DNA of 64,000 nucleotides from Streptomyces bottropensis ATCC 25435 (lineage in GTDB: Bacteria; Actinomycetota; Actinomycetes; Streptomycetales; Streptomycetaceae), in NCBI RefSeq assembly GCF_000383595.1, contig NZ_KB911581.1, forward strand, positions 2,300,265 to 2,364,264. The letters are read 5' to 3'. The notes under the pieces were generated by a model. The model was given only the letters and a program-made list of their open reading frames with translations. It was not told the DNA's origin and did not search any database. Below, piece after piece: positions 1 to 64,000 of the stretch. Each line of letters starts with the position of its first letter. Position 1 is the first letter of the stretch. Both the position numbers and the translations under genes were made by a program.

Positions 1-585
1 GACGAGCGAGCACAGGATGGTGCCGAAAAGCGCCGCGCCGTCGCTGTCGACGATCCCGTCCACCGCCCATCCCTTCCGTCCCGCCCGGTACACCTGGAAC
101 GCGGGTGAGGCTGCACGGCTGCCCAGATGATGCGGATGCACGCAACCGAGCTGCCGCAGCGTGGACAGGTCCCAGCCGACACCGCTGTAGGCACAGACCA
201 CCAGGGCGCCGGTATCGGCCGCGAACTCCTCGAGATCGAGTTCGCTGCGCAACAGTTCCCTCGCCTGCTCCGCATGGCAGCTGGGCCGGACATGGTGCAG
301 CACCCGAAGCGAGCGGAATCCCTCACGGTCGGCATAGGCCGCCTCGCGACGCACCGCGGCGAGAAGAGAGCCGTCCAGTCGGCCAGGGTCGAGTACGAGC
401 TGAGCGAACTCGGTCCCCGCCTGGAAAGCGGCCCCGACGATCACCACCTTGTCACCGTGCAACGCGCCGTCGGCGACGAAGGCCCGGCTGCGGTCGATGA
501 CGTCGTCCATGCGGTCCAGCACCTGGCAGACGTGGTCACCGGTGTCGACCTCGTCCAGGGTTGTCAGAGTGCGCGGCGCTCTCAC
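1..585 (-). CDS. MEDS-STAS anti-sigma-factor antagonist-like protein (3' end outside window)
   Basis: A reading frame opens at a GTG (583-585) behind a GGAGG box and stays open to the left edge, so about 195 N-terminal residues are visible and the C-terminus is missing. It starts with a GDHVC-type motif, has a GDKVVIVG strand, and ends its first domain with VVCAYSGVGWDLSTL, which is the pattern of the MEDS sensory domain (about residues 15-155). The next stretch (GRKGWAVDGIVDSDGAALF) looks like the first strand and helix of a STAS domain. MEDS proteins in actinomycetes are usually tied to anti-sigma or two-component signalling, and the GAF-ANTAR neighbours agree with that. The ligand and the partner are not visible. 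The domain assignment is made by eye. Confidence 0.75.
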   Translation of the reverse strand, partial: MRAPRTLTTLDEVDTGDHVCQVLDRMDDVIDRSRAFVADGALHGDKVVIVGAAFQAGTEFAQLVLDPGRLDGSLLAAVRREAAYADREGFRSLRVLHHVRPSCHAEQARELLRSELDLEEFAADTGALVVCAYSGVGWDLSTLRQLGCVHPHHLGSRAASPAFQVYRAGRKGWAVDGIVDSDGAALFGTILCSLV

Positions 586-1096
586 TGCTCCTCCCTCGCT
601 TCCTCACCTCACCTTACTGACACCGGTGCCGCCCTACTCCGCCAGCCCTTCGAGGACGTGGTACGCGACCGCTCGGCCTCGGACAGCGGAGCCGTCGACG
701 CTGCCACGAGCTGGGTGGGCACAGAGCCGTGGATGTCCGATCGACCGGCCATAGAGCGCGGACGCCGGACCGGCGACCAGGAAGGGAACGGGGCGTGAGG
801 GTCCGCAAGTCAGCCAGGTGCTCGACGCCCGTACCGCCGGGGGAGACGATCGCCCTGGCACTGAGGGACGTACAGGCCGGGGATGCACCCGTCCGGCCGG
901 GGGCCCCGGGCGGGCGGATGCACTGCAGCCATGCTCTCGCGAGCGCGGACGGCCATCGCCTGGCTTCCTAAGCGACCCCTCGCGAGGCAGAAGCTGTGTC
1001 GGCGTGCCGTCACGGTTGCGTCTCACGTACTTCCACGGTCTCACCACAATCACCGCCCGTACAGGGCGGACAGCAGGGACTTTCCGGCTGCGAACG
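586..1096. other. Intergenic stretch, no gene recognised
   Basis: This 511-base gap lies between the start of the MEDS gene and the stop of the first GAF-ANTAR gene. It holds open frames on both strands, but none has a ribosome-binding site together with a recognisable protein pattern. It should contain the promoter of the MEDS gene. Given the pseudogenes a little further on, it may be decayed coding sequence, but no ancestor could be recognised. Confidence 0.5.
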
Positions 1097-1792
1097 TCAC
1101 GGCCGGGGTCGCAGCGGCGGCCGGGGAGCGGGAGGCCCGCCGGCAAGACCGGTGACCAGACGCGTGCAGACGTCCCGGAGCTTGAGATTGGTTTCCTGGG
1201 AGAGCCGGCGGAGCAGGTCGAAAGCCTCTTCCGCGGTGCAGTGCCGCCGTTGCATCACGCTGCCGATGGCCTGGTCGATGACGCTGCGCGAGGCGAGCGC
1301 CGTCTGCAGGTCGCGGCTGAAGTCCTCCGCGTCGGCCAGCCGCTGCGCCAGCGCGAGCCCGCCACCTGCCTGCGCGGCGAGCAGCGCGAGCCTGCCTCGG
1401 TCGTCCTCCGTGAACGCGTCCTGGCCGGCGGCATAGAAATTGAGGGCCCCTGCGGTATGGGTGCGGGCGGGTATCGGCAGGGACAGCGAGGAGCGGATAC
1501 CCATGTCGGCCGCGAACCCTGGGAAGGACTCCCACCGGGCCTCACCCAGCATGTCCGGCACATACACGCTGCCCCCGCTGCGCAGACAGTGAAGGCACGG
1601 GCCGTCGTCCAGTCCGTACTGTTTCTCGTCCAGCTTTTCCGCCACCCCACCGGTGCTGACCACGGTCAGCGGCCGGTGCCGCCGTTGCACGGTCACGCCG
1701 CAGCCGTCCGCGGCCGAGGCGCTGACGGCGTCGTCCACCAAGTGCTGCAGGAACTCCCGAAGGGAAGTGGTCTCCAAGAGCCAGTCGATCAT
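1097..1792 (-). CDS. GAF and ANTAR domain protein (copy 1)
   Basis: This is a predicted cytoplasmic RNA-binding antiterminator with an N-terminal GAF sensor (about residues 10-150) and a C-terminal ANTAR domain (about 160-220). The GAF part contains DEKQYGLDDGPCL and RSSLSLPI, which are typical of streptomycete GAF-ANTAR proteins. The ANTAR part has SRSVIDQAIGSVM followed by AFDLLRRLSQ. ANTAR domains bind paired RNA hairpins and suppress termination; the targets here are unknown. The ATG at 1792 (MIDWLLET) was chosen because it aligns with the internal VMQWLLET of the copy at 2430-3155. The frame is open further upstream, but that part has arginine-rich, non-conserved sequence and contains a 23-bp tandem repeat. 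The length is 231 residues. Confidence 0.85.
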   Translation of the reverse strand: MIDWLLETTSLREFLQHLVDDAVSASAADGCGVTVQRRHRPLTVVSTGGVAEKLDEKQYGLDDGPCLHCLRSGGSVYVPDMLGEARWESFPGFAADMGIRSSLSLPIPARTHTAGALNFYAAGQDAFTEDDRGRLALLAAQAGGGLALAQRLADAEDFSRDLQTALASRSVIDQAIGSVMQRRHCTAEEAFDLLRRLSQETNLKLRDVCTRLVTGLAGGPPAPRPPLRPRP

Positions 1793-1852
1793 GTCGAGTA
1801 CATGTCGATCGCGATCGGGCCGGTCCACCGCCCGCCACCTCCCATTGTTGTG

Positions 1853-1900
1853 ACAGCCGTTTCCGTTCCACTCGCACAGCCGTTTCCGCTCCACTCGCAC
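1853..1900. repeat. 23-bp tandem duplication upstream of GAF-ANTAR copy 1
   Basis: Two head-to-tail 23-base units (1853-1875 and 1876-1898) begin with ACAGCCGTTTCCG and differ by one base (T or C at position 14). They sit about 60 bases upstream of the ATG at 1792, in the probable promoter of that gene. A recent local duplication or a repeated regulatory site are both possible. Confidence 0.85.
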
Positions 1901-1936
1901 GGATACCCACTGCACCCGGCTTCCTGACACCCCCCT

Positions 1937-2125
1937 GTGCTGTACACCGACGGTCTGGTCGAGCACCGAGGCGAGGACCTCGACATCGGCCTCGCACGCA
2001 TGATTACGGCCCTGGCCCAGGACCCACCCTCGCCCCCGAGCAGCCGGCCGACGCGCTGCCGCGCCGTCTCTCGGCGTCGCCGACGGAGGCCCCGATGACA
2101 TCCCCTCGTCATCATCCGCCTCTGA
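1937..2125 (+). pseudogene. Remnant of a SpoIIE/PP2C-type phosphatase C-terminus
   Basis: Read on the plus strand, the segment starts with VLYTDGLVEHRGEDLDIGLARM, the closing motif of SpoIIE/RsbU-type PP2C serine phosphatases (the LYTDGLVE metal-site strand). The similarity then moves between frames: LAPEQPADALPRRL in a second frame, ADGGPDDIP in a third, and LVIIRL followed by TGA (2123-2125) after one more shift. The expected family ending is a DD(I/V)xLLxxRL pattern. At least three indels are therefore needed, so this is a dead fragment. No N-terminal part was found upstream. Such phosphatases commonly work with MEDS, STAS and GAF proteins, so this patch probably once held a larger signalling cluster. 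Confidence 0.75.
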
Positions 2126-2429
2126 ACTGTGCACCGCCCTTCGAGGGCCCACGGGGCTGTCTGCACGGGGATGAGAAACGGGCGATCTCAGCGACCAGGA
2201 GAGGCACGCGCGTCGTGTCGAGGCCGATCTGCCAGGCGCCCTCGGTGACACCATCGCCAAGTCCCCTGACTCGGGAGGGTTGTGCCATCGTGCTCGCTGC
2301 TGCTGAGAGGCAGGTGCAGGACAAGGGTGGCGGTGTGGGCCAGTCATGCGCGAAAACGAACATGAGCCGCTGCTGTCCCCCAAGGGGGCGGCGAGCAGTG
2401 TCACACGGGGAGATCGGCGCTCCATCGCT
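2126..2429. other. Intergenic stretch, no gene recognised
   Basis: This gap of about 300 bases lies between the phosphatase remnant and the stop codon of GAF-ANTAR copy 2. A minus-strand frame of 83 codons (2112-2363) crosses it, but it lacks a convincing ribosome-binding site and any family pattern. It is likely further decayed sequence. Confidence 0.45.
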
Positions 2430-3155
2430 TCATGGCCGGGGGCGCAGGTCAGGGCCGGCGGGGGGTTGCCCGGTGAGGTTGGTGATCAGTTCGGCGCACA
2501 GGTCGCGGAGTTTGATGTTGCGGTGCTGGGAAGCGGAGCGCAGGATGTCGAAGGCGTCGTCGGCGGTGCAGCGGCGTTGGCCCATGATCACCCCGAGGGC
2601 CTGGTCAATGACGCCACGGGAGTGCATCGCCGTCTGCATCTGCTCGGCGAACTCCTGCGCGTCGGCGATGCGCTGGGCCAGAGCGATGGCGCCGGTGGCC
2701 TGCGCGGCCAGTGAGCGCAGCGCGCTGAGATCGGCGTCCTTGAAGGCGTGGGGCGGGCCCGCGTAGAGGTTCAGGGCGCCGGTGGTGTGGGTGCGGGCGG
2801 AGATCGGCAGGGAGAACGAGGAGCGGATCCCGCAGGCCGCGGCGTAGGCCGGGTAATTGCCCCAGCGGGTCTCCCTGAGCATGTCCTCGACGACGACCTC
2901 TTCGCCGGTGCGGGCGGACCGAAGGCACGGGCCGTCGTCCTGGCCGTACTGTTTCTCGTCCAGCTTCAGCGCCGGCGGACCCGCGCTGGCCACGGTCAGA
3001 GGCCGGTGATCGCGTTCGATCGTGACCCCGGCGCCCTCGGCGCGGGTCAGTTCCAGAGCCGCGTCGGCCAGAGACTGCAGGAAGCCCTCCAGTGACTCGG
3101 TCTCCAGCAGCCACTGCATGACGGAAGCACTGTCGTGCGTGTCGTCGGAACTCAC
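2430..3155 (-). CDS. GAF and ANTAR domain protein (copy 2)
   Basis: This 241-residue protein has the same layout as the gene at 1097-1792: a GAF domain (about residues 15-160, with DEKQYGQDDGPCL and RSSFSLPI) and an ANTAR domain (about 170-230, with SRGVIDQALGVIM). It should act as a cytoplasmic antiterminator. The GTG start at 3155 has an AAGGA box seven bases upstream, and an internal ATG lies at the position equivalent to the start chosen for copy 1. The two paralogues share long identical runs, so they look like a tandem duplication followed by divergence, split by about 640 bases that include a phosphatase remnant. The signal sensed by the GAF domain is unknown. Confidence 0.88.
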   Translation of the reverse strand: MSSDDTHDSASVMQWLLETESLEGFLQSLADAALELTRAEGAGVTIERDHRPLTVASAGPPALKLDEKQYGQDDGPCLRSARTGEEVVVEDMLRETRWGNYPAYAAACGIRSSFSLPISARTHTTGALNLYAGPPHAFKDADLSALRSLAAQATGAIALAQRIADAQEFAEQMQTAMHSRGVIDQALGVIMGQRRCTADDAFDILRSASQHRNIKLRDLCAELITNLTGQPPAGPDLRPRP

Positions 3156-3323
3156 CGGTAATCCTTCGTGAGGCCGTCGGCCCCGTGTTAGGTGCCATGA
3201 TCACCGGGGCGACGGAGCCCAGTCTCCGAAGGAACATCTCCAGCGCGGGCGGCCACCATCTCATCGCCGGCACATCAGCCGACGCGGCAGGGCCTCTCCC
3301 GATCCACCCTACAGACCAGGTCC

Positions 3324-3740
3324 CGGCGTGCCGCCCGCCGCATGATCGCTCAGGGTGACGGTGGCCGGATCGTTCACGAGCGTCCACGAACACCAGCCGC
3401 GCGTGGGCGCGGCGCCGTACTGCGCGGCCAGGGGCGGCCTCGGGCTGGTCACCCAGTCATGGGGCTCGACCGGCCGAACACGGGATCACCGTCAGCGCCG
3501 TCGCCCCCGGGGAGATCACCCCGCCGATGACGGGCCAGGGGGACGGCGACGCCGACACCGAGCGGCGTGCCGGCACACCAGTGGGACGGCCCGGGGACGC
3601 CCGCCAGGTCGCGGCTGTCATCGCGTTCCTCGCGGGGGCCGACGCCTCCTTGAGTCACGGGCGCCTCCTGAGCGGTCGACGGGGGCATGCTGCGCTTGGG
3701 CCCGCCAGCCGGCAGCCACCTGCCCGACGGCGCCCGGCGC
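3324..3740 (+). pseudogene. Broken short-chain dehydrogenase (C-terminal two thirds)
   Basis: Pieces of one SDR protein can be followed along the plus strand only by changing frame. ARRMIAQGDGGRIV is followed in another frame by TSVHEHQPRVGAAPYCAARGGLGL, which carries the catalytic YCAAK motif with K changed to R. Next come VMGLDRP, then EHGITVSAVAPGEITPPMTGQ and RPGDARQVAAVIAFLAGADAS. A one-base insertion near 3650 moves the reading to VTGAS, then a TGA where a Trp is expected, then AVDGGMLRLGPPAGSHL. These are the family's conserved C-terminal motifs in the right order. With at least three frameshifts, a nonsense codon and a lost catalytic Lys, the gene is dead. Confidence 0.8.
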
Positions 3741-3794
3741 CGTCCCCGACCGGGAGATCCGTCCCGGCTCGTCGGAGCTTGCGGGCCCTGAGCG

Positions 3795-3965
3795 TCACCG
3801 GTTGGGCCGCGCGACGCTGATGTCGCCGAGAGCGGACTCCGAGTCACGCTCCATGGCCAGGTCACCGATGGAGACGATGCCCACGGGGTGCCGGCCTTCG
3901 TCGACCACGGGCACCCGGCGGACGGAATGCTCACGTATGACGTCACGTTCGCGGCCGGCCGCGCT
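3795..3965 (-). pseudogene. C-terminal fragment of a CBS-domain protein
   Basis: On the minus strand the segment reads VIREHSVRRVPVVDEGRHPVG, then IVSIGDLAMERDSESALGDIS, and ends at a TGA (3795-3797). This is the last beta-strand pair and helix of a second CBS domain, as seen in small streptomycete CBS proteins of about 140 residues. Upstream of about 3965 the similarity stops and the frame meets a stop codon. The first CBS domain and the start are missing, so only about 55 residues of a dead gene remain. It abuts the SDR remnant on the opposite strand. Confidence 0.7.
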
Positions 3966-4443
3966 CAACGGAGCCCCTTACGGCCCCGAGGCACGCCGCT
4001 ACGGCCGGGGTCCTCGCTGACGAGCTCCAGTTCGGTCGGCTGCCGCTTCGGCAGGTGGTGACGCCCGTTTGACGCTCCTCAGGACTCCCGTCCCGGAGCG
4101 CGGGTCAACCGCGGGAGGCGACTCGTCGCGCTCCGATGCCGAGCGCACGGGCGTACGGCGAGGAGTCATGGGGCGGGGACGGGGACGGCCCGGGATCCGG
4201 GGGCAGCCCCATGAGGCGGGCGGCGGCCGACGCGGCGTCCTGGGCGAACAGGGCGCAGGCCAGCCGGAGGGCGAGGTGCTCCCGGGAAGGGGCCGGTGAT
4301 GTCCGGGGCGTGAGTCGTTCGGGTTCACCATGCATGGGGGAAGCGTCGCCGGTGGCGGTGGAGAGGCGCCGGAGAGCGGCTCCAGGCTCGGGTACGGCAC
4401 GGCACGGCTCGGGCCTCTCACGATGTTCGAGGGCCGCCCTCGC
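3966..4443. other. Low-information stretch before the polyketide cluster
   Basis: No gene is recognised with confidence here. The only frame worth noting is a 76-codon minus-strand frame (4105-4335) whose middle, LRLACALFAQDAASAAARLMG, looks like a helix of a real protein. It has no clear ribosome-binding site and a proline-rich tail, so it may be a small unknown protein or another fragment. Confidence 0.35.
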
Positions 4444-5652
4444 TCACTGCACCGACTCGTCGGGGCAGGGTGGCCGGGACGGTGAGCGGATGGCCTGCCC
4501 CCTGGCGACGACGAGGCGAAGGTCCCGTAGGGCCGACACGTCGTGCAGCGGGTCGCCCTCGACCGCGATGAGGTCGGCCCGCAGGCCGAGTGCGATCCTG
4601 CCGGTCAGGGTCTCGACCCGCAGGGCGCGGGCCGCACGGGACGTGGCGGCCTCCAGTATCTCCGCGGGCGGCAGACCGAGCCGGGCCATCCCTATCAGGC
4701 CCTGGACGTAGGCGTGGTGCGGTGCGCCGTCGGTGCCCGCGTCGGTGCCCGCGACGATGGGGACGCCCTGCCGGTACAGCGTCGGCAGGGCGGGCAGCGG
4801 GCCGGGGGCGAGCCGGTCCCAGCGTTCGGTGAAGCGCTCGCTGATGGTGGGACACACGTGAACACCGCTGGCGGCGAGCCGGCGTACGAGGGCGGGATCC
4901 GGGGCGATCGCGCCGGACGGGTCGAGGAAGCTGCAGTGTTCGATGGTGTGCACCCCGGCCCTCAAGGACGCCGCTATTCCCGCCGTGCCGTGCGCGTGCG
5001 CGGCGACGGGGACACCCGCCCGCGCCGCCTCGTCGACGACGGCCGCGAGCTCCCGGTCCGTGAACTGCCCCTCGGACAAGGCCGAACCCCGCGTGAGTGC
5101 TCCGCCGGTGGCCATGACCTTGATGAGGTCGACACCGGCTCCGGTCTGTTCCCGTACCGCCTGCCGCAGCGCCTGTTCACCGACGTGGGCACCGCCCATG
5201 AACCAGCAGTGTCCGTCCGGTACGGTCAGCGGCGCTCCCGACACGACCAGTGCCGGCCCGGGAGCGAGGCCCGAGCGGACGGCGTCGCGGACGCGTACAC
5301 CGAGACTCCCGGGTGCGCCGAGGTCCCGGGCGGTGGTCACGCCCGCGGACAGCAACGCGCCCGCGTTGCGCAGCATCAGCGCGTACAGCTCCGCGGGTGA
5401 GGCCGACCGCATCCGGTCCATGGCGCCGGGCGCGCCGTCCAGTGCCAGATGGACATGGCTGTCGATGAGCCCGGGCAGCAGCGTGAGCGGACCGAGATCC
5501 ACATGCTCACTCCGCCGACGCAGCCGCCACGGCACCTCGTGGGAGGGTCCCACCCAGCGGATCAGCTCCCCGTCCACGAGCACTCCGCCGTACCGGATGC
5601 ATCTGCCGCGATCACCGGTGATCAGCCGGTCCGCCGTGTAGTACCTGATCAT
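4444..5652 (-). CDS. Amidohydrolase-superfamily protein
   Basis: This 402-residue metal-dependent hydrolase has the fold and residues of the imidazolonepropionase-like amidohydrolases. They are HVH after GLIDS (metal site), the lysine in LIKVMATGG that is normally carboxylated, the histidines in AHAHG and IEHCS, and the aspartate in AGTDAG. The ATG at 5652 was chosen over an upstream in-frame start because the upstream part is not protein-like and contains a strong terminator. It is the last gene of the leftward tailoring group but is separated from the ketoreductase by that terminator (5743-5778), so it may have its own promoter in 5653-5742. Amidohydrolases recur in rishirilide- and mensacarcin-like clusters. 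The exact reaction cannot be read from sequence. Confidence 0.85.
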   Translation of the reverse strand: MIRYYTADRLITGDRGRCIRYGGVLVDGELIRWVGPSHEVPWRLRRRSEHVDLGPLTLLPGLIDSHVHLALDGAPGAMDRMRSASPAELYALMLRNAGALLSAGVTTARDLGAPGSLGVRVRDAVRSGLAPGPALVVSGAPLTVPDGHCWFMGGAHVGEQALRQAVREQTGAGVDLIKVMATGGALTRGSALSEGQFTDRELAAVVDEAARAGVPVAAHAHGTAGIAASLRAGVHTIEHCSFLDPSGAIAPDPALVRRLAASGVHVCPTISERFTERWDRLAPGPLPALPTLYRQGVPIVAGTDAGTDGAPHHAYVQGLIGMARLGLPPAEILEAATSRAARALRVETLTGRIALGLRADLIAVEGDPLHDVSALRDLRLVVARGQAIRSPSRPPCPDESVQ

Positions 5653-5742
5653 GGATTCTCGTCTCTGCCGGGGGCGCGCACCGGCATCCGGAGACCGCGC
5701 CCAGGATGTCGGGGGGCGGGCGCTCCTGGACTGGGGGCTCAT

Positions 5743-5778
5743 GGGCCGGGGGCGGGACCGAGGTCCCGCCCCCGGCCC
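5743..5778. terminator. Strong hairpin after the ketoreductase gene
   Basis: A perfect inverted repeat of 17 bases (5743-5759 and 5762-5778) begins 13 bases past the ketoreductase stop codon, on the minus-strand transcript. Its very GC-rich stem and tiny loop fit an intrinsic terminator of the streptomycete type without a long U-tract. It would uncouple the amidohydrolase gene from the genes upstream. Confidence 0.75.
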
Positions 5779-5790
5779 GGCCGGCCACCG

Positions 5791-6612
5791 TCAGTAGTTG
5801 CCCAGACCACCGCACACGTTCATGGCCTGAGCCGTGATGGAGGCGGCGAGGTCGTCGGCGAGGTAGCCGACGAGGCCCGCGACCTCCTCCGGGGTCGAGT
5901 AACGGCCGAGAGGGATCTTCGCCTGGAACTTCGTCAGCACCTCGTCCTCCGTGGTGCCCCAGTGCGCCGCGTAGCCCTGACGTACCCGGGCCGCCATCGG
6001 CGTCTCCACATAGCCGGGGCACACGGCGTTCACGGTGATGCCGGACTGGGCGAGTTCCTTGCCGAGTGCCTTCGTGAAGCCGATGACGCCGTGCTTCGAC
6101 GCGGAGTACGGGGCGGCCAGTTCGACGCCCTGCTTGCCGCCGGTGGAGGCGATGTTGATGATGCGGCCGTGGCCGCGTGCCAGCATGCCACCCTGCGACA
6201 GCACCTCGCGGGTGATGCGGAAGACGCTGTTGAGATTGGTCTCGATGACCGCCTCCCACAGCTCGTCGGGGAGTTCGGCGGTCACCCCGCCCCCGCCGCG
6301 CCCCGCGTTGTTGACAAGGACGTGGAGGGGTCCGAAGCGGTCCACCGCGGAGCGGACCAGGCGCTGGACGTCCGGCTTCGACGTGACGTCGGCGGCGACT
6401 CCGTCCGCCTCGAAGCCGCGGCCGCGCAGCTTGTCCACGACGGTGGCGACCGTCTCACCGTCCCGGCCGCACAGGAACACCGCATGCCCCCGCTCGGCGA
6501 GCAGTTCGGCGACGGCGAGGCCGATGCCGCTCGTGCTCCCGGTGACCAGGGCCACCCGCCGCTGTCCGGCCTTCGCGTTCTCCTGCTGAGAGGCTGCTTG
6601 TGCCACTGCCAT
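5791..6612 (-). CDS. ActIII-type polyketide C-9 ketoreductase
   Basis: This 273-residue SDR reduces one keto group of the nascent poly-beta-ketone, usually at C-9, using NADPH. It has the cofactor motif GSTSGIG, the NNAG motif, the catalytic Ser in NIASTGG, and YSASK. The specificity loop and end, PMAARVRQGYAAHWG and LNVCGGLGNY-like (MNVCGGLGNY), are diagnostic of ActIII homologues. The ATG at 6612 is preceded by AAAGGA at a proper distance, so it is preferred over the in-frame ATG at 6630. It lies in the leftward tailoring group behind the FAD monooxygenase gene. Its presence implies that the cluster's first ring carries a reduced position. Confidence 0.95.
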   Translation of the reverse strand: MAVAQAASQQENAKAGQRRVALVTGSTSGIGLAVAELLAERGHAVFLCGRDGETVATVVDKLRGRGFEADGVAADVTSKPDVQRLVRSAVDRFGPLHVLVNNAGRGGGGVTAELPDELWEAVIETNLNSVFRITREVLSQGGMLARGHGRIINIASTGGKQGVELAAPYSASKHGVIGFTKALGKELAQSGITVNAVCPGYVETPMAARVRQGYAAHWGTTEDEVLTKFQAKIPLGRYSTPEEVAGLVGYLADDLAASITAQAMNVCGGLGNY

Positions 6613-6666
6613 TGCGGATCCTTTCGCCATGACGTTCGGGGAGGTGCGGGATGCCCTGCGGGCTGT

Positions 6667-9358
<2,692 letters not shown>

Positions 9359-9423
9359 GGGAACCTCGCGGTGCGGTGAGGGAAGTGGGCTTCGCGGGTA
9401 CGGCGCACTACGGGCGCCCGGGG

Positions 9424-10344
9424 TCACATGGACAGGACGACCTTGCCGTTGATCTCGCGGGAGTACAGGGCGTCGATCGCGCGCTGCGGGCTGGTCCAGG
9501 GCATCAGCAGGCCGGGCTCCGCCACCAGCCTTCCGGCGGCGACCAGCGCGAGCAGGAGAGACAGGTCCGCCGGTACGTCGCGCCGGGTGACCTCATCGAG
9601 CAGGAACAGGTACTCGATGCGCACGCCCGGGCGTGCGTGGCCCCAGTCGGCGGGCAGGCGCAGCTCGGCGCGGACCGTGTTGCCGAAGACGGTCGCCACG
9701 CCGCCGCGGCGCAGGAGCCGGTAGCCGGTGCTGAACACCTCGCCGCCGACACTGTCGACGAGGATGTCGACGGGGGTGGTGGGAGGCTCGTCGTAGCCGG
9801 CGACGACGTCGGCGCCGAAGTCGGCGAGCCCCTTGCCGCGGGCCGGGGAACCGACCCAGGCGATCACCTCGCTGCCGCCCGCGCGGGCCAGTTGTACGGC
9901 CACACGGCCGACGCCGCCGCTGGCCCCGGTGACGAGGGTGCGCCTGCCCAGGAGCCAGCCGGCCTTCCTCAGTGCGTAGAGGGCGGTGAGGCCGGCGACG
10001 GGGAGGGTGGCCGCGTCGGTGTCGGTGACGCCGTCCGGGATGACCGCCAGGCGGTCGGTGCGCACCGCGGCCAGCTCCGCCCAGGCGCTGTTCTCCGCCA
10101 GGCCCGTCACACGGGCGCCCGCGGGTGGGCCGCTGCCGTCGGACGCGGGGCGCAGGACCGTGCCGACGACGTCCAGCCCCAGGGAGGAACCGATCGGACG
10201 GCGAACCGCGAGGAGGAGATCGGCCCTGTTCAGGGCCGTCGCATGGACCTCGACCAGTGCCTCGTCCGGACGGGGGCGGGGGTCGAGTACGGACCGCAGC
10301 TCGACGGTGAGCGGATCCACGGCGGTGGTGACCAGAGCCTTCAA
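9424..10344 (-). CDS. Quinone oxidoreductase-like MDR protein (2)
   Basis: This 306-residue MDR-superfamily NAD(P)H-dependent oxidoreductase has ALNRADLLLAVRRP near the N-terminus, the cofactor-binding GASGGVGRVAVQLAR around residue 145, and a closing NGKVVLSM. It lacks the structural zinc-binding cysteines. It is the first gene of the leftward tailoring group. A TGGA/TCCA triplet with a TATACC hexamer lies just upstream of its ATG at 10344. It is shorter than the neighbouring paralogue-like gene and clearly different in sequence, so the pair is probably not a recent duplication. It likely reduces an enone or quinone intermediate of the polyketide. Confidence 0.85.
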   Translation of the reverse strand: MKALVTTAVDPLTVELRSVLDPRPRPDEALVEVHATALNRADLLLAVRRPIGSSLGLDVVGTVLRPASDGSGPPAGARVTGLAENSAWAELAAVRTDRLAVIPDGVTDTDAATLPVAGLTALYALRKAGWLLGRRTLVTGASGGVGRVAVQLARAGGSEVIAWVGSPARGKGLADFGADVVAGYDEPPTTPVDILVDSVGGEVFSTGYRLLRRGGVATVFGNTVRAELRLPADWGHARPGVRIEYLFLLDEVTRRDVPADLSLLLALVAAGRLVAEPGLLMPWTSPQRAIDALYSREINGKVVLSM

Positions 10345-10401
10345 CGTTTTCCTCGCGGGCAGACGGGTGCGGTGGGTTCTCCCAGGTATAGGAGGGAGCG
10401 C

Positions 10402-10427
10402 TGGATTCCTGGTCCAGCGGCCATGGG
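10402..10427 (-). promoter_or_regulatory. Candidate SARP operator (site a)
   Basis: TGGA at 10402, TCCA at 10413 and TGGG at 10424 are spaced exactly 11 bases apart, with one mismatch in the third. On the minus strand a TATACC hexamer (10385-10390) follows 11 bases further on, a plausible -10 for the operon starting at 10344. SARPs bind short repeats spaced by one helical turn next to the -10 element. Confidence 0.55.
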
Positions 10428-10480
10428 GCGGACCGAGCGGATGCCGGGTGCCGCCGTGGGCCCGGCGGACGGAAAGACGT

Positions 10481-10514
10481 CGGCCCGCCCCCCGGGGCGA
10501 TGAGGGGCGGGCCG
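10481..10514. terminator. Hairpin after the MFS exporter gene
   Basis: Eleven-base perfect arms (10481-10491 and 10504-10514) with a 12-base loop lie 19 bases beyond the stop of the exporter gene on the minus strand. This fits an intrinsic terminator that insulates the exporter transcript from the tailoring operon. Confidence 0.65.
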
Positions 10515-10532
10515 GTGCCGGGGGCGCGGCGG

Positions 10533-12071
10533 TCAGGCCGGGGTGGATTGCGGGAAGGCGCCCTTGTCCCCCGTGGGCTGCTCCGGGGGTGCTTCCGCGC
10601 GGAAGGAGCCGGGGAGGGCGAGGGCCGCGAGGGCAGCGATCAGACTGAAGGCGATGATCACCCAGTACGAGCCGCCGTACGCCCCCGCGGGGTGCTCGCC
10701 GGATGTGCCGAGCCGCTCCTGCAGGGTGATCGCGATGACCGCGATGCCGAGCGCGCCGCCGATCTGGTTGAAGATGAACAGCGCGCTGGTGGCCCGCGCC
10801 GCGGCGGCCTCGCCGACCGCCCTGTACATGAAGGCCATGGTGCCGGGCGCGGTCAGCCCGATGCCGTAGCCGGTGAGGCCGAAGGCGACGGAGAGCAACG
10901 CGGTGTTCGTGCCCGAGCCGATCTGGGAGAAGGCGAGCGCGCCGAGTGCGGTGACGAGCATGCCGACCGTGGAGGTGAGCCGCGCGGTGACCTTGCTCGC
11001 CGTCTTGCCGGAGGTGATCGCGCCGGCGGCGCCGAGGATGCCGGAGGGGATCAGCAGCAGACCGGCGTGCAGGGCGCCGAACCCGCGGGACTGCTGGTAG
11101 TACAGCGGGGTCAGGAGCAGCAGGGCGTTGGCGACGGCGCCCACGAAGAACATCGTGACGACGGCCATGGTGAAGCCGCGCTTGCCGAACATGCGCAGGT
11201 CGATGAGCGGTGTGACCGAGGTGCGCAGGGCGTGCACCGCGTATCCGACGAGCAGGAGCACACCGGCGCCGAAGGCGACGAGCACCTTCGGTGACGACGC
11301 GTCACCGGAGTGCGCGGCCGTCGTGAAGCCGTAGACCAGGGCCGCGAACCCGGGGGAGAGCAGCGCCAGGCCGAGGACGTCCAGACGCTCCTCGGGGCGG
11401 CCGGCGTGCTGGTCGGCGGGCAGGGTGCGCAGTGCGAGCAGCAGGGCGACCAGACCGATGGGCAGGTTGATCAGGAACATCCAGCGCCAGCTCACGGCGT
11501 CCACGAGGACACCGCCGAGGACGGGGCCGAGGATCGGGCCGAGGGTGAGGGGCAGCGAGATCAGTGCCATGGCCTTGGCGACGCGCGCGGGGCCCGCGGT
11601 CGTGGCGAGGACGCTCTGCACGACGGGGACGATCATGCCGCCACCGAGGCCCTGGAGCACCCGGAACGCGATCAGCGACTCGATGGACCAGGCGAAGCCC
11701 GACAGTACCGAGCCGAGTACGAACAGGGAGACGGCGGCGAGCCACATCGTGCGGCCGCCGAAGCGGTCGACGGCCCAGCCCGCGAACGGTGTGGCGACGG
11801 CGACGGCGAGCAGATAGCCGGCGGTCACCCACTGGACGGTCGCGAGCGGCGAGCCGAACTCGCCGCTGAGCGTCTTCACGCCGACGTTGACGATCGTCTC
11901 GTCGAGCAGTGCCATCAGCAGCGCGAGCAGCAGGACACCGGCCATGCGCATGAAGGCCGGGTCGAGTTTGTCGTTCACCTCGGCGGCGCTCTCCGCCGCC
12001 GCTGGAGCGGTCTGCGAGGGGTCGGGTGTCGTATCGGGTGCCGTGGACGATTCGGGAGTTCCGCGTGTCAT
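10533..12071 (-). CDS. MFS drug exporter, 14-TM EmrB/QacA type
   Basis: This 512-residue membrane protein of the DHA2 family has LLDETIVNVGVKT at the first helix (motif D1), GYLLAVAVATPFAG, DRFGGRTMW (motif A) and GPILGPVLGG (motif C, proton antiporters). The alternating hydrophobic segments add up to about 14 membrane helices. The ATG at 12071 was chosen because the frame upstream runs into the operator region. It is divergent from a MarR gene with two inverted repeats between them, a classic layout in which the MarR protein represses the exporter until its ligand, often the cluster product, appears. Export and self-resistance are the probable roles. Confidence 0.92.
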   Translation of the reverse strand: MTRGTPESSTAPDTTPDPSQTAPAAAESAAEVNDKLDPAFMRMAGVLLLALLMALLDETIVNVGVKTLSGEFGSPLATVQWVTAGYLLAVAVATPFAGWAVDRFGGRTMWLAAVSLFVLGSVLSGFAWSIESLIAFRVLQGLGGGMIVPVVQSVLATTAGPARVAKAMALISLPLTLGPILGPVLGGVLVDAVSWRWMFLINLPIGLVALLLALRTLPADQHAGRPEERLDVLGLALLSPGFAALVYGFTTAAHSGDASSPKVLVAFGAGVLLLVGYAVHALRTSVTPLIDLRMFGKRGFTMAVVTMFFVGAVANALLLLTPLYYQQSRGFGALHAGLLLIPSGILGAAGAITSGKTASKVTARLTSTVGMLVTALGALAFSQIGSGTNTALLSVAFGLTGYGIGLTAPGTMAFMYRAVGEAAAARATSALFIFNQIGGALGIAVIAITLQERLGTSGEHPAGAYGGSYWVIIAFSLIAALAALALPGSFRAEAPPEQPTGDKGAFPQSTPA

Positions 12072-12151
12072 GCGTACCGCCTGGGGTCGATGCAGTCGGG
12101 GACGGGCGCGGAACGACGCCGCGCTCTGTGCGTCCCTCACCCTACGAGTAA

Positions 12152-12167
12152 ATGCAGGCGCCTGCAT
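12152..12167. promoter_or_regulatory. Perfect 16-bp palindrome, probable MarR operator
   Basis: ATGCAGGCGCCTGCAT is its own reverse complement. It lies about 80 bases upstream of the exporter start at 12071, in its promoter region. Size and symmetry fit a dimeric MarR-family repressor. It shares the ATGCA end with the second site at 12251-12273. Confidence 0.7.
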
Positions 12168-12250
12168 CTAATTTTCGGACAGATCTCTGTCTGCCTTGCT
12201 GATGGCCGGTCCAATGGGGCAGGCTGTGAGGGAAAGCGCTTGAAAAATGC

Positions 12251-12273
12251 ATGCATAGACATGGTTTATGCAT
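12251..12273. promoter_or_regulatory. Second inverted repeat, probable MarR autoregulatory site
   Basis: Arms ATGCATA (12251-12257) and TATGCAT (12267-12273) are separated by nine bases. The site overlaps the likely promoter of the MarR gene, where a TATAGT hexamer at 12283-12288 could be the -10. Binding here would give autorepression. Confidence 0.6.
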
Positions 12274-12318
12274 GGAGTTGGTTATAGTGGAGGGGGAGTG
12301 AGCGAAGGGGAGGCGGAC

Positions 12319-12780
12319 ATGGCGGCCGATGACCGTGGAGGGCGTCCCGGTGAGTTCGACCTGTGGCGTCGGATGACGCTGATGGTCGGTCAGCTCAACC
12401 AGTCGCTGGAGAAGACGCTCGCGAGCGAGCATCAGATCTCCCTGCCCGAGCTGATGGTGCTGATCGAGCTGCGGCACGGTCACGAACGCGGCACCCGGGT
12501 GCAGGAGCTGTCCACCGCGGTCGGGCTCGACCAGTCGTCCATGAGCCGGCTCGTCACCCGCCTGGAGAACAAGGGCCTCACGACCCGCGTCTCCTGCGAG
12601 CACGACCGCCGCGGCGTCTACTGCATGCTGACGCCCGCGGGCGCCGAGCGCGGTGAGCGGGCCGAGGCCCGCTGCCGTGAGGAGCTGACCGGACTGCTCG
12701 ATGTCGCCTCGTTCGACGACCGTTGGGCATCGCTCGTCTCCCGCTTCCGGCACAGCGCGGCCGGAGCCGCCACCCCTTAA
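12319..12780 (+). CDS. MarR-family regulator of the exporter
   Basis: This 153-residue winged-helix regulator shows the MarR core. It has LPELMVLIEL and VQELSTAVGLDQSSMSRLVTRLENKGL (recognition helix, about residues 60-88), followed by the wing with DRRGVYCMLTPAG. The ATG at 12319 has an AGGGGAGG box, while a GTG at 12298 in the same frame is an alternative start that would add seven residues. It is divergent from the MFS exporter gene, with two palindromes between them. It most likely represses the exporter and itself, and is released by a pathway product. The downstream luciferase-like monooxygenase gene starts 45 bases later and may be cotranscribed. Confidence 0.9.
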   Translation: MAADDRGGRPGEFDLWRRMTLMVGQLNQSLEKTLASEHQISLPELMVLIELRHGHERGTRVQELSTAVGLDQSSMSRLVTRLENKGLTTRVSCEHDRRGVYCMLTPAGAERGERAEARCREELTGLLDVASFDDRWASLVSRFRHSAAGAATP

Positions 12781-12825
12781 GCGCGTCACCCCCTCCTTTC
12801 GGCCCTGTCCGTGAAGGAGACCAGC

Positions 12826-13854
12826 GTGAAACTGTCCGTCCTGGACCAGTCCGTCGTGCCGGAGGGAAGCACCCCGGCCACCGCCCTGCACAACTCCCTG
12901 AACCTGGCACGTCTCGCGGACCGGCTCGGTTACCACCGCTACTGGTTCGCCGAGCATCACGCCACGCCCTCCTTCGCGGGCCCCGCGCCGGAGATCATGG
13001 CCGCCAGGGTCGCCGCCGAGACCCGTCGCATCCGGGTCGGCTCCGGTGGGGTGCTGCTGCCGCACTACAGCCCGCTGAAGGTCGCCGAGGTGTTCCGGGT
13101 GCTCGGCGCGCTCTCGCCCGGCCGGATCGATCTCGGTGTCGGCCGCGGTATCGGCGCCGGGAGCATCGAGGCGCACGCGCTCGCCCCGGGTACCTCCGGG
13201 GGCGGGGACGACGGGGACTTTCCCGGCAAGCTCGCCGAACTCCTCGCCTTCCTGCACGGCGGCTTCCCCGACGGGCACCCCTATGGCCGCATCCAGCTCA
13301 TGCCCACCGCGGGCGCGCCCGAGGTGTGGCTCCTGGTGGCCAGCCCGCAGAGCGCCGAACTGGCCGCCCGGCTCGGGCTGCCGGTGTCCATAGCCCACTT
13401 CGGCCGGCCCCAGGTCACCCGCTCCGTCGTCGAGGCCTACCGCGGCGCCTTCGACAGTCACGACGGCTCGCGGCCGCGCGTGCAGATCGGTATCGGGGTG
13501 TACTGCGGGCCCACGGAGGAGGAGGCCCGGCGGATCTTCGCCAGCCAGCGGCTCTTCCGGCTGCGCATGGGCCGCGGGCTGCTGCTGCCGCTGCCGTCGC
13601 CGGAGGCCGCTCTCGACGGGCTGCGCGGCGAGGTGGAACCGCTCGCGGACGAGGTGGCCGAATGGCCGAGGTGCGTGGTCGGCGACCCCGACCATGTGCA
13701 CAAGGAGCTCACGTCCATGACCGAGGCGCTGGAGATCGACGAGTTCATGGTGCTCTCCACGATCCACGCCCCCCGAGATCGCATGCGTTCCTATGAACTG
13801 CTCGCGCGGCGCTTCGGGCTGACCGGGGAGGGCGGCGGCGACAGTGCCGCGTGA
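12826..13854 (+). CDS. Luciferase-like flavin-dependent monooxygenase (1)
   Basis: This 342-residue TIM-barrel protein of the LLM class uses reduced FMN, supplied by a separate reductase. It has the family landmarks LSVLDQS at the N-terminus, YWFAEHH, GSGGVLLPHYSPLKVAEVF, and GRIDLGVGRG. The GTG at 12826 has AAGGAG seven bases upstream and is preferred over the GTG at 12811. In aromatic polyketide pathways these enzymes hydroxylate or epoxidise the ring system. A second LLM gene (24955) and one flavin reductase gene (24369) are in the same cluster, so this enzyme probably shares that reductase. The substrate is inferred only from context. Confidence 0.9.
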   Translation: MKLSVLDQSVVPEGSTPATALHNSLNLARLADRLGYHRYWFAEHHATPSFAGPAPEIMAARVAAETRRIRVGSGGVLLPHYSPLKVAEVFRVLGALSPGRIDLGVGRGIGAGSIEAHALAPGTSGGGDDGDFPGKLAELLAFLHGGFPDGHPYGRIQLMPTAGAPEVWLLVASPQSAELAARLGLPVSIAHFGRPQVTRSVVEAYRGAFDSHDGSRPRVQIGIGVYCGPTEEEARRIFASQRLFRLRMGRGLLLPLPSPEAALDGLRGEVEPLADEVAEWPRCVVGDPDHVHKELTSMTEALEIDEFMVLSTIHAPRDRMRSYELLARRFGLTGEGGGDSAA

Positions 13855-14018
13855 AGCGGAGCGGACGGCCTGCCGAAGAATGTCCGGAACCATATGACAC
13901 ACCGGCTCGCCGAATGTGGCCTGGATCACATGACGGCGGCCCCCTGCGCAAGCACGTTCTACTGTGGCGCTGGGCACGGCTGACCGTGCGCAGGGGGACC
14001 GACGGGGCAGGTGTGCAC

Positions 14019-17000
14019 GTGAATGGGGAACACGCTTCGATCTACGACTTCCGAATACTCGGACCCCTGGCGGTCCTCACAGGGGGAAGAGAACTGACCG
14101 TCTCGTCCCCCAAGCAGCGGGTGCTTCTCGCGTCCCTGCTGCTGCGGGCCGACCGGGTGGTCACGTCCGACGAACTCATCCGAAGGCTCTGGGACGACCA
14201 GCCGCCACGAGACACCCGCGCCGCGCTGCACGTCCATACCACCCGGCTGAGGGCGCTGCTGCGCGAATCACTGGACGTCGGCGACCCTCCGGTCATCGAG
14301 ACCCACCCGGGCGGCTACCGGCTCGCGATGGATTCGGCGGCCCTCGACCTCACCCGCTACCGGAAGGCGGCCGACGAGGCCCGCCTCGCCCGGGGCCGGG
14401 GGGACACCGCCCGGGAACTGGCCGCCCTGGAACGAGCGCTCGCCGAATGGCGCGGGGATCCCTTCGAGACCGTGCCCTCCGCCTCGCTGCAGACCGAGGC
14501 CGTACCGCAGCTCGCGGAGGAACGCCTCACCCTCGTCGAACGGCGCTTCGCGCTCCTCCTCGACCTCGGCGGCAGCGCCGACATCATTCCGCAGCTGCGC
14601 GCACTCGCAGCCGAACACCCGGTACGGGAACGGCTTCGCGAGTACCTGATGCGGGCTCTGCACCGCACCGGGCAGGTCGCCGCGGCGCTGGAGGAGTACC
14701 GCGACTACTACCGGATGCTCGACCGTGAACTCGGACTCCCCCCGGGGCAGGAACTCCAGGAGCTGCACCGGCAACTGCTCGCCGAGACCGGTGAACTCCA
14801 CACCCCCCAGGCCGGCCCCTCGGGCCGCCGCGCGTACGCGGTCCGTGAGGTGCACCGGACCGCCGGGGTGCAGCCCACCAACCCCAGCGCGCCCTGGGTG
14901 GTGCAGCGCCAACTCCCGCCAGAGGCAACCCACTTCGTCGGCCGGGAGGAACTGCTGGAGGAAGTCGTCGCCGCGCTCACGCCACGCCAGCGCGCGGCCG
15001 TACCGCTGGTCAGCCTCGTCGGCCCACCCGGCGTCGGCAAGACCGCGCTCGCGTTGCGGGCCGCGCACCGGCTCAGCCCGGCCTACCCCGACGGGCAGTG
15101 GTACATCCGCCTCCACGACGCCTGCGGCGGAGCCCGGCCCGTGCACGACATCATCGCCGAGCTGCTGCACGCCTCCGGCGCCGACGTCTCCGTACTGCCC
15201 ACCGAACGGCACCAGCTCACCGGCGTGCTCCGCAGCAGGCTCGCCGACCGGCGCGTCCTCATCGTCATCGACGACGTCAACAACAGTGAGCAGGTCCCCG
15301 ACCTGCTGCCGGGTTCTCCGAGCTGCGCCGTGCTCGCCCTGCACCGCGAATACCGGCCCGACCTCGTCGCCGTCTACGGCGCACGCAGCTTCACCCTCGA
15401 CCTGTTGTCGCAGAAGGAGGGTGAACAGGTACTCACCGCCGTTCTCGGCAGGGCCCCGGAGACCCTGTGCGCCACGGCCGTCACCGAACTCGTCGAACTG
15501 TGCGGCCGGCTTCCGCTCGCCCTGCGCATCGCCGCCGGACACCTGGCCGGACGGCCCTGGCGCTCCGTCGAGTCCTTCGCCGAGGCGCTGCGCGAGGGCG
15601 ACCCGCTGGAACTCCTCGCCCTCGGCGACAGCCCGTCGACCGCCGTACGGGCCGCGTTCGGCGTCGCCTACGAGTCGTTGCCCGCACTGTCCCGACGGTT
15701 CTTCCGATTGCTCGGCGTCGTCGGCGACATGGCCTTCACCGCCCTTACCGCCGCCCAACTCGCCGACTGCGAGCCCCAGGTGGCCGACCAGCTCCTCGAC
15801 AAGCTCGCCGCGGCCCAGCTCATCGAGGTCTCGTCCCAGGACACCTACCGCTTCCACAGCCTCATCGCCCTGTACGCGGCCGAGCGCAGCATCGAGGAGG
15901 ACGGTCCCGCCGACCGGAGGCAGGCCCTGAACCGGCTGTGCCGCTGGTACCTGCGCCGCACCGACGAGGCCGTGCGGTCCTGCTACCCGGGCTTCCTGCG
16001 GGTGTTCCGGCCCGACCCCCACGGCCCGGACATCGAGGTCGAACCCCGGGCCGCGCAGGAGTGGCTGCGCGTCGAGCAGTCCAACCTCGTGGCCCTGGTC
16101 GTCCGCGCCGCCGACGAGCACCTGGACGAGGTCTGCGTCCGCCTGGTGGACATGCTCCGCGGCTACTTCACCCTCGGCCGGCTCCAGACCGACTGGCTCA
16201 CCATCGCCCAGGCCGGGTTGCGCGCCGCGCGCTCGCTCGGCGACCAACGGGCCACTGCGGTGATGCGGCTCAGCGTCGGACTCGCGCTGCAGGGTCTCAA
16301 CCGGCTCCCGGACGCGGCCCGCGAACTGCGCCTAGCCCACCGGGAGTTCATCCGACTGGGCGTGCGCGACTTCGAGGCCGTCACCGTCAACGCCATCGCG
16401 ATGAACCAGCTTCAGCGACCCACCAAGCACATCGACAGCGCCGTCACCCTGCTGGAACGCGGCTTGGAGATCAGCCGGCATCTGGAACTGCGGCATGTCG
16501 AGGCCCGCGGGCTGATGTACCTGGGCATGGCCCGGCACAGCCAGGGGCGGCTGCACGTGGCCGAGGCCCATTTCAGCCGCGCCGCCGCGATCCTCGACGA
16601 GGACGGTGTCCAGCGCTCCCGCCCCGAGGTGCTGGCCCGGCTCGGTGCCGTCCACGCCGACCTGCGCGAATGGGACGCGGCCATGGCCAATCTCAGCCTC
16701 GCGCTGTCGCTCAGCAAGGAGTTCAACGCCCCTCACTCGACTGTTCTCGCCTCCTACGGGCTCGCCCAGGTCTACGCCTGCAACAGCTATGTCGACCTCG
16801 CGTACCAGCACGCCGAGAGCGCCGTCGTCATCGCCCGCGACCACGGCTATGTCGCCCTGGAGGCCAACGCCCGCAACACCCTGGGCGGGCTGCACCTCAT
16901 CCGGGGCAGATCCGCCGACGCCCGCGAGGAGTTCACCCGCACTCTGGCCATCGCCGAACGCATCGGTCATCCCCAGTCGGAGGCCCACGCCCTCATCGGC

Positions 17001-17252
17001 CTCGGGCGGCTCGAACTGGCGGGGGGCCGGCCTGCCGAGGCCTACCAGCTCGGCGCGCGCGCGGTCACCGTCGCCGACGGGTCCGGGCTGCTCCTCCTTC
17101 GCGCCCAGGCCGAGGAGCTGTGCCGACGCACCGGCAACACGCCCGGCCGGGAACACCCGGAGTCCGCCGGAAGGCGCGCGGACGACAGCGGCACGGTCCT
17201 GCCCGAGGCGTCCGGCAGCCTCCACGCACTGTTCCCGGAATGCAGTGCATGA
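14019..17252 (+). CDS. Large AfsR-like SARP regulator (SARP, NB-ARC, TPR)
   Basis: This protein of about 1077 residues has an N-terminal winged-helix DNA-binding domain (SSPKQRVLLASLLLRAD, about residues 8-95) and a bacterial transcriptional activation domain (about 100-250). An NB-ARC ATPase follows, with Walker A GPPGVGKTA near 333 and Walker B VLIVIDDV near 412, and then a long helical TPR region (about 730-1040). This is the AfsR-like large SARP layout. The GTG at 14019 was chosen because the winged helix starts right after it. An in-frame GTG at 14013 is possible, and longer starts would add non-conserved sequence. It is probably a pathway-specific activator whose ATPase and TPR parts gate activity. 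Two small SARPs are encoded nearby. Confidence 0.92.
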   Translation: MNGEHASIYDFRILGPLAVLTGGRELTVSSPKQRVLLASLLLRADRVVTSDELIRRLWDDQPPRDTRAALHVHTTRLRALLRESLDVGDPPVIETHPGGYRLAMDSAALDLTRYRKAADEARLARGRGDTARELAALERALAEWRGDPFETVPSASLQTEAVPQLAEERLTLVERRFALLLDLGGSADIIPQLRALAAEHPVRERLREYLMRALHRTGQVAAALEEYRDYYRMLDRELGLPPGQELQELHRQLLAETGELHTPQAGPSGRRAYAVREVHRTAGVQPTNPSAPWVVQRQLPPEATHFVGREELLEEVVAALTPRQRAAVPLVSLVGPPGVGKTALALRAAHRLSPAYPDGQWYIRLHDACGGARPVHDIIAELLHASGADVSVLPTERHQLTGVLRSRLADRRVLIVIDDVNNSEQVPDLLPGSPSCAVLALHREYRPDLVAVYGARSFTLDLLSQKEGEQVLTAVLGRAPETLCATAVTELVELCGRLPLALRIAAGHLAGRPWRSVESFAEALREGDPLELLALGDSPSTAVRAAFGVAYESLPALSRRFFRLLGVVGDMAFTALTAAQLADCEPQVADQLLDKLAAAQLIEVSSQDTYRFHSLIALYAAERSIEEDGPADRRQALNRLCRWYLRRTDEAVRSCYPGFLRVFRPDPHGPDIEVEPRAAQEWLRVEQSNLVALVVRAADEHLDEVCVRLVDMLRGYFTLGRLQTDWLTIAQAGLRAARSLGDQRATAVMRLSVGLALQGLNRLPDAARELRLAHREFIRLGVRDFEAVTVNAIAMNQLQRPTKHIDSAVTLLERGLEISRHLELRHVEARGLMYLGMARHSQGRLHVAEAHFSRAAAILDEDGVQRSRPEVLARLGAVHADLREWDAAMANLSLALSLSKEFNAPHSTVLASYGLAQVYACNSYVDLAYQHAESAVVIARDHGYVALEANARNTLGGLHLIRGRSADAREEFTRTLAIAERIGHPQSEAHALIGLGRLELAGGRPAEAYQLGARAVTVADGSGLLLLRAQAEELCRRTGNTPGREHPESAGRRADDSGTVLPEASGSLHALFPECSA

Positions 17253-17270
17253 CGGTGGCGGGAGCGGTGA

Positions 17271-17300
17271 CAGGGGCGCCTTCGGGCAAGGGCGCCCCTG
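17271..17300. terminator. Hairpin after the large SARP gene
   Basis: Ten-base perfect arms (17271-17280 and 17291-17300) with a ten-base loop lie 18 bases past the stop of the large SARP gene. This fits a terminator separating it from the next SARP gene. Confidence 0.7.
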
Positions 17301-17470
17301 AGCATGCAGGGCGGCTTCGTCAACGCCGTGTTGCGGCCGTACGACGGCCCTGCCCCGCGACGCCGCGTGCAGGGAGGATCGCGCCGGGCTGAAAGGCCGC
17401 CGAAAGTGAGGTGCAAGATCCAGCGGCCACGATGGTGCCCGTACCCCATCAAGCCAGCCCTGGAGGCGAG

Positions 17471-18295
17471 ATGTACGCACGAATCCTCGGCACGCTCACC
17501 CTCTCCGACGGCCCGCGCACCGTCACCCCGCGGGCCCCGAAGCAGCGCCAGCTCCTGAGTCTGCTGCTGCTGCACGCCGGGCAGGTCGTCACCGTGGACG
17601 AATGCGTGGACGAACTGTGGGCGGACTCGCCCCCGCACAGCGCCCACTCCACACTCCAGACGTACGTGATGCAGATACGCAAGACCCTCAGAAGCGCCGC
17701 CACCGCCACCGGCACCTCTGCGGAGATGTACCTGGAGACCCGTGACCGCGGCTACCTCCTCGCCGTCGGCGCCGGTCAACTGGACCTGCACCAGTTCGAG
17801 AAGCTCGTCGAGCAGGCATCCCTCGCCCGCATCGTCGGCGACCACACCCGCGAGTCGGAGCTCCTGCACCGGGCCCTCGGACTGTGGTCGGGCAAGGCGC
17901 TCGCCGACGTGACCTGCGGACCGCTGCTGCGCACCCGGCTCAGTGGATTGCGTGAGACACGGCTGGGCGCCCTCGAACAGCGCATCGACGCCGACCTGAG
18001 GATCGGCCGCCACCACCGGCTCATCGGCGAACTCCGTGTGCTCACCCGTCAGTACCCCACGTACGAGAATCTCCACGCCCAGCTGATGATCGCCCTCTCC
18101 CGGTCCGGGCGCACCGCCGACGCCCTTGAGGTGTTCGCCGGGCTCCGCCGCACCTTCAGCACCGAACTCGGCCTGGAGCCCTCGGCCCGGGTCCGGGACC
18201 TGCACGCCGATCTGCTCAACTCCGTGCCGGTGAGGGAGTCCGTGTACCTGCCGGGGCCGGACAGCACACCCGTACCGCTGCGCACGGCCGGCTGA
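17471..18295 (+). CDS. Small SARP transcriptional activator (SARP 2)
   Basis: This 274-residue protein has the compact two-domain SARP layout: a winged-helix DNA-binding domain (PKQRQLLSLLLLHAG, about residues 15-95) and a bacterial transcriptional activation domain (about 100-255, ending ELGLEPSARVRDLH). It has no ATPase part. The ATG at 17471 has a GGAGG box seven bases upstream, and the longer frame upstream is not conserved. It resembles ActII-ORF4/RedD-size regulators, which activate antibiotic clusters by binding direct repeats near the -10 of target promoters. The gene is followed by the SnoaL/OYE/ABM transcript, which carries a candidate SARP site. Confidence 0.92.
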   Translation: MYARILGTLTLSDGPRTVTPRAPKQRQLLSLLLLHAGQVVTVDECVDELWADSPPHSAHSTLQTYVMQIRKTLRSAATATGTSAEMYLETRDRGYLLAVGAGQLDLHQFEKLVEQASLARIVGDHTRESELLHRALGLWSGKALADVTCGPLLRTRLSGLRETRLGALEQRIDADLRIGRHHRLIGELRVLTRQYPTYENLHAQLMIALSRSGRTADALEVFAGLRRTFSTELGLEPSARVRDLHADLLNSVPVRESVYLPGPDSTPVPLRTAG

Positions 18296-18318
18296 CCCCC
18301 GCGCCCGGCCCGTACGCG

Positions 18319-18344
18319 TGGAGCCGGACTCCACGCCTGCTCCA
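18319..18344. promoter_or_regulatory. Candidate SARP operator (site b)
   Basis: TGGA at 18319, TCCA at 18330 and TCCA at 18341 are spaced exactly 11 bases apart. All three match perfectly. The site lies about 70-95 bases upstream of the SnoaL-fold gene that opens the next rightward transcript. Confidence 0.65.
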
Positions 18345-18412
18345 CCGGAACCGGCGAAGGTGGCCCGGACCTCGGCGCCCGACAGGCGCCCACGAAGCAC
18401 AGGAGGAAGACC

Positions 18413-18898
18413 GTGACACGGACCGCACCTCCGGACACCCACACCGTGTCCGACCTGGACTACGCGGCCATCACCCGGTTCTACGCCGGACACGCGCAAC
18501 TGCTGGACGCCGGCCGGGCGGAGGAATGGGCCGAGCAGTTCACCGAGGACGGCACGTTCGCCCAGAACGTCAAACCCGGCGTCAAGCGCGGCCGCGCGGA
18601 CATCGCCGCCGGCATGCGCAAGGGCATCGACGCGCTCGCCGCTCGCGGTCTGACCCGCCGCCACTGGTTCGGCATGATCGCCGCCGAGCCCGTCGAGCCC
18701 GGAGTCGTGCGCACCCGTTACTACGCCGTCGTGTTCGAGACCCCGAAGGGCGGCGAACCCCGGCTGTACCTGAGCACGACCGCCGAGGACGTCCTGGAGC
18801 GCCGTGCCGGGACATGGTCCGTCCGCAGCCGCTACATCAGCCACGACGGCGCCGAGACGATCACCGGACGCGAAGCCGTCGCCGGGGCCGGGGCATGA
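18413..18898 (+). CDS. SnoaL-like (NTF2-fold) protein
   Basis: This 161-residue protein fits the SnoaL-like alpha+beta barrel. A helix-rich N-terminus (YAAITRFYAGHAQLLDAGRAEEWAEQFTEDG) is followed by strands with RRHWFGMIAAEP and RTRYYAVVFETP, and an end typical of the family (VRSRYISHDG). The GTG at 18413 follows AGGAGGAAG. Members act as cyclases, hydroxylases or dehydratase-like enzymes in aromatic polyketide pathways, so the reaction cannot be fixed. Its stop overlaps the start of the Old-Yellow-Enzyme gene by four bases, which suggests translational coupling and a joint step. Confidence 0.82.
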   Translation: MTRTAPPDTHTVSDLDYAAITRFYAGHAQLLDAGRAEEWAEQFTEDGTFAQNVKPGVKRGRADIAAGMRKGIDALAARGLTRRHWFGMIAAEPVEPGVVRTRYYAVVFETPKGGEPRLYLSTTAEDVLERRAGTWSVRSRYISHDGAETITGREAVAGAGA

Positions 18899-19986
18899 GC
18901 GGCCTGTTCGGCTCGACCCCGTTCGGTGGCCTCACCCTGCCGAACAGGATCGTCATGTCCCCGATGGGCCGCGGCCGGACCACAGTCGACGGAACGCCGC
19001 TGCCGGTCATGGCCGAGTACTACGCGCAGCGCGCCAGCGCCGGACTCATCATCAGCGAGGCCACCCATCCGAGCCCCCTGGCCGTCGGCCACGCCCACAG
19101 CGTCCGGCTGCACACCGCCGAACAGGCCCGCGCCTGGGCCCGGATCGTCGACGCCGTGCACGAGGCGGGCGGGCGGATGTACCTCCAGATCATGCACGCG
19201 GGCCGGGTCAGCCACCCCGACCTGCACGGCGAGACCCCCGTGGCGCCGTCCGCCGTCCGGGCCGAGGGGACCGCCCGGGTCTTTGCCGGCAAGCCGGCCC
19301 ACCCGACACCGCGACCCCTGCACCGGGACGAGATCGCCGCCACGATCCAGGACTTCGTGCGCTGCGCCCGCACCGCCACCGACATCGGCTTCGACGGCGT
19401 CGAGATCCACGGCGCCAACGGCTATCTGCTGCACCAGTTCCTGTCGCCGGTGACCAACACGCGCGAGGACGGGTACGGCGGCGACACCGAGGGCCGCATC
19501 CGGTTCCCCGTCGAGGTCGCCCGGGCCGTCGCCGCGGAGATCGGGGCGGAACGCACCGGCATCCGGCTCTCCCCGGGGTTCGCGCTCAACGACATGTCCG
19601 AGCCGGACCGGACCGAGGTGTATCCGGTGCTCGTGGATGCGCTCGCCGCACTCGGCCTCGGCCATCTCCACTTCGTCGCGGGCAGTGATCCGGCCCTCGT
19701 CCACGAGCTGAGCCGACGGTGGCCACGTACCGCCGTCGTCAACCTCGGCACCGGACCGCTCGACACCGACGGCACACTCGCCGCCGCCGACGAAGCCCTC
19801 GCCCACGGCGCCGGCCTCCTGTCCTTCGGCCGCCAGTTCCTCGCCAACCCCGACCTGCCCGAGCGGTTGCGCACCCGCGCCCCGCTCAACGCCTGGAACC
19901 CGCGGTTCTTCTACGAGGGCGGCGCCCAGGGCTACACCGACTACCCGGTCCTCGCCGCCGCCGGCGCGGCGGGCACCGCGGGCTGA
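18895..19986 (+). CDS. Old Yellow Enzyme-family flavin oxidoreductase
   Basis: This 363-residue FMN-dependent TIM-barrel ene-reductase homologue has FGGLTLPNRIVMSPMGRGR at the N-terminus, YLQIMHAGRVSH, and the signature HGANGYLLHQFLSP followed by NTREDGYGG. The ATG at 18895 overlaps the stop of the SnoaL-fold gene (ATGA). As I recall from the rishirilide pathway, a flavin-dependent enzyme (RslO5) reductively opens an epoxide before the backbone rearrangement. This gene is the natural counterpart, but that is an inference from family and context. It sits between SnoaL-like and ABM genes in one transcript. Confidence 0.9.
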   Translation: MSGLFGSTPFGGLTLPNRIVMSPMGRGRTTVDGTPLPVMAEYYAQRASAGLIISEATHPSPLAVGHAHSVRLHTAEQARAWARIVDAVHEAGGRMYLQIMHAGRVSHPDLHGETPVAPSAVRAEGTARVFAGKPAHPTPRPLHRDEIAATIQDFVRCARTATDIGFDGVEIHGANGYLLHQFLSPVTNTREDGYGGDTEGRIRFPVEVARAVAAEIGAERTGIRLSPGFALNDMSEPDRTEVYPVLVDALAALGLGHLHFVAGSDPALVHELSRRWPRTAVVNLGTGPLDTDGTLAAADEALAHGAGLLSFGRQFLANPDLPERLRTRAPLNAWNPRFFYEGGAQGYTDYPVLAAAGAAGTAG

Positions 19987-20367
<381 letters not shown>

Positions 20368-20380
20368 GCCGGAGCGGACC

Positions 20381-20413
20381 GCGGGTCGGCACGTACACCA
20401 CGCGCCGGCCCGC
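20381..20413. terminator. Hairpin between convergent genes
   Basis: Arms 20381-20390 and 20404-20413 pair over ten bases with one T-G wobble. The hairpin sits between the ABM stop (20367) and the SDR stop (20434), which face each other, so it probably serves both strands. Confidence 0.6.
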
Positions 20414-20433
20414 GATCGCCCGAGGGGACGCGC

Positions 20434-21150
20434 TCAGCGCACGCCACCGTCGACACGCAGCACCTGACCATTGATGTAACTGCTCTCCGGCGAGGCCAGG
20501 AAGAGCACCGCCCGGGCCACCTCGTCGCCCGTACCGGGACGTCCGGCCGCGAGCGACGGGGCGAGCTTCGGCCACAGCGTCTCGTTGCCGATGAGGGCCT
20601 TGCCCATGCCGGAATCGATGTAGCCCGGCGCCACGCAGTTCACGGTCACCCCGTCCGCGGCCAGCTCCAGCGCGGCGACGGCGGTGAACGCCTCGACCGC
20701 AGCCTTCGACGCGCAGTACGCCGCGGCGCCCGGCATGGCGCGCGAACCCAGGAGGGAGGACATGGTGACGATCCGGCCGCCCGGGGTCTCACGCACATAC
20801 GGCGCCGCCGCCCGCACGGTGTGGAACACGCCGTGCAGATTCGTGTCGACCACCTCGTTCCAGTGCTGCACGGACAGCGCGGCGACCGGGCCCGGGCGGC
20901 TCAGACCCGCGTTCGCCACCACGATGTGCGGACCCCCGTACCGCTCGTGGACCGTGTCCATCAGCGCCGCCATCGAGTCGGGGGCGGTCACGTCCGCCTT
21001 CAAGGCGATCAGCCCGTCACCGGGGTCGTCCGGGACCTCCCGTGCGGCCACCACGACGGTGGCTCCCGCACCGGTGAGCGCGAGCGCCACGTCCCGGCCG
21101 AGCCCTCGGGTCCCCCCGGTGACGACGGCGGTCCTGCCACGCAGATCCAT
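20434..21150 (-). CDS. SDR ketoreductase (second, tailoring type)
   Basis: This 238-residue SDR has the cofactor motif GGTRGLG, the motif ANAG, catalytic Ser in MSSLLGS, YCASK, and a closing YINGQVLRVDGG. The ATG at 21150 follows GGAGGAG at a proper distance; the longer frame upstream overlaps the candidate SARP site and is not coding. It is not of the ActIII type, so it should act after ring closure. In the rishirilide pathway, as I recall, a ketoreductase (RslO10) is needed late to reach rishirilides A and B. This gene is a candidate by context. It is a single-gene leftward transcript with its own candidate SARP site. Confidence 0.88.
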   Translation of the reverse strand: MDLRGRTAVVTGGTRGLGRDVALALTGAGATVVVAAREVPDDPGDGLIALKADVTAPDSMAALMDTVHERYGGPHIVVANAGLSRPGPVAALSVQHWNEVVDTNLHGVFHTVRAAAPYVRETPGGRIVTMSSLLGSRAMPGAAAYCASKAAVEAFTAVAALELAADGVTVNCVAPGYIDSGMGKALIGNETLWPKLAPSLAAGRPGTGDEVARAVLFLASPESSYINGQVLRVDGGVR

Positions 21151-21263
21151 CTCTCCTCCACAGCATCGGCTTCGCAACTTCGCCGAGCGTGCGCGGCACG
21201 GCTCGCGCCTCGACGGAGGAGGACTGGAGACCCTCCGATGCGCGGGCACGCCCGGGAGAGTCG

Positions 21264-21289
21264 TCCAGCGCACCTGGAGTCCCGCTCCA
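21264..21289 (-). promoter_or_regulatory. Candidate SARP operator (site c)
   Basis: TCCA at 21264, TGGA at 21275 and TCCA at 21286 are 11 bases apart and match perfectly. The site lies 114-139 bases upstream of the SDR gene starting at 21150 on the minus strand, and just downstream of the stop of the ActIV-type cyclase gene. Confidence 0.65.
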
Positions 21290-21355
21290 CCGGGCGCCGG
21301 AACGCTGCGGGGCATGGACACCTCCGTACCGCGGAGCACGCAGCCCTGCTGTCCG

Positions 21356-22261
21356 TCAGGCCGGGCTGCGCAGGGGACGGCCGCCGTTGAAGGCGACCAT
21401 CTCGCGCATCGCCGGCGCCGACTCGATACGGGCGCCGGGCGCACCGCCGCACGCCTCGTGGTAGGCGCGGTGGAGGTTGCCGACCAGTCGCTCGCGGTCC
21501 AGCAGGGTGGCGAACGCGCCCTCGTCGGCGCGCGTCGCCGTCTCCAGGGGGCTCAGCCCGTCCGCGAGTCCCCGCTCGGCGAGCTTCGCGACCCAGCGCA
21601 GGTAGTCCTCGGTGAACGTGAGCAACTCGGGCCCGCCGACGGGCCCGTGCCCCGCGACGACGACCAGGGGATCGAGCTCCCGCAGCCGCGCGAGCGCCGC
21701 GAGGGACCCGGCCAGCGAACCCATCAGCACGAACGGCGCGGCCCCGGAGAACACCAGGTCGCCCGCGAACAGCACCCGCCGCTCGGGCAACCACACCACC
21801 AGGTCGTCCGAGGTGTGCGCCACACCGGGATGGATCAGCTGCGCGGTGATGTCGCCGAGGCGCAGGCCGACACCCTCGCGCACGGTCAGCGTCGGCAGCA
21901 CGGTCGGGGTGTGACCCCACTCGACCCCCGGCCACATCAACTGCAACGCCGTGCCCTTGCGCACCAGTTCGGCAGGACCCGCCTCATGGCTGACCAGCAG
22001 CGTGTGGGGGCCGGAGAACACATGGTTGCCGAAGGTGTGGTCGCCGTGGTGGTGGGTGCTCACCACGATCCGGCGCGGGCCCGGCGCCAACGCGTCCACA
22101 GCCTCCCGCAGCGCGAGTGCCCGCTTCTCGGTGGCCGCCGTGTCCACGACGAGGACCGTGTCTCCGCCCACGACGATCCCGGCGTTGTTCACACACCAGC
22201 CGACCGGTTCCTGTACATACGCGTGCACCCCGTCGGCCACCGTCACCACAGTCCCCGGCAT
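21356..22261 (-). CDS. ActIV-type metallo-beta-lactamase-fold polyketide cyclase
   Basis: This 301-residue MBL-fold protein has the zinc motif THHHGDH (about residues 68-74), the His in PGVAHTSDD, the Asp in LFAGDLVFSG and a late GHGPV. The overall run GWCVNNAGIVVGGD, VVWLPERRVLFAGD and the closing VAFNGG follow the second-ring cyclase/thioesterase ActIV of the actinorhodin pathway as I know it. It would close the second ring and may release the chain from the ACP. The ATG at 22261 follows GGAGGGG. It is divergent from the third SARP gene, with a candidate SARP site between them. Confidence 0.88.
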   Translation of the reverse strand: MPGTVVTVADGVHAYVQEPVGWCVNNAGIVVGGDTVLVVDTAATEKRALALREAVDALAPGPRRIVVSTHHHGDHTFGNHVFSGPHTLLVSHEAGPAELVRKGTALQLMWPGVEWGHTPTVLPTLTVREGVGLRLGDITAQLIHPGVAHTSDDLVVWLPERRVLFAGDLVFSGAAPFVLMGSLAGSLAALARLRELDPLVVVAGHGPVGGPELLTFTEDYLRWVAKLAERGLADGLSPLETATRADEGAFATLLDRERLVGNLHRAYHEACGGAPGARIESAPAMREMVAFNGGRPLRSPA

Positions 22262-22322
22262 GACCCCTCCACCTGTTCCGCGCAACCTCGGTTCCCTGCC
22301 CGTCCATTGGGCCGACAGCCGG

Positions 22323-22348
22323 TGGAGCGCCGCTGGAAGGACCACGGA
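22323..22348. promoter_or_regulatory. Candidate SARP operator (site d)
   Basis: TGGA at 22323, TGGA at 22334 and CGGA at 22345 are 11 bases apart; the third has one mismatch. The site lies between the divergent cyclase gene (start 22261) and SARP 3 gene (start 22392), so it could serve either. Control of SARP 3 would make the circuit self-amplifying or hierarchical. Confidence 0.5.
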
Positions 22349-22391
22349 AGCCGCACCTGAACCACCGCCCCAGGCGAAGAGAGGATCCACG

Positions 22392-23201
22392 ATGGAATTC
22401 GGCGTGCTCGGGGGGCTGTCCGTCGAGGACAGCGATGGCCGCCATCTGCCCACCGCGCCCAAGCAGCGCCAGCTGCTCGGTCTGTTGCTGCTCCACGCGG
22501 GCGAGGTCATGCCCGCCCACACCTGTGTGAGCGAGATCTGGGGCGAGCATCCGCCGCCCAGCGCGGCCACCACCCTGCAGACGTATGTGATGCACCTGCG
22601 CCGACTGCTGGCCCGCATGCCGTCCGTCGGCTCCCGTGAGGCCGCCCGTGACCGGCTCAGGACGACCGGACAGGGCTATCTCATGGTCGTCGAGCCCGAG
22701 GAGCTGGACCTGCTCAGGTTCGAGCGGCTCGTCGAGCAGGCGGGCCGGGCCGGCGACGACGCCACCGTGGAGCGGCTGCTGCGCGGCGCGCTCGCTCTGT
22801 GGAGTCGGCCCGTCCTCGCCGATGTGCGGACCGGACCGGTGCTCCGGTCCGCCGTCACCCACTGGGAGCGGCGCCGTCTGGAGGTCCACGAGATGTATCT
22901 CGATGTGCGGCTCCGGCTCGGACGCCCGCGCGACGTGCTCGCCGAACTGGCCGTCCTCACCCGCAGCCACCCCACCCACGAAGCCCTGCACGCCCGGTAC
23001 ATGACCGCGCTCCACCAGACCGGCCGGGCCGGTGACGCGCTCGATGTCGCGTCCCGGCTCACCAGCCGGCTCGCCCGCGACCTGGGCGTCGTGCCGGGCC
23101 CCGTGATCGGGCGGCTGCAGGCCGCGATCCGGCGCGGCGGCAGCGTCGTCGTCCCCTTTCCGCTCGTCCCACCGTCCGTGCCCGGCCGGCGCCGGCCGTA
23201 A
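22392..23201 (+). CDS. Small SARP transcriptional activator (SARP 3)
   Basis: This 269-residue SARP has a winged-helix domain (APKQRQLLGLLLLHAG, about residues 15-100) and an activation domain (about 105-255, ending DLGVVPGPVIGRLQ). It is similar in length and sequence to SARP 2, so the two are paralogues. The ATG at 22392 was chosen because the conserved start MEFGVLGGLSV is typical; the longer frame upstream runs through the promoter. It heads a rightward transcript with the phosphotransferase, flavin reductase, luciferase-like monooxygenase and ABC transporter genes, so it may control its own operon. Confidence 0.92.
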   Translation: MEFGVLGGLSVEDSDGRHLPTAPKQRQLLGLLLLHAGEVMPAHTCVSEIWGEHPPPSAATTLQTYVMHLRRLLARMPSVGSREAARDRLRTTGQGYLMVVEPEELDLLRFERLVEQAGRAGDDATVERLLRGALALWSRPVLADVRTGPVLRSAVTHWERRRLEVHEMYLDVRLRLGRPRDVLAELAVLTRSHPTHEALHARYMTALHQTGRAGDALDVASRLTSRLARDLGVVPGPVIGRLQAAIRRGGSVVVPFPLVPPSVPGRRRP

Positions 23202-23214
23202 GGAGACCCCTCCC

Positions 23215-24342
23215 GTGCCCGTACCTCTGCAACGCGACCCCGACCTGACCCGTGCCGTCCTCACCCACTGGTTCGGCACCCGTTCCGCCGAGATCGGTGC
23301 GGTCGAGCTCGGACCCGTCACCGTGCCGAAGGAGGCGGGATTCTCCGGAGAGATCCTGCTGTTCGACGCCGAGTGGACCGAGGGCGGCACCTCCCGGCGG
23401 CGGCCGCTCGCGGTCCGCGTCGCCCCGACCGGGCACCGGGTCTTTCCCGAGGACTTCTGGGGCGACCAGGTACGGCTGCTGAAGCTGCTCGGCGACACCG
23501 GCCTGCCCGTACCGCCGGTGCTGTGGGACGAGCCCTCCGCCGAGTACCTGGGCGCGCCGTTCCTCGTCATGGAACGCGTCGACGGCCAGGTGCCCGCCGA
23601 TCTGCCCTCCTACCACCGGCAGGGCTGGCTGACCCGGCTGCCGCCCCCCGGCCGGGCCGCCGTGTGGAACGGGGGAGTGGACGCGCTCGCCGCCGTCCAC
23701 CGCCTCGACCCGAAGGAGGCGGGGGCCGACTTCCTCGACCGGCCCGAGTTCGGCCCCACCGGTCCGGCGCAACTGCTGCGGCACTTCACGCATCACCTGG
23801 ACTTCTACGGGGTCGCCGACGACAACACGACCGCGGCCGACGCTCTCGACCGGCTGCGCGCCCACGTGCCCGACGACCAGGGACCGGCGTCGCTGCTCTG
23901 GGGCGACGCCCGGATCGGCAACATCATCTACGCCGGGACGCGGCCCGCCGCGCTGCTCGACTGGGAGATGGCCGCGTTGGGGCCCGCCGAGAGCGACCTT
24001 GCCTGGTACCTGCACATGGACCGGCACCTCAGCGAGGGCATCGGCCTGCCCCGGCTCGCCGGGCTGCCCGGCCGGGCCGAGACCGTGGCCCGCTGGGAGG
24101 AGGGTGTCGGGCGCACCGCGCGCGACCTTCCGTACTACGAGCTGTTCGCGGCGTACCGGTTCTGCGTCGTCACCGCGCGTGTGGCCCGGCTGCTCGACGA
24201 GAGCGGCATCCTGCCCCCCGGCACCGACTTCCCCCTGCACCGCAACGCGACGGCGCTGCTGGCGAAGGTGCTGGACGAGCACCGCCGGAACTCCCCCTCC
24301 AGAGGTTATGGACCCGCCCTCCAGCGCCCTTCGAAAGCCTGA
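23215..24342 (+). CDS. APH-fold phosphotransferase family protein
   Basis: This 375-residue protein shows the aminoglycoside phosphotransferase/choline kinase-like fold: PFLVMERVDG in the hinge, the catalytic LLWGDARIGNIIY (the D and N of the Brenner motif) and LLDWEMAALG (metal-binding D). The GTG at 23215 follows AAGGAG, 13 bases after the SARP 3 stop. Homologues in aromatic polyketide clusters are of unclear purpose. Phosphorylating an intermediate for activation or resistance are both possible, and some family members occur fused or linked to acyl-CoA dehydrogenases. The family call is firm and the substrate is unknown. Confidence 0.85.
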   Translation: MPVPLQRDPDLTRAVLTHWFGTRSAEIGAVELGPVTVPKEAGFSGEILLFDAEWTEGGTSRRRPLAVRVAPTGHRVFPEDFWGDQVRLLKLLGDTGLPVPPVLWDEPSAEYLGAPFLVMERVDGQVPADLPSYHRQGWLTRLPPPGRAAVWNGGVDALAAVHRLDPKEAGADFLDRPEFGPTGPAQLLRHFTHHLDFYGVADDNTTAADALDRLRAHVPDDQGPASLLWGDARIGNIIYAGTRPAALLDWEMAALGPAESDLAWYLHMDRHLSEGIGLPRLAGLPGRAETVARWEEGVGRTARDLPYYELFAAYRFCVVTARVARLLDESGILPPGTDFPLHRNATALLAKVLDEHRRNSPSRGYGPALQRPSKA

Positions 24343-24368
24343 GCGGGCAAGGGAGGAGCTACAGACCC

Positions 24369-24887
24369 ATGGCGATCGATGACGAACTGTTCCGCGCGAT
24401 GTTCAGCGCGCACCCGGCCGCGGTCTGTGTCGTCACCGCCGCGGGCCCCGACGGCCGGCCGAGCGGTCTGACGACCAGCGCCGTCACCTCCGTGTCGATG
24501 GACCCGCCGTTGCTGCTCGTGTGTGTGGGCACCGGGTCGCGGACCCTGGCCGCCATCCGGCACTCGGGCGGCTTCGCGGTCAACTTCCTCGCCGTGCACA
24601 ACGAACGGCTCTCGGAGCGCTTCGCCGGCAAGAGCACCCAGAAGTTCGACGGCCTCGACTGGCGGCCCTCGGGGCGGGCCGCGCAGGCCCCACTCCTGCC
24701 CGCGCACCACCTCAGCGCCGTCGCCGAGTGCCTGGTGCACCAGGAGGTACCGGCCGGCGACCACAGCGTGTTCCTGGGCCGGATCGAGGGCGCCGTCGTG
24801 CACGGCCGCGCGCCGATGCTCTACCACGAACGCGACTACATCCATCTGCCCGTACCGGCCCTGTCCGGGACCGTGACGGCCGACTAG
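24369..24887 (+). CDS. Flavin reductase, two-component monooxygenase partner
   Basis: This 172-residue protein of the HpaC/flavin reductase-like family shows AAVCVVTAAGPDGRPSGLT, TTSAVTSVSMDPPLLLVC and the family GDH motif (PAGDHSVFLGRI) near the C-terminus. It should use NAD(P)H to make FMNH2 or FADH2 for the luciferase-like monooxygenases. The ATG at 24369 follows a GGGAGGAG box. It lies directly before the second LLM gene, the classic arrangement for a two-component oxygenase, and may also serve the LLM encoded at 12826. Confidence 0.92.
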   Translation: MAIDDELFRAMFSAHPAAVCVVTAAGPDGRPSGLTTSAVTSVSMDPPLLLVCVGTGSRTLAAIRHSGGFAVNFLAVHNERLSERFAGKSTQKFDGLDWRPSGRAAQAPLLPAHHLSAVAECLVHQEVPAGDHSVFLGRIEGAVVHGRAPMLYHERDYIHLPVPALSGTVTAD

Positions 24888-24954
24888 CCGGCAGCCGCGG
24901 CCCCCGGCCGCGACGCACACACCGTCCGTCCAGCCATCACATCGAGAGGACCCC

Positions 24955-26019
24955 ATGAAGTTCGGCATCAACCTCTTCCCCACCGTGGGACCTGCGGAGA
25001 AATCCGCCGGACAGCACTTCGAGGAGTCGCTTCGGCTGGCCGAACTCGCCGACGAACTGGGCTTCCACCATGTCAAGACCGTCGAGCACTACTTCCACGA
25101 GTACGGCGGCTACAGCCCGGACCCGGTGACCTTCCTCGCCGCCGCCGCGGCCCGCACCCGCCGGGTACGCCTCGTCACCGGCGCCGTACTGCCCGTCTTC
25201 ACGCACCCGCTGAAGCTGGCCGGCAAGCTCGCCATGCTCGACAACATCTCCCAGGGCCGCCTGGACGTCGGCTTCGGACGGGCGTTTCTGCCCGACGAGT
25301 TCACCGCGTTCGAGATCTCGATGGACGAGAGCCGGGCCCGCTTCGACGAGGGCGTCGAGGCGGTCCGCCGGCTCTGGGCGGAGGAGGACGTCGTCTGGGA
25401 GGGCACCTTCCACCGCTTCGGCCCGGTCACCATGCTTCCGCGCACCTGGCAGCGCCCGCATCCGCGCATCCTCGTCGCCACCGCGAAGACGCCCGCGTCC
25501 GCGGAGGCGGCGGCCCGCGCCGGGCACGGCGTCATGCTCGTCCCTTCCATCAACCCCCGCGAACAGGTGCAGAAGACGCTCTCCCTGTACCGCGACGCCG
25601 CCTCCGCCGCGGGCTTCAAGCCCACCGAGGAGGACATCCACATGAGCTACAACTGCTACCTCGCCGAGGACGGCCAGGAAGCCCGGCAGAAGGGCGGACA
25701 GGCCTCCGAGCGGGCCAACCGGGCGCTCGCGTCCGCGGTGTCCGCGTGGCGCGAGACCCGCAGCGCCGACTACCCCGGATACGAGAAGATCGTCGAGAAG
25801 GCGGGCCGCGGCGACTTCGACCGCGCGGTCGCCGAACGCAAGGCGCTGGTCGGCACCCCCGACGAAGTGCGGGCCGCGATCGACGACATCCGCGGCTGGT
25901 TCGGGGACTTCACCATCAGCCTCCAGGTCATCTCCGGCGCCATGCCGTTCGAGGAATCGGCCCGCACCATGCGCCTGTTCGCCGAGCACCTTCTGCCGCA
26001 CTACGCAGCGAACGACTGA
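24955..26019 (+). CDS. Luciferase-like flavin-dependent monooxygenase (2)
   Basis: This 354-residue LLM-class TIM-barrel protein starts KFGINLFPTVG, has HVKTVEHYFHEYGGYSPDP, TGAVLPVFTHPLKLAGKLAMLDNIS and GRLDVGFGRAFLPDEF. It differs strongly from the LLM encoded at 12826. The ATG at 24955 has a GAGAGGA box. It sits next to the flavin reductase gene, so it is expected to use reduced flavin for hydroxylation or epoxidation of the polyketide. The rishirilide and mensacarcin clusters also contain more than one LLM enzyme, as far as I recall. Confidence 0.92.
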   Translation: MKFGINLFPTVGPAEKSAGQHFEESLRLAELADELGFHHVKTVEHYFHEYGGYSPDPVTFLAAAAARTRRVRLVTGAVLPVFTHPLKLAGKLAMLDNISQGRLDVGFGRAFLPDEFTAFEISMDESRARFDEGVEAVRRLWAEEDVVWEGTFHRFGPVTMLPRTWQRPHPRILVATAKTPASAEAAARAGHGVMLVPSINPREQVQKTLSLYRDAASAAGFKPTEEDIHMSYNCYLAEDGQEARQKGGQASERANRALASAVSAWRETRSADYPGYEKIVEKAGRGDFDRAVAERKALVGTPDEVRAAIDDIRGWFGDFTISLQVISGAMPFEESARTMRLFAEHLLPHYAAND

Positions 26020-26033
26020 GGGACGGACCGCCG

Positions 26034-26993
26034 ATGGTTTCCTTGCGCACCGAGCACGGCCGCACGGGCCCGGGCGACGGCACCGGCGGCGAGGACCGTA
26101 CGTCCCGGGCCCGCAGGCTCCGTTCGGACGGAACCGGCGGGCCGGGCCGGAAGGCGGCGGACGGGGCGGACGCGGCGTTCGCACGGCCGCGCCCCCGCCC
26201 GCTTCGCTGGGTGGCCGCGGCGGCGGGCCTGGTCCTGTTGGCGATGGCCCTCAACGCCCTGATCACCAACGACGCGTTCCGCTGGGACGTCGTCGCCAAG
26301 TACCTCTCCGCGGAGACGGTGCTCGCCGGACTCGGCACCACGCTGTGGCTGACGGCGATCGCCTTCACCGGCGGCTTCGTCCTCGGCACCGCGCTCGCCG
26401 TGATGCGGCTGTCCCGCAACCCGATCCTCGTGACGCTGAGCTTCGGCTACACCTGGTTGTTCCGGTCCGTTCCGATGCTCGTGCAACTGCTTTTCTGGTA
26501 CAACATCTCGCTGCTGTACCCCGAGCTGTCCCTCGGCATCCCGTTCGGGCCCGCGTTCACCGAGTTCTCCACCGAGCGGATGATCAGCGGCCTGACGGCC
26601 GCCGTCATCGGGCTGGTCCTCCACGAAGCCGGGCAGCTCGCCGAGATCGTCCGGGCGGGCATCCTCTCCGTCGGACGCGACCAGACCGAGGCCGCGGAGG
26701 CCCTCGGCCTCGGCGGCTGGCGGACCTTCCGCCGCATCGTGCTGCCGCAGGCCATGCCCGCGATCCTGCCGCCCGCCGGCAGTCAGATCATCGGCCTGCT
26801 GAAAGGCACGTCCATCGTCAGCGTCATCGCCGTACAGGACCTGCTCTACGCGACCCAGCTGATCTACAACCGCAACTACCTGGTCATCCCGCTGCTTCTG
26901 GTGGCCACGCTCTGGTACCTGCTGCTGACCACGCTGCTCAGCGTCGTCCAGCACTTCGTCGAACGGCGCTACGCGACGGGGGACCGCGGATGA
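26034..26993 (+). CDS. Amino-acid ABC transporter permease
   Basis: This 319-residue polar amino-acid permease of the HisM/GlnP type has a hydrophilic, arginine-rich N-terminal extension of about 55 residues and about six membrane helices. The EAA loop is AAEALGLGGWRTFRRIVLPQA, the coupling helix for the ATPase. The ATG at 26034 lies 15 bases after the LLM stop. Only one permease is encoded, so a homodimer is likely. Its stop overlaps the ATPase start (ATGA). An importer inside a polyketide cluster is unusual. Uptake of valine or a related amino acid for the branched starter unit is a reasonable idea, not shown by sequence. Confidence 0.9.
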   Translation: MVSLRTEHGRTGPGDGTGGEDRTSRARRLRSDGTGGPGRKAADGADAAFARPRPRPLRWVAAAAGLVLLAMALNALITNDAFRWDVVAKYLSAETVLAGLGTTLWLTAIAFTGGFVLGTALAVMRLSRNPILVTLSFGYTWLFRSVPMLVQLLFWYNISLLYPELSLGIPFGPAFTEFSTERMISGLTAAVIGLVLHEAGQLAEIVRAGILSVGRDQTEAAEALGLGGWRTFRRIVLPQAMPAILPPAGSQIIGLLKGTSIVSVIAVQDLLYATQLIYNRNYLVIPLLLVATLWYLLLTTLLSVVQHFVERRYATGDRG

Positions 26994-27739
26994 TCGAGGC
27001 AGTCGGTGTCCACAAGTCGTTCGGCGGGCTGACCGTACTGGACGACGTCTCGCTCACCGTCCCCGAGTCCACCGTCACCTGTGTCATCGGCCCCTCGGGA
27101 TCGGGCAAGAGCACCCTGCTGCGGTGCGTCAACCGGCTGGAGCGCATCGACGCCGGACGCATCGTCGTCGACGGCGAACTCGTCGGCCACGAGTGGCGAG
27201 GCGACCGGCTCTACGAGCGCCCCCGCCGCGCGATCGCCCGGCAGCGGACCCGTACCGGCATGGTCTTCCAGAACTTCCGGCTCTTCCCGCACATGACGGT
27301 GCTCGGCAATGTCACCGAGGCACCGCGCGCCCTGCTCGGGCTGAGGCGTGCCCCGGCCGAGGAACGGGCCCGCGACCTGCTCGCCAGGGTCGGCCTCGCG
27401 GGGAAGGAGACCTCCCGTCCGCATCAGCTCTCCGGGGGCGAGCAGCAGCGGGCCGCGATCGCCCGGGCCCTCGCCATGGAACCGAGGGCGATGCTCTTCG
27501 ACGAGCCGACCAGCGCGCTCGACCCCGAACTCACCCAGGAGGTGCTGACCGTGATCCGGGAACTCGCCGACGGCGGGATGACGATGATCGTCGTCACGCA
27601 CGAGATGCGGTTCGCCCGGGAGATCGCCGACCAGGTCCTCTTCATGGACAACGGCAGGGTGGTCGAGACGGGCCCGCCGGACGAGGTCTTCGACGCCCCG
27701 CACAACGACCGCCTGGTCCGCTTCCTGGCCCGTGGCTGA
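26990..27739 (+). CDS. Amino-acid ABC transporter ATPase
   Basis: This 249-residue nucleotide-binding subunit has Walker A GPSGSGKST (about residues 34-42), Q-loop FQNFRLFPHMTV, signature LSGGEQQR, Walker B AMLFDEPTSALD and switch His in VVTHEM. These are the features of the GlnQ/HisP polar amino-acid group. The ATG at 26990 overlaps the permease stop, so the two are translationally coupled. It energises uptake together with the permease before it and the lipoprotein after it. Confidence 0.94.
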   Translation: MIEAVGVHKSFGGLTVLDDVSLTVPESTVTCVIGPSGSGKSTLLRCVNRLERIDAGRIVVDGELVGHEWRGDRLYERPRRAIARQRTRTGMVFQNFRLFPHMTVLGNVTEAPRALLGLRRAPAEERARDLLARVGLAGKETSRPHQLSGGEQQRAAIARALAMEPRAMLFDEPTSALDPELTQEVLTVIRELADGGMTMIVVTHEMRFAREIADQVLFMDNGRVVETGPPDEVFDAPHNDRLVRFLARG

Positions 27740-27849
27740 CGCGGAGGCCGCGCCGCCGCCCGCGCTCGACGGGAGGCCGTGCCCGGTCCCCGCCCCTCAC
27801 CGTGCCCCACCCGTCCCAGAACAGAGCCCCGTACCGTCGAGGAGACCCC

Positions 27850-28815
27850 ATGTCCCGAACTCCGGCCGCGCGCCCCACGGGCGTGCGCGGACGTCGCCCG
27901 CGCACCACTCGGGCGCTCACCACGGCAACCCTGTTCACCCTGCTCCTCGCGGCCTGTGGCTCCGGCAAGGAGGAGATCCCCGAGGACACCCGGGCCGCCG
28001 ACCTGGGGCGCGAGGACGTCGTCTCCGCGGTCCACGAGGAATCCGCCATCTCCGCGGCCCTGCCCGCGAAGCTGCGCGAGTCGGGGGTGCTGCGCATCGG
28101 TTCCGGCATCGGCGTGCCCCCCGTCGCGTTCAGCCCCGAGGACGGCGGCCCGCCGCGCGGCATCGACATCGATGTCTCCGAGGCCGTGGCCCGCGTCCTC
28201 GGACTCAAGGTGGAGCGCAAGCACGTCAGCGGCGCCTCCCTCATCACCGGCCTGAGCGCCGGCCGGTACGAACTCGGCACCGCGAATCTCGCCGTGACCG
28301 AGGAACGCAAGCAGGTGCTCGACTTCGTCCTCTACGTCACCGACGGCACCGGCTTCGCCGTGCGGGACGGCAGCGCGCTGAAGAAGGTCGACGACCTCGG
28401 TCAGCTCTGCGGACTGCGCGTCGGCACCGGTACGGGCACGACGTTCGAGGCGGATCTTGAGGCGGCGAGCAAGGAATGCGCGGCCGACGACAAGGAGCCG
28501 ATCGAGATCAGTACCTACCCGGACGCGGCCGCGCACTTCCTCGCGCTGCGCCAGGGCCGGGTGGACGTCCTGATGACGACGGCCAGCGTGCTGCGTTACG
28601 CGGCCACCCAGCAGCCGGACCTGCGCTACCTCAACGAGATCGAACGCAAGAACATCGGTCTCGCCGTCAAGAAGGGCTCCCCGCTCGCCGAACCCCTGAA
28701 GGAGGCGGTGAACCAGCTCATCGAGGACGGCACGTACGCGAAGATCCTCAAGAAGTGGCAGCTGGAGCCGGCGGCCGTCGAGAAGTCGGTCGTCAACCCG
28801 CCGGCGCAGCCCTGA
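27850..28815 (+). CDS. Amino-acid ABC transporter substrate-binding lipoprotein
   Basis: This 321-residue periplasmic-type binding protein (SBP family 3) starts with an arginine-rich signal sequence and a lipobox LLAAC with the lipid cysteine at residue 36. The mature part shows GVLRIGSGIGVPPVAF, GIDIDVSEAVARVLG, and CGLRVGTGTGTTFEADL, as in polar amino-acid binders. The ATG at 27850 follows GAGGAG. It is the last gene of the SARP 3 transcript and is followed by a terminator. The bound amino acid cannot be told by eye. Confidence 0.9.
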   Translation: MSRTPAARPTGVRGRRPRTTRALTTATLFTLLLAACGSGKEEIPEDTRAADLGREDVVSAVHEESAISAALPAKLRESGVLRIGSGIGVPPVAFSPEDGGPPRGIDIDVSEAVARVLGLKVERKHVSGASLITGLSAGRYELGTANLAVTEERKQVLDFVLYVTDGTGFAVRDGSALKKVDDLGQLCGLRVGTGTGTTFEADLEAASKECAADDKEPIEISTYPDAAAHFLALRQGRVDVLMTTASVLRYAATQQPDLRYLNEIERKNIGLAVKKGSPLAEPLKEAVNQLIEDGTYAKILKKWQLEPAAVEKSVVNPPAQP

Positions 28816-28870
28816 CCCGGCGACAGGGGCAAGAGGACAGAAACAGGGACAAGAGGACAGAAAGAGGCAA

Positions 28871-28903
28871 GGGGCGGGCCGCCGCGGACCGGCGGCCCGC
28901 CCC
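28871..28903. terminator. Bidirectional hairpin between binding protein and KSIII genes
   Basis: Thirteen-base perfect arms (28871-28883 and 28891-28903) with a short loop lie between two convergent stops (28815 and 28942). They form a very GC-rich stem suited to end transcription from both sides. Confidence 0.75.
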
Positions 28904-28941
28904 GACCCGCTCGGCGCGCATGCGCCACCGGCGCGGCGCGG

Positions 28942-29985
28942 TCATCCGGATCCCGTCTCTCCCGCGCCCGTACCCGTGAACTCCACGATCGCGCAGCTCC
29001 AGGTGAAACCCGCACCGACCCCGAACAGCAGCCCCAGTTCACCGGCGCGCGCCCGGCCCGACTCGGCGAGGAACGCGAGACCCGCGAACTGGTCACCGGC
29101 CCCGAGGTGACCGACCGAACGGCCCCACCGCCAGGTGGTCCGCTCCTCCTCGATGCTCCAGCGACGCAGGAACGTGGAGTTCAGCCGGCCGCGTCCGAAG
29201 TTCGGGAGCACGAACCAGGAGAGGTCGGCGAGCGTGCAGTCCGCCTCGGCGAGCGCCCGCTTCAACGTCTCGTCCTGCCCGGCCGTGATCCGGGCGACGC
29301 TGTACGACCGCCCCGTGTCCTCGATGAACGCCCTCTGCAGCAGCCCCAGATCGATGGGCTGCCGGACGGCGAACGGCACCGGCGAGAACGGGTCCCGCCC
29401 CCTGTGCATCTGTTCGAGATCGGCGTCCGACACGGTCACCAGGCTGCGCAGCCGCGCGAAACCCCCGCGTCCCCGGGCCAGGACGAGCGCGGTACCAGCG
29501 TCCCCGTACACGGTGCCGGGGTCACTGCGCCAGCGGTCGAAGCCGGGATCTGTGAACACGTCGCCCGTGGTCAGCAGCCCGGCCGTGGGGCCGGGCGCGC
29601 CGGCGAGGTAGGCGGACGCGAGTTCCAGCGCGGCCATGCCCCCGTTGGAGAGCTGCTTGATCTCGATCGCGGGGCATCGGTTGCCGAGCGCGTATCGCTG
29701 GATGTACGAGGCGGGGGCCCACAGATCGTGCCCCTGGTGCTGCACGGTCGCGTGCAGCACCAGATCGATGTCGGTGGGATGCGTGCCGGTACGCTCCAGC
29801 ACCTGCCGCGCCGCGCCCACCGCGAGTTCGGGCGCGGACGAGCCCGTCGACACCGCCACGGAGGCGATCCCGCTGCGCGTCGCGGTGCGCTCGTCGCACC
29901 GCCCGTCCCGCAGCGCCTCCGCCACGGTGGTCGTGCCCTCCAGGTGCACGGCGGCCCCGGCGATGTACAGGTCCTCGAACCTCAT
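28942..29985 (-). CDS. KSIII-like starter-unit ketosynthase/acyltransferase with Ser in place of Cys
   Basis: This 347-residue thiolase-fold protein of the FabH/KSIII family is expected to choose and load or condense the starter acyl group. The usual nucleophile Cys is replaced by Ser113 in KQLSNGG. The usual PHQAN histidine region reads LPNFGRG (Asn262), and the normal NTSAAS motif reads GHLGAGDQ (His293, Asp298). This Ser/His/Asp pattern resembles DpsC of daunorubicin biosynthesis as I recall it, not ZhuH-type Cys enzymes. The ATG at 29985 has an AAAGGG box; a GTG at 30003 is possible. It is divergent from the acyltransferase and PKS genes. A branched starter is inferred. Confidence 0.9.
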
Positions 29986-30037
29986 GTCCCGATGCCCTTT
30001 CACCGGCCGTCAGGGGAACCACGGTCGGGACACCGAC

Positions 30038-30072
30038 GGCCGCCGGGCCGGGTGGTACCCGGCCCGGCGGCC
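30038..30072. other. 16-bp hairpin in the divergent KSIII/AT promoter region
   Basis: A perfect inverted repeat (30038-30053 and 30057-30072) with a three-base loop GGT sits 53 bases upstream of the KSIII start and 240 bases upstream of the acyltransferase start. It looks like a terminator, but no coding transcript ends here. It may lie in the KSIII leader RNA or mark the end of a small antisense transcript. The rest of the 327-base gap (29986-30312) holds candidate SARP site e and no gene. Confidence 0.7.
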
Positions 30073-30145
30073 TTCGTTCCGCCCGCGGCGCACCGGGGCG
30101 ACGGGTCGCGTGCCTCCGGCTGGGGACAACACTCCGGCCGGCCGG

Positions 30146-30171
30146 TGGACGAGCGGTCCAGAACGGCTGGA
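30146..30171. promoter_or_regulatory. Candidate SARP operator (site e)
   Basis: TGGA at 30146, TCCA at 30157 and TGGA at 30168 are 11 bases apart and match perfectly. The site is in the divergent region between KSIII (start 29985) and the acyltransferase/minimal PKS operon (start 30313), so it may switch both. Confidence 0.65.
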
Positions 30172-30312
30172 GCGGCTCGGTCGGGGCCGCTGCGAGGCGG
30201 ACGGCGTCCGTGCGGTGCCGCGCCGCCCGGCCGCGGACGTTGTGCCCGGGGTCGACCGAGGCTCCAGCCGACGCCTCCAGCATGGCGGGACAGCGAGGAG
30301 AGGAGACCCGTC

Positions 30313-31404
30313 GTGACCGCACCGCGGCCGGCCGTACTGCTGTTTCCCGGGCAGGGCGCGCAACAACCCGGTATGGGCGTCGGCCTGTACCGCGCCCATC
30401 CGGGTTTCCGGACCCGCATGGACGAGGTCCTCGGACTGTGGCGCGCGCACGGGTTCGATCTGCGCGCCGACTGGCTCGCCGCCCGCACCGGCCCGGAGAC
30501 CGACGGTCCGCGCACCGCCCAGCCGCTGCTGTTCGCACTCGACTGGGCCGTCGGCCGCACGGTCCTCGACGCCGGGGTGCGGCCCGCGGCCCTGCTCGGG
30601 CACAGCGTCGGAGAGGTCGCCGCGGCCACCCTCGCCGGCCTCTTCGACCTGACCGACTCCGTGGCCCTGATGGCGGACCGCATCAGCCAGCTCGACGGCA
30701 CCCCGCCGGGCGGCATGCTCGCCGTGCAGGCGAGCCCCGACGAGGTCACCCCGTACACCACCGACGAGGTCGTCGTGGGCGCCGTCAACGCGCCCCGCCA
30801 GGTGCTGCTCGCCGGCCCCGAGGAGGGCCTGCGCACCGCGCAGCAGAAACTGCGCGCCGACGGCTTCACCTGCCGCAGGGCTCGCGCGCTCAACCCGTTC
30901 CACAGCCCGGTGCTCACCGAAGCGGCCCTGCGCGCGCTGCCGCTGCTCGCCTCGGTGCCCGTCCGTCGGCCCCGGTTGGTACTGCACTCGGCGTACGAGC
31001 CCGGGCCCCTGACCTACGAACGGGCCCGGGACCCGAGGTTCTGGGCGCTCCAGCCCGCGCGTCCCGTGCTGTTCGGGCCGGCGCTCGACCTCCTGCTCGC
31101 CGAGCGGGAGGTGGTGCTCGCCGAGGCGGGTCCGGGACAGGGGCTCACCGTGCTCGCGCGCCGCCATCCACGGGTCGCGAGAGGAGGCTCCCGGGCGGTC
31201 GGTCTGCTGCTCGCGCGCCCCGGCACACCCGAAGCCGAGCGCGAGGCCTTCGACAGGGCCCTCGCCGAACTCTCCGACGCACCCGCAGAACCGGCCGCCG
31301 ACGCGACGGCACAGGCGTCCAGGCCGGTTCGAGCGGGTCTCCAGGCCGGATTGACACGTTTGCGACCCGGGACCGGAGCGCCGGTTCCCGCCGACAGCGA
31401 GTGA
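30313..31404 (+). CDS. Acyltransferase (malonyl-CoA:ACP transacylase-like)
   Basis: This 363-residue FabD-like acyltransferase has LLFPGQGAQ, the nucleophile Ser98 in GHSVGE, and the His in NPFHSPVL. In type II systems a dedicated AT next to KSIII usually supports a non-acetate starter. It supplies extender or starter groups to an ACP, or, as known for ZhuC, removes acetyl primers so that the special starter is used. The GTG at 30313 follows GAGGAGAGGAG. It is the first gene of the minimal PKS operon and ends nine bases before KS-alpha. Confidence 0.9.
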
Positions 31405-31412
31405 GGATGCCC

Positions 31413-32681
31413 ATGGAACGACGCGTCGTCATAACCGGAATCGGTGCGGTGGCGCCCGGGGGAACAGGGATCAAGAGGTACTGGGATCTGCTGTCGACCG
31501 GGCGGACGGCCACCCGCACCATCTCCCTCTTCGATGCCTCCCCGTACCGCTCCCAGGTCGCGGCCGAGGTCGACCTCCGGCCCGCCGCGGCGGGGCTGTC
31601 CCCGCAGGAGGAGCGCAGGCTCGACCGCGCGGGCCAGTTCGCGCTGATCGCCGCCCGGGAGGCGGTGGCCGACTCCGGCCTCGACCTCACGACCTCACAG
31701 GCGGCGCGCACGGGTGTGTCGCTCGGCTGCGCGGTGGGCTGCACCACGTCGATGGAGGACGAGTACGTCGTCCTGAGCGACGGCGGCGCCCACTGGCTCG
31801 TCGACCCCGCGTACGCGGTGCCCCGGCTTTACGACCACTTCGTGCCGAGCTCGCTGGCCGCCGAGCTGGCCCGCGAGGTCGGGGCCAAGGGTCCGGTGTC
31901 GCTGGTCTCCGACGGCTGCACCTCCGGCCTCGACGCCGTCGGTCACGGGGCCGATCTCATCCGCGAGGGCAGCGCCGACGTCATCGTCGCGGGGGGCACC
32001 GACGCGCCGATCTCACCCATCACCCTCGCCTGCTTCGACGCCATCAAGGCGACCACGCCCCGCAACGACGACCCCGAACACGCCTCCCGCCCCTTCGACA
32101 ACTCCCGCAACGGGCTCGTCCTCGGCGAAGGCGCGGCGGTGCTGATCCTGGAGGAACTCCAGCACGCGCGGAAGCGCGGCGCACGGATCTACGCCGAGGT
32201 CGCCGGATTCGGCACGCGCAGCAACGCGTACCACATGACCGGACTGCGCTCGGACGGCGCGGAGATGGCCGAGGCGATCCGGGTGGCGCTCGCGGAGGCG
32301 CGGCTCGCACCGGGGGAGATCGACTACGTCAACGCGCACGGCTCCAGCACCAAGCAGAACGACCGGCACGAGACCGCCGCGTTCAAGACCTCGCTCGGCG
32401 AGCACGCCCACCGGGTGCCCGTCAGCTCCATCAAGTCGATGATCGGGCACTCGCTCGGCGCGATCGGCGCGCTCGAACTCGTCGCATGCGTGCTCGCCAT
32501 GGAGAACGGCCTGATCCCGCCCACCGCGAACCTGCACGAACCCGATCCGCTGTGCGACCTCGACTACGTCCCCAACATCGCGCGGGAGGCCCGGGTCGAC
32601 TCCGTGCTCAGCGTCGGCAGCGGCTTCGGCGGTTTCCAGAGCGCCGTCGTCCTCGCCCGTCCCGAAAGGAGTGCCGCGTGA
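31413..32681 (+). CDS. Type II PKS ketosynthase alpha (KS-alpha)
   Basis: This 422-residue condensing enzyme extends the polyketide chain with malonyl-ACP. The active site is complete: Cys169 in SDGCTSG, His309 in [11 protein letters not shown], Lys341 and His346 in [10 protein letters not shown]. The ATG at 31413 has GAGG six bases upstream; another ATG lies two codons earlier. Its stop overlaps the start of KS-beta (GTGA), as is normal for the obligate heterodimer. It should work in the cytoplasm with KS-beta and the ACP to build an octa- to decaketide. The chain length is set mainly by KS-beta and cannot be read safely by eye. Confidence 0.97.
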
Positions 32682-33904
32682 CGGCCACCGCCACCCGACC
32701 CGTGATCACCGGACTCGGTGTCGCCGCCCCCACCGGCCTCGGCACCGACGCACACTGGTCGGCCGTCGTCGAGGGCACGAACGGCATCGCGGAGATCACC
32801 CGTTTCGACGCCTCCGGTTACCGGGTGCGGCTCGCCGGCGAGGTACCCGGCTTCGAGGCCTCCGCGCACATCCCGAGCCGGCTGCTGCCCCAGACCGACC
32901 ACATGACCCGCCTCGCCCTGTACGCGGCCGACGAGGCACTGAAGGACAGCGGTATCGATCTCGCCGCCCTGGCCCCCTACGAGGCAGGCGTCTCCTCGGC
33001 CTCGTCGATGGGCGGCTTCGAGTTCGGCCAGCGCGAACTGCAGAACCTGTGGAGCAAGGGCGGCCAGTTCGTCAGCGCGTACCAGTCCTTCGCCTGGTTC
33101 TACGCCGTCAACACCGGCCAGATCTCGATCCGGCACGGGCTGAAGGGCCCGAGCAGCGCCGTCGTCACCGACCAGGCGGGCGGACTCGACGCCATCGGGC
33201 ACGCGCGGCGGCAGATCCGCAAGGGTACGAAGGTGATGCTCGCGGGAGGCGTCGACGGCGCCCTGTGCCCACTGGGCCTCGCGGGACAGCTCGCGTCCGG
33301 TCGGCTCAGCACCGAGAACCGCCCCGACCGCGCTTACCTGCCCTTCGACGAGGCGGCGTCGGGCCATGTCCCGGGCGAGGGCGGCGCGTACCTGGTGCTG
33401 GAGGACCCGGTGTCCGCCGAGGAACGCGGCGCCCGTGTCCACGGCGAACTCGCCGGATACGCGGCCACCTTCGACCCCGATCCGCGCGACCCCGGGGCCG
33501 ACGGTCTGGAGCGCGCGATCCGTGCCGCCCTCGCGGACGCGGACCGTACGCCCGACACCATCGCCGTCGTCTTCGCGGACGCGGCCGGCGTACCCGAGGC
33601 GGACCGGGCCGAAGCGGCCGCGCTCGCCGCGGTGTTCGGCCCCCGCGGGGTACGGGTCGCGGTACCGAAGGCGCAGACCGGCCGCCTGTACGCGGGCGGC
33701 GGGGCCCTCGACCTGGCCTCCGCGCTGCTGGTCCTGCGTGACGGGAGCGTTCCCCCGACCGCGCACGTCACCTCGGTCGCCGCGGACTGCCCCGTGGACC
33801 TGGTGACGGGCGAGGCGCGCACGCTCACCGGCGACGCGGCGCTGGTCCTGGCCCGCGGCGAGGGCGGCTTCAACGCGGCCGCGGTGGTCACGCGCGCGAA
33901 CTGA
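32678..33904 (+). CDS. Type II PKS ketosynthase beta / chain length factor
   Basis: This 408-residue partner of KS-alpha has the thiolase fold but carries Gln166 in VVTDQAGG where KS-alpha has its Cys, the hallmark of a chain length factor. The GTG at 32678 overlaps the KS-alpha stop by four bases. The protein lines the growing-chain tunnel and sets polyketide length. It is followed 93 bases later by the ACP gene, which completes the minimal PKS. Confidence 0.97.
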
Positions 33905-33997
33905 ACCACCGCCGCACCGAAGAACCAGCGCCCGCACAGACCACCGGCACCCCCGGTGAACCCACCCGAGCACGCATCCGACGGAAGGAAACCACTC

Positions 33998-34267
33998 ATG
34001 AGCGCCAACGGGGTCACGGCACTGAGCATCGACGACTTCACCCGCATCCTGCGCGAGTCGGCCGGCCAGGACGAGGGCGTCGACCTGAGCGGAGACATCG
34101 CCGACGTGTCCTTCACGGACCTCGGCTACGACTCCCTCGCCCTGCTGGAGGTGGCCGGCCGTATCACCCGCGCCTACGGCGTGACCCTTCCCGACGAGGA
34201 CCTCGACGGCGCCGAGACCCCCCGGGCCTTCGTCGACCTGGTCAACTCGTCCCTGTCGGGAAGCTGA
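33998..34267 (+). CDS. Type II PKS acyl carrier protein
   Basis: This 89-residue ACP has the phosphopantetheine site Ser46 in DLGYDSLALLE, the standard motif of aromatic PKS carrier proteins. The ATG at 33998 follows GGAAGGAA. A longer frame upstream is only the leader. It carries the starter, the extender units and the growing chain between AT, KS/CLF, ketoreductase and cyclases. It ends the operon and is followed by a strong terminator. Confidence 0.96.
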   Translation: MSANGVTALSIDDFTRILRESAGQDEGVDLSGDIADVSFTDLGYDSLALLEVAGRITRAYGVTLPDEDLDGAETPRAFVDLVNSSLSGS

Positions 34268-34281
34268 ACCGGAACACGGAG

Positions 34282-34309
34282 GCGGGGCCCCGGTTGTCCG
34301 GGGCCCCGC
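34282..34309. terminator. Strong bidirectional terminator
   Basis: Twelve-base perfect arms (34282-34293 and 34298-34309) with a TTGT loop lie between the ACP stop (34267) and the stop of the convergent aromatase/cyclase gene (34330). Confidence 0.85.
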
Positions 34310-34329
34310 CCGCTTCCGTTCGCCCGGCG

Positions 34330-35277
34330 TCAGCGGGACGCGGTGCGTTCCGCGGCCTCCTTGGCCAGGGTGAGGGTGGCCGTGCTGTTCCTGCCGAGGG
34401 CCTCGCGTACGAGGTCGCGGGCCGCGGCGAGTGTGGCTTCGGGGCCCAGCAGTTCGCGCACCCGATCCGGGCGCAGGACGACCGTGTGGTGCGAGGTGGC
34501 GCGCACCCCGCCCTCGGTGGTCTCGACGGTCCAGCGGCCCGTGTGCGCGGCCATCAGCGGGGGCACCTGGATCTGCTTGTACACGAGCCGGTCCGGCGCG
34601 AACCCGACGCGTACCGACTTGGTCGTGTGTACCGAACCGTCGGCGGCGCGGGTATCCATCTCCACCGTCTGCAGGTCGTCGCCCGGCTCGGTCAGCACGA
34701 GCCTGCTCACATGCGGAAGCCGCTCCTCCCACAGGTCGGCCCGCCACAGGAAGTCGTACACCTCCTGCCGCGCGCCCGAGATGTCGACGTGATCGGAGAA
34801 CGACAGCAAGGCCCCCGGCTCCGCTGCCAGGGACTCCGCGGCCGTCTTCAGCGCGGCCAGCTCGGATTCGCTGTTGGTGTCGACGGCGCGCCCCACCCAC
34901 TCACGGTCCGCCGGGTCGTCGTCGACGACGGTGAAGTCGTGCAGCAGGACGACGCTACTGCCGCCCGGCGCGGCCTCGATGATCCATTCGCCGCCCATCG
35001 ACGCGACCGGCGCGGACGACACCTCCTGGCGGAACGTCACCCGCAGCGCGCTCGGATCCAGTTCCCGGCGGGAGGTCCACGACCGCACCTCCCCGTTCGC
35101 GAACGCCCGGATCCGCAGCCGTTCCGACCGGCCGTCCCGGTCGAACTTCTCCACATGCACGGTGGGAGGAAAAATGTGCGGCCAGTCCTCCGCCGCCGCG
35201 ATCAGCTCGTACACGGCCTTGGGCTCGGCCGCCACATGGATCGCATGACGCGTCCTGACGACGCCTGAGTCCGGCAT
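34330..35277 (-). CDS. Didomain polyketide aromatase/cyclase
   Basis: This 315-residue protein has two SRPBCC (START-like) halves (about residues 5-150 and 160-310). Each has a cavity-forming helix-grip pattern, for example AEPKAVYELIAAAEDWPHIFPP in the first half and GARQEVYDFLWRADLWEERLPHV in the second. This is the layout of first-ring aromatase/cyclases that act after a C-9 ketoreductase, such as the ActVII type. It should guide the C7-C12 aldol and aromatise ring one. It is convergent with the ACP gene and has a candidate SARP site just upstream of its ATG at 35277. Confidence 0.93.
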   Translation of the reverse strand: MPDSGVVRTRHAIHVAAEPKAVYELIAAAEDWPHIFPPTVHVEKFDRDGRSERLRIRAFANGEVRSWTSRRELDPSALRVTFRQEVSSAPVASMGGEWIIEAAPGGSSVVLLHDFTVVDDDPADREWVGRAVDTNSESELAALKTAAESLAAEPGALLSFSDHVDISGARQEVYDFLWRADLWEERLPHVSRLVLTEPGDDLQTVEMDTRAADGSVHTTKSVRVGFAPDRLVYKQIQVPPLMAAHTGRWTVETTEGGVRATSHHTVVLRPDRVRELLGPEATLAAARDLVREALGRNSTATLTLAKEAAERTASR

Positions 35278-35323
35278 GAAGTACCCCTTCCCGAGATGTC
35301 ACAGCGAGTCTCGGGGCCGCCGC

Positions 35324-35349
35324 TCCAGCGTCAGTGGAGAGCGACTGGA
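35324..35349 (-). promoter_or_regulatory. Candidate SARP operator (site f)
   Basis: TCCA at 35324, TGGA at 35335 and TGGA at 35346 are 11 bases apart and match perfectly. The site lies 47-72 bases upstream of the aromatase/cyclase start on the minus strand, a normal promoter distance. Confidence 0.65.
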
Positions 35350-35485
35350 CGGCCGGCCGCGTCAAGGGCCCCAGGTCCGGCACCGGGGAGACACCTGCGA
35401 CGCCGGCGGCCCGGTGCGGGCGACCTGCCGTCCATGAAAAGTGGGGGGTTAGGGTGGCGCGCAGGGACACGACGGGGGGGCGTTG

Positions 35486-36205
35486 GTGGCGGAGGTCGAG
35501 GGCCATGTCGGGGTCGGGCCCGGCGGACCTGGTGGGCGGCGGGCCGCGCCGCCCGTGCTGTCCGCGCCGCCCGTGCTGCCGGCGGTGTTGCGTGCGTGGC
35601 TCGGGACGGTGGCCGTTCTCGCCGCGCTGGGGGTGGCCGTCGGTGGGGTCGTGTTCGCCGGGGACGGGGAGCCCGGTGCGGTGGACGTGCGGGTCTCGGC
35701 GGTGGTCGACGGGGTGGGGCCCTCGTGGCGGCGGGTCGCTCTCGGCACGGACTTTCTGGGGGAGCCCGCCGGGGCGGCGGTGCTGGTCGTGGCCGTCGTG
35801 GCGGGCTGTCTCCTGCTGCTGCGGCGTCCTCGGGCCGCGGTGTTCGTCCTCGCCTCGGTCGGCGGCGCCGTGGGGGCGACCACGCTGCTCAAGCCCCTGG
35901 TCGGACGCACCATCCACGGCGACGACAACCTGTCGTACCCGAGCGGGCACACCGCCTTCCTCACCGCGCTCGCCCTCGCGGTGGCGCTGCTCGCGGCCGG
36001 GCGGCTCCGCCTCGGCAGAACGGCCGGCCTCACCCTCGTGCTCGCCGCCGCGCCGGCCGCCGGGGCCGTCATGGGCTGGGCGCAGGTCGTGCTGGGCGCG
36101 CACTACCCGACCGACGTCCTCGGCGGCTGGTGCACCGCGCTGGCGGTGACACCGGCCACCGCGTGGCTGGTCGACCGGACGGGCGGACGGGCAGGGCCTC
36201 GCTGA
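35486..36205 (+). CDS. PAP2-family membrane phosphatase
   Basis: This protein of about 239 residues has five or six membrane helices and the three-part acid phosphatase signature: KPLVGRT, YPSGHT (catalytic His) and GAHYPTDVLGG (second His). It removes phosphate from lipid-linked substrates at the outer face of the membrane, for example undecaprenyl pyrophosphate or phosphatidic acid. The GTG at 35486 was chosen, but a TTG one codon upstream is equally good. It stands alone between the polyketide cluster and the polysaccharide genes and ends seven bases from the convergent aminotransferase stop. Recycling of polyprenyl phosphate for the neighbouring polysaccharide pathway is possible but speculative. 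Confidence 0.85.
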   Translation: MAEVEGHVGVGPGGPGGRRAAPPVLSAPPVLPAVLRAWLGTVAVLAALGVAVGGVVFAGDGEPGAVDVRVSAVVDGVGPSWRRVALGTDFLGEPAGAAVLVVAVVAGCLLLLRRPRAAVFVLASVGGAVGATTLLKPLVGRTIHGDDNLSYPSGHTAFLTALALAVALLAAGRLRLGRTAGLTLVLAAAPAAGAVMGWAQVVLGAHYPTDVLGGWCTALAVTPATAWLVDRTGGRAGPR

Positions 36206-36212
36206 CGTTCCC

Positions 36213-37538
36213 TCACGCCAGACGGCGGAACACCGGTTTCACCGGCCGTCCGGACAGCCAGGGCGTGGGGTCGCCGGCGTCCAGCGCCTTCCGGTACACC
36301 GCGCACGCCTGGGCGACCACGTCGACGGTCCGATCGATGTCGGCGTCGTCGAGCGCGGCGCTCACCACGAACGACGGGGCCAGCACCCCGCCCGCGAGGA
36401 GCCGGCGCAGGAACAGGGTGCGGTACTCCTGCGACGGCCGCCCGTGCTCGTCGAGGGTGGCGAAGACCAGGTTGCTGGGCCGGCCCTTGACGAGGACGTG
36501 GTCGCCGACGCCCATGGCGGCGGCGACTTCACGGACGCCGGTGGCCAGCCGCTCGCCGAGGGCGTGCAGCCGCGCGGTGACGCCCTCCTCGACGTAGGTG
36601 CTCTGCACGGCCATCGCGGCCGCCAGGGAGTGCGTCTCCGCACCGTGCGTGGTGGACAGCAGGAACACCCGGTCGCCGGAGTGGCGCAGCCCGCCCAGCT
36701 CCATCAGGGCGCGGCGGCCGGCCAGCGCGGAGACGGCGAAGCCGTTGCCCAGCGCCTTGCCGAACGTGGAGAGGTCGGGGACGACGCCGTACAGGCCCTG
36801 GGCGCCCGCCTCGGACCAGCGGAACCCGGTGATCATCTCGTCGAAGACGAGGACGCAGCCGTGCCGGTCGGCCAGTTCGCGCAGGCCGGCCAGGTAACCG
36901 GGCGGCGGTTCGCTGTGGGTGGCGGGTTCGAGGATCAGGCAGGCGATGTCGTCCGGGTACCGGGTGAGCAGTTCCTCGGTGGCGGCCAGGTCCGCGTAGG
37001 GGAACGTCACGGTGAGGTCGTTGGTGGCCGACGGGATGCCGGCGGACATCGCCGTGGTGCCGATGAACCAGTCGTCGGTGGAGAAGAACGGATGGTCGGC
37101 GCAGAGGGCCACCCGCCGGCGCCCGGTGGCGGCACGCGCGAGGCGCACCGCGGCGGTGGTGGCGTCGGAGCCGTTCTTCGCGAACTTCACCATGTCGGCG
37201 GTGGGCACCGTCGCCAGGAAGCGTTCCGCGGCCTCGACCTCCACGATGGACGGCCGTACGAAGTTGCTGCCGCGGTCGAGTTCCCGACGCACAGCCTCGC
37301 TCACGCGCGGGTGGGCGTGCCCGAGGCTGACCGACCGCAGGCCGGAGCCGTACTCGATGTAGCGGTTGCCGTCGACGTCCCACACATGGGCGCCGCTGCC
37401 GTGGCTGATGACCGGGGCCAGGTGCTCCGGGTACTGGTCGTCGCCCTTGGCGTAGGTGTGCGCGCCGCCGGGCACGAGGGCGTGCAGCCGCTCGTTGGCC
37501 GCCCGCGACCGGGGCAGTTCGTACTCTTCGGTGTCCAC
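36213..37538 (-). CDS. PLP aminotransferase, class III, glutamate-1-semialdehyde aminomutase-like
   Basis: This 441-residue fold-type I enzyme has the PLP lysine at residue 261 in STFGKALGNG and the Asp233 of VFDEMITGFR. GSDATTAAVRLARA marks the phosphate-binding region. It resembles glutamate-1-semialdehyde aminomutases, a group often reused in sugar and side-chain pathways. It is the last gene of the minus-strand polysaccharide run, eight bases after the 3,5-epimerase gene. It probably adds an amino group to a sugar or side-chain ketone or aldehyde. A housekeeping haem role is unlikely in this context. Confidence 0.85.
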   Translation of the reverse strand: MDTEEYELPRSRAANERLHALVPGGAHTYAKGDDQYPEHLAPVISHGSGAHVWDVDGNRYIEYGSGLRSVSLGHAHPRVSEAVRRELDRGSNFVRPSIVEVEAAERFLATVPTADMVKFAKNGSDATTAAVRLARAATGRRRVALCADHPFFSTDDWFIGTTAMSAGIPSATNDLTVTFPYADLAATEELLTRYPDDIACLILEPATHSEPPPGYLAGLRELADRHGCVLVFDEMITGFRWSEAGAQGLYGVVPDLSTFGKALGNGFAVSALAGRRALMELGGLRHSGDRVFLLSTTHGAETHSLAAAMAVQSTYVEEGVTARLHALGERLATGVREVAAAMGVGDHVLVKGRPSNLVFATLDEHGRPSQEYRTLFLRRLLAGGVLAPSFVVSAALDDADIDRTVDVVAQACAVYRKALDAGDPTPWLSGRPVKPVFRRLA

Positions 37539-37545
37539 GGCGACC

Positions 37546-38097
37546 TCAACTCTCCCTGTGCTTCAGGACGTCGGCGAGGCTCGGCGCCTTCCGGTCCCGC
37601 TCGGACATCGACGTGACCGGCAGCGGCCAGGGAATGGCCAGTTCCGGGTCGTCGAAGGCGATCGTCACGTCCTCGGCCGGGTCGTGCGGGCGGTCGATCC
37701 GGTACGAGGTGTCGGCGGTCGCGGTCAGCGCCTGGAAGCCGTGCGCGCAGCCCGCCGGGATGTACAGGGTCCTCTGGGTCTCGCCGGACAGCTCGAAGAA
37801 GGCACGGCCCAGGTAGGTCGGCGAGTGGGGCCGCAGGTCCACGACGACGTCGAAGATCTTCCCGGACGAGCACCGCACCAGCTTGGCCTCGCCGGCGCCG
37901 GAGCGCAGGTGCAGGCCGCGCAGCACACCTCCGACCGAGCGGGACAGGCTGTCCTGGATGAAGGCGTCCGGGTCGAGCCCCACCGAGCGGACCACGTCGG
38001 CGTCGAAGGTACGGCAGAAGAAGCCGCGTTCGTCGGCGTACGGCGTCGGCTCGAACAGGTAGGCGCCGAAGATCTCCGGGACGGCGGTCGCTTTCAT
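37546..38097 (-). CDS. dTDP-4-dehydrorhamnose 3,5-epimerase-like protein
   Basis: This 183-residue cupin of the RmlC family has LSRSVGGVLRGLHLR with the catalytic-type His63, IFDVVVDLRPHSPTY and TLYIPAGCAHGFQ. Where RmlC enzymes have a catalytic Tyr in a (D/F)YxP motif, this protein reads RPHDP, so the acid may be missing or replaced by His. It should epimerise a nucleotide 4-keto sugar, perhaps at one carbon only. The ATG at 38097 overlaps the stop of the pyruvyl transferase gene (ATGA). No RmlA or RmlB gene is in the window, so a CDP-linked sugar made via the cytidylyltransferase is the more likely substrate. Confidence 0.85.
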   Translation of the reverse strand: MKATAVPEIFGAYLFEPTPYADERGFFCRTFDADVVRSVGLDPDAFIQDSLSRSVGGVLRGLHLRSGAGEAKLVRCSSGKIFDVVVDLRPHSPTYLGRAFFELSGETQRTLYIPAGCAHGFQALTATADTSYRIDRPHDPAEDVTIAFDDPELAIPWPLPVTSMSERDRKAPSLADVLKHRES

Positions 38098-39344
38098 GGT
38101 GTCTCCTGCCGGGTGGACGCGGGGGAGGGGGTGCGGGTGCGGCCGGCCGCCGGGAACAGGGCCGCTGTCAGAGCCGTGAACTGCCGGTCGAGCTGCCGGG
38201 CGACGGTCAGGTTCCGCTCGGCGAGGGTCCGCCGTACGTCCGCCGCGTTCTTCTCCAGCTCCCGGAACTGTTCGAGCAGCCGGTCGGCGTCGACCTCGCG
38301 AGCCGGATGGCAGTACGTGTCCAGCCCCATCCTCGCCATGAGCGCGTCACTCTTGGCCGCGTAGCCGAGGGCGAGCGTCGGGGTGCCGGCCCTCAGCGCG
38401 CAGACCAGGTTGTGGTAGCGGGTCGCCACCACGGTCTCGGCGGCCGCCGTCTCCTTCAGCAGGTCGGCCAGCGAGGTCGCCTCGGCGGCGGTGACCAGCG
38501 GCGAGTCCACCGCGTCGAGGATCGCGGCGACCACCGGCGCGTCGCACGCGTCGCCGGTGAGCAGCCGGACGGGTCTGCCCTCCTCGGCCAGCGCGCGGAC
38601 GAAGCGGGTCGTCCCGTCCAGGTAGCGCCGGTGGATCTCCTCGGCGCGGTCGCGGTCGTCGTCGCCGCCGTGGAAGTCCATGACGCCGACGCACACGAGG
38701 CCCGGCGGGTCGCCGGCCGCGCTCACCGGCGGCACCGGCAGGGCGAAGGCGAGGTCCGGATGGACCTCGTCGCGCGAGGTGTCCACGCCCATCGCCCGCA
38801 GCGCGTCACGGGACAGCTCGTCCCGGTACGACCGGTGGGCGGCCAGCCGCGCCGACCAGCGCACCAGGGTCCGGGTCGCCCGGTTGCCGATCGGGCCGGC
38901 CCCCACGCCGACCAGCGCGACCCGGGTGCCGGACAGCCGGCCGCTCGCGCACAGCAGGAACAGCGCGTACGGGAACCCCCACGGCCGCAGCGGCAGCGTG
39001 GCCTCCAGGACGCCCATGCCCGGCACGATCACCACGTCGTGCCGCCGCACCCAGGCGGCGGTGCGGAAGGCGTCGACGAGCTTGCCCAGCCCCTTCCCCG
39101 CGATCGCGCCCGCTCGGGAGGCGGTCCGGTACTCCCCGCGATACCAGTGCAGCCGCGTCGCGGGGATGCCGTACCGGGCCGTGACGACCTCGGGTCCGCC
39201 GCACAGCGCGTCCACGACCGCCTCCGGATGCGCGGCGCGGAGCTGGCCGAGCACGGCCTCCAGGGACCCGTCGTTGCCGAGGTTGCCGGAGCCGAGCAGG
39301 CCGAACACCCCGACGCGTACCGGCCTGCCGGGCGCGGACGTCAT
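38094..39344 (-). CDS. Polysaccharide pyruvyl transferase family protein
   Basis: This 416-residue protein starts with VGVFGLLGSGNLGNDG, the N-terminal pattern of the polysaccharide pyruvyl transferase (WcaK/CsaB) family. It also has VVIVPGMGVLE and a late VVATRYHNLVCALRAG containing the conserved (R/Y)H motif. Such enzymes add ketal-pyruvate from phosphoenolpyruvate to sugars, giving the polymer negative charge. The ATG at 39344 overlaps the stop of the GT2 gene. Its C-terminal end is arginine-rich and not conserved. The acceptor sugar is unknown. Confidence 0.85.
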   Translation of the reverse strand: MTSAPGRPVRVGVFGLLGSGNLGNDGSLEAVLGQLRAAHPEAVVDALCGGPEVVTARYGIPATRLHWYRGEYRTASRAGAIAGKGLGKLVDAFRTAAWVRRHDVVIVPGMGVLEATLPLRPWGFPYALFLLCASGRLSGTRVALVGVGAGPIGNRATRTLVRWSARLAAHRSYRDELSRDALRAMGVDTSRDEVHPDLAFALPVPPVSAAGDPPGLVCVGVMDFHGGDDDRDRAEEIHRRYLDGTTRFVRALAEEGRPVRLLTGDACDAPVVAAILDAVDSPLVTAAEATSLADLLKETAAAETVVATRYHNLVCALRAGTPTLALGYAAKSDALMARMGLDTYCHPAREVDADRLLEQFRELEKNAADVRRTLAERNLTVARQLDRQFTALTAALFPAAGRTRTPSPASTRQETP

Positions 39345-40288
39345 GCCTGCCTGCCTTCACGGCCGGCGACGAGATCGTCGACGCGGACGGTCGGCAGGTC
39401 CGGGTCGACGGGGGCGCGGTCCTCGACCCGCTCGCCCGCGCCCGGCCGGACCCGGCTGGTCATCCACGCGGCCAGATGGCGGTGGCAGGCGCGCCGGTCG
39501 GCCGGGGACAGCGGCGCCCGCCGGATCGCCGAGACGAAACCCCACACGTACTCGGCGAGCAGCCGGGGCGTCGGGTGCAGCGGGCCCGCCCGGCGCGGGT
39601 CCAGGTTGACGCACCGGGAGCGCTTGGAGGGGTTGGCCCGCTCGGCGCGGGTGGGGTGGTCGCGGCGGAAGTACAGCAGCTCGGGCACCTGGTGGAAGGG
39701 GCCGTGCAGGGTGATCTCGGCGACGAACGTGCGGTCCGCGTGGTGGTAGCTGTCGTGCGGCTTCACCCGGCGCAGCATGTCGGCCCGCATCACCCCGTAG
39801 AAGTCGTCGCCGCCGGGCTCGAACAGCAGGCTGCGGAAGCGCTCCGGGGCGTGCGGCGAGTCGGTGGCGAGCCCGTACGCGTAGGGGACCTTCACCTTGC
39901 CGTCCTCGTCGATGACCGCCTGGTCGCTGTGCGCGAGGACCACGTCCGGCCGTTCGTCGAGCGCCTCGACGCAGCGCAGCAGCAGGTCCCGGGCGTACAG
40001 GTCGTCGTGCGAGGCCCACTTGAACAGCTCGCCGCGGCACTCGGTGAACACGAAGTTGTGGTTGGGCGCGGCGCCGATGTTGCGGGGCAGCCGGATGTAG
40101 CGGATGCGGGAGTCCTTCGCCGCGTACCGGCGGCAGATGTCCTCGGTCCCGTCGGTCGAGGCGTTGTCGGAGACGACCAGCTCGAAGTCCTCGTAGGTCT
40201 GGCCGAGCAGGGCGTCGAACGACTCGGCGAGGTACTCCTCGCCGTTGTAGACGGGCAGGCCGATGCTCAGCCTGGGGTGGGCGGTCAT
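39341..40288 (-). CDS. Glycosyltransferase family 2
   Basis: This 315-residue inverting GT-A enzyme opens LSIGLPVYNGEEYLAESFDAL and has VVSDNASTDGT (nucleotide-sugar site). The metal-binding acidic motif is at KWASHDDLY, in place of the usual DxD. The ATG at 40288 overlaps the stop of the flippase gene; a longer frame upstream is an overlap artefact. It has no membrane helix, so it would act at the inner face of the membrane on the lipid-linked repeat unit. Donor and acceptor are unknown. It sits between the flippase and pyruvyl transferase genes. Confidence 0.88.
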   Translation of the reverse strand: MTAHPRLSIGLPVYNGEEYLAESFDALLGQTYEDFELVVSDNASTDGTEDICRRYAAKDSRIRYIRLPRNIGAAPNHNFVFTECRGELFKWASHDDLYARDLLLRCVEALDERPDVVLAHSDQAVIDEDGKVKVPYAYGLATDSPHAPERFRSLLFEPGGDDFYGVMRADMLRRVKPHDSYHHADRTFVAEITLHGPFHQVPELLYFRRDHPTRAERANPSKRSRCVNLDPRRAGPLHPTPRLLAEYVWGFVSAIRRAPLSPADRRACHRHLAAWMTSRVRPGAGERVEDRAPVDPDLPTVRVDDLVAGREGRQA

Positions 40289-41583
40289 GGCGTCCTCACT
40301 TCGCGGATGGAGTCCTGGTGGTGCTCGCGCAGGGCGGAGCGCAGCTGCAGCCACCACACGGCGGAGCTCGCGAGGGTCGCGGCGGCGACGCCCCAGGCCG
40401 AGCCGACCGTGCCGGCCGCGACGGCCCCGCCGAGGCCGCCGCCGACGTAGCAGGCGGAGGCGAACAGCTGGCAGCGCAGAGAGCGGCGGGCCGCGCCGAG
40501 CGCGCGCAGCCCGGCCGCCGCGCCGGTGCCGAGACCGGCGCCCGCGACACCGAGCGTGGCCGGCACGATCAGCTCCGAGGCGGCCTGCCAGACGTCGCCG
40601 AGCACGAGTTCGCCGGCGTGGTCCGGCACCAGCAGCAGGGCCGCACCCCAGAGCAGCGCGGCGACGGCCTGGGCGCCGCCCAGGAGGAGGCAGAACTTTC
40701 CGAGCCGGTGCGGGGCCCGCCGCAGCACCCGCGCCGCCTCCGCGACGGTGACCAGCGACAGCCCCATCAGCACGGCGAGGAACGGGCCGAGCAGCAGCTC
40801 GGCGCCCCGGACCACACCCACCGCGCCGACCCCGACGATCGCGCCGAGTCCGTACGCCCGCAGCTGGGCCGCGCCGCTGAGGCAGGTGTTCTCGACCAGG
40901 TACCGGTAGCCGAGGTCGCGGTGCTCGCGCAGCCAGGCGCGCGCTCCGGTCAGCCGCGGCCGGATGCCGGACTGGAGGCAGCCGTACACCGCGGCGACCG
41001 CGGCGGACGCGCCCCAGGCCAGGACGAACGCGGCCACCGTGCCCACGCGGGCCGCCACGACCATGGCCGGGACGAGCGCGACGCCCCACACCAGGTCGTT
41101 GACGAACGCCTTCCGCCCGGTGCCGGCGGCGAAGAACGAGTACCGCCAGGCGTCCTGCAGCAGCAGCCCCGGCAGCAGGACGCCCAGGCAGGCGAAGGCG
41201 GGCCCCACCGGACCGCCGACGGCCAGTCCCGCCCCCAGGCAGGCCGCGCCGATGACGCCGCCGACGCCGAGGGCGGTACCCGACGAACGGGCCACGGCCC
41301 CGCGCCAGGAGGCCTCCGGCACCCCGCTGAAGCGCACCACGAGCGGGTCGGTGGCCAGCCCCCGGGAGACGCTGAGCACCACGCCGTACGTCACCCAGGC
41401 CAGGCTGAACACGCCGAACGCGGTGAGCCCGAGCGAGCGCGCGACGTAGATCCCCACCGCGAAGTTGGTCATGCTGGAGGCGGCCTGGTCGGCCAGCCCC
41501 CAGGACAGCCGGCCGAGCAGGGCCCGCCGGGCGGGCCCGGCCCGTGCCGTCGCCTTCTCCTTCTCGGTGGTCATCGGCGTCAT
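40285..41583 (-). CDS. Wzx-like polysaccharide repeat-unit flippase
   Basis: This 432-residue integral membrane protein has about 12 hydrophobic helices and a basic N-terminus (MTPMTTEKEKATARAG). LSWGLADQAASSMTNFAVGIYVARSLG is typical of the MATE/MOP flippase superfamily members found in polysaccharide loci. It would move the undecaprenyl-linked repeat unit to the outer face, where the Wzy-like protein encoded at 47756 polymerises it. The ATG at 41583 overlaps the stop of the DUF4910 gene; a second ATG lies three codons later. No other flippase is visible in the window. Confidence 0.82.
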   Translation of the reverse strand: MTPMTTEKEKATARAGPARRALLGRLSWGLADQAASSMTNFAVGIYVARSLGLTAFGVFSLAWVTYGVVLSVSRGLATDPLVVRFSGVPEASWRGAVARSSGTALGVGGVIGAACLGAGLAVGGPVGPAFACLGVLLPGLLLQDAWRYSFFAAGTGRKAFVNDLVWGVALVPAMVVAARVGTVAAFVLAWGASAAVAAVYGCLQSGIRPRLTGARAWLREHRDLGYRYLVENTCLSGAAQLRAYGLGAIVGVGAVGVVRGAELLLGPFLAVLMGLSLVTVAEAARVLRRAPHRLGKFCLLLGGAQAVAALLWGAALLLVPDHAGELVLGDVWQAASELIVPATLGVAGAGLGTGAAAGLRALGAARRSLRCQLFASACYVGGGLGGAVAAGTVGSAWGVAAATLASSAVWWLQLRSALREHHQDSIREVRTP

Positions 41584-42851
41584 GCCTTGATCAGCCCGGC
41601 GCCGTGCAGGGCGCCGGCCGCGGCGGCGACGGTGTCGAAAGGCAGCCCGGCCCGCTCGGCCACGTCCAGCAGCGCGTGCTCGCCGTCGGAGAGGCTGAGC
41701 ACCCACAGCATCGCCATCTGGGCCTCTTTGGCGTCGCTGCGGCCGCCGAGCGAGTCGTACAGGCCCCGCCGGCCCAGCTGGGGCTCGCCGTAGGGGCTGA
41801 GGTTGACGTACCGCCGGTTGCCGTCGAGCACGGCGAACGCCTCGCGGCACAGGGTGAGCGTGTCCGTCATCGCCTCCGGGGTGACGAAGTCCGGGTTGTC
41901 CGCCGAGGTGTGATATTCCGGGTAACCGGCGTACGGGGTCCGGCTGAGCGAGCCCACGCCGAGATCGAAGCCCGGTGAGCAGTACTGCCGCTCGTCGTAG
42001 CCGTACGGGGTGAACTCGGCGATGTGGTGCGGGCGTTCGGAGGCGGTCAGCACATGCCGCATCACCCGGTCGATCTCGGCGTCACCGCGCCGGCTCCGCT
42101 TGTACGTCAGCCGGCCCCGGTCGCCCGCGCAGGCCAGCACCAGGCCGTGCTTGACTCGCTCGATCCTCTCCGCGTTGCGGGCCAGCCAGGTGATCGCCCC
42201 GATGGTGCCGGGCGCGAAGATGAACCGGTAGGTGTAGTACGGGGTCCGCTCCGCCAGCGCCCGGGCCAGGAACGTCGCCACCGCGACACCGGCCAGGTTG
42301 TCGTTGGCCAGCGACGGGTGGCAGACGTGGCAGGAGACGATCACCTCGTCGGCGATCTGCCCGGGGACCACGTGCTCGGCGTAGGTGAGGTGGCCGTCGG
42401 CGAGCGTGGAGTCCACGCGCACCTCGTACTCGCCGTCCGGCATCGCGTCCAGGATGTCCTGGGAGAGACAGAACCCCCACTGCGGCTTGTAGTAGCTGGT
42501 GCGGTACGGCACCCAGCTCGGCCGCTCCGGCAGCGTGTACAGATGCTCGCGCAGCTCGGCCAGCGGCATCGTCGCCGACACCGGCACGCTGTAGCCGAGC
42601 ACGTGCAGGCTGGACGCGGCGAAGTCGACGACCCGGTTGCCCGCGGCGTCGGCGATGTAGGCGTCCCGGATGTTCCACTCCTGCGGCACCGTCCAGTCGA
42701 GCACCTGGGTCCCGGTCGGCACCTCGTGCACCTGGAGCGGGATGTACTCGCCGACGATGTCCAGGGTGGCGCGCACCCCGTCGCCGGTGATGCTCCGGCA
42801 CAGCGGGTACAACCGCTCCACCAGCGCGTGCATCTCCTCGCCGACGGTCAT
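41580..42851 (-). CDS. DUF4910 aminopeptidase-like protein with C-terminal winged helix
   Basis: This 423-residue protein has the M28-like peptidase core of the DUF4910/DUF2172 family: VSCHVCHPSLANDNLAG with metal-binding His and Asp, and AGYPEYHTSADNPDFV with a late metal His. A C-terminal winged-helix-like segment follows (LLDVAERAGLPFDTVAAAAGAL). The ATG at 42851 overlaps the epimerase stop. Such genes recur in polysaccharide and glycan loci beside cytidylyltransferases, PIG-L deacetylases and C-methyltransferases, yet the reaction is not established to my knowledge. An amidase or deacylase role on an aminosugar conjugate is a guess. Confidence 0.82.
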   Translation of the reverse strand: MTVGEEMHALVERLYPLCRSITGDGVRATLDIVGEYIPLQVHEVPTGTQVLDWTVPQEWNIRDAYIADAAGNRVVDFAASSLHVLGYSVPVSATMPLAELREHLYTLPERPSWVPYRTSYYKPQWGFCLSQDILDAMPDGEYEVRVDSTLADGHLTYAEHVVPGQIADEVIVSCHVCHPSLANDNLAGVAVATFLARALAERTPYYTYRFIFAPGTIGAITWLARNAERIERVKHGLVLACAGDRGRLTYKRSRRGDAEIDRVMRHVLTASERPHHIAEFTPYGYDERQYCSPGFDLGVGSLSRTPYAGYPEYHTSADNPDFVTPEAMTDTLTLCREAFAVLDGNRRYVNLSPYGEPQLGRRGLYDSLGGRSDAKEAQMAMLWVLSLSDGEHALLDVAERAGLPFDTVAAAAGALHGAGLIKA

Positions 42852-43873
42852 CCGCGCCACCGCAGGGTGTCGTCGACGGTGCCGGCCTCGGACGCCGCCC
42901 GCAGCACGGCCAGCCGGGTGAAGCGGCGCTCGAAGGCCTCCTGGGTCAGCCCGAACTTCCGGTAGGCGTCGGCGAGTTCGAGCGCCCCCCGCTTCACCGA
43001 CCACTCGCAGTCGAAGCCGGGGATCGCGGCCCGGAACCGGGAGAAGTCCACCCGGTACGACCGGGGATCGGCCCCGTTCTCGCCGGTGATCACCACCTTC
43101 GCGCCGGACACCGCCTCGGCGACCTGCTCGGCGATCTCGGCGACCGTCACGTTGTTGGTCTCGGTGCCGATGTTGAACGCCCGGTCGTGCACCGCCTCGC
43201 GCGGCGCGTCCAGCGCGGCCGTGAAGGCCCGCGCGATGTCGGCGGCGTGCACCAGCGGGCGCCAGGGGGTGCCGTCGGAGAGCACCAGCACCTCGCCGGA
43301 CAGCAGCGCGTGGCCCACCAGGTTGTTCAGCACGATGTCGGCGCGCAGCCGGGGGGAGTAGCCGAAGGCGGTGGCGTTGCGCATGTACACCGGGCTGAAG
43401 TCGGCGTCGGCCAGCGCGTGCAGGTCGTCCTCGACCCGCACCTTGGACTCCGCGTACGGGGTCACCGGGCGCAGCGGGGCGTCCTCGGCCACCAGTTCGT
43501 CACCGCCGGCGGCGCCGTACACCGAGCACGTCGACGCGTACAGGAAGCGCCGCACCCCGGCGTCGCGGGCCAGCCGGGCCAGCGTCACGGACGCGTGGTG
43601 GTTGATGTCGTAGGTGAGCTGCGGCGCCAGTGAGCCCAGCGGGTCGTTGGACAGGGCCGCCAGGTGGATCACCGCGTCGACCCCGGCCACGTGTGCGGCC
43701 GTGAGGTCGCGCAGGTCCACCCGTGCACCCGGCGGGTCCGCCGGCTTCGGCCCCAGCACGCAGTCGGCGAACAGGCCGGCGTCGAGGCCGACGACCTCGT
43801 GCCCGGCCTCGGCGAGGACCGGGGCCATCACGGTGCCCAGGTAGCCCTGGTGTCCGGTCAGGAGTACGCGCAT
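42848..43873 (-). CDS. NAD-dependent sugar epimerase/dehydratase (extended SDR)
   Basis: This 341-residue extended SDR has the NAD motif GHQGYLG at the N-terminus, HLAALSND, ASTCSVYG with catalytic Ser, and YAESK with catalytic Tyr and Lys. It should modify a nucleotide sugar as an epimerase, dehydratase or 4-ketoreductase. Because the window has a cytidylyltransferase but no separate 4,6-dehydratase, this enzyme might fill that slot. It overlaps the DUF4910 gene by four bases. The exact reaction cannot be settled by eye. Confidence 0.87.
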   Translation of the reverse strand: MRVLLTGHQGYLGTVMAPVLAEAGHEVVGLDAGLFADCVLGPKPADPPGARVDLRDLTAAHVAGVDAVIHLAALSNDPLGSLAPQLTYDINHHASVTLARLARDAGVRRFLYASTCSVYGAAGGDELVAEDAPLRPVTPYAESKVRVEDDLHALADADFSPVYMRNATAFGYSPRLRADIVLNNLVGHALLSGEVLVLSDGTPWRPLVHAADIARAFTAALDAPREAVHDRAFNIGTETNNVTVAEIAEQVAEAVSGAKVVITGENGADPRSYRVDFSRFRAAIPGFDCEWSVKRGALELADAYRKFGLTQEAFERRFTRLAVLRAASEAGTVDDTLRWRG

Positions 43874-43876
43874 GGT

Positions 43877-44524
43877 TCAACCCCCCAGGTTGAGCGTGAG
43901 TTTGGTGACGGCGAACGCCTCGGCGTAGCGCTCGTGGCATTCGATACCGCGGATCCGGGCGAGACCGAGGAAGGCCTCCCGGTCGTACCAGGGCCGGTGG
44001 CGCTGCGAGGGGTAGTGCTCCTGCAGCAGCCCCACCTTGCGCTCGGCGGTCTCCGGCGAGAGCGGCTGGTACGCCGCCGGACGGCCGAGATCGCCGTCCC
44101 ACTTGACGATCTCGTAGCCGAGCACCAGGTGGTCGCGGAACGCGGTGGGGATCAGCTTCGCCAGGCCGCGGTGGTCCTGGTGGGCGTCGTCGGTGCGCGG
44201 GGCAAGCACGAGGTCCGGGTCCGTCGCCGCGCGCAGCTCCTCGACCGCGGCCTTGGCCTCCTCCCAGTGCGCGGGCAGCCGGCCGTCCGGCAGCTTGTGC
44301 ACGGTCAGCCGCAGGTCGGCTCCCGGACAGAAGGCGGCGAGCGCGGCCCGCTCCTCCTGCTCCCGGTCGCCGCCGCCGCCGGACAGCACCAGCGCGTCGA
44401 CGCGCAGGCCCGGGCGCGCCAGGCACATCGTCAGCAGCGTGCCGCCGGCGCCGATGGCGATGTCGTCGCAGTGCGCGCCCACCGCGACGACCCGGTCCGG
44501 GCGCCCGGCGCCGAGCCGGATCAC
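43877..44524 (-). CDS. PIG-L family deacetylase
   Basis: This 215-residue zinc-dependent LmbE-like protein has the metal motif GAHCDDIAIGAGG (family pattern AHPDDxxxGxGG, here with Cys in place of Pro) and a second motif DDAHQDHR. It would remove an N-acetyl group from a GlcNAc-type sugar or related conjugate. The GTG at 44524 overlaps the stop of the cytidylyltransferase gene (GTGA). It is encoded three bases before the epimerase gene. Together with the PLP aminotransferase this suggests an aminosugar in the polymer. Confidence 0.87.
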   Translation of the reverse strand: MIRLGAGRPDRVVAVGAHCDDIAIGAGGTLLTMCLARPGLRVDALVLSGGGGDREQEERAALAAFCPGADLRLTVHKLPDGRLPAHWEEAKAAVEELRAATDPDLVLAPRTDDAHQDHRGLAKLIPTAFRDHLVLGYEIVKWDGDLGRPAAYQPLSPETAERKVGLLQEHYPSQRHRPWYDREAFLGLARIRGIECHERYAEAFAVTKLTLNLGG

Positions 44525-45315
44525 GCGCCCACCCCGGTGGCGTCCCGTTCCCACACGGCCCACGGGCGGTCGCCCCGGGCGTAGGCGTCGTCGAGCGCGG
44601 CCCGCTCCTTGACGGTGTCGGTCGGCTTCCAGAAGCCGCGGTGCTGGTGCGCCACCAGGCGGCCCTGCTTGGCCAGTTGGCCGCAGCCGTCGGCGACCAG
44701 GTCCCCGCCCTGCGGGATGTGGTCGAAGATCTCCTGGCGGAGCACGAAGTAGCCGCCGTTCTCCCACAGCGGCATGTCGCTGACCGCGGTGATGCCCCCC
44801 ACCAGGCCGTCCTCGCCCAGGTCCACGCAGTGGAACGAGGACTGCGGCGGCACCACCATCATCGACGCGCCGGCGTCACGCCGGGCGAAGGAGTCGATCA
44901 TCGTCGGCAGCGGCGCGTCGGTGAGCACGTCGGCGTAGTTGGCGAGGAACATCTCGTCGCCGTCGAGGTGGTGGCGCACCCGGCGCAGCCGTTCCCCGAT
45001 CGGCGACTCGACGCCGGTCTGCGCGAACGTGATCGTCCAGTCGGCGATGTCGGTGGACAGCAGTTCGGTCCGTCCGCCGCGCAGCACGAAGTCGTTGGAC
45101 GTCGTCTCCTCGTAGGTGAGGAAGAAGTTCTTGATGTGGTGGGCCCCGTAGCCGAGGCAGAGGATGAACTCCGTGTGCCCGAAGTGCGCGTAGTAGCGCA
45201 TGACATGCCAGATCAGCGGGCGCGGGCCGACCATCGCCATCGGCTTGGGCACGTCGTCGGAGGTTCCGTTGCGCATCCGCATGCCGTAACCGCCGCAGAA
45301 CAGGACGACCTTCAT
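44521..45315 (-). CDS. Glucose-1-phosphate cytidylyltransferase-like nucleotidyltransferase
   Basis: This 264-residue enzyme begins KVVLFCGGYGMRM, a variant of the GGxGTRL nucleotide-binding loop. It continues VPKPMAMVGPRPLIWHVMRYYAHFG and EFILCLGYGAHHIK, close to the RfbF-type glucose-1-phosphate cytidylyltransferases as I know them. It would activate a hexose 1-phosphate as a CDP-sugar. The GM in place of GT in the loop is unusual. The ATG at 45315 overlaps the methyltransferase stop. It opens the branch that the C-methyltransferase, epimerases and aminotransferase may complete. Confidence 0.88.
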   Translation of the reverse strand: MKVVLFCGGYGMRMRNGTSDDVPKPMAMVGPRPLIWHVMRYYAHFGHTEFILCLGYGAHHIKNFFLTYEETTSNDFVLRGGRTELLSTDIADWTITFAQTGVESPIGERLRRVRHHLDGDEMFLANYADVLTDAPLPTMIDSFARRDAGASMMVVPPQSSFHCVDLGEDGLVGGITAVSDMPLWENGGYFVLRQEIFDHIPQGGDLVADGCGQLAKQGRLVAHQHRGFWKPTDTVKERAALDDAYARGDRPWAVWERDATGVGA

Positions 45316-46547
45316 GCCTTGACCTCGACAATGCTCAGTTCCGGTATCGGGAAGACCAGCCGGCCGCCCCACTCGTGCACGTACGCCAGCTGCTCGACCA
45401 GCTCGGCCCGCAGGTTCCACGGCAGCACCAGGACGTAGTCCGGCCGGTCGGCGGCGATCCGCTCGGGCGGCAGGATCGGGATGCGGGTGCCCGGGGTGAA
45501 CCTGCCGTGCTTGTAGGGGTTGCGGTCGACCGTGTACGCCAGCAGGTCGGGCCGGATGCCGCAGTGGTTGAGCAGGGTGTTGCCCTTGCCCGGGGCGCCG
45601 TAGCCGACGACCGTCTCGCCGCGCTCGGCCGCGTCGATGAGGAACCGCAGCAGGTCCCGGCGCACCTTGGCCACCCGGGCGGAGAACTCGGTGTACCCGG
45701 ACAGCTCCTGCAGCCCGGCGGCCTTCTCCCGGGCCAGTACGTCCGCCACCCGCGCGGTGGGCTCGCCGGCCACCTCGCACGGGCGGGCCCACAGCCGGAT
45801 CGACCCGCCGTGCGTGGGCAGCAGCTCGACGTCCACGAGCGTGAGTCCGCCGCTCGCCAGCGCCCGGATCGCGGCCGCGACCGTGTAGTACTGGAAGTGC
45901 TCGTGGTAGATCGTGTCGTACTGGTTCTCCTCGATCAGGGTCAGCAGGTGCTGCACCTCGACTGAGACCCAGCCGTCGTCGGCGACCAGCGCCCGCAGCC
46001 CCTGGGTGAACCCGACCACGTCGGGGATGTGCGCGTACACGTTGTTGGCCACGACCAGGTCCGCCGGGCCGTGCTCGGCGCGGACGCCGGCGCCGGTGTC
46101 CGGGCCCAGGAACGCCGTGAGCGTGGGCACCCCCGCCTCCCGCGCCGCCGCCCCGACGTTCACCGACGGCTCGACGCCGAGGCAGCGGATCCCCCGGTCC
46201 ACCACATGCCTCAGCAGATACCCGTCGTTGCTCGCGACCTCGACCACGAAGGCGTCGGGGCCGAGGCCCACCCGCTCCACGGCGCCCGCGACGAAGGCGC
46301 GCGCGTGTTCCACCCAGGAGGTCGAGAAGGAGGAGAAGTACGCGTACTCCTCGAACGTCTCCTCCGGTGTGATCAGCGGAGGGATCTGCGCGAGCCAGCA
46401 GTCGGTGCAGACCCGCAGGTGCAGCGGGTACGCCGGTTCCGGCAGGTCCAGTTGTCCCGCGGCGAGAAAGCTCTCGCACGGCGGGGTCGCCCCCAGGTCG
46501 ACGACGCTCTCCAGCGCCGACGAGCCGCAGAGTCGGCATCCGGTCAT
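45312..46547 (-). CDS. Sugar C-methyltransferase (NovU/TylCIII-like, SAM-dependent)
   Basis: This 411-residue class I methyltransferase has the three-part layout of sugar C-methyltransferases: an N-terminal zinc site with CRLCGS and a second Cys pair (CTDCW), a SAM domain with VVEVASNDGYLLRHV, and a C-terminal domain with VVGYGAPGKGNTLLN. These enzymes add a methyl branch to a 4-keto nucleotide sugar, usually at C-3. The ATG at 46547 overlaps the GT4 stop. A branched-chain sugar in the exopolysaccharide is therefore likely. Confidence 0.9.
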   Translation of the reverse strand: MTGCRLCGSSALESVVDLGATPPCESFLAAGQLDLPEPAYPLHLRVCTDCWLAQIPPLITPEETFEEYAYFSSFSTSWVEHARAFVAGAVERVGLGPDAFVVEVASNDGYLLRHVVDRGIRCLGVEPSVNVGAAAREAGVPTLTAFLGPDTGAGVRAEHGPADLVVANNVYAHIPDVVGFTQGLRALVADDGWVSVEVQHLLTLIEENQYDTIYHEHFQYYTVAAAIRALASGGLTLVDVELLPTHGGSIRLWARPCEVAGEPTARVADVLAREKAAGLQELSGYTEFSARVAKVRRDLLRFLIDAAERGETVVGYGAPGKGNTLLNHCGIRPDLLAYTVDRNPYKHGRFTPGTRIPILPPERIAADRPDYVLVLPWNLRAELVEQLAYVHEWGGRLVFPIPELSIVEVKA

Positions 46548-47752
46548 CTACTGCCCCCCAATGATTCCGTCCGCCCCGCGATCGCGGAGCGGTACCCCTC
46601 CACCAGGCGCTCCAGCCCGACCGCCGGGCTGAAGTCCCGCTCGTAACGGCTCCGGGCCGCCCGGCCCAGCTCCCGGCCGAGGGCCGGGTCGGCCGTGATC
46701 CGGCGCAGACAGGACGCGAGCGAGGCGGCCTCGCCCGGCCGGTGCAGCAGACCGGTCACCCCGTCCTCGACGAGTTCGACGAACGCGCCGTGACCGGCGG
46801 CGACGGCCGGCACCCCGGCCGCCATCGCCTCCACGACCACCAGGCCGAACGCCTCCAGCCACGTCGAGGGCGCCACCACGGCGACCGACCGCGCGACGGC
46901 CTCGCGGACCTGCGCGGTGTCGTACAGGCCGGCGTACCGCACGTCGTCGCGGCCCGCCGCCCAGGCGGTGACCTCCGGCTCCAGCGGCCCCGCTCCGGCG
47001 ATCACCAGCGGCACCCCCACCCCGCCGCCGGCGGTCAGCTCGTCCCAGGCGGCCATGAGCAGCCGTACGCCCTTGGCCTCCGCGAGCCGGCCGAGATACA
47101 GCAGGTGCTCGCCGTCGCCCTCGCGGCGCACGTCCGGGTCGGGCACGAAGTTGTGCTTCACCGCCAGCCGCTCGGCCGGCATCCCGGAGCGCACCAGGAC
47201 CTCGCGCTGGGCCGCCGAGATGCAGAAGAACCGCTCCACACCGGACCACCACCGCCGCCGGTTCACCGACAGGCTGACCGCGAGCGGCACCGTCGCGAGC
47301 CGGGAGCCGCGGTAGCAGCCGTGCCGGACGGCGGGCAGCGGCGCGGACCCCACGCACTCGGCGCACGGCCGGCCGTCGCGCTGCAGCGTGCCGGGCGGGC
47401 AGACCTGGGTGTAGTTGTGCAGCGTGGCGACGGCCGGCACCCCGGCGTCCGCGCAGGCGGCCAGCACCGCCGGCGACAGCAGCGGGAAGACGTTGTGGAC
47501 GTGCACCACGTCCGGCCGCTCGGCGCGCAGCTTCGCGGCGAGTTCCCTGCGGACCGCCGGGTTCCACGGCACCAGCAGCGGGATCGCGGCCTTGGCCGGC
47601 AGGGACCGGGCTGCGATGTCGTCGCTGCGCCGCTCGAAGACCTCGGCCCGGTGGCCGGCTTCGCGCAGCAGTGCCACCTCCTGGTCGACGACCTTGTTCT
47701 CGCCGCTCGGCTGCGCCGAGGCGTAGCGGTTGTGCACCACGAGAACATGCAT
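46544..47752 (-). CDS. Glycosyltransferase family 4
   Basis: This 402-residue retaining GT-B enzyme has a Rossmann start [19 protein letters not shown] and [15 protein letters not shown]. The GT4 C-terminal domain follows with [16 protein letters not shown] and the donor-site E-x7-E region [25 protein letters not shown] and CAEC segment near residues 118-132 is an extra cysteine cluster seen in some GT4 proteins. It is encoded between the polymerase and the C-methyltransferase. Substrates are unknown. Confidence 0.9.
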
Positions 47753-47755
47753 GCT

Positions 47756-48988
47756 TCAGGCCACCTCCGTTCTTCGGACCCAGCGCGTGACGCGCCGTCG
47801 GGGGACTGCGGGGGCCGGGAGGGCGGCGGCCGTGTCGGGCACCGCCAACAGCGAGGCGGCCACCGCCAGATGGAGCAGGTACGGCGAGGCGTCGCCCAGC
47901 CCGGCCTCGGTGTACGACGCGATCCCGCAGTAGCTGATCAGGAAGATCGCGCAGGCCCTCGACAGCGAGGGCGGCCGCAGCAGTGCGACACCGCCCAGGA
48001 CGACGATGACCGCCGCCACCAGCGTCACGCCGGTCATCCCCTGCTCGTGGAAGACGGCCAGCCAGCTGTTGTCGATCGGCAGCCCGCCGAAGGACTTGTC
48101 ACCCAGGCCCATGCCGAACAGGTACTCCGAGGTCGTCCGGGGTGCCGCCAGCAGCGCCTCCCAGACCTTGGCCCGGCCGGTGAGGCTGGTGAAGTTCTCC
48201 TGGCTCTGTCCGCGCAGGAACCACGACCGCAGCGCGGGGCCGAACCCCACCGCGGCCACGGCGGCGCACAGCACCACCCAGGCGAAGAACCGGCGGGCGG
48301 CGGTGCTGGTCAGGAAGAGCGAGCCGATCGCCAGCACCAGCCCGATCAGCATCCCGAGCGTGGCCGTGCGGGTGTGGGTCAGCGCGAGCAGGACCAGGGA
48401 CGGCACGATGACCAGCGCCGCGCTGGCCCGGGTCGTCCGGCGGCCCAGCAGGAGCAGCACGGAGAGCCCGATGATCACCGCCGCGTACTGTCCGATCTGC
48501 GGCGGGGTGAGCGGCCACAGCGCGCCGACCAGACGCCCGCCGTACAGCTCGGGCAGGGCGGCGCCCGGGGAGACGACCGCGCCGACGGCCACCGACCCGA
48601 GGACCACGAAGTACATCCGGATGTGGAGCCGGACGAACCGCAGGTCGCCGTCCCACCAGCGGGTGAGCAGCCACAGCGTGCTGACGAACAGCGCCAGCCG
48701 GGCGCAGCGGAACACCGCGCCGAACCCGGACTCCAGGTCCGCGCTGGAGATCACGCTCGGCACCAGCAGCAGGGTCAGCAGGAACAGGAAGGCGTTGGGC
48801 CGCACGCGCAGCCGGGGATTGACCACGAGCGCCAGCGCGAACGCGGCGACCAGCGCGCCCATGGTGGCCATCTGGATGAGTGAGCGGGGCAGCGGGACGA
48901 TGGTCTTCGCCCCGGCGGAGCCGAGCGTGTTGAGGACCAGCAGCCCCCAGACCGTCCCGACGATCTTCGACGTGTGGTCGGCGGGCAT
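47756..48988 (-). CDS. O-antigen ligase/Wzy-like polymerase
   Basis: This 410-residue membrane protein has about 10-12 helices and one large loop containing [25 protein letters not shown] and [14 protein letters not shown], the Wzy_C/O-antigen ligase pattern with the conserved arginine region and late loop. The ATG at 48988 lies right after the lipoprotein stop; an in-frame ATG upstream would overlap it by about 20 bases. It should polymerise flipped repeat units outside the membrane. No second candidate polymerase is present. Confidence 0.85.
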
Positions 48989-48989
48989 C

Positions 48990-50510
48990 TCAACCGCCTT
49001 TCCCGGCACGGTACTTGCTGCCCGCGTCCTGCCGGTACGGCGTGTCCCGCCACTGGGAGAAGTCCAGGACCCGGCTCGGGTCGTGGACGACGAACCTCCA
49101 CGGTCCCCGGTAGACGTTGTCGTGCCAGCGGTTGTGCTGCTTGCGCGTGATCGCCTCGGCCACCCGCTCGCCCCGGTAGGGGGACCAGTCCGGATAGGTG
49201 CCGTAGTTGGCCAGCACCGCCATGCGGTCGCACTTCGCCGTGCAGTCGAGGACGGACTTGTCCAGCGTGAAGCGGTTGTCGTGGACGTCCACCCGCTGGG
49301 TCCGCCACCGGCAGTCGTCGTACAGCGGCGCCTTGGCGATCGCGGGCCGCTCGCAGCGGTCGATGTCCTTCACCAGGAGGGTGCACTCACCCGAGGAGGT
49401 GTTGGCCGGGCTGTTGCAGAACCGGTCCGCGTTCTCCCACAGGGTGATCCCGGACCAGTTGTTCTCCAGCACGTTGCGGTAGATCTCGATCTTGTCCGTG
49501 CGGGCCGGGACGCGCGGCTCCCCGCCGGACTCCGATATGTACACGGTCGCGAACGGGAAACTGTCGCCGCGCCCGGCGTAGTCGCGGCCCTCGACCCAGT
49601 TGTTCCGCCGGATCCGGTTCTTGCGGATGACCGCGTTGTAGCTGGTCTCGTAGATCAGCGCCGCACCGTCGTTGGCCTCCAGCAGGTTTCCCTCGATACG
49701 GAAGTCGTTGTTGTTGGTGTCCGCCCACAGCCCGGTGCCGCGGTTGTCGTGCACCCAGTTGCCGCGTACGTCGGCGCCGTCGACGGCCCAGAACTTGACG
49801 CCTGCGGTGCAGCCGCAGCCCGGCCGCCGCCGCTCCCAGTCGTCCGTGTTGTTGCCCACGATCTCGTTGCCCTCGACCACCAGGCCGGTGATGAGGCCGT
49901 CGGCCTTGTAGGCGTTCATGCCGTACTGGCCGTTGTCACGCAGGCAGTTGCCGCGCACCCGCTGGCGGGCGCCGGCCATCAGCCCGGCGCCGGAGTTGTT
50001 CTGGACCGTCGTGTGCTCGATGACCCAGCCGTCGGCCGAGTCGTGGTTGACCACGCCCTCGTCGTGCGGCGCGACGAAACGCTGCACGGTCAGGTGGCGG
50101 ATGGTGACGTCGCGGGCGGAGCCGCCGAACGCGTACTGGTTGGTCTTCCGGCCGTCGAGCACCGCGCCCGGAGCGCCGACGTAGGTGTCCCCCTCCTTGG
50201 GAAGGACCTGGGCGTAGCGGTCCGGGCCGAGCCGGTGCTTGCCCGGGAGCAGCCAGAACGTGGTGCCCGGGGGATTGCTCTCGGTCTGCACGGCCAGGTC
50301 ACCGGGCACGGCGGGGTCCACCGTCACCGCGCCGGCCGGCGCCTTCGTGGGCCCGGCCGCGCGCTCGGCGCACACCCGGGCCACGGACGTGGACGGTGTG
50401 GTGGTCGGCTTCGGCCGCGCGTCCGGCGTGCCCTCGCAGCCGGTCGCCGCCAGCAGGGCCAGCACCAGTGGTGCCGTGACCCGTGCTCGTCGCCGCCCCT
50501 TGATCCCCAA
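48990..50510 (-). CDS. Right-handed parallel beta-helix lipoprotein
   Basis: This 506-residue secreted protein has a signal sequence ending AATGC, with a possible lipid Cys at residue 25. A Pro/Thr-rich linker follows and then many beta-helix coils (for example VTIRHLTVQRF, GLVVEGNEIVGNN, ADVRGNWVHDNRGTGLW). The repeated N/D turns are typical of polysaccharide lyases, epimerases and related beta-helix enzymes, including mannuronan C5-epimerase-like folds. With an AlgD-like dehydrogenase in the same operon, a role in modifying or cutting a uronic-acid polymer at the cell surface is attractive but unproven. Confidence 0.83.
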   Translation of the reverse strand: MGIKGRRRARVTAPLVLALLAATGCEGTPDARPKPTTTPSTSVARVCAERAAGPTKAPAGAVTVDPAVPGDLAVQTESNPPGTTFWLLPGKHRLGPDRYAQVLPKEGDTYVGAPGAVLDGRKTNQYAFGGSARDVTIRHLTVQRFVAPHDEGVVNHDSADGWVIEHTTVQNNSGAGLMAGARQRVRGNCLRDNGQYGMNAYKADGLITGLVVEGNEIVGNNTDDWERRRPGCGCTAGVKFWAVDGADVRGNWVHDNRGTGLWADTNNNDFRIEGNLLEANDGAALIYETSYNAVIRKNRIRRNNWVEGRDYAGRGDSFPFATVYISESGGEPRVPARTDKIEIYRNVLENNWSGITLWENADRFCNSPANTSSGECTLLVKDIDRCERPAIAKAPLYDDCRWRTQRVDVHDNRFTLDKSVLDCTAKCDRMAVLANYGTYPDWSPYRGERVAEAITRKQHNRWHDNVYRGPWRFVVHDPSRVLDFSQWRDTPYRQDAGSKYRAGKGG

Positions 50511-50520
50511 GCGTCCTCCC

Positions 50521-52494
50521 CTAGCCCCGGAACCCGAGTACGGTGGTGAACTCCCCGGACGCGGTGCCGCCGGCGAAGCCGGTGCCGATCAGTGTGGTGA
50601 CGGGTTCCTTGCGCCCGAAGCCCGCGGAGTACCAGCCGAGCGGCGGGTCGCTCTCGCCGCGATGCGCCCGCCAGGACAGCTGCCCGGGCAGTTCGAGCAC
50701 CGCGGAGCGGTCCTCGCCGTCCCGGGTCCAGGTCAGTTCCGCGACGGTGCCCACCAGGTCCGCGGCGATCGCCGGGCCGAGGTGGAACGCCAGCCGCACG
50801 GCCCGGCGCGGGCCGCGCACCTCGTCGCTCACCCGCAGCTCCCGGCTCGCGGCCGTCAGCTCCACCCGGCGCCGGTGCACGGAGGGCTCGTAGCCGTCGT
50901 GCTCGGCGCACCAGCGGGCCACGCCCTGGCCGGACGTGTCGGCGACCAGGACACGGCTGCGGGCCTGCCGGGTCCACAGGAACGGACCGCCGGAGACGGA
51001 CTGGTCGTCGCCGTCCAGTTCCAGGGTGTTGTGGCCGAGGGTCGAGCGGAAGTACCGCCGCCACTCGGGCTGCCCGTGGTAGCAGTACGTCCCCGGGTCG
51101 GCCAGCACGTCGACCCCGTCGTGCCGCACCTCCAGGGACAGCGCGTCGGCGTGCGCGTGCGCGGCGATGGACAAAAAGCCGTGCGGGCCGCCGTCGCAGC
51201 GGCACCAGATCTCCTGCGGACCCCGCAGGATGGTCATGCCGGCGTCGGCGAAACGGTCGGGCCGGGTCGCCGGGCGGGCCACGGCAGGCGCGGTCCCCTC
51301 ACGCGGGTGGGGCCGCACCAGCGCGGCCAGCAGGGGGGTGCGTACGTCGGTGCCGGTCACCGCCGGCCACCAGTCCAGCCGGCCGAAGACGGCGTCCCCG
51401 GTGGCCAGCAGCGAGGCCCAGCGGTCGGTGCCCGCGCCGTCCACGACCAGACCGTGCCCGTCGTCCGCGTCCCCCTGGCGCGGCGGCCGCAGCCGGTTGT
51501 CCACGACGGCCGCGAGCGCGTCGGTCATCCGCAGCAGCACCAGCCGGACCGTCGCGGGCACCGGCACGCCCGCGGCGTCCGCCTCGGCCAGCGCGGCCAG
51601 GCCCAGCTCCAGCACCAGCCCGTGGTACTCGGTGGCCAGCTCGCGGTTGAGGCCCGAGGGGAAGGTGTTGGCGCGCAGCTGCCGCTCCAGTGACCGCAAC
51701 GCGTCCGTGCGCCAGCGCGCCGAGGAGGGGAACCAGTCGAAGGCGCAGGCCGCGGCGAACTGCCCGGCGGTCTCGGCGATCACATGGTTGTTCGCGGAGG
51801 AACCCCGGCTGGGGAAGGCGGCCAGCCAGCGCTGGTGGTGCCAGATCTGCCGGTGTGCCACCGGGTTGCCCTCGAACAGCCCGGCCGCGCCCGGCCAGCC
51901 GTCGAGCAGTCGGCGCACCCACACCCAGGACAGCAGCCGGATGCCCAGCTCGATGCCGCTGGTCCAGTGCACCCCGCGCAGCGGTGTGTTGGCCGCCCAC
52001 CACGACCGCAGATGGGCGGCCACCCGCTCGGCGTACCGCTCGTCCCCGGTGACCGCGTAGGCGGCGGCGAGCACGGTGAGGTACTGGTGCCGGGACAACT
52101 CCCAGATCTGCTTGATGTCGCCGACCGCGTCCTCGTCGCGGTAGGGCACGTCGAAGGCGTGACCCCAGGGCGCCCGGCGCCCGGTCTTCGGGTCGTGGCA
52201 CCAGTCCGGGTCGACCAGGTCGTCGCGGAGCACCCCGAAGTACTCGGCGTGCCCGTCCATCAGCCGGTCCGCCGCGGCGACGAGACGTTTCGCGGCGTGC
52301 GGGGGCACCGCGGCGACGGTCCCCGCGGGCAGTACGGCGGTGAACCGGGCACCGGTCACAGCCGGGCTCCGGGGCGGCGCCGACCGCCACCGCCGCCTGC
52401 GCAGCGTGTCGCCCACCCGGCCGCCGACCTCCCGCGGCCCCATCCGGGACAGCCGCCGCAGGTACCAGCCCGGACTTCCCGCGCGCACGGTCAT
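50521..52494 (-). CDS. Heparinase II/III-family protein (alginate lyase-like fold)
   Basis: This 657-residue protein has the family's alpha/alpha toroid followed by a beta-sandwich. Landmarks are SSANNHVIAETAGQ and ATEYHGLVLELG (catalytic Asn, Tyr, His region). The C-terminal part has HAHADALSLEV and HNTLELDG (metal and active-site His). The ATG at 52494 overlaps the stop of the bi-domain oxidoreductase gene. No obvious signal peptide is seen, though the N-terminus is basic. Such genes often lie next to bi-domain oxidoreductase genes in polysaccharide loci. It may trim or edit a uronate-containing polymer. Confidence 0.88.
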   Translation of the reverse strand: MTVRAGSPGWYLRRLSRMGPREVGGRVGDTLRRRRWRSAPPRSPAVTGARFTAVLPAGTVAAVPPHAAKRLVAAADRLMDGHAEYFGVLRDDLVDPDWCHDPKTGRRAPWGHAFDVPYRDEDAVGDIKQIWELSRHQYLTVLAAAYAVTGDERYAERVAAHLRSWWAANTPLRGVHWTSGIELGIRLLSWVWVRRLLDGWPGAAGLFEGNPVAHRQIWHHQRWLAAFPSRGSSANNHVIAETAGQFAAACAFDWFPSSARWRTDALRSLERQLRANTFPSGLNRELATEYHGLVLELGLAALAEADAAGVPVPATVRLVLLRMTDALAAVVDNRLRPPRQGDADDGHGLVVDGAGTDRWASLLATGDAVFGRLDWWPAVTGTDVRTPLLAALVRPHPREGTAPAVARPATRPDRFADAGMTILRGPQEIWCRCDGGPHGFLSIAAHAHADALSLEVRHDGVDVLADPGTYCYHGQPEWRRYFRSTLGHNTLELDGDDQSVSGGPFLWTRQARSRVLVADTSGQGVARWCAEHDGYEPSVHRRRVELTAASRELRVSDEVRGPRRAVRLAFHLGPAIAADLVGTVAELTWTRDGEDRSAVLELPGQLSWRAHRGESDPPLGWYSAGFGRKEPVTTLIGTGFAGGTASGEFTTVLGFRG

Positions 52495-54686
52495 CGCGTC
52501 CGCGCCAGCGTCACCGGCGCGCCGGCGGCGAGGCCCGCCCGCACGGCGAGGGTGGCCGCCGTGGTGGCGACGAGCGACTCCAGCGGCACCGGCATCGGCC
52601 CGCCGGTGCGCACGGCCCTGACGAACGCGGCCAGCTCGGCGGACTGGCCCTTGTCCCGGGCCTTGGGCAGCCGCGATCCGACCCACTGCCTGCGGCGGCC
52701 GTCGTAGACGGCGGCACGGACGAAGTCGTCCAGCCGCAGCACCCTGCCGTCCGCGACCAGGTCCAGCGTCTCCTTGGGGAAGCCGGGCGCGCCGGTGGTG
52801 ACGTAGCTGATCGTGGCGGTGGACCCGTCCGGGTAGCGCAGGACGACCTGGAGGTCCTCGTTGCCGGGCGTGGTGAGGGCGTACACCGAGACCGGGTCGG
52901 CCTCCAGCAGCCAGCTCGCCGTGTCGACGAAGTGTCCGCCCTCACCGGCGAACCGCGAGCCCTCGGTGTCCTGCCGCAGGTACCAGCTGCCGTGGTCGAG
53001 GCGGCCCGCGTTGACCAGGTAGCGCAGGCTCGCCGGTCCGGTGCGGGCGCCGAACCGCTGCTTCGCCTCCCGCAGCAGCGGCGCGAACCGGCGGTTGAAG
53101 CCCACCTGCAGCCGGTCGTTGCCGGACTCCTCCACCGCCGCGAGCACCCCGGCCAGCTCCTCCTCGGTGAGCGCCAGCGGTTTCTCCACGAACACGGCCT
53201 TGCCGGCCAGCAACGCCCTGCGGGTCAGTTCGGCGTGCGAGCTGTGCCGGGTGACCACGAACACCGCGTCGACTGACTTGTCGCCGAGCACGGCGTCCAG
53301 GTCGGTGGTGGCCTCGGCGAAGCCGAACTTCCGCTGGGCGTTGGCCGCCGACAGCGCCGTCGTGGTGACGACCGTGGACAGCTCGACGCCCTCACGCCGC
53401 GCCAGGTGCGGCAGCAGCATCGACGTCGCGTAGTTCCCCGCGCCCACGAACGCCAGCCGCACCGGCGCCCCGGCCGCCCGGCGCGGGGCGGCACCCGCGC
53501 CACCGCGCCGCACCGCGGGCACCGCGACCTCCGGGGCCGCGGCCTCCTCCGTCTCCCGCTGGTCACCGGGGTACCGGAACAGCACCGCCACGGCCTTCAG
53601 CTCGCCGTCCTTCAGGCTCCGGTACGTCTCGACCGCGTCGTCGAAGTCGGCGGTGTGGGAGATCAGTGGCTGCACGTCGACCCGGCCGCGCGCGAGGAGA
53701 TCGAGGAAGCAGGCGAGGTTCCGGCGCTCGGTCCAGCGCACATAGCCGATCGGGTAGTCCCGTCCCTCCAGCTCGTACGAGGGGTCGTAGCGCCCGGGGC
53801 CGTAACTGCGGGAGAAGCGGACGTCCAGTTCCTTCTCGTAGTACGCGTTCCACGGCAGGTCCAGGCGGCACTTGCCGATGTCGACGACCCGGCCGCGGTC
53901 CCGGCACAGCCGGGCGGCCAGCTCGACGGGCTGGTTGCTCGCGCCGCCGGCGGCCAGGTACACCTGGTCCACGCCATGGCCGTCGGTGAGTTCGGCGACG
54001 GCGTTCACCACGGCCGGGGAGTCGGGATCGCCGCAGGCGGCGGCGCCCAGGCGCTCGGCCAGCTCGCAGCGCGCCGGATCCGGGTCGACCCCGACGACAC
54101 GGACACCGGAGGCGGTCAGCAACTGCGCCACCAACTGCCCGATCAGCCCGAGGCCGATGACCAGTGCCACCTCGCCGAGCTGCGGTTCGCCCTGGCGGAC
54201 GCCCTGCATCGCGATCGATCCGACGGTGCCGAAGGCCGCGTGCCGTGACGCGAGGCCGTCCGGCACGGGGGCGTAGAGGTTCTTCGGCACCCAGTTCAGC
54301 TCGGCGTGCAGCGCGTGCTCGTTGCCGGCGCAGGCCACGAGGTCGCCGACCTTCACGTCGTCGATCCCGGCCCCGACCTGCTCGACCACCCCGCACAGCG
54401 AGTAGCCGAGCGGCGTGTAGGAGTCCAGCTTGCCCATCACCTTGCGGTAGGTGGCGCCCACCCCGTTCGTGGCCACGCTCTGCGCGACCTTGGCCACCTG
54501 GTCCGGCCGCGAGCGGGCCTTGCCCACCATCGACATGCCGGCCTCGGACACCTTCATCAGCTCGGTACCGGTGGATATCAGCGAGTGGGCGGTCCGCACC
54601 AGCACGCCGCCCGGCTTGCACCCGGGCACCGGCACGTCGAGCAGCGCCAACTCGCCGCTCTTGTAGTTCTGCACTACCTGTTTCAC
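52491..54686 (-). CDS. Bi-domain oxidoreductase (MDR plus Gfo/Idh/MocA)
   Basis: This 731-residue fusion has an N-terminal zinc-type alcohol dehydrogenase-like half (about 1-370; LVIGLGLIGQLVAQLL cofactor site) joined by an Ala/Pro-rich linker to a C-terminal Gfo/Idh/MocA half (about 395-731; LAFVGAGNYATSMLLPHLAR, FVEKPLAL with the catalytic EKP Lys). This fusion is a recognised family in polysaccharide loci, commonly beside heparinase-fold genes. It should catalyse a redox change on a sugar or sugar nucleotide, perhaps an oxidation-reduction pair without net redox. It overlaps the heparinase-fold gene by four bases. Confidence 0.9.
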   Translation of the reverse strand: MKQVVQNYKSGELALLDVPVPGCKPGGVLVRTAHSLISTGTELMKVSEAGMSMVGKARSRPDQVAKVAQSVATNGVGATYRKVMGKLDSYTPLGYSLCGVVEQVGAGIDDVKVGDLVACAGNEHALHAELNWVPKNLYAPVPDGLASRHAAFGTVGSIAMQGVRQGEPQLGEVALVIGLGLIGQLVAQLLTASGVRVVGVDPDPARCELAERLGAAACGDPDSPAVVNAVAELTDGHGVDQVYLAAGGASNQPVELAARLCRDRGRVVDIGKCRLDLPWNAYYEKELDVRFSRSYGPGRYDPSYELEGRDYPIGYVRWTERRNLACFLDLLARGRVDVQPLISHTADFDDAVETYRSLKDGELKAVAVLFRYPGDQRETEEAAAPEVAVPAVRRGGAGAAPRRAAGAPVRLAFVGAGNYATSMLLPHLARREGVELSTVVTTTALSAANAQRKFGFAEATTDLDAVLGDKSVDAVFVVTRHSSHAELTRRALLAGKAVFVEKPLALTEEELAGVLAAVEESGNDRLQVGFNRRFAPLLREAKQRFGARTGPASLRYLVNAGRLDHGSWYLRQDTEGSRFAGEGGHFVDTASWLLEADPVSVYALTTPGNEDLQVVLRYPDGSTATISYVTTGAPGFPKETLDLVADGRVLRLDDFVRAAVYDGRRRQWVGSRLPKARDKGQSAELAAFVRAVRTGGPMPVPLESLVATTAATLAVRAGLAAGAPVTLARTR

Positions 54687-54710
54687 CCGAAGTCCCTTGT
54701 CTCTACGCCG

Positions 54711-56636
54711 TCAGGGAGCGGTCCGGCCGGAGCCGGAGGTCGCGCCGCGATACCAGTGTTCGAGGGTCAGCACATGCCACAGATGCTTGGAGTTGTCCCG
54801 GTGCCCGGCGGCGTCCTCGGCGACGAGCCGTCGCAGCGCGTCGCGGCGCAGGAACCCGGAACGGACGAGCTCGCCGTCGTTCACCACCTCGCGCACCAGC
54901 GGCGCCAGGTCCCGGCTCATCCAGGCCCGCAGCGGGGCGCTGAACAGGCCCTTGGGCCGGTAGACGATCTCCCGGGGCAGGATCGAACAGGCGGCCTCCT
55001 TGAGGACGGCCTTGCCCTGCCGGCCGACGATCTTGCGGTCACCGGGCACGGCGAACGCCGCCCTGACCACCTCGACGTCCACGTACGGCACCCGCACCTC
55101 CGTCGACGCGGCCATGCTCGACCGGTCCGTGTAGGCGAGGTTCAGGCCCGGCAGGAACATCCGGGTGTCGCCCAGGCACATGCGGTTGACGAAGTCGTCG
55201 AGGTCGTTGTCCCGGTAGACGTCCGCGTGCTCGGTCAGCACGTCGTCGACCGTCCCGGCCAGATCCGGATCGATCAGGCCGAGCAGCTCGTCCCGGTCGT
55301 ACATGGTGTAGCTGCGCCGGAACGCGGTCTCCTCCGGCAGGTCGGCGAAGGAGAGGAACCGCTTCGCGAACCGCACCGACCGGTACCCCCGGCGGGCCGA
55401 GGCGACCGGCAGCCGGTCCACGGCCGCGGACAGCCCGCGCCGCAGGGGCCGCGGGACGCGCTGGTAGCGCAGCGCGAGCAGATTGGCGAGGTGCTTGCGG
55501 TACCCGGCGAACAGCTCGTCGGCGCCCATCCCCGACAGCATCACCTTGACCCCGGCCTCCCGGGCGGCCTCGCAGATCAGGAAGGTGTTGATCGCGGCGG
55601 GGTCGCCGATCGGCTCGTCCAGGTGGTACGTCATGTGCGGCAGCAGGTCGAGCACGTTCGGGGCGATCTCGATCTCGTGCAGGTCGACGCCGAACCGCTC
55701 GGCCACCTGCCGGGCGTAGCGCAGATCGTCCGGCATCGCCTCGAACCTGGCGTCCTCGGCGCGGAACCCGATCGTGTAGGCGGAGATCCCGGGCCGGTCG
55801 CGGGCCGCCAGCGCCGTCAGGTAGCTGGAGTCGAGCCCGCCGGAGAGGAACGTCGCCACGGGCACGTCGGACAGCAGATGACGCCGCGTCGACTCCTCGA
55901 CGACGGCGGCGAGGTCCGGCAGCTCACCGCTCAGGGCCCGCTCCCGGCCCTCGGCGGCGACGTCCCGCAGGTTCCAGAACCGGCCGCGCTCCACCCGGCC
56001 GTCGGGCCGGCACCTGAGCCAGCTCCCCGGCGGCAGCTTCTCCGCCTCGCGGAACGCACACCGCGAGTCCGGCACCCAGTAGTACAGCAGCGAGGCCACC
56101 AGCGCCGCGTGGTCCACCTCCAGCGTCCCGCCCGTCACGGCGGCCAGCGCCTTCAGCTCGGAGGCGAACACCAGCCCCTCGCCGCGCCGGAGCAGGAACA
56201 GCGGCTTGATGCCGAGCTGGTCGCGGGCGAGCACCAGCTCACCGGTGCGCTCGTCGAAGATCCCGAACGCGAACATCCCGCGCAGCCGGGGCAGGCAGTC
56301 CGTGCCCCAGCGCCGCCATGCCTCCAGCAGCACCTCGGAGTCGGACGTACCGCGAAAGCGCACCCCGGCGCCCGCCAGCTCGGCACGCAGCTCGGGCGCG
56401 TTGTACAACTCGCCGTTGTACGTCAGGACCAGGCCGTCCGAGACCATCGGCTGGGCGCCGGTGTCGGACAGGTCGATGATGGCCAGCCGGCGGTGCCCGA
56501 GGTGCACCTCGCCGTCGCCGACGGGGTGGCTGTAGCGGCCGGCCCCGTCCGGGCCGCGGTGGGCGAGGACATCGGTGAGCCGGTCGGTCACGGCCTTCCC
56601 GTCCGGCCACCGGTACGTACCTGCGATGCCACACAT
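54711..56636 (-). CDS. Asparagine synthase (glutamine-hydrolysing)-like amidotransferase
   Basis: This 641-residue AsnB-family protein keeps the N-terminal nucleophile Cys2 (MCGIAG), the glutaminase motif YNGELYN, and the PP-loop SGGLDSS at about residues 265-271. The C-terminal synthetase domain is complete. Within this operon it is more likely to amidate a carboxyl group, for example of a uronic acid, than to make free asparagine. AsnB-like proteins are known in O-antigen and capsule loci. It is encoded 24 bases before the bi-domain oxidoreductase gene and three bases after the Wzz-like gene. Confidence 0.92.
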   Translation of the reverse strand: MCGIAGTYRWPDGKAVTDRLTDVLAHRGPDGAGRYSHPVGDGEVHLGHRRLAIIDLSDTGAQPMVSDGLVLTYNGELYNAPELRAELAGAGVRFRGTSDSEVLLEAWRRWGTDCLPRLRGMFAFGIFDERTGELVLARDQLGIKPLFLLRRGEGLVFASELKALAAVTGGTLEVDHAALVASLLYYWVPDSRCAFREAEKLPPGSWLRCRPDGRVERGRFWNLRDVAAEGRERALSGELPDLAAVVEESTRRHLLSDVPVATFLSGGLDSSYLTALAARDRPGISAYTIGFRAEDARFEAMPDDLRYARQVAERFGVDLHEIEIAPNVLDLLPHMTYHLDEPIGDPAAINTFLICEAAREAGVKVMLSGMGADELFAGYRKHLANLLALRYQRVPRPLRRGLSAAVDRLPVASARRGYRSVRFAKRFLSFADLPEETAFRRSYTMYDRDELLGLIDPDLAGTVDDVLTEHADVYRDNDLDDFVNRMCLGDTRMFLPGLNLAYTDRSSMAASTEVRVPYVDVEVVRAAFAVPGDRKIVGRQGKAVLKEAACSILPREIVYRPKGLFSAPLRAWMSRDLAPLVREVVNDGELVRSGFLRRDALRRLVAEDAAGHRDNSKHLWHVLTLEHWYRGATSGSGRTAP

Positions 56637-56638
56637 GG

Positions 56639-58159
56639 CTACCGTGCCTCCTGGTCGCTGTCCGGGACCCGCTCAGCCCACATCGGCAGCCGCTCCGCCC
56701 GCCGCCTGCCCGACCCGTTGCGCACGGTGGGCCGCTCGCCGCGGCCACGCGCCGCGCCGGGCGGCCCGTCCCACAGCGTGCCGTCGGTCCGGTCCCGTGG
56801 ATCGGGGTCGATCAGCACCACCCCGAGCACCGCGATGTGCTGGTCCGCGAGCTGCCGCGCCACGGTGTGCAGCCACGCGACACTGCCGTGCCCGGCACGC
56901 ACGACGAGCACCGTCCGGGTGCCGAGGTACCGCAGGTCGGTCCACGCCGTGCCGGGGGCCACCGAGCCGACGCCGATCCGGCGGTCCCCGGGCGGCAGGG
57001 CCTCCGCCTGCGCGCCGCCGACCACGACCGGCTCTCCCGGCTTCGGGCGGCGGCCCGAAAGCTGCCGGCCGGGCAGCCCGTCGACGACGACCACCGGTCC
57101 CTGGGCCGCCAGTGCTCCGGCGAGGTCCAGGGCGATCACGCTCGCGCCGCGCGCACAGCCCAGCTCCAGCAGCGACACCGGGTCCGTGGAGCCGCGGACG
57201 GCGCGGGTGAGGGAGAGGGTGAGCCGTGTCCGTGCCGCCCGGGTCCGGCGCCGCCGCCACAGCCGGGGCGAGCGGCGGGGCAGTTCCGTCAGCACCGAGG
57301 CGCCGAGGTGCGCGGCGATGTCCCGGCGCAGGACGGGTCGGTCCGCCACCACCGTGCCCACCGCGGCCACCGCGAGGCCGAGGGCGAGCCCGAGGACGAA
57401 CCCGATCGCCGCGTCGGTGGCGAGGGTCCGTGGCAGCGAATGCCGCACCGCGCGCGGCGCGTCCACGATCTGGGTGCCCGCGACGAGCTGGGGGGTGCCG
57501 ATGCGCGCCTCGGCGGCACGCTGGTCGAAGTCGGAGATGCGGGAGGTGAGTTCGGCCCGGCGGGCGAAGAGGGACTCCATGTCGGCCGACGCGCTCGGCC
57601 CGCTCTCCGGTGTGCCGTCCCCGATCGCCTTGTTGACCTTGGCGAGGTCGGACTTGATGCGGTCACGCTGGTCGAGCAGGGCCTTGGCCTCGGCGTTCGC
57701 GGCTTCCCGTATCCGCCTCACGTGATCGGCGACGAACGCGTCGGCCAGTGCCTTCGCGCGGGCCACCGCCTGCGTCTCGCTGTCCCCGGTCACCTCGATC
57801 TGCAGCATGTTGTTGGTCAGGCCGAGACCTTGGTAGTCCTCCATGAAGTCCTCGGGTTTCTCCGAGGAGCCGAGGGACTTCAGGGCCTGGCCGGCGATCC
57901 GGGTGGTCTGCAGCAGCGCGACGTCGGTGCGGATCAGCGTTCCGGGGTCGTTGGGCTGGTCCTCCTGGTGCGCCACCAGCACCTTGGTCACCGCGGTCGG
58001 CGGCGGAGGCAGCAGGACCGCCACCCCCGCGCCGCCGAGCAGCCCGAGCAGCGCCATGGAGCTCCAGAGCCGGCGTCGCCTGCGCACCGCCACCACCAGC
58101 CCCTGGAGGTCCACCAGCGGTGCGGCGGCCGACGGCTCCGCGGTCGTACTCGTCGTCAC
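56639..58159 (-). CDS. Wzz/CpsC-like chain-length protein with degenerate BY-kinase domain
   Basis: This 506-residue protein has two membrane helices (about 32-52 and 230-255) flanking a coiled-coil extracytoplasmic part (DHVRRIREAANAEAKALLDQRDRI). A cytoplasmic C-terminal domain follows the BY-kinase fold. Its P-loop position reads CARGASVIALDL, without the GK(S/T) of Walker A, and the Walker A' strand reads VVVVDGLPG, so ATP hydrolysis is doubtful. The GTG at 58159 has a GGGGAGG box and overlaps the second Wzz-like gene by four bases. It likely sets polymer length or anchors the export complex. Confidence 0.83.
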   Translation of the reverse strand: MTTSTTAEPSAAAPLVDLQGLVVAVRRRRRLWSSMALLGLLGGAGVAVLLPPPPTAVTKVLVAHQEDQPNDPGTLIRTDVALLQTTRIAGQALKSLGSSEKPEDFMEDYQGLGLTNNMLQIEVTGDSETQAVARAKALADAFVADHVRRIREAANAEAKALLDQRDRIKSDLAKVNKAIGDGTPESGPSASADMESLFARRAELTSRISDFDQRAAEARIGTPQLVAGTQIVDAPRAVRHSLPRTLATDAAIGFVLGLALGLAVAAVGTVVADRPVLRRDIAAHLGASVLTELPRRSPRLWRRRRTRAARTRLTLSLTRAVRGSTDPVSLLELGCARGASVIALDLAGALAAQGPVVVVDGLPGRQLSGRRPKPGEPVVVGGAQAEALPPGDRRIGVGSVAPGTAWTDLRYLGTRTVLVVRAGHGSVAWLHTVARQLADQHIAVLGVVLIDPDPRDRTDGTLWDGPPGAARGRGERPTVRNGSGRRRAERLPMWAERVPDSDQEAR

Positions 58160-59526
58160 CGTGCACCTCCCCGCGCGTCGTCGCCGACCGCGAGCGCCGG
58201 CGCCACGGCCTCCCGCGGAGGCCCGGCGGACCGGGTCGTCGTACGCGCCCGGACCGGGCCGGCGAGGACGATGCCGACGATCTCGTGCTTGGCGTCCGCA
58301 CACGCCTCGGCGATGCCGGCGAGCTCTCCCGCGGTCCAGCTGCCCGCGCTGAGCACGACCAGGACCCCCGACTCGCGGTCGCGGTCCGGCACCAGCGGCC
58401 GGGCCACCGAAACCCCCACCACCCGCAGCAGCGGATCGTTCTCGGCCTCGGCGACCAGCCGGTCGGCGGCCCGGCGGGCGGTCTCGTCGCCCTCGGGGAC
58501 GACGACCAGCAGCCGCCGGGGGATCGGCAGCTGTTCCCGCAGCCGGGTGCACACCCGGCGGTAGCGGATCTGTCTGCTGGCCTCGTCGCCGGACGTCCGC
58601 GGGGTCGGCAGGTCCCACCGGACGTCGACGCCCAGCAGCCGGCGCAGCAGGGCCCCGGGACCACGGCCCCCCGACCGCTGCGCGGTCCGTCCGCCGGGCA
58701 CGTCGACGGCGCCCAGCAGGTCCGAACCCAGCGCCGCGGCGATCTCCGCCTCGGTGCGCAGCCGGCGGCTCATCCGGGCGGCGACGAGATGGCCGACGAC
58801 CGTGAGCAGGAAGAACAGCAGGGCTCCGGCGGCGATGAGCTGGGTCCTGGTCGGCGGCGCCTCACCGACCGGCCGGGCCGCGGACCCCATGACGACCAGG
58901 TTGGCGGCCTGCTCGTCGGCCGGGTCGGCCTGGTCCAGCTTGTCGATGGCCTCCTGCAGCGCGGTGCGCAGCTTCGCCAGCTCGGTGCGGGTCTGCACGC
59001 TCTCCACGGTCTCCCCCGCACCGGCCTGCTCGGCCAGCTCGGTGATGCGGCGGCTGGTCCTCTTCACCGTCTGCCGCAGTGCTTCGGGCGCCCCCGCGTC
59101 GGGGTCGGCGCTGTCGCCCGCGACCTGCTTGGCGAAGGCGACGAACTGCCGGGCCACCTGGTCGGAGAGGCGCTGGGCGCGCTCGGGGGTGTCGGACGTG
59201 CCCGAGATCTTGATGATGTTCCCGTCGGTGGCCTTGGCGCTGACGTGCTCCCGCACCTCGCTGCCGTCGACCCCGGTCCAGCCGAGCGCGGTGGCCGCAC
59301 GGTCGACCACCACCGAACTCGTCGCGATCTCCGCCTGTGTCAGCAGCTCGCGTTCCTCCCACGCCCCGGGCAGCAGGACCGACGCCGACGTCGTGTAACG
59401 CGGCGGAAGCAGCAGGGAGGTGCCGTGGCCGACGAGCGCGCCCACCACGGTGAGGATGATGAGCAGCCGTCGGCGCCGACGGATAATCCGCCCGATCGTG
59501 ACCAGGCGTATCGTGTCATCGCTCAA
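58156..59526 (-). CDS. Second Wzz-like chain-length protein
   Basis: This 456-residue protein starts with a short basic cytoplasmic segment and a membrane helix (about 22-40), has a coiled-coil region (about 140-205), a second helix near 232-250, and a C-terminal cytoplasmic domain. That last domain has the order of a P-loop fold (RRLLVVVPEGDETARRAADRL), but no Walker A lysine motif. SGTSDTPERAQRLSDQVA is typical of Wzz proteins. The ATG at 59526 overlaps the GT4 stop. The pair of Wzz-like proteins probably forms a hetero-complex. Confidence 0.82.
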   Translation of the reverse strand: MSDDTIRLVTIGRIIRRRRRLLIILTVVGALVGHGTSLLLPPRYTTSASVLLPGAWEERELLTQAEIATSSVVVDRAATALGWTGVDGSEVREHVSAKATDGNIIKISGTSDTPERAQRLSDQVARQFVAFAKQVAGDSADPDAGAPEALRQTVKRTSRRITELAEQAGAGETVESVQTRTELAKLRTALQEAIDKLDQADPADEQAANLVVMGSAARPVGEAPPTRTQLIAAGALLFFLLTVVGHLVAARMSRRLRTEAEIAAALGSDLLGAVDVPGGRTAQRSGGRGPGALLRRLLGVDVRWDLPTPRTSGDEASRQIRYRRVCTRLREQLPIPRRLLVVVPEGDETARRAADRLVAEAENDPLLRVVGVSVARPLVPDRDRESGVLVVLSAGSWTAGELAGIAEACADAKHEIVGIVLAGPVRARTTTRSAGPPREAVAPALAVGDDARGGAR

Positions 59527-60863
59527 CTGCGCGGCCTCGTTCCCGGCCCGTCCGTGTCGCTCGCCGAGGCCGTACCGCTCGCCCCGTCTGTACCGCCGGT
59601 CGCGTCCGTACCGCTCACCCCGTCCGTCGTGTCGCTCACCGGGGCCGGGGAGCGGTCGCCGCAGGCCGCGGCGTACGCGGCGAGCAGCGACCGCTGGGAG
59701 TTGCGCCAGGAGAGCGCCCCGCCGATCCGATCCTGGCCGATCTTGCCCATCTGGGCCCGCTGCTCCGGATCGTCCATGAGCCGCGCGATGAGCCCGGCGA
59801 AGGCGGCCTCGTCGTTGGCCGGCGCGTAGACGGCGGCCTCACCGGCGGAGACCCGCGCCTCCCGGAGGTCGAACGAGACGATCGGCCGACCCATCACCAT
59901 GTACTCCAGCACCTTGTTCATGGTCGACACGTCGTTGAGCGGATTGTGCGGGTCGGGGGAGAGGCACACGTCCGCGGTGGACAGGTAGCGCGCCAGGTCG
60001 GCGTCCGGGATACGGCCGGTGAACTGCACCTGCTCCGCGAGCCCGAGCCGCCGGGACAGCTCCACCATCGCGTCGAAGGTGTCACCGGCGCCGACGAACA
60101 CCGCGTGCCAGTCGGTCCGTTCGACCTCGTCGCGCAGCTTCGCCAGCGCCCGCAGGGCGTAGTCGACGCCGTCCTGCGGGCCCATGACGCCGAGGTAGCA
60201 CAGCAGATACGGCTTGCCGCGCTTCAACTCCGGCTCGGGCGGCACGGGGTGGAACCGGTCGGTGTCGGGCGCGCTGCGCACCACGAAGACGTCCTCGGGC
60301 CGTTTGCCGCCGCGGCGCACGGCGACGTCCCGGTAGCTCTCGTTCGTGGCGAGCACGACGTCCGCGGCCCGGTAGGTCCGCCGCTCCAGCGCGCACACGG
60401 CCCGGTAGAGCAGGTCCTCGCCGCGGTCGAACCGCGACAGGTACAGCTCGGGCACCAGGTCGTGCTGGTCGAAGACGAAGCGCGCGCCGCGCCGCTTCAT
60501 CCACAGTGCGGGCAGGAACAGCAGGTCGGGCGGGTTGCAGGCGTGGACCACGTCGACCGGGCCGACCTTGCGGGCCAGCCTGACCGTGTGCCACAACGCC
60601 GAGCCGTACTCCCGCAGATAGCCGGACGGGCCGCCGGTGGCCGCGCGCAACGGGTAGCGGTGGATCCGCACCCCGTCGATCTCCGCCTCCGGCTCGGTGT
60701 CCCGCTTGGTCCCCTGCGGGCAGATGACGTGCACCGTCCAGCCCGCGTCGCGCAGCGTCGTGCACTCCTGCCACACCCGCCGGTCGAACGGCACCGACAG
60801 GTTCTCCACCAGAATCAGCGCACGCCGGTCCGGCCGGCCGTCACGCGTCGTGTCACCAGGCAA
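59523..60863 (-). CDS. Glycosyltransferase family 4 with repetitive acidic tail
   Basis: This 446-residue GT-B enzyme has LSVPFDRRVWQE and VVHACNPPDLLFLPALW at the N-terminal half. The GT4 donor domain reads LCYLGVMGPQDGVDYALRAL and STMNKVLEYMVMGRPIVSFDL. The last 40 residues are a low-complexity tail of Ser, Thr, Asp and Gly built from imperfect DTTDG/GTDATGG-like repeats. The start is probably a TTG at 60863 that overlaps the dehydrogenase gene by 11 bases, because the next in-frame GTG lies inside the conserved fold. It adds a sugar to the lipid-linked unit. Confidence 0.87.
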   Translation of the reverse strand: MPGDTTRDGRPDRRALILVENLSVPFDRRVWQECTTLRDAGWTVHVICPQGTKRDTEPEAEIDGVRIHRYPLRAATGGPSGYLREYGSALWHTVRLARKVGPVDVVHACNPPDLLFLPALWMKRRGARFVFDQHDLVPELYLSRFDRGEDLLYRAVCALERRTYRAADVVLATNESYRDVAVRRGGKRPEDVFVVRSAPDTDRFHPVPPEPELKRGKPYLLCYLGVMGPQDGVDYALRALAKLRDEVERTDWHAVFVGAGDTFDAMVELSRRLGLAEQVQFTGRIPDADLARYLSTADVCLSPDPHNPLNDVSTMNKVLEYMVMGRPIVSFDLREARVSAGEAAVYAPANDEAAFAGLIARLMDDPEQRAQMGKIGQDRIGGALSWRNSQRSLLAAYAAACGDRSPAPVSDTTDGVSGTDATGGTDGASGTASASDTDGPGTRPRS

Positions 60864-62169
60864 GGCCCATGTACCCCGGTTCGGTCCGGCGCGCGTCGGC
60901 GTCGGGAAGGTGGACGAGATCGACGATCACATGGCCGTCGCCGTGGGGCAGTGCCGACAGCACCTCCGGGTCCCTGGTGCCGACCAGGAGCACGTCGGCG
61001 TGTTCGAGCACCTCGTCGACGGAGTCCGCGAGCAGCTGCGCGAGGTGCGGCAGCCGGGTCTCGATGTACTCGCGGTTCGCGCCGAGCAGCCGGGACAGGC
61101 TCACGTTGGCGTCGTAGATCTTCAGGTCGTACCCCTTGCCGAACAGCCTCTCCGCCAGTTCGACCAGCGGGCTCTCGCGAAGGTCGTCGGTGCCGGGCTT
61201 GAAGGACAGCCCGAACAGTCCGGCCCGGCGTTTTCCGGTGCGCTCGACCATCTCCACCGCGCGCTGCAGATGGTCGGCGTTGGAGGGCAGCACATGGGAC
61301 AGGATGGGCACCGAGACATCGGCCCGCTGCGCCGCGTGGACCAGGCTGCGCAGGTCCTTGGGCAGGCACGAGCCGCCGAAGGCGAAGCCGGGCCGCAGGT
61401 AGGCGGAGCTGATGTTCAGTTTGCGGTCGGCCAGGAACACGTCGATCACCTGGTGCGAGTCGACCCCGAGGGCCTGGCACACCGCGCCCAGTTCGTTCGC
61501 GAAGCCGATCTTGAGGCCGTGGAACGCGTTGTCCGCGTACTTGATCGCCTCGGCCGTCGGGACCGGCACCCGGAAGACCTCGCCGGGCAGGCCGTCGTAC
61601 AGCGCCAGTACCGCGTCGCCGCTCGCCGGGTCCAGCTCGCCGATGACGGTCTTGGGCGGGTCGAAGAAGTCCCGCACGCTCGTGCCCTCGCGCAGGAACT
61701 CCGGGTTGACCGCGACCCCGACGTCCACCCCGGCCGTGCCGCCGACGTACTTCTCCAGGATCGGCACCAGCAGGTTCAGACAGGTGCCCGGGAGCATGGT
61801 GCTGCGGAACACGACCGTGTGCCGCCCGCCCCGCTCGGCGAGCGCGGCGCCGATCTCCTCGGTGACCCGCTCCAAGTAGGTCGTGCACAGGCTGCCGTTG
61901 GGCTCCGAGGGCGTGCCCACGCAGACCAGCGACACCTCGCTGTCCATGATCGCCTCGCGGACGTCGGCGGTGGCGCGCAACGCCCCGGTCCGCACGACCT
62001 CGGCGATCATTTCGCCGATCCGCTCCTCCACCACCGGGGCCCTGCCGTCGTTGACCAGGTCCACCTTCACCTGGTTCACGTCCACCCCGACGACCTCGTG
62101 CCCCATGCTGGCCAGGCACGCGGCCGACACACAGCCCACATAGCCGAGCCCGAAAACGCTGACTCTCAT
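60853..62169 (-). CDS. AlgD-like GDP-mannose 6-dehydrogenase
   Basis: This 438-residue NAD-dependent sugar-nucleotide dehydrogenase has FGLGYVG at the N-terminus, VCVGTPS and PEFLREG. The catalytic Cys268 is in RPGFAFGGSCLPKD. The C-terminal half, GLSFKPGTDDLRESPLVELAERL and GANREYIE, follows AlgD more closely than UDP-glucose dehydrogenases in my reading. It would oxidise GDP-mannose to GDP-mannuronate in two NAD-dependent steps. This suggests a uronic-acid polymer and fits the heparinase-fold and beta-helix proteins. A UDP-glucose substrate cannot be excluded. The ATG at 62169 starts it. Confidence 0.88.
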   Translation of the reverse strand: MRVSVFGLGYVGCVSAACLASMGHEVVGVDVNQVKVDLVNDGRAPVVEERIGEMIAEVVRTGALRATADVREAIMDSEVSLVCVGTPSEPNGSLCTTYLERVTEEIGAALAERGGRHTVVFRSTMLPGTCLNLLVPILEKYVGGTAGVDVGVAVNPEFLREGTSVRDFFDPPKTVIGELDPASGDAVLALYDGLPGEVFRVPVPTAEAIKYADNAFHGLKIGFANELGAVCQALGVDSHQVIDVFLADRKLNISSAYLRPGFAFGGSCLPKDLRSLVHAAQRADVSVPILSHVLPSNADHLQRAVEMVERTGKRRAGLFGLSFKPGTDDLRESPLVELAERLFGKGYDLKIYDANVSLSRLLGANREYIETRLPHLAQLLADSVDEVLEHADVLLVGTRDPEVLSALPHGDGHVIVDLVHLPDADARRTEPGYMGLAW

Positions 62170-62263
62170 GACCCGTTCCTCCCCCCAGGCAGGCCCCCAC
62201 GGCCTGCGGTCCGCGCGTCGGCGGCACGGTCGGGTTGCAGTCCCCGGCACAGTCCCCGGCACA

Positions 62264-63742
62264 TCAGTAGGCCCCCTGCCCGTGGATCACCGCGCGCAGC
62301 GTCTTCCAGAGGATCACGCTGTCCAGGGCGAGCGACCAGTCCTCCACGTACCGCAGGTCCAGCCGCACCGCCTCCTCCCAGGACAGGTCGCTGCGTCCGC
62401 TGATCTGCCACAGACCGGTGAGGCCGGGCTTGACCAGCAGCCGCCGCCGGATGTCCGGGCCGTACGCGGCGGACTCCTCCGGCAGCGGGGGCCGCGGACC
62501 GACGAGCGACATCGATCCGGTCAGCACGTTGAGGAGCTGGGGGAGTTCGTCGAGCGAGTACCGGCGCAGCACCGCCCCCACCCGGGTCACCCGCGGATCC
62601 CGGCGGAGCTTGAACAGCGGGCCGGCGCCCTCGTTGCGGTCGGCCAGCGCGTCGCGCACCCCGTGCGCGCCGGCGACCATGGTGCGGAACTTGAGAATGG
62701 TGAACTCGCGGCCGTCCTTGCCGACCCTGCGCTGGCGGTAGACCGCCCCGCCTCGGCTGTCCACCAGCACGAACAGGGCGACGAGGGCCATCAGCGGCGC
62801 GAACAGCAGCAGCAGAATCGTTGCGCCTATGCGGTCGACGACCTCTTTGACCGCCCGGCGGCCCCCGGTGAAGGTCGGCATGCTGACCCGCAGCAGCGGG
62901 ATCCCGAGCACCGCGTCGACGTGCAGCCGGGGGCCGGCCACCTCCATCAGCACGGGGGCCACGACCATCTCGGCGTCGCTGCCCTCCAGGTTCCAGGCGA
63001 GGCGCTGCAGCCGGTGCGGTGACCAGTGCGGGTCCGGGGTGACCGCGACGACGCGGTAGCCGTCGCGGCGGACATGGCCCGCGACGTCCGCCAGCCGGCC
63101 GACGACCGGCACTCCGTCCAGATACTCACCGCCGAACCCGAGTCCGTCCGTGGTGCACACCGCGTCCACCCGCCAGCCGAGGTGGGGGAACTTGCGGGTG
63201 CGGGCGATCAGATCGCGCACGGTCGCCGGGCTCCCGGCGGCGAGCACCGGTCTCAGACAGCGGCCTTCCTTTCGCTGTCTGTGCAGCGAAAGGCGCAGCA
63301 GATATCGCACGGTCATGGTGACCAGCGCGATCGCGGGAATCGCGACGAAGATCCACAATTTGATGTTGCGCGAGGTGAGAGCGATTCCGCCCAGAGCCAG
63401 TACGACGGTCGCCGTGAACAGCGAGCGTCCGAGCCGGCGGAATTCCTCGGCACCCTGGCCGAGCACGGCGGGAGCCCAGGCACGGCTCACCGCGAGCGCA
63501 CCCAGCACCAGAAGTTCGGTGCCGAATGCCAGAATTCCCCACTTCTCGTGCCAGTTGGCCGCGTCCCGGGCCCCGAAGAAATTGCCGATCGCCGCCACCA
63601 CGGTGGCCGTGGCCACGGTGTCGCTGGTGATCACGGTACGTCGGTACCGCTGTTCCCACTCGATCGTGGTCCGGCTGATGGCCCCGTCCGCCAGACGCCC
63701 CCGCGCCGACGGAAACGGGCTGACCAATTCCCCTTGCCGCAC
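62264..63742 (-). CDS. Polyprenyl-phosphate sugar-1-phosphate transferase (initiating PGT)
   Basis: This protein of about 492 residues has an N-terminal membrane part with four or five helices, a CoA-binding-like middle, another helix (about 315-335), and the C-terminal bacterial sugar transferase domain. That domain has EFTILKFRTMVAG, FKLRRDPRVTRVG, YSLDELPQLLNVL and SLVGPRPPLP. It moves a sugar 1-phosphate from a nucleotide sugar to undecaprenyl phosphate and so starts each repeat unit. The GTG at 63742 has a GGGGGG box nearby, while a GTG at 63787 is an alternative. It is the first gene of the 21-gene run. Confidence 0.9.
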   Translation of the reverse strand: MRQGELVSPFPSARGRLADGAISRTTIEWEQRYRRTVITSDTVATATVVAAIGNFFGARDAANWHEKWGILAFGTELLVLGALAVSRAWAPAVLGQGAEEFRRLGRSLFTATVVLALGGIALTSRNIKLWIFVAIPAIALVTMTVRYLLRLSLHRQRKEGRCLRPVLAAGSPATVRDLIARTRKFPHLGWRVDAVCTTDGLGFGGEYLDGVPVVGRLADVAGHVRRDGYRVVAVTPDPHWSPHRLQRLAWNLEGSDAEMVVAPVLMEVAGPRLHVDAVLGIPLLRVSMPTFTGGRRAVKEVVDRIGATILLLLFAPLMALVALFVLVDSRGGAVYRQRRVGKDGREFTILKFRTMVAGAHGVRDALADRNEGAGPLFKLRRDPRVTRVGAVLRRYSLDELPQLLNVLTGSMSLVGPRPPLPEESAAYGPDIRRRLLVKPGLTGLWQISGRSDLSWEEAVRLDLRYVEDWSLALDSVILWKTLRAVIHGQGAY

Positions 63743-64000
63743 AGAACCCCCCAAGGTTCCCAGTGGTTCGACGTGTTCGCCGCACACTGTTTCCGCGCCC
63801 CGGGAGGCCCCCGCCCCCCGCAGTGTCCCTCCCCTCGGGAGACCCCCGCCCCCGCGTCGCGCTGTTTCTCCCCCGGGAGGCCCCCGCCTCCCGCGCCCAT
63901 GCCGTTCCGGATTTCGGGGCGCGCGTGAACCCTCGGAATCCGGGGTGCTCCCGGCACCCGTAGCCCCCTCCCGGGCTGGCGAATGATCATCCCCACGTCC
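63743..64000. promoter_or_regulatory. Leader/promoter region of the polysaccharide run
   Basis: No gene is recognised between the sugar transferase start and the right edge. The region should hold the promoter of the minus-strand polysaccharide operon. It contains the tandem repeats listed separately and small inverted repeats near 63906-63942 (CCGGATT with AATCCGG) and 63943-63960. Confidence 0.5.
63785..63893. repeat. Three degenerate 35-38 bp tandem repeats upstream of the polysaccharide run
   Basis: Three units share a CTGTTTC- or CAGTGTC-like head and a CGGGAGGCCCCCGCC-like core. The cores start at 63801, 63836 and 63874. The last core (63874-63893) is itself an eight-base stem with a CCCC loop, and the first two are imperfect versions. 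They lie 60-150 bases upstream of the GTG at 63742, where a leader RNA or upstream regulator sites would be. Confidence 0.7.

Follow-up and report, generated by a model that had tools for sequence, protein, structure and literature searches.

The gene at 28942-29985 of the window, the whole 64,000-nucleotide stretch of DNA analysed here, is almost certainly rslK4 of the published rishirilide (rsl) cluster, with a DpsC-like product. On the best reading this product is probably a priming enzyme that acts as an acyltransferase and starter gate. The system is already known, as the pathway is characterised, the enzyme class described, and both protein and cluster published, which closes the question raised by a first-pass annotation of the sequence. 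Beyond this, the substitution of a DpsC active-site histidine by Asn262 is a modest, testable extra.

The gene and its cluster

Translation of the minus strand yields an open frame of 347 residues with an ATG at 29985 and the stop codon at 28942-28944. The plus strand over the same interval is stop-free in the same frame as well. A GTG at 30003 is a possible alternative upstream start, but the alignments of DpsC, CerJ and ChlB3 obtained in a search of PDB sequences begin at residues 1-5 of the ATG form. The gene, its active-site codons and its neighbours are as follows.

28942-29985, minus strand: RslK4, DpsC-like (Ser-His-Asp) KSIII-fold protein and probable priming enzyme, 347 aa (translation, best PDB match DpsC, tree, fold, 55% identity to DpsC)
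29647-29649, minus strand: Ser113 codon (DpsC Ser118; FabH Cys112 column; alignment)
29200-29202, minus strand: Asn262 codon (DpsC His266; FabH His244 column; alignment)
29107-29109, minus strand: His293 codon (DpsC His297; FabH Asn274 column; alignment)
29092-29094, minus strand: Asp298 codon (DpsC Asp302; alignment)
30313-31404, plus strand: acyltransferase with GHSVG motif, RslA by position, start uncertain (GTG 30313 or ATG 30373; Pfam Acyl_transf_1, motif)
31449-32681, plus strand: KS-alpha of the minimal type II PKS, active-site Cys in DGCTSG (FabF-family matches, motif)
32678-33904, plus strand: KS-beta or chain length factor (CLF), Gln at the nucleophile position, TDQAGG (FabF-family matches, motif)
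33998-34267, plus strand: acyl carrier protein (ACP), the only one found in the window (Pfam PP-binding)
34330-35277, minus strand: polyketide cyclase/aromatase, putatively RslC1 (Pfam)
20065-20367, plus strand: RslO4 antibiotic biosynthesis monooxygenase (100 of 100 residues identical to PDB 7bio)
6667-8268, minus strand: RslO9 FAD monooxygenase (identical to PDB 9qm3 save one internal residue and the start-codon residue)
20434-21150, minus strand: SDR ketoreductase, presumably RslO3 by position (Pfam; transcription units in PMC7917814)
22392-28815, plus strand: SARP regulator, APH-type kinase, flavin reductase, luciferase-like monooxygenase and a likely three-gene ABC transporter (domain matches; order in PMC7917814)

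The cluster is assigned as rsl because of the 100% identity of RslO4, the near-100% identity of RslO9 and the gene order. Entry 7bio is RslO4 (PMC8093152), and 9QM3 is RslO9 cloned from S. bottropensis (PMC12903851). By order, the genes at 22392-28815 correspond to rslR1-P-O2-O1-T3-T2-T1; the kinase was matched to rslP and the ABC transporter genes to rslT1-T3 by order only, with the permease at 26211-26993 assigned without a scan of its own. The divergent MFS/MarR pair, the MarR-luciferase-SARP order and the SARP-x-flavin reductase-luciferase run agree with the rsl units as given in PMC7917814 and in table 2 of PMC7221717. Since RslO9 differs at one internal residue from the solved protein, the strain may differ from the published one. 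The window protein is RslK4 or a near-identical sister-strain counterpart, assigned by cluster identity and gene order; its equation with the RslK4 of S. bottropensis in PMC7221717 comes from the shared cluster.

Of 27 PP-binding places found in the genome, one lies inside the window. Besides the single ACP listed above, the window showed no ACP devoted to initiation of the kind known from R1128.

Three further features of the region were noted. The acyltransferase frame (29107-31404, plus strand) extends a long way upstream without a stop, overlapping rslK4 on the opposite strand; its start is probably at 30313 or 30373, and an automatic caller could over-extend it. Adjoining the rishirilide cluster is a long, mostly minus-strand run (36213-63634) in which 9 of the 10 proteins scanned match Pfam families, including aminotransferase, dTDP-sugar epimerase, pyruvyl transferase, glycosyltransferase, asparagine synthase-like and heparinase-like matches; the run has the appearance of a distinct polysaccharide or cell-surface cluster. 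Just beyond the amidohydrolase end of the rishirilide cluster, two adjacent GAF-ANTAR proteins are encoded on the minus strand (1097-3119).

Family, fold and active-site residues

A phmmer search of PDB sequences returns DpsC (4xs7) as the best match of RslK4 (E = 1.8e-111), followed by CerJ (7e-62), ChlB3 (1e-55), NatS (7vyu; 2e-55) and 9z38 (6e-49), a chain named 3-oxoacyl-ACP synthase-3. Other FabH chains match at 1.6e-11 or weaker. In alignments, RslK4 is 55% identical to DpsC, 40% to CerJ and 34% to ChlB3. All eight NCBIfam models that match RslK4 score under their own cut-offs, with TIGR00747 reaching 54.5 bits against a cut-off of 292.1.

The AlphaFold2 model of RslK4, built from 24 sequences, has a mean pLDDT of 88.7, with residues 81-90 and about 191-210 forming blocks at 58-68. 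In the fold comparison the top five structure rows are DpsC entries (Z 48.8-49.0, rmsd 1.8-1.9), and the best superposition (Z 49.0, 1.8 Å, 334 residues) gives the predicted model a KSIII (thiolase) fold. These are followed by CerJ (Z 45.5), ChlB3 (44.2) and NatS (42.2), with FabH/OleA types at 33.7 or lower; the FabH rows are 17-22% identical to RslK4 in superposition. A midpoint-rooted tree was computed, with columns 113 and 262 masked, from 80 rows, of which 77 are relatives and the other three DpsC, CerJ and ChlB3. It places RslK4 and DpsC in a 56-row group composed entirely of Ser types (support 95/86). The first-pass annotation had likened the protein to DpsC and not to the Cys-type enzymes ZhuH and FabH, and had proposed structure prediction with superposition and a KSIII phylogeny as checks; sequence match, fold and tree all bear out the likeness.

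Ser113, His293 and Asp298 of RslK4 align with Ser118, His297 and Asp302 of DpsC, and the FabH His position is occupied by Asn262. A 2025 review gives S118-H297-D302 as the DpsC triad and as the definition of DpsC-like enzymes (PMC12664062). Residue equivalence between RslK4, DpsC and FabH is taken here from sequence alignments, not structural superposition. The four columns fall at 138, 286, 317 and 322 of the 4xs7 chain, and a constant offset of 20, ascribed to additional residues at the N-terminus of the construct, brings them to 118, 266, 297 and 302; the His266-His297 numbering of DpsC is that given in the ChlB3 paper (PMC9573744). In the propionyl-DpsC entry, 5wgc, the Ser118 column holds an X.

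Three of the four FabH-family proteins from the same genome (L124, L125 and L126) have Cys/His/Asn/Ser at columns 113/262/293/298. The weakest of the four (L127), which is below the family cut-off, has Cys/Pro/Asn/Leu. From FabH to RslK4, Cys is thus replaced by Ser, His by Asn and Asn by His, with an Asp in addition at 298. FabH and ZhuH, the condensing KSIII enzymes, have the thiolase fold in common with RslK4, but their Cys-His-Asn triad is replaced in RslK4 by Ser/Asn/His. The acyltransferase pattern of CerJ and ChlB3 consists of a Cys nucleophile with a His-Asp pair; RslK4 has the His-Asp pair, but the nucleophile is Ser instead.

These columns agree with the first-pass annotation where it read the FabH nucleophile Cys as Ser113, the PHQAN His region as LPNFGRG and the NTSAAS Asn region as GHLGAGDQ. 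LPNFGRG spans residues 260-266 with Asn262 at the FabH His column, and GHLGAGDQ spans residues 292-299 with His293 at the FabH Asn column. The annotation had recorded the first of these motifs but missed that its Asn differs from His266 of DpsC. It had also described a moved catalytic triad, and the residues are as it named them, but they are not particular to RslK4: on the aligned sequences, the DpsC/CerJ/ChlB3 family as a whole shares the moved triad, with Ser the rule in the DpsC branch. A hidden Cys nucleophile, the alternative it had raised against Ser113, is judged unlikely from the alignment, as Cys 30, 104 and 331 are common to DpsC and Cys250 is Ala there.

Residue 262 in RslK4 and its relatives

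Eighty-five relatives, RslK4 included, were compared. In this sample, which is not random and has biased proportions because its members were found by similarity to RslK4, His293 and Asp298 are present in 85 of 85, and at position 113 Ser occurs 77 times and Cys 8 times. The triad pattern is therefore not due to chance, and the idea that Ser is a quirk of RslK4 alone is rejected. Residue 262 is more variable, being His in 58 of the 77 Ser types, Asn in 14, Ala in 3, Gln in 1 and Phe in 1. The tree requires at least five Ser/Cys changes at 113 and at least eight His/not-His changes at 262, and several Ser-type proteins fall outside its DpsC branch. CerJ has a gap at column 262 in the tree alignment.

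The genus search (392 genomes, E 1e-125) gave four matches including RslK4 itself, the other three at 65% identity; the class-wide search (394 genomes, E 1e-85) gave 12, none above 59% identity apart from RslK4 itself. Among the matches listed, 69 places were used, made up of 29 loci (L012-L040) and 40 chosen stretches (L041-L080). One short match in L068, the duplicates L005, L006 and L076, and L001, which is RslK4 itself, were left out, and L119, L120, L121 and L123 repeat places already used. L031 and L032, which contain an internal stop, were kept and trimmed at the first stop. Nine spurious fragments or wrong-strand frames were taken out before the alignment of the 85 relatives, and L112-L118 and L122 are counted among the 85 and absent from the tree.

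Five very similar relatives (L063-L067) carry KNASNGC at the Ser site together with His262, have only distant KS/AT neighbours and form a long branch of their own in the tree (0.8 changes per column). The same genome as rslK4 also encodes a second KSIII-like protein, 40% identical to RslK4 (L076, G000:C1:7132011-7151900; match at 7142011-7143027, minus strand). It has Cys for Ser and Ala at the 262 column and lies near CerJ in the tree, and a PP-binding place (7138822-7139010) is about 3 kb off.

The Asn that replaces DpsC His266 is common to RslK4 and its three closest relatives sampled (L012, L004 from Streptomyces shenzhenensis and L008 from Streptomyces sp. ISL-12), and ChlB3 has Asn in this column too. 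With Asn in 14 of the 77 Ser-type relatives and at least eight changes at this column in the tree, Asn262 is not unique to RslK4. Nor is it a fixed hallmark of rishirilide-type clusters. The next relative, L009, whose KSIII is 75% identical to RslK4, keeps His262, and it lies in an rsl-type cluster with a KS-alpha 90% and a luciferase 89% identical to those of the window. Its genome also contains a RslO9 homologue (75% identical), apparently on the same contig and about 20 kb off. Since this rsl-type cluster keeps His262, Asn262 is dispensable for a rishirilide-type pathway.

Columns 262/293 are Asn/His in RslK4, His/His in DpsC and His244/Asn274 in FabH, in which this pair holds the malonyl enolate (PMC10054515). 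Condensing thiolase-fold enzymes have His with Asn or His with His as the enolate-donor pair, and RslK4 has Asn262 with His293, in the order opposite to FabH. Asn262 appears to mirror the FabH His/Asn pair, and it strains the published proposal that malonate is condensed by RslK4. A tentative proposal from the residues is that the priming ketosynthase of the rishirilide lineage no longer has the His that helps malonyl decarboxylation (Asn in place of DpsC His266) and may now be, or be becoming, an acyltransferase only, or alternatively that it is a condensing enzyme with the FabH His/Asn pair swapped. In the former case the main synthase or fatty acid synthesis would have to carry out the first condensation of the published scheme.

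A sharp test case is offered by close homologues that diverge at a single active-site position, with Asn in four and His in L009. The contrast bears on whether this His marks the divide between priming enzymes that condense and those that only transfer acyl groups, and also on the correctness of the first step published for rishirilide assembly. In the literature searched, which includes parts of the main texts of PMC7221717, PMC8093152 and PMC9769936, we found no discussion of Asn262, and the word 'serine' does not occur in the portion of the PMC7221717 text covered.

Proposed role in priming

In the proposed mechanism, Ser113 would be activated by His293-Asp298 and take the acyl group from a branched acyl-CoA as an acyl-O-Ser ester. 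The acyl group would be isobutyryl, or an isohexanoyl chain built from isobutyryl, and RslK4 would pass it to the acyl carrier protein. KS-alpha/CLF would then start from the delivered acyl group and not from acetate, and the first malonate condensation would take place elsewhere, on KS-alpha/CLF or in fatty acid synthesis. The acyl transfer, the substrate named and the absence of condensation are our inferences; the portions of the literature searched yielded no acyl-enzyme or activity measurements for RslK4.

DpsC, the daunorubicin priming ketosynthase, has the same triad as RslK4 and is its best PDB match and closest fold. Self-acylation and transfer to ACP, by a Ser that a His-Asp pair activates, have been reported for it (PMC12664062), and an acyltransferase gene adjoins rslK4 as DpsD accompanies DpsC (PMC12664062). 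The two differ at His266/Asn262 and in their starter, in that DpsC primes with propionyl (PMC12664062) whereas rishirilide starts from isobutyrate (PMC7221717). ChlB3 (7eqi), the 6-methylsalicylyl acyltransferase of chlorothricin, resembles RslK4 in the Asn column, the His-Asp pair and the KSIII fold, but has a Cys nucleophile and delivers an aromatic acyl to ChlB2, an ACP (PMC9573744). CerJ (3s3l), the malonyl transferase of cervimycin, shares the His-Asp pair and fold, but also has a Cys nucleophile and transfers malonyl to a sugar hydroxyl (PMC9573744).

Deletion of rslK4 in an S. albus host gave RSH-K4a and RSH-K4b, which have altered side chains, and rishirilide B was still made (PMC7221717). 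This phenotype suits the starter-fidelity role that the first-pass annotation had suggested, and a gate fits it better than an obligatory condensing enzyme does. The non-essential phenotype and the single ACP found in the window favour acyl transfer with gating, and the change of DpsC His266 to Asn262 favours transfer and gating as the main job. We lean, with some hesitation, towards acyl transfer dominating over condensation in RslK4. Counterpoints are that L009 keeps His262 in an rsl-type cluster, that Asn can donate a hydrogen bond, so that decarboxylation may survive, and that the fatty acid enzymes of S. albus could substitute in the deletion host.

A less probable alternative is the published R1128-like scheme, in which RslK4 picks isobutyryl-CoA and joins it to a malonyl unit in a condensation that yields 3-oxo-isohexanoyl-ACP; this product is reduced (by RslO3 and others) and then loaded on KS-alpha/CLF. 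The authors who described rslK4 compared its product with AknE2, DpsC and ZhuH and proposed that RslK4 and RslA condense the starter with malonyl-CoA as in R1128 (PMC7221717). The triad alone is compatible with this, and does not by itself support the suggestion of the first-pass annotation that the protein may act instead of decarboxylating malonyl-ACP by the usual route, since DpsC, which has this triad too, is described both as a KS, with decarboxylative Claisen condensation, and as an acyltransferase (PMC7949117). Moreover, Asn262 and His293 could still provide two hydrogen-bond donors, in the reverse order of FabH His244/Asn274. The loss of His266, the persistence of rishirilide B without rslK4 (PMC7221717) and the single ACP in the window argue against the scheme, as does the Asn that ChlB3, an acyltransferase according to its authors, has at the 262 column (PMC9573744). 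The ChlB3 analogy is weakened, however, because the same paper states that among ChlB3, DpsC and CerJ all except CerJ catalyse Claisen condensation.

It is very improbable that RslK4 is catalytically weak and chiefly a structural fidelity partner of RslA or KS-alpha/CLF, as might be read from the continued production of rishirilide B without rslK4 (PMC7221717), given that RslK4 has a complete triad and an intact fold, both of them conserved among the sampled close relatives, with Ser in 77 of 85.
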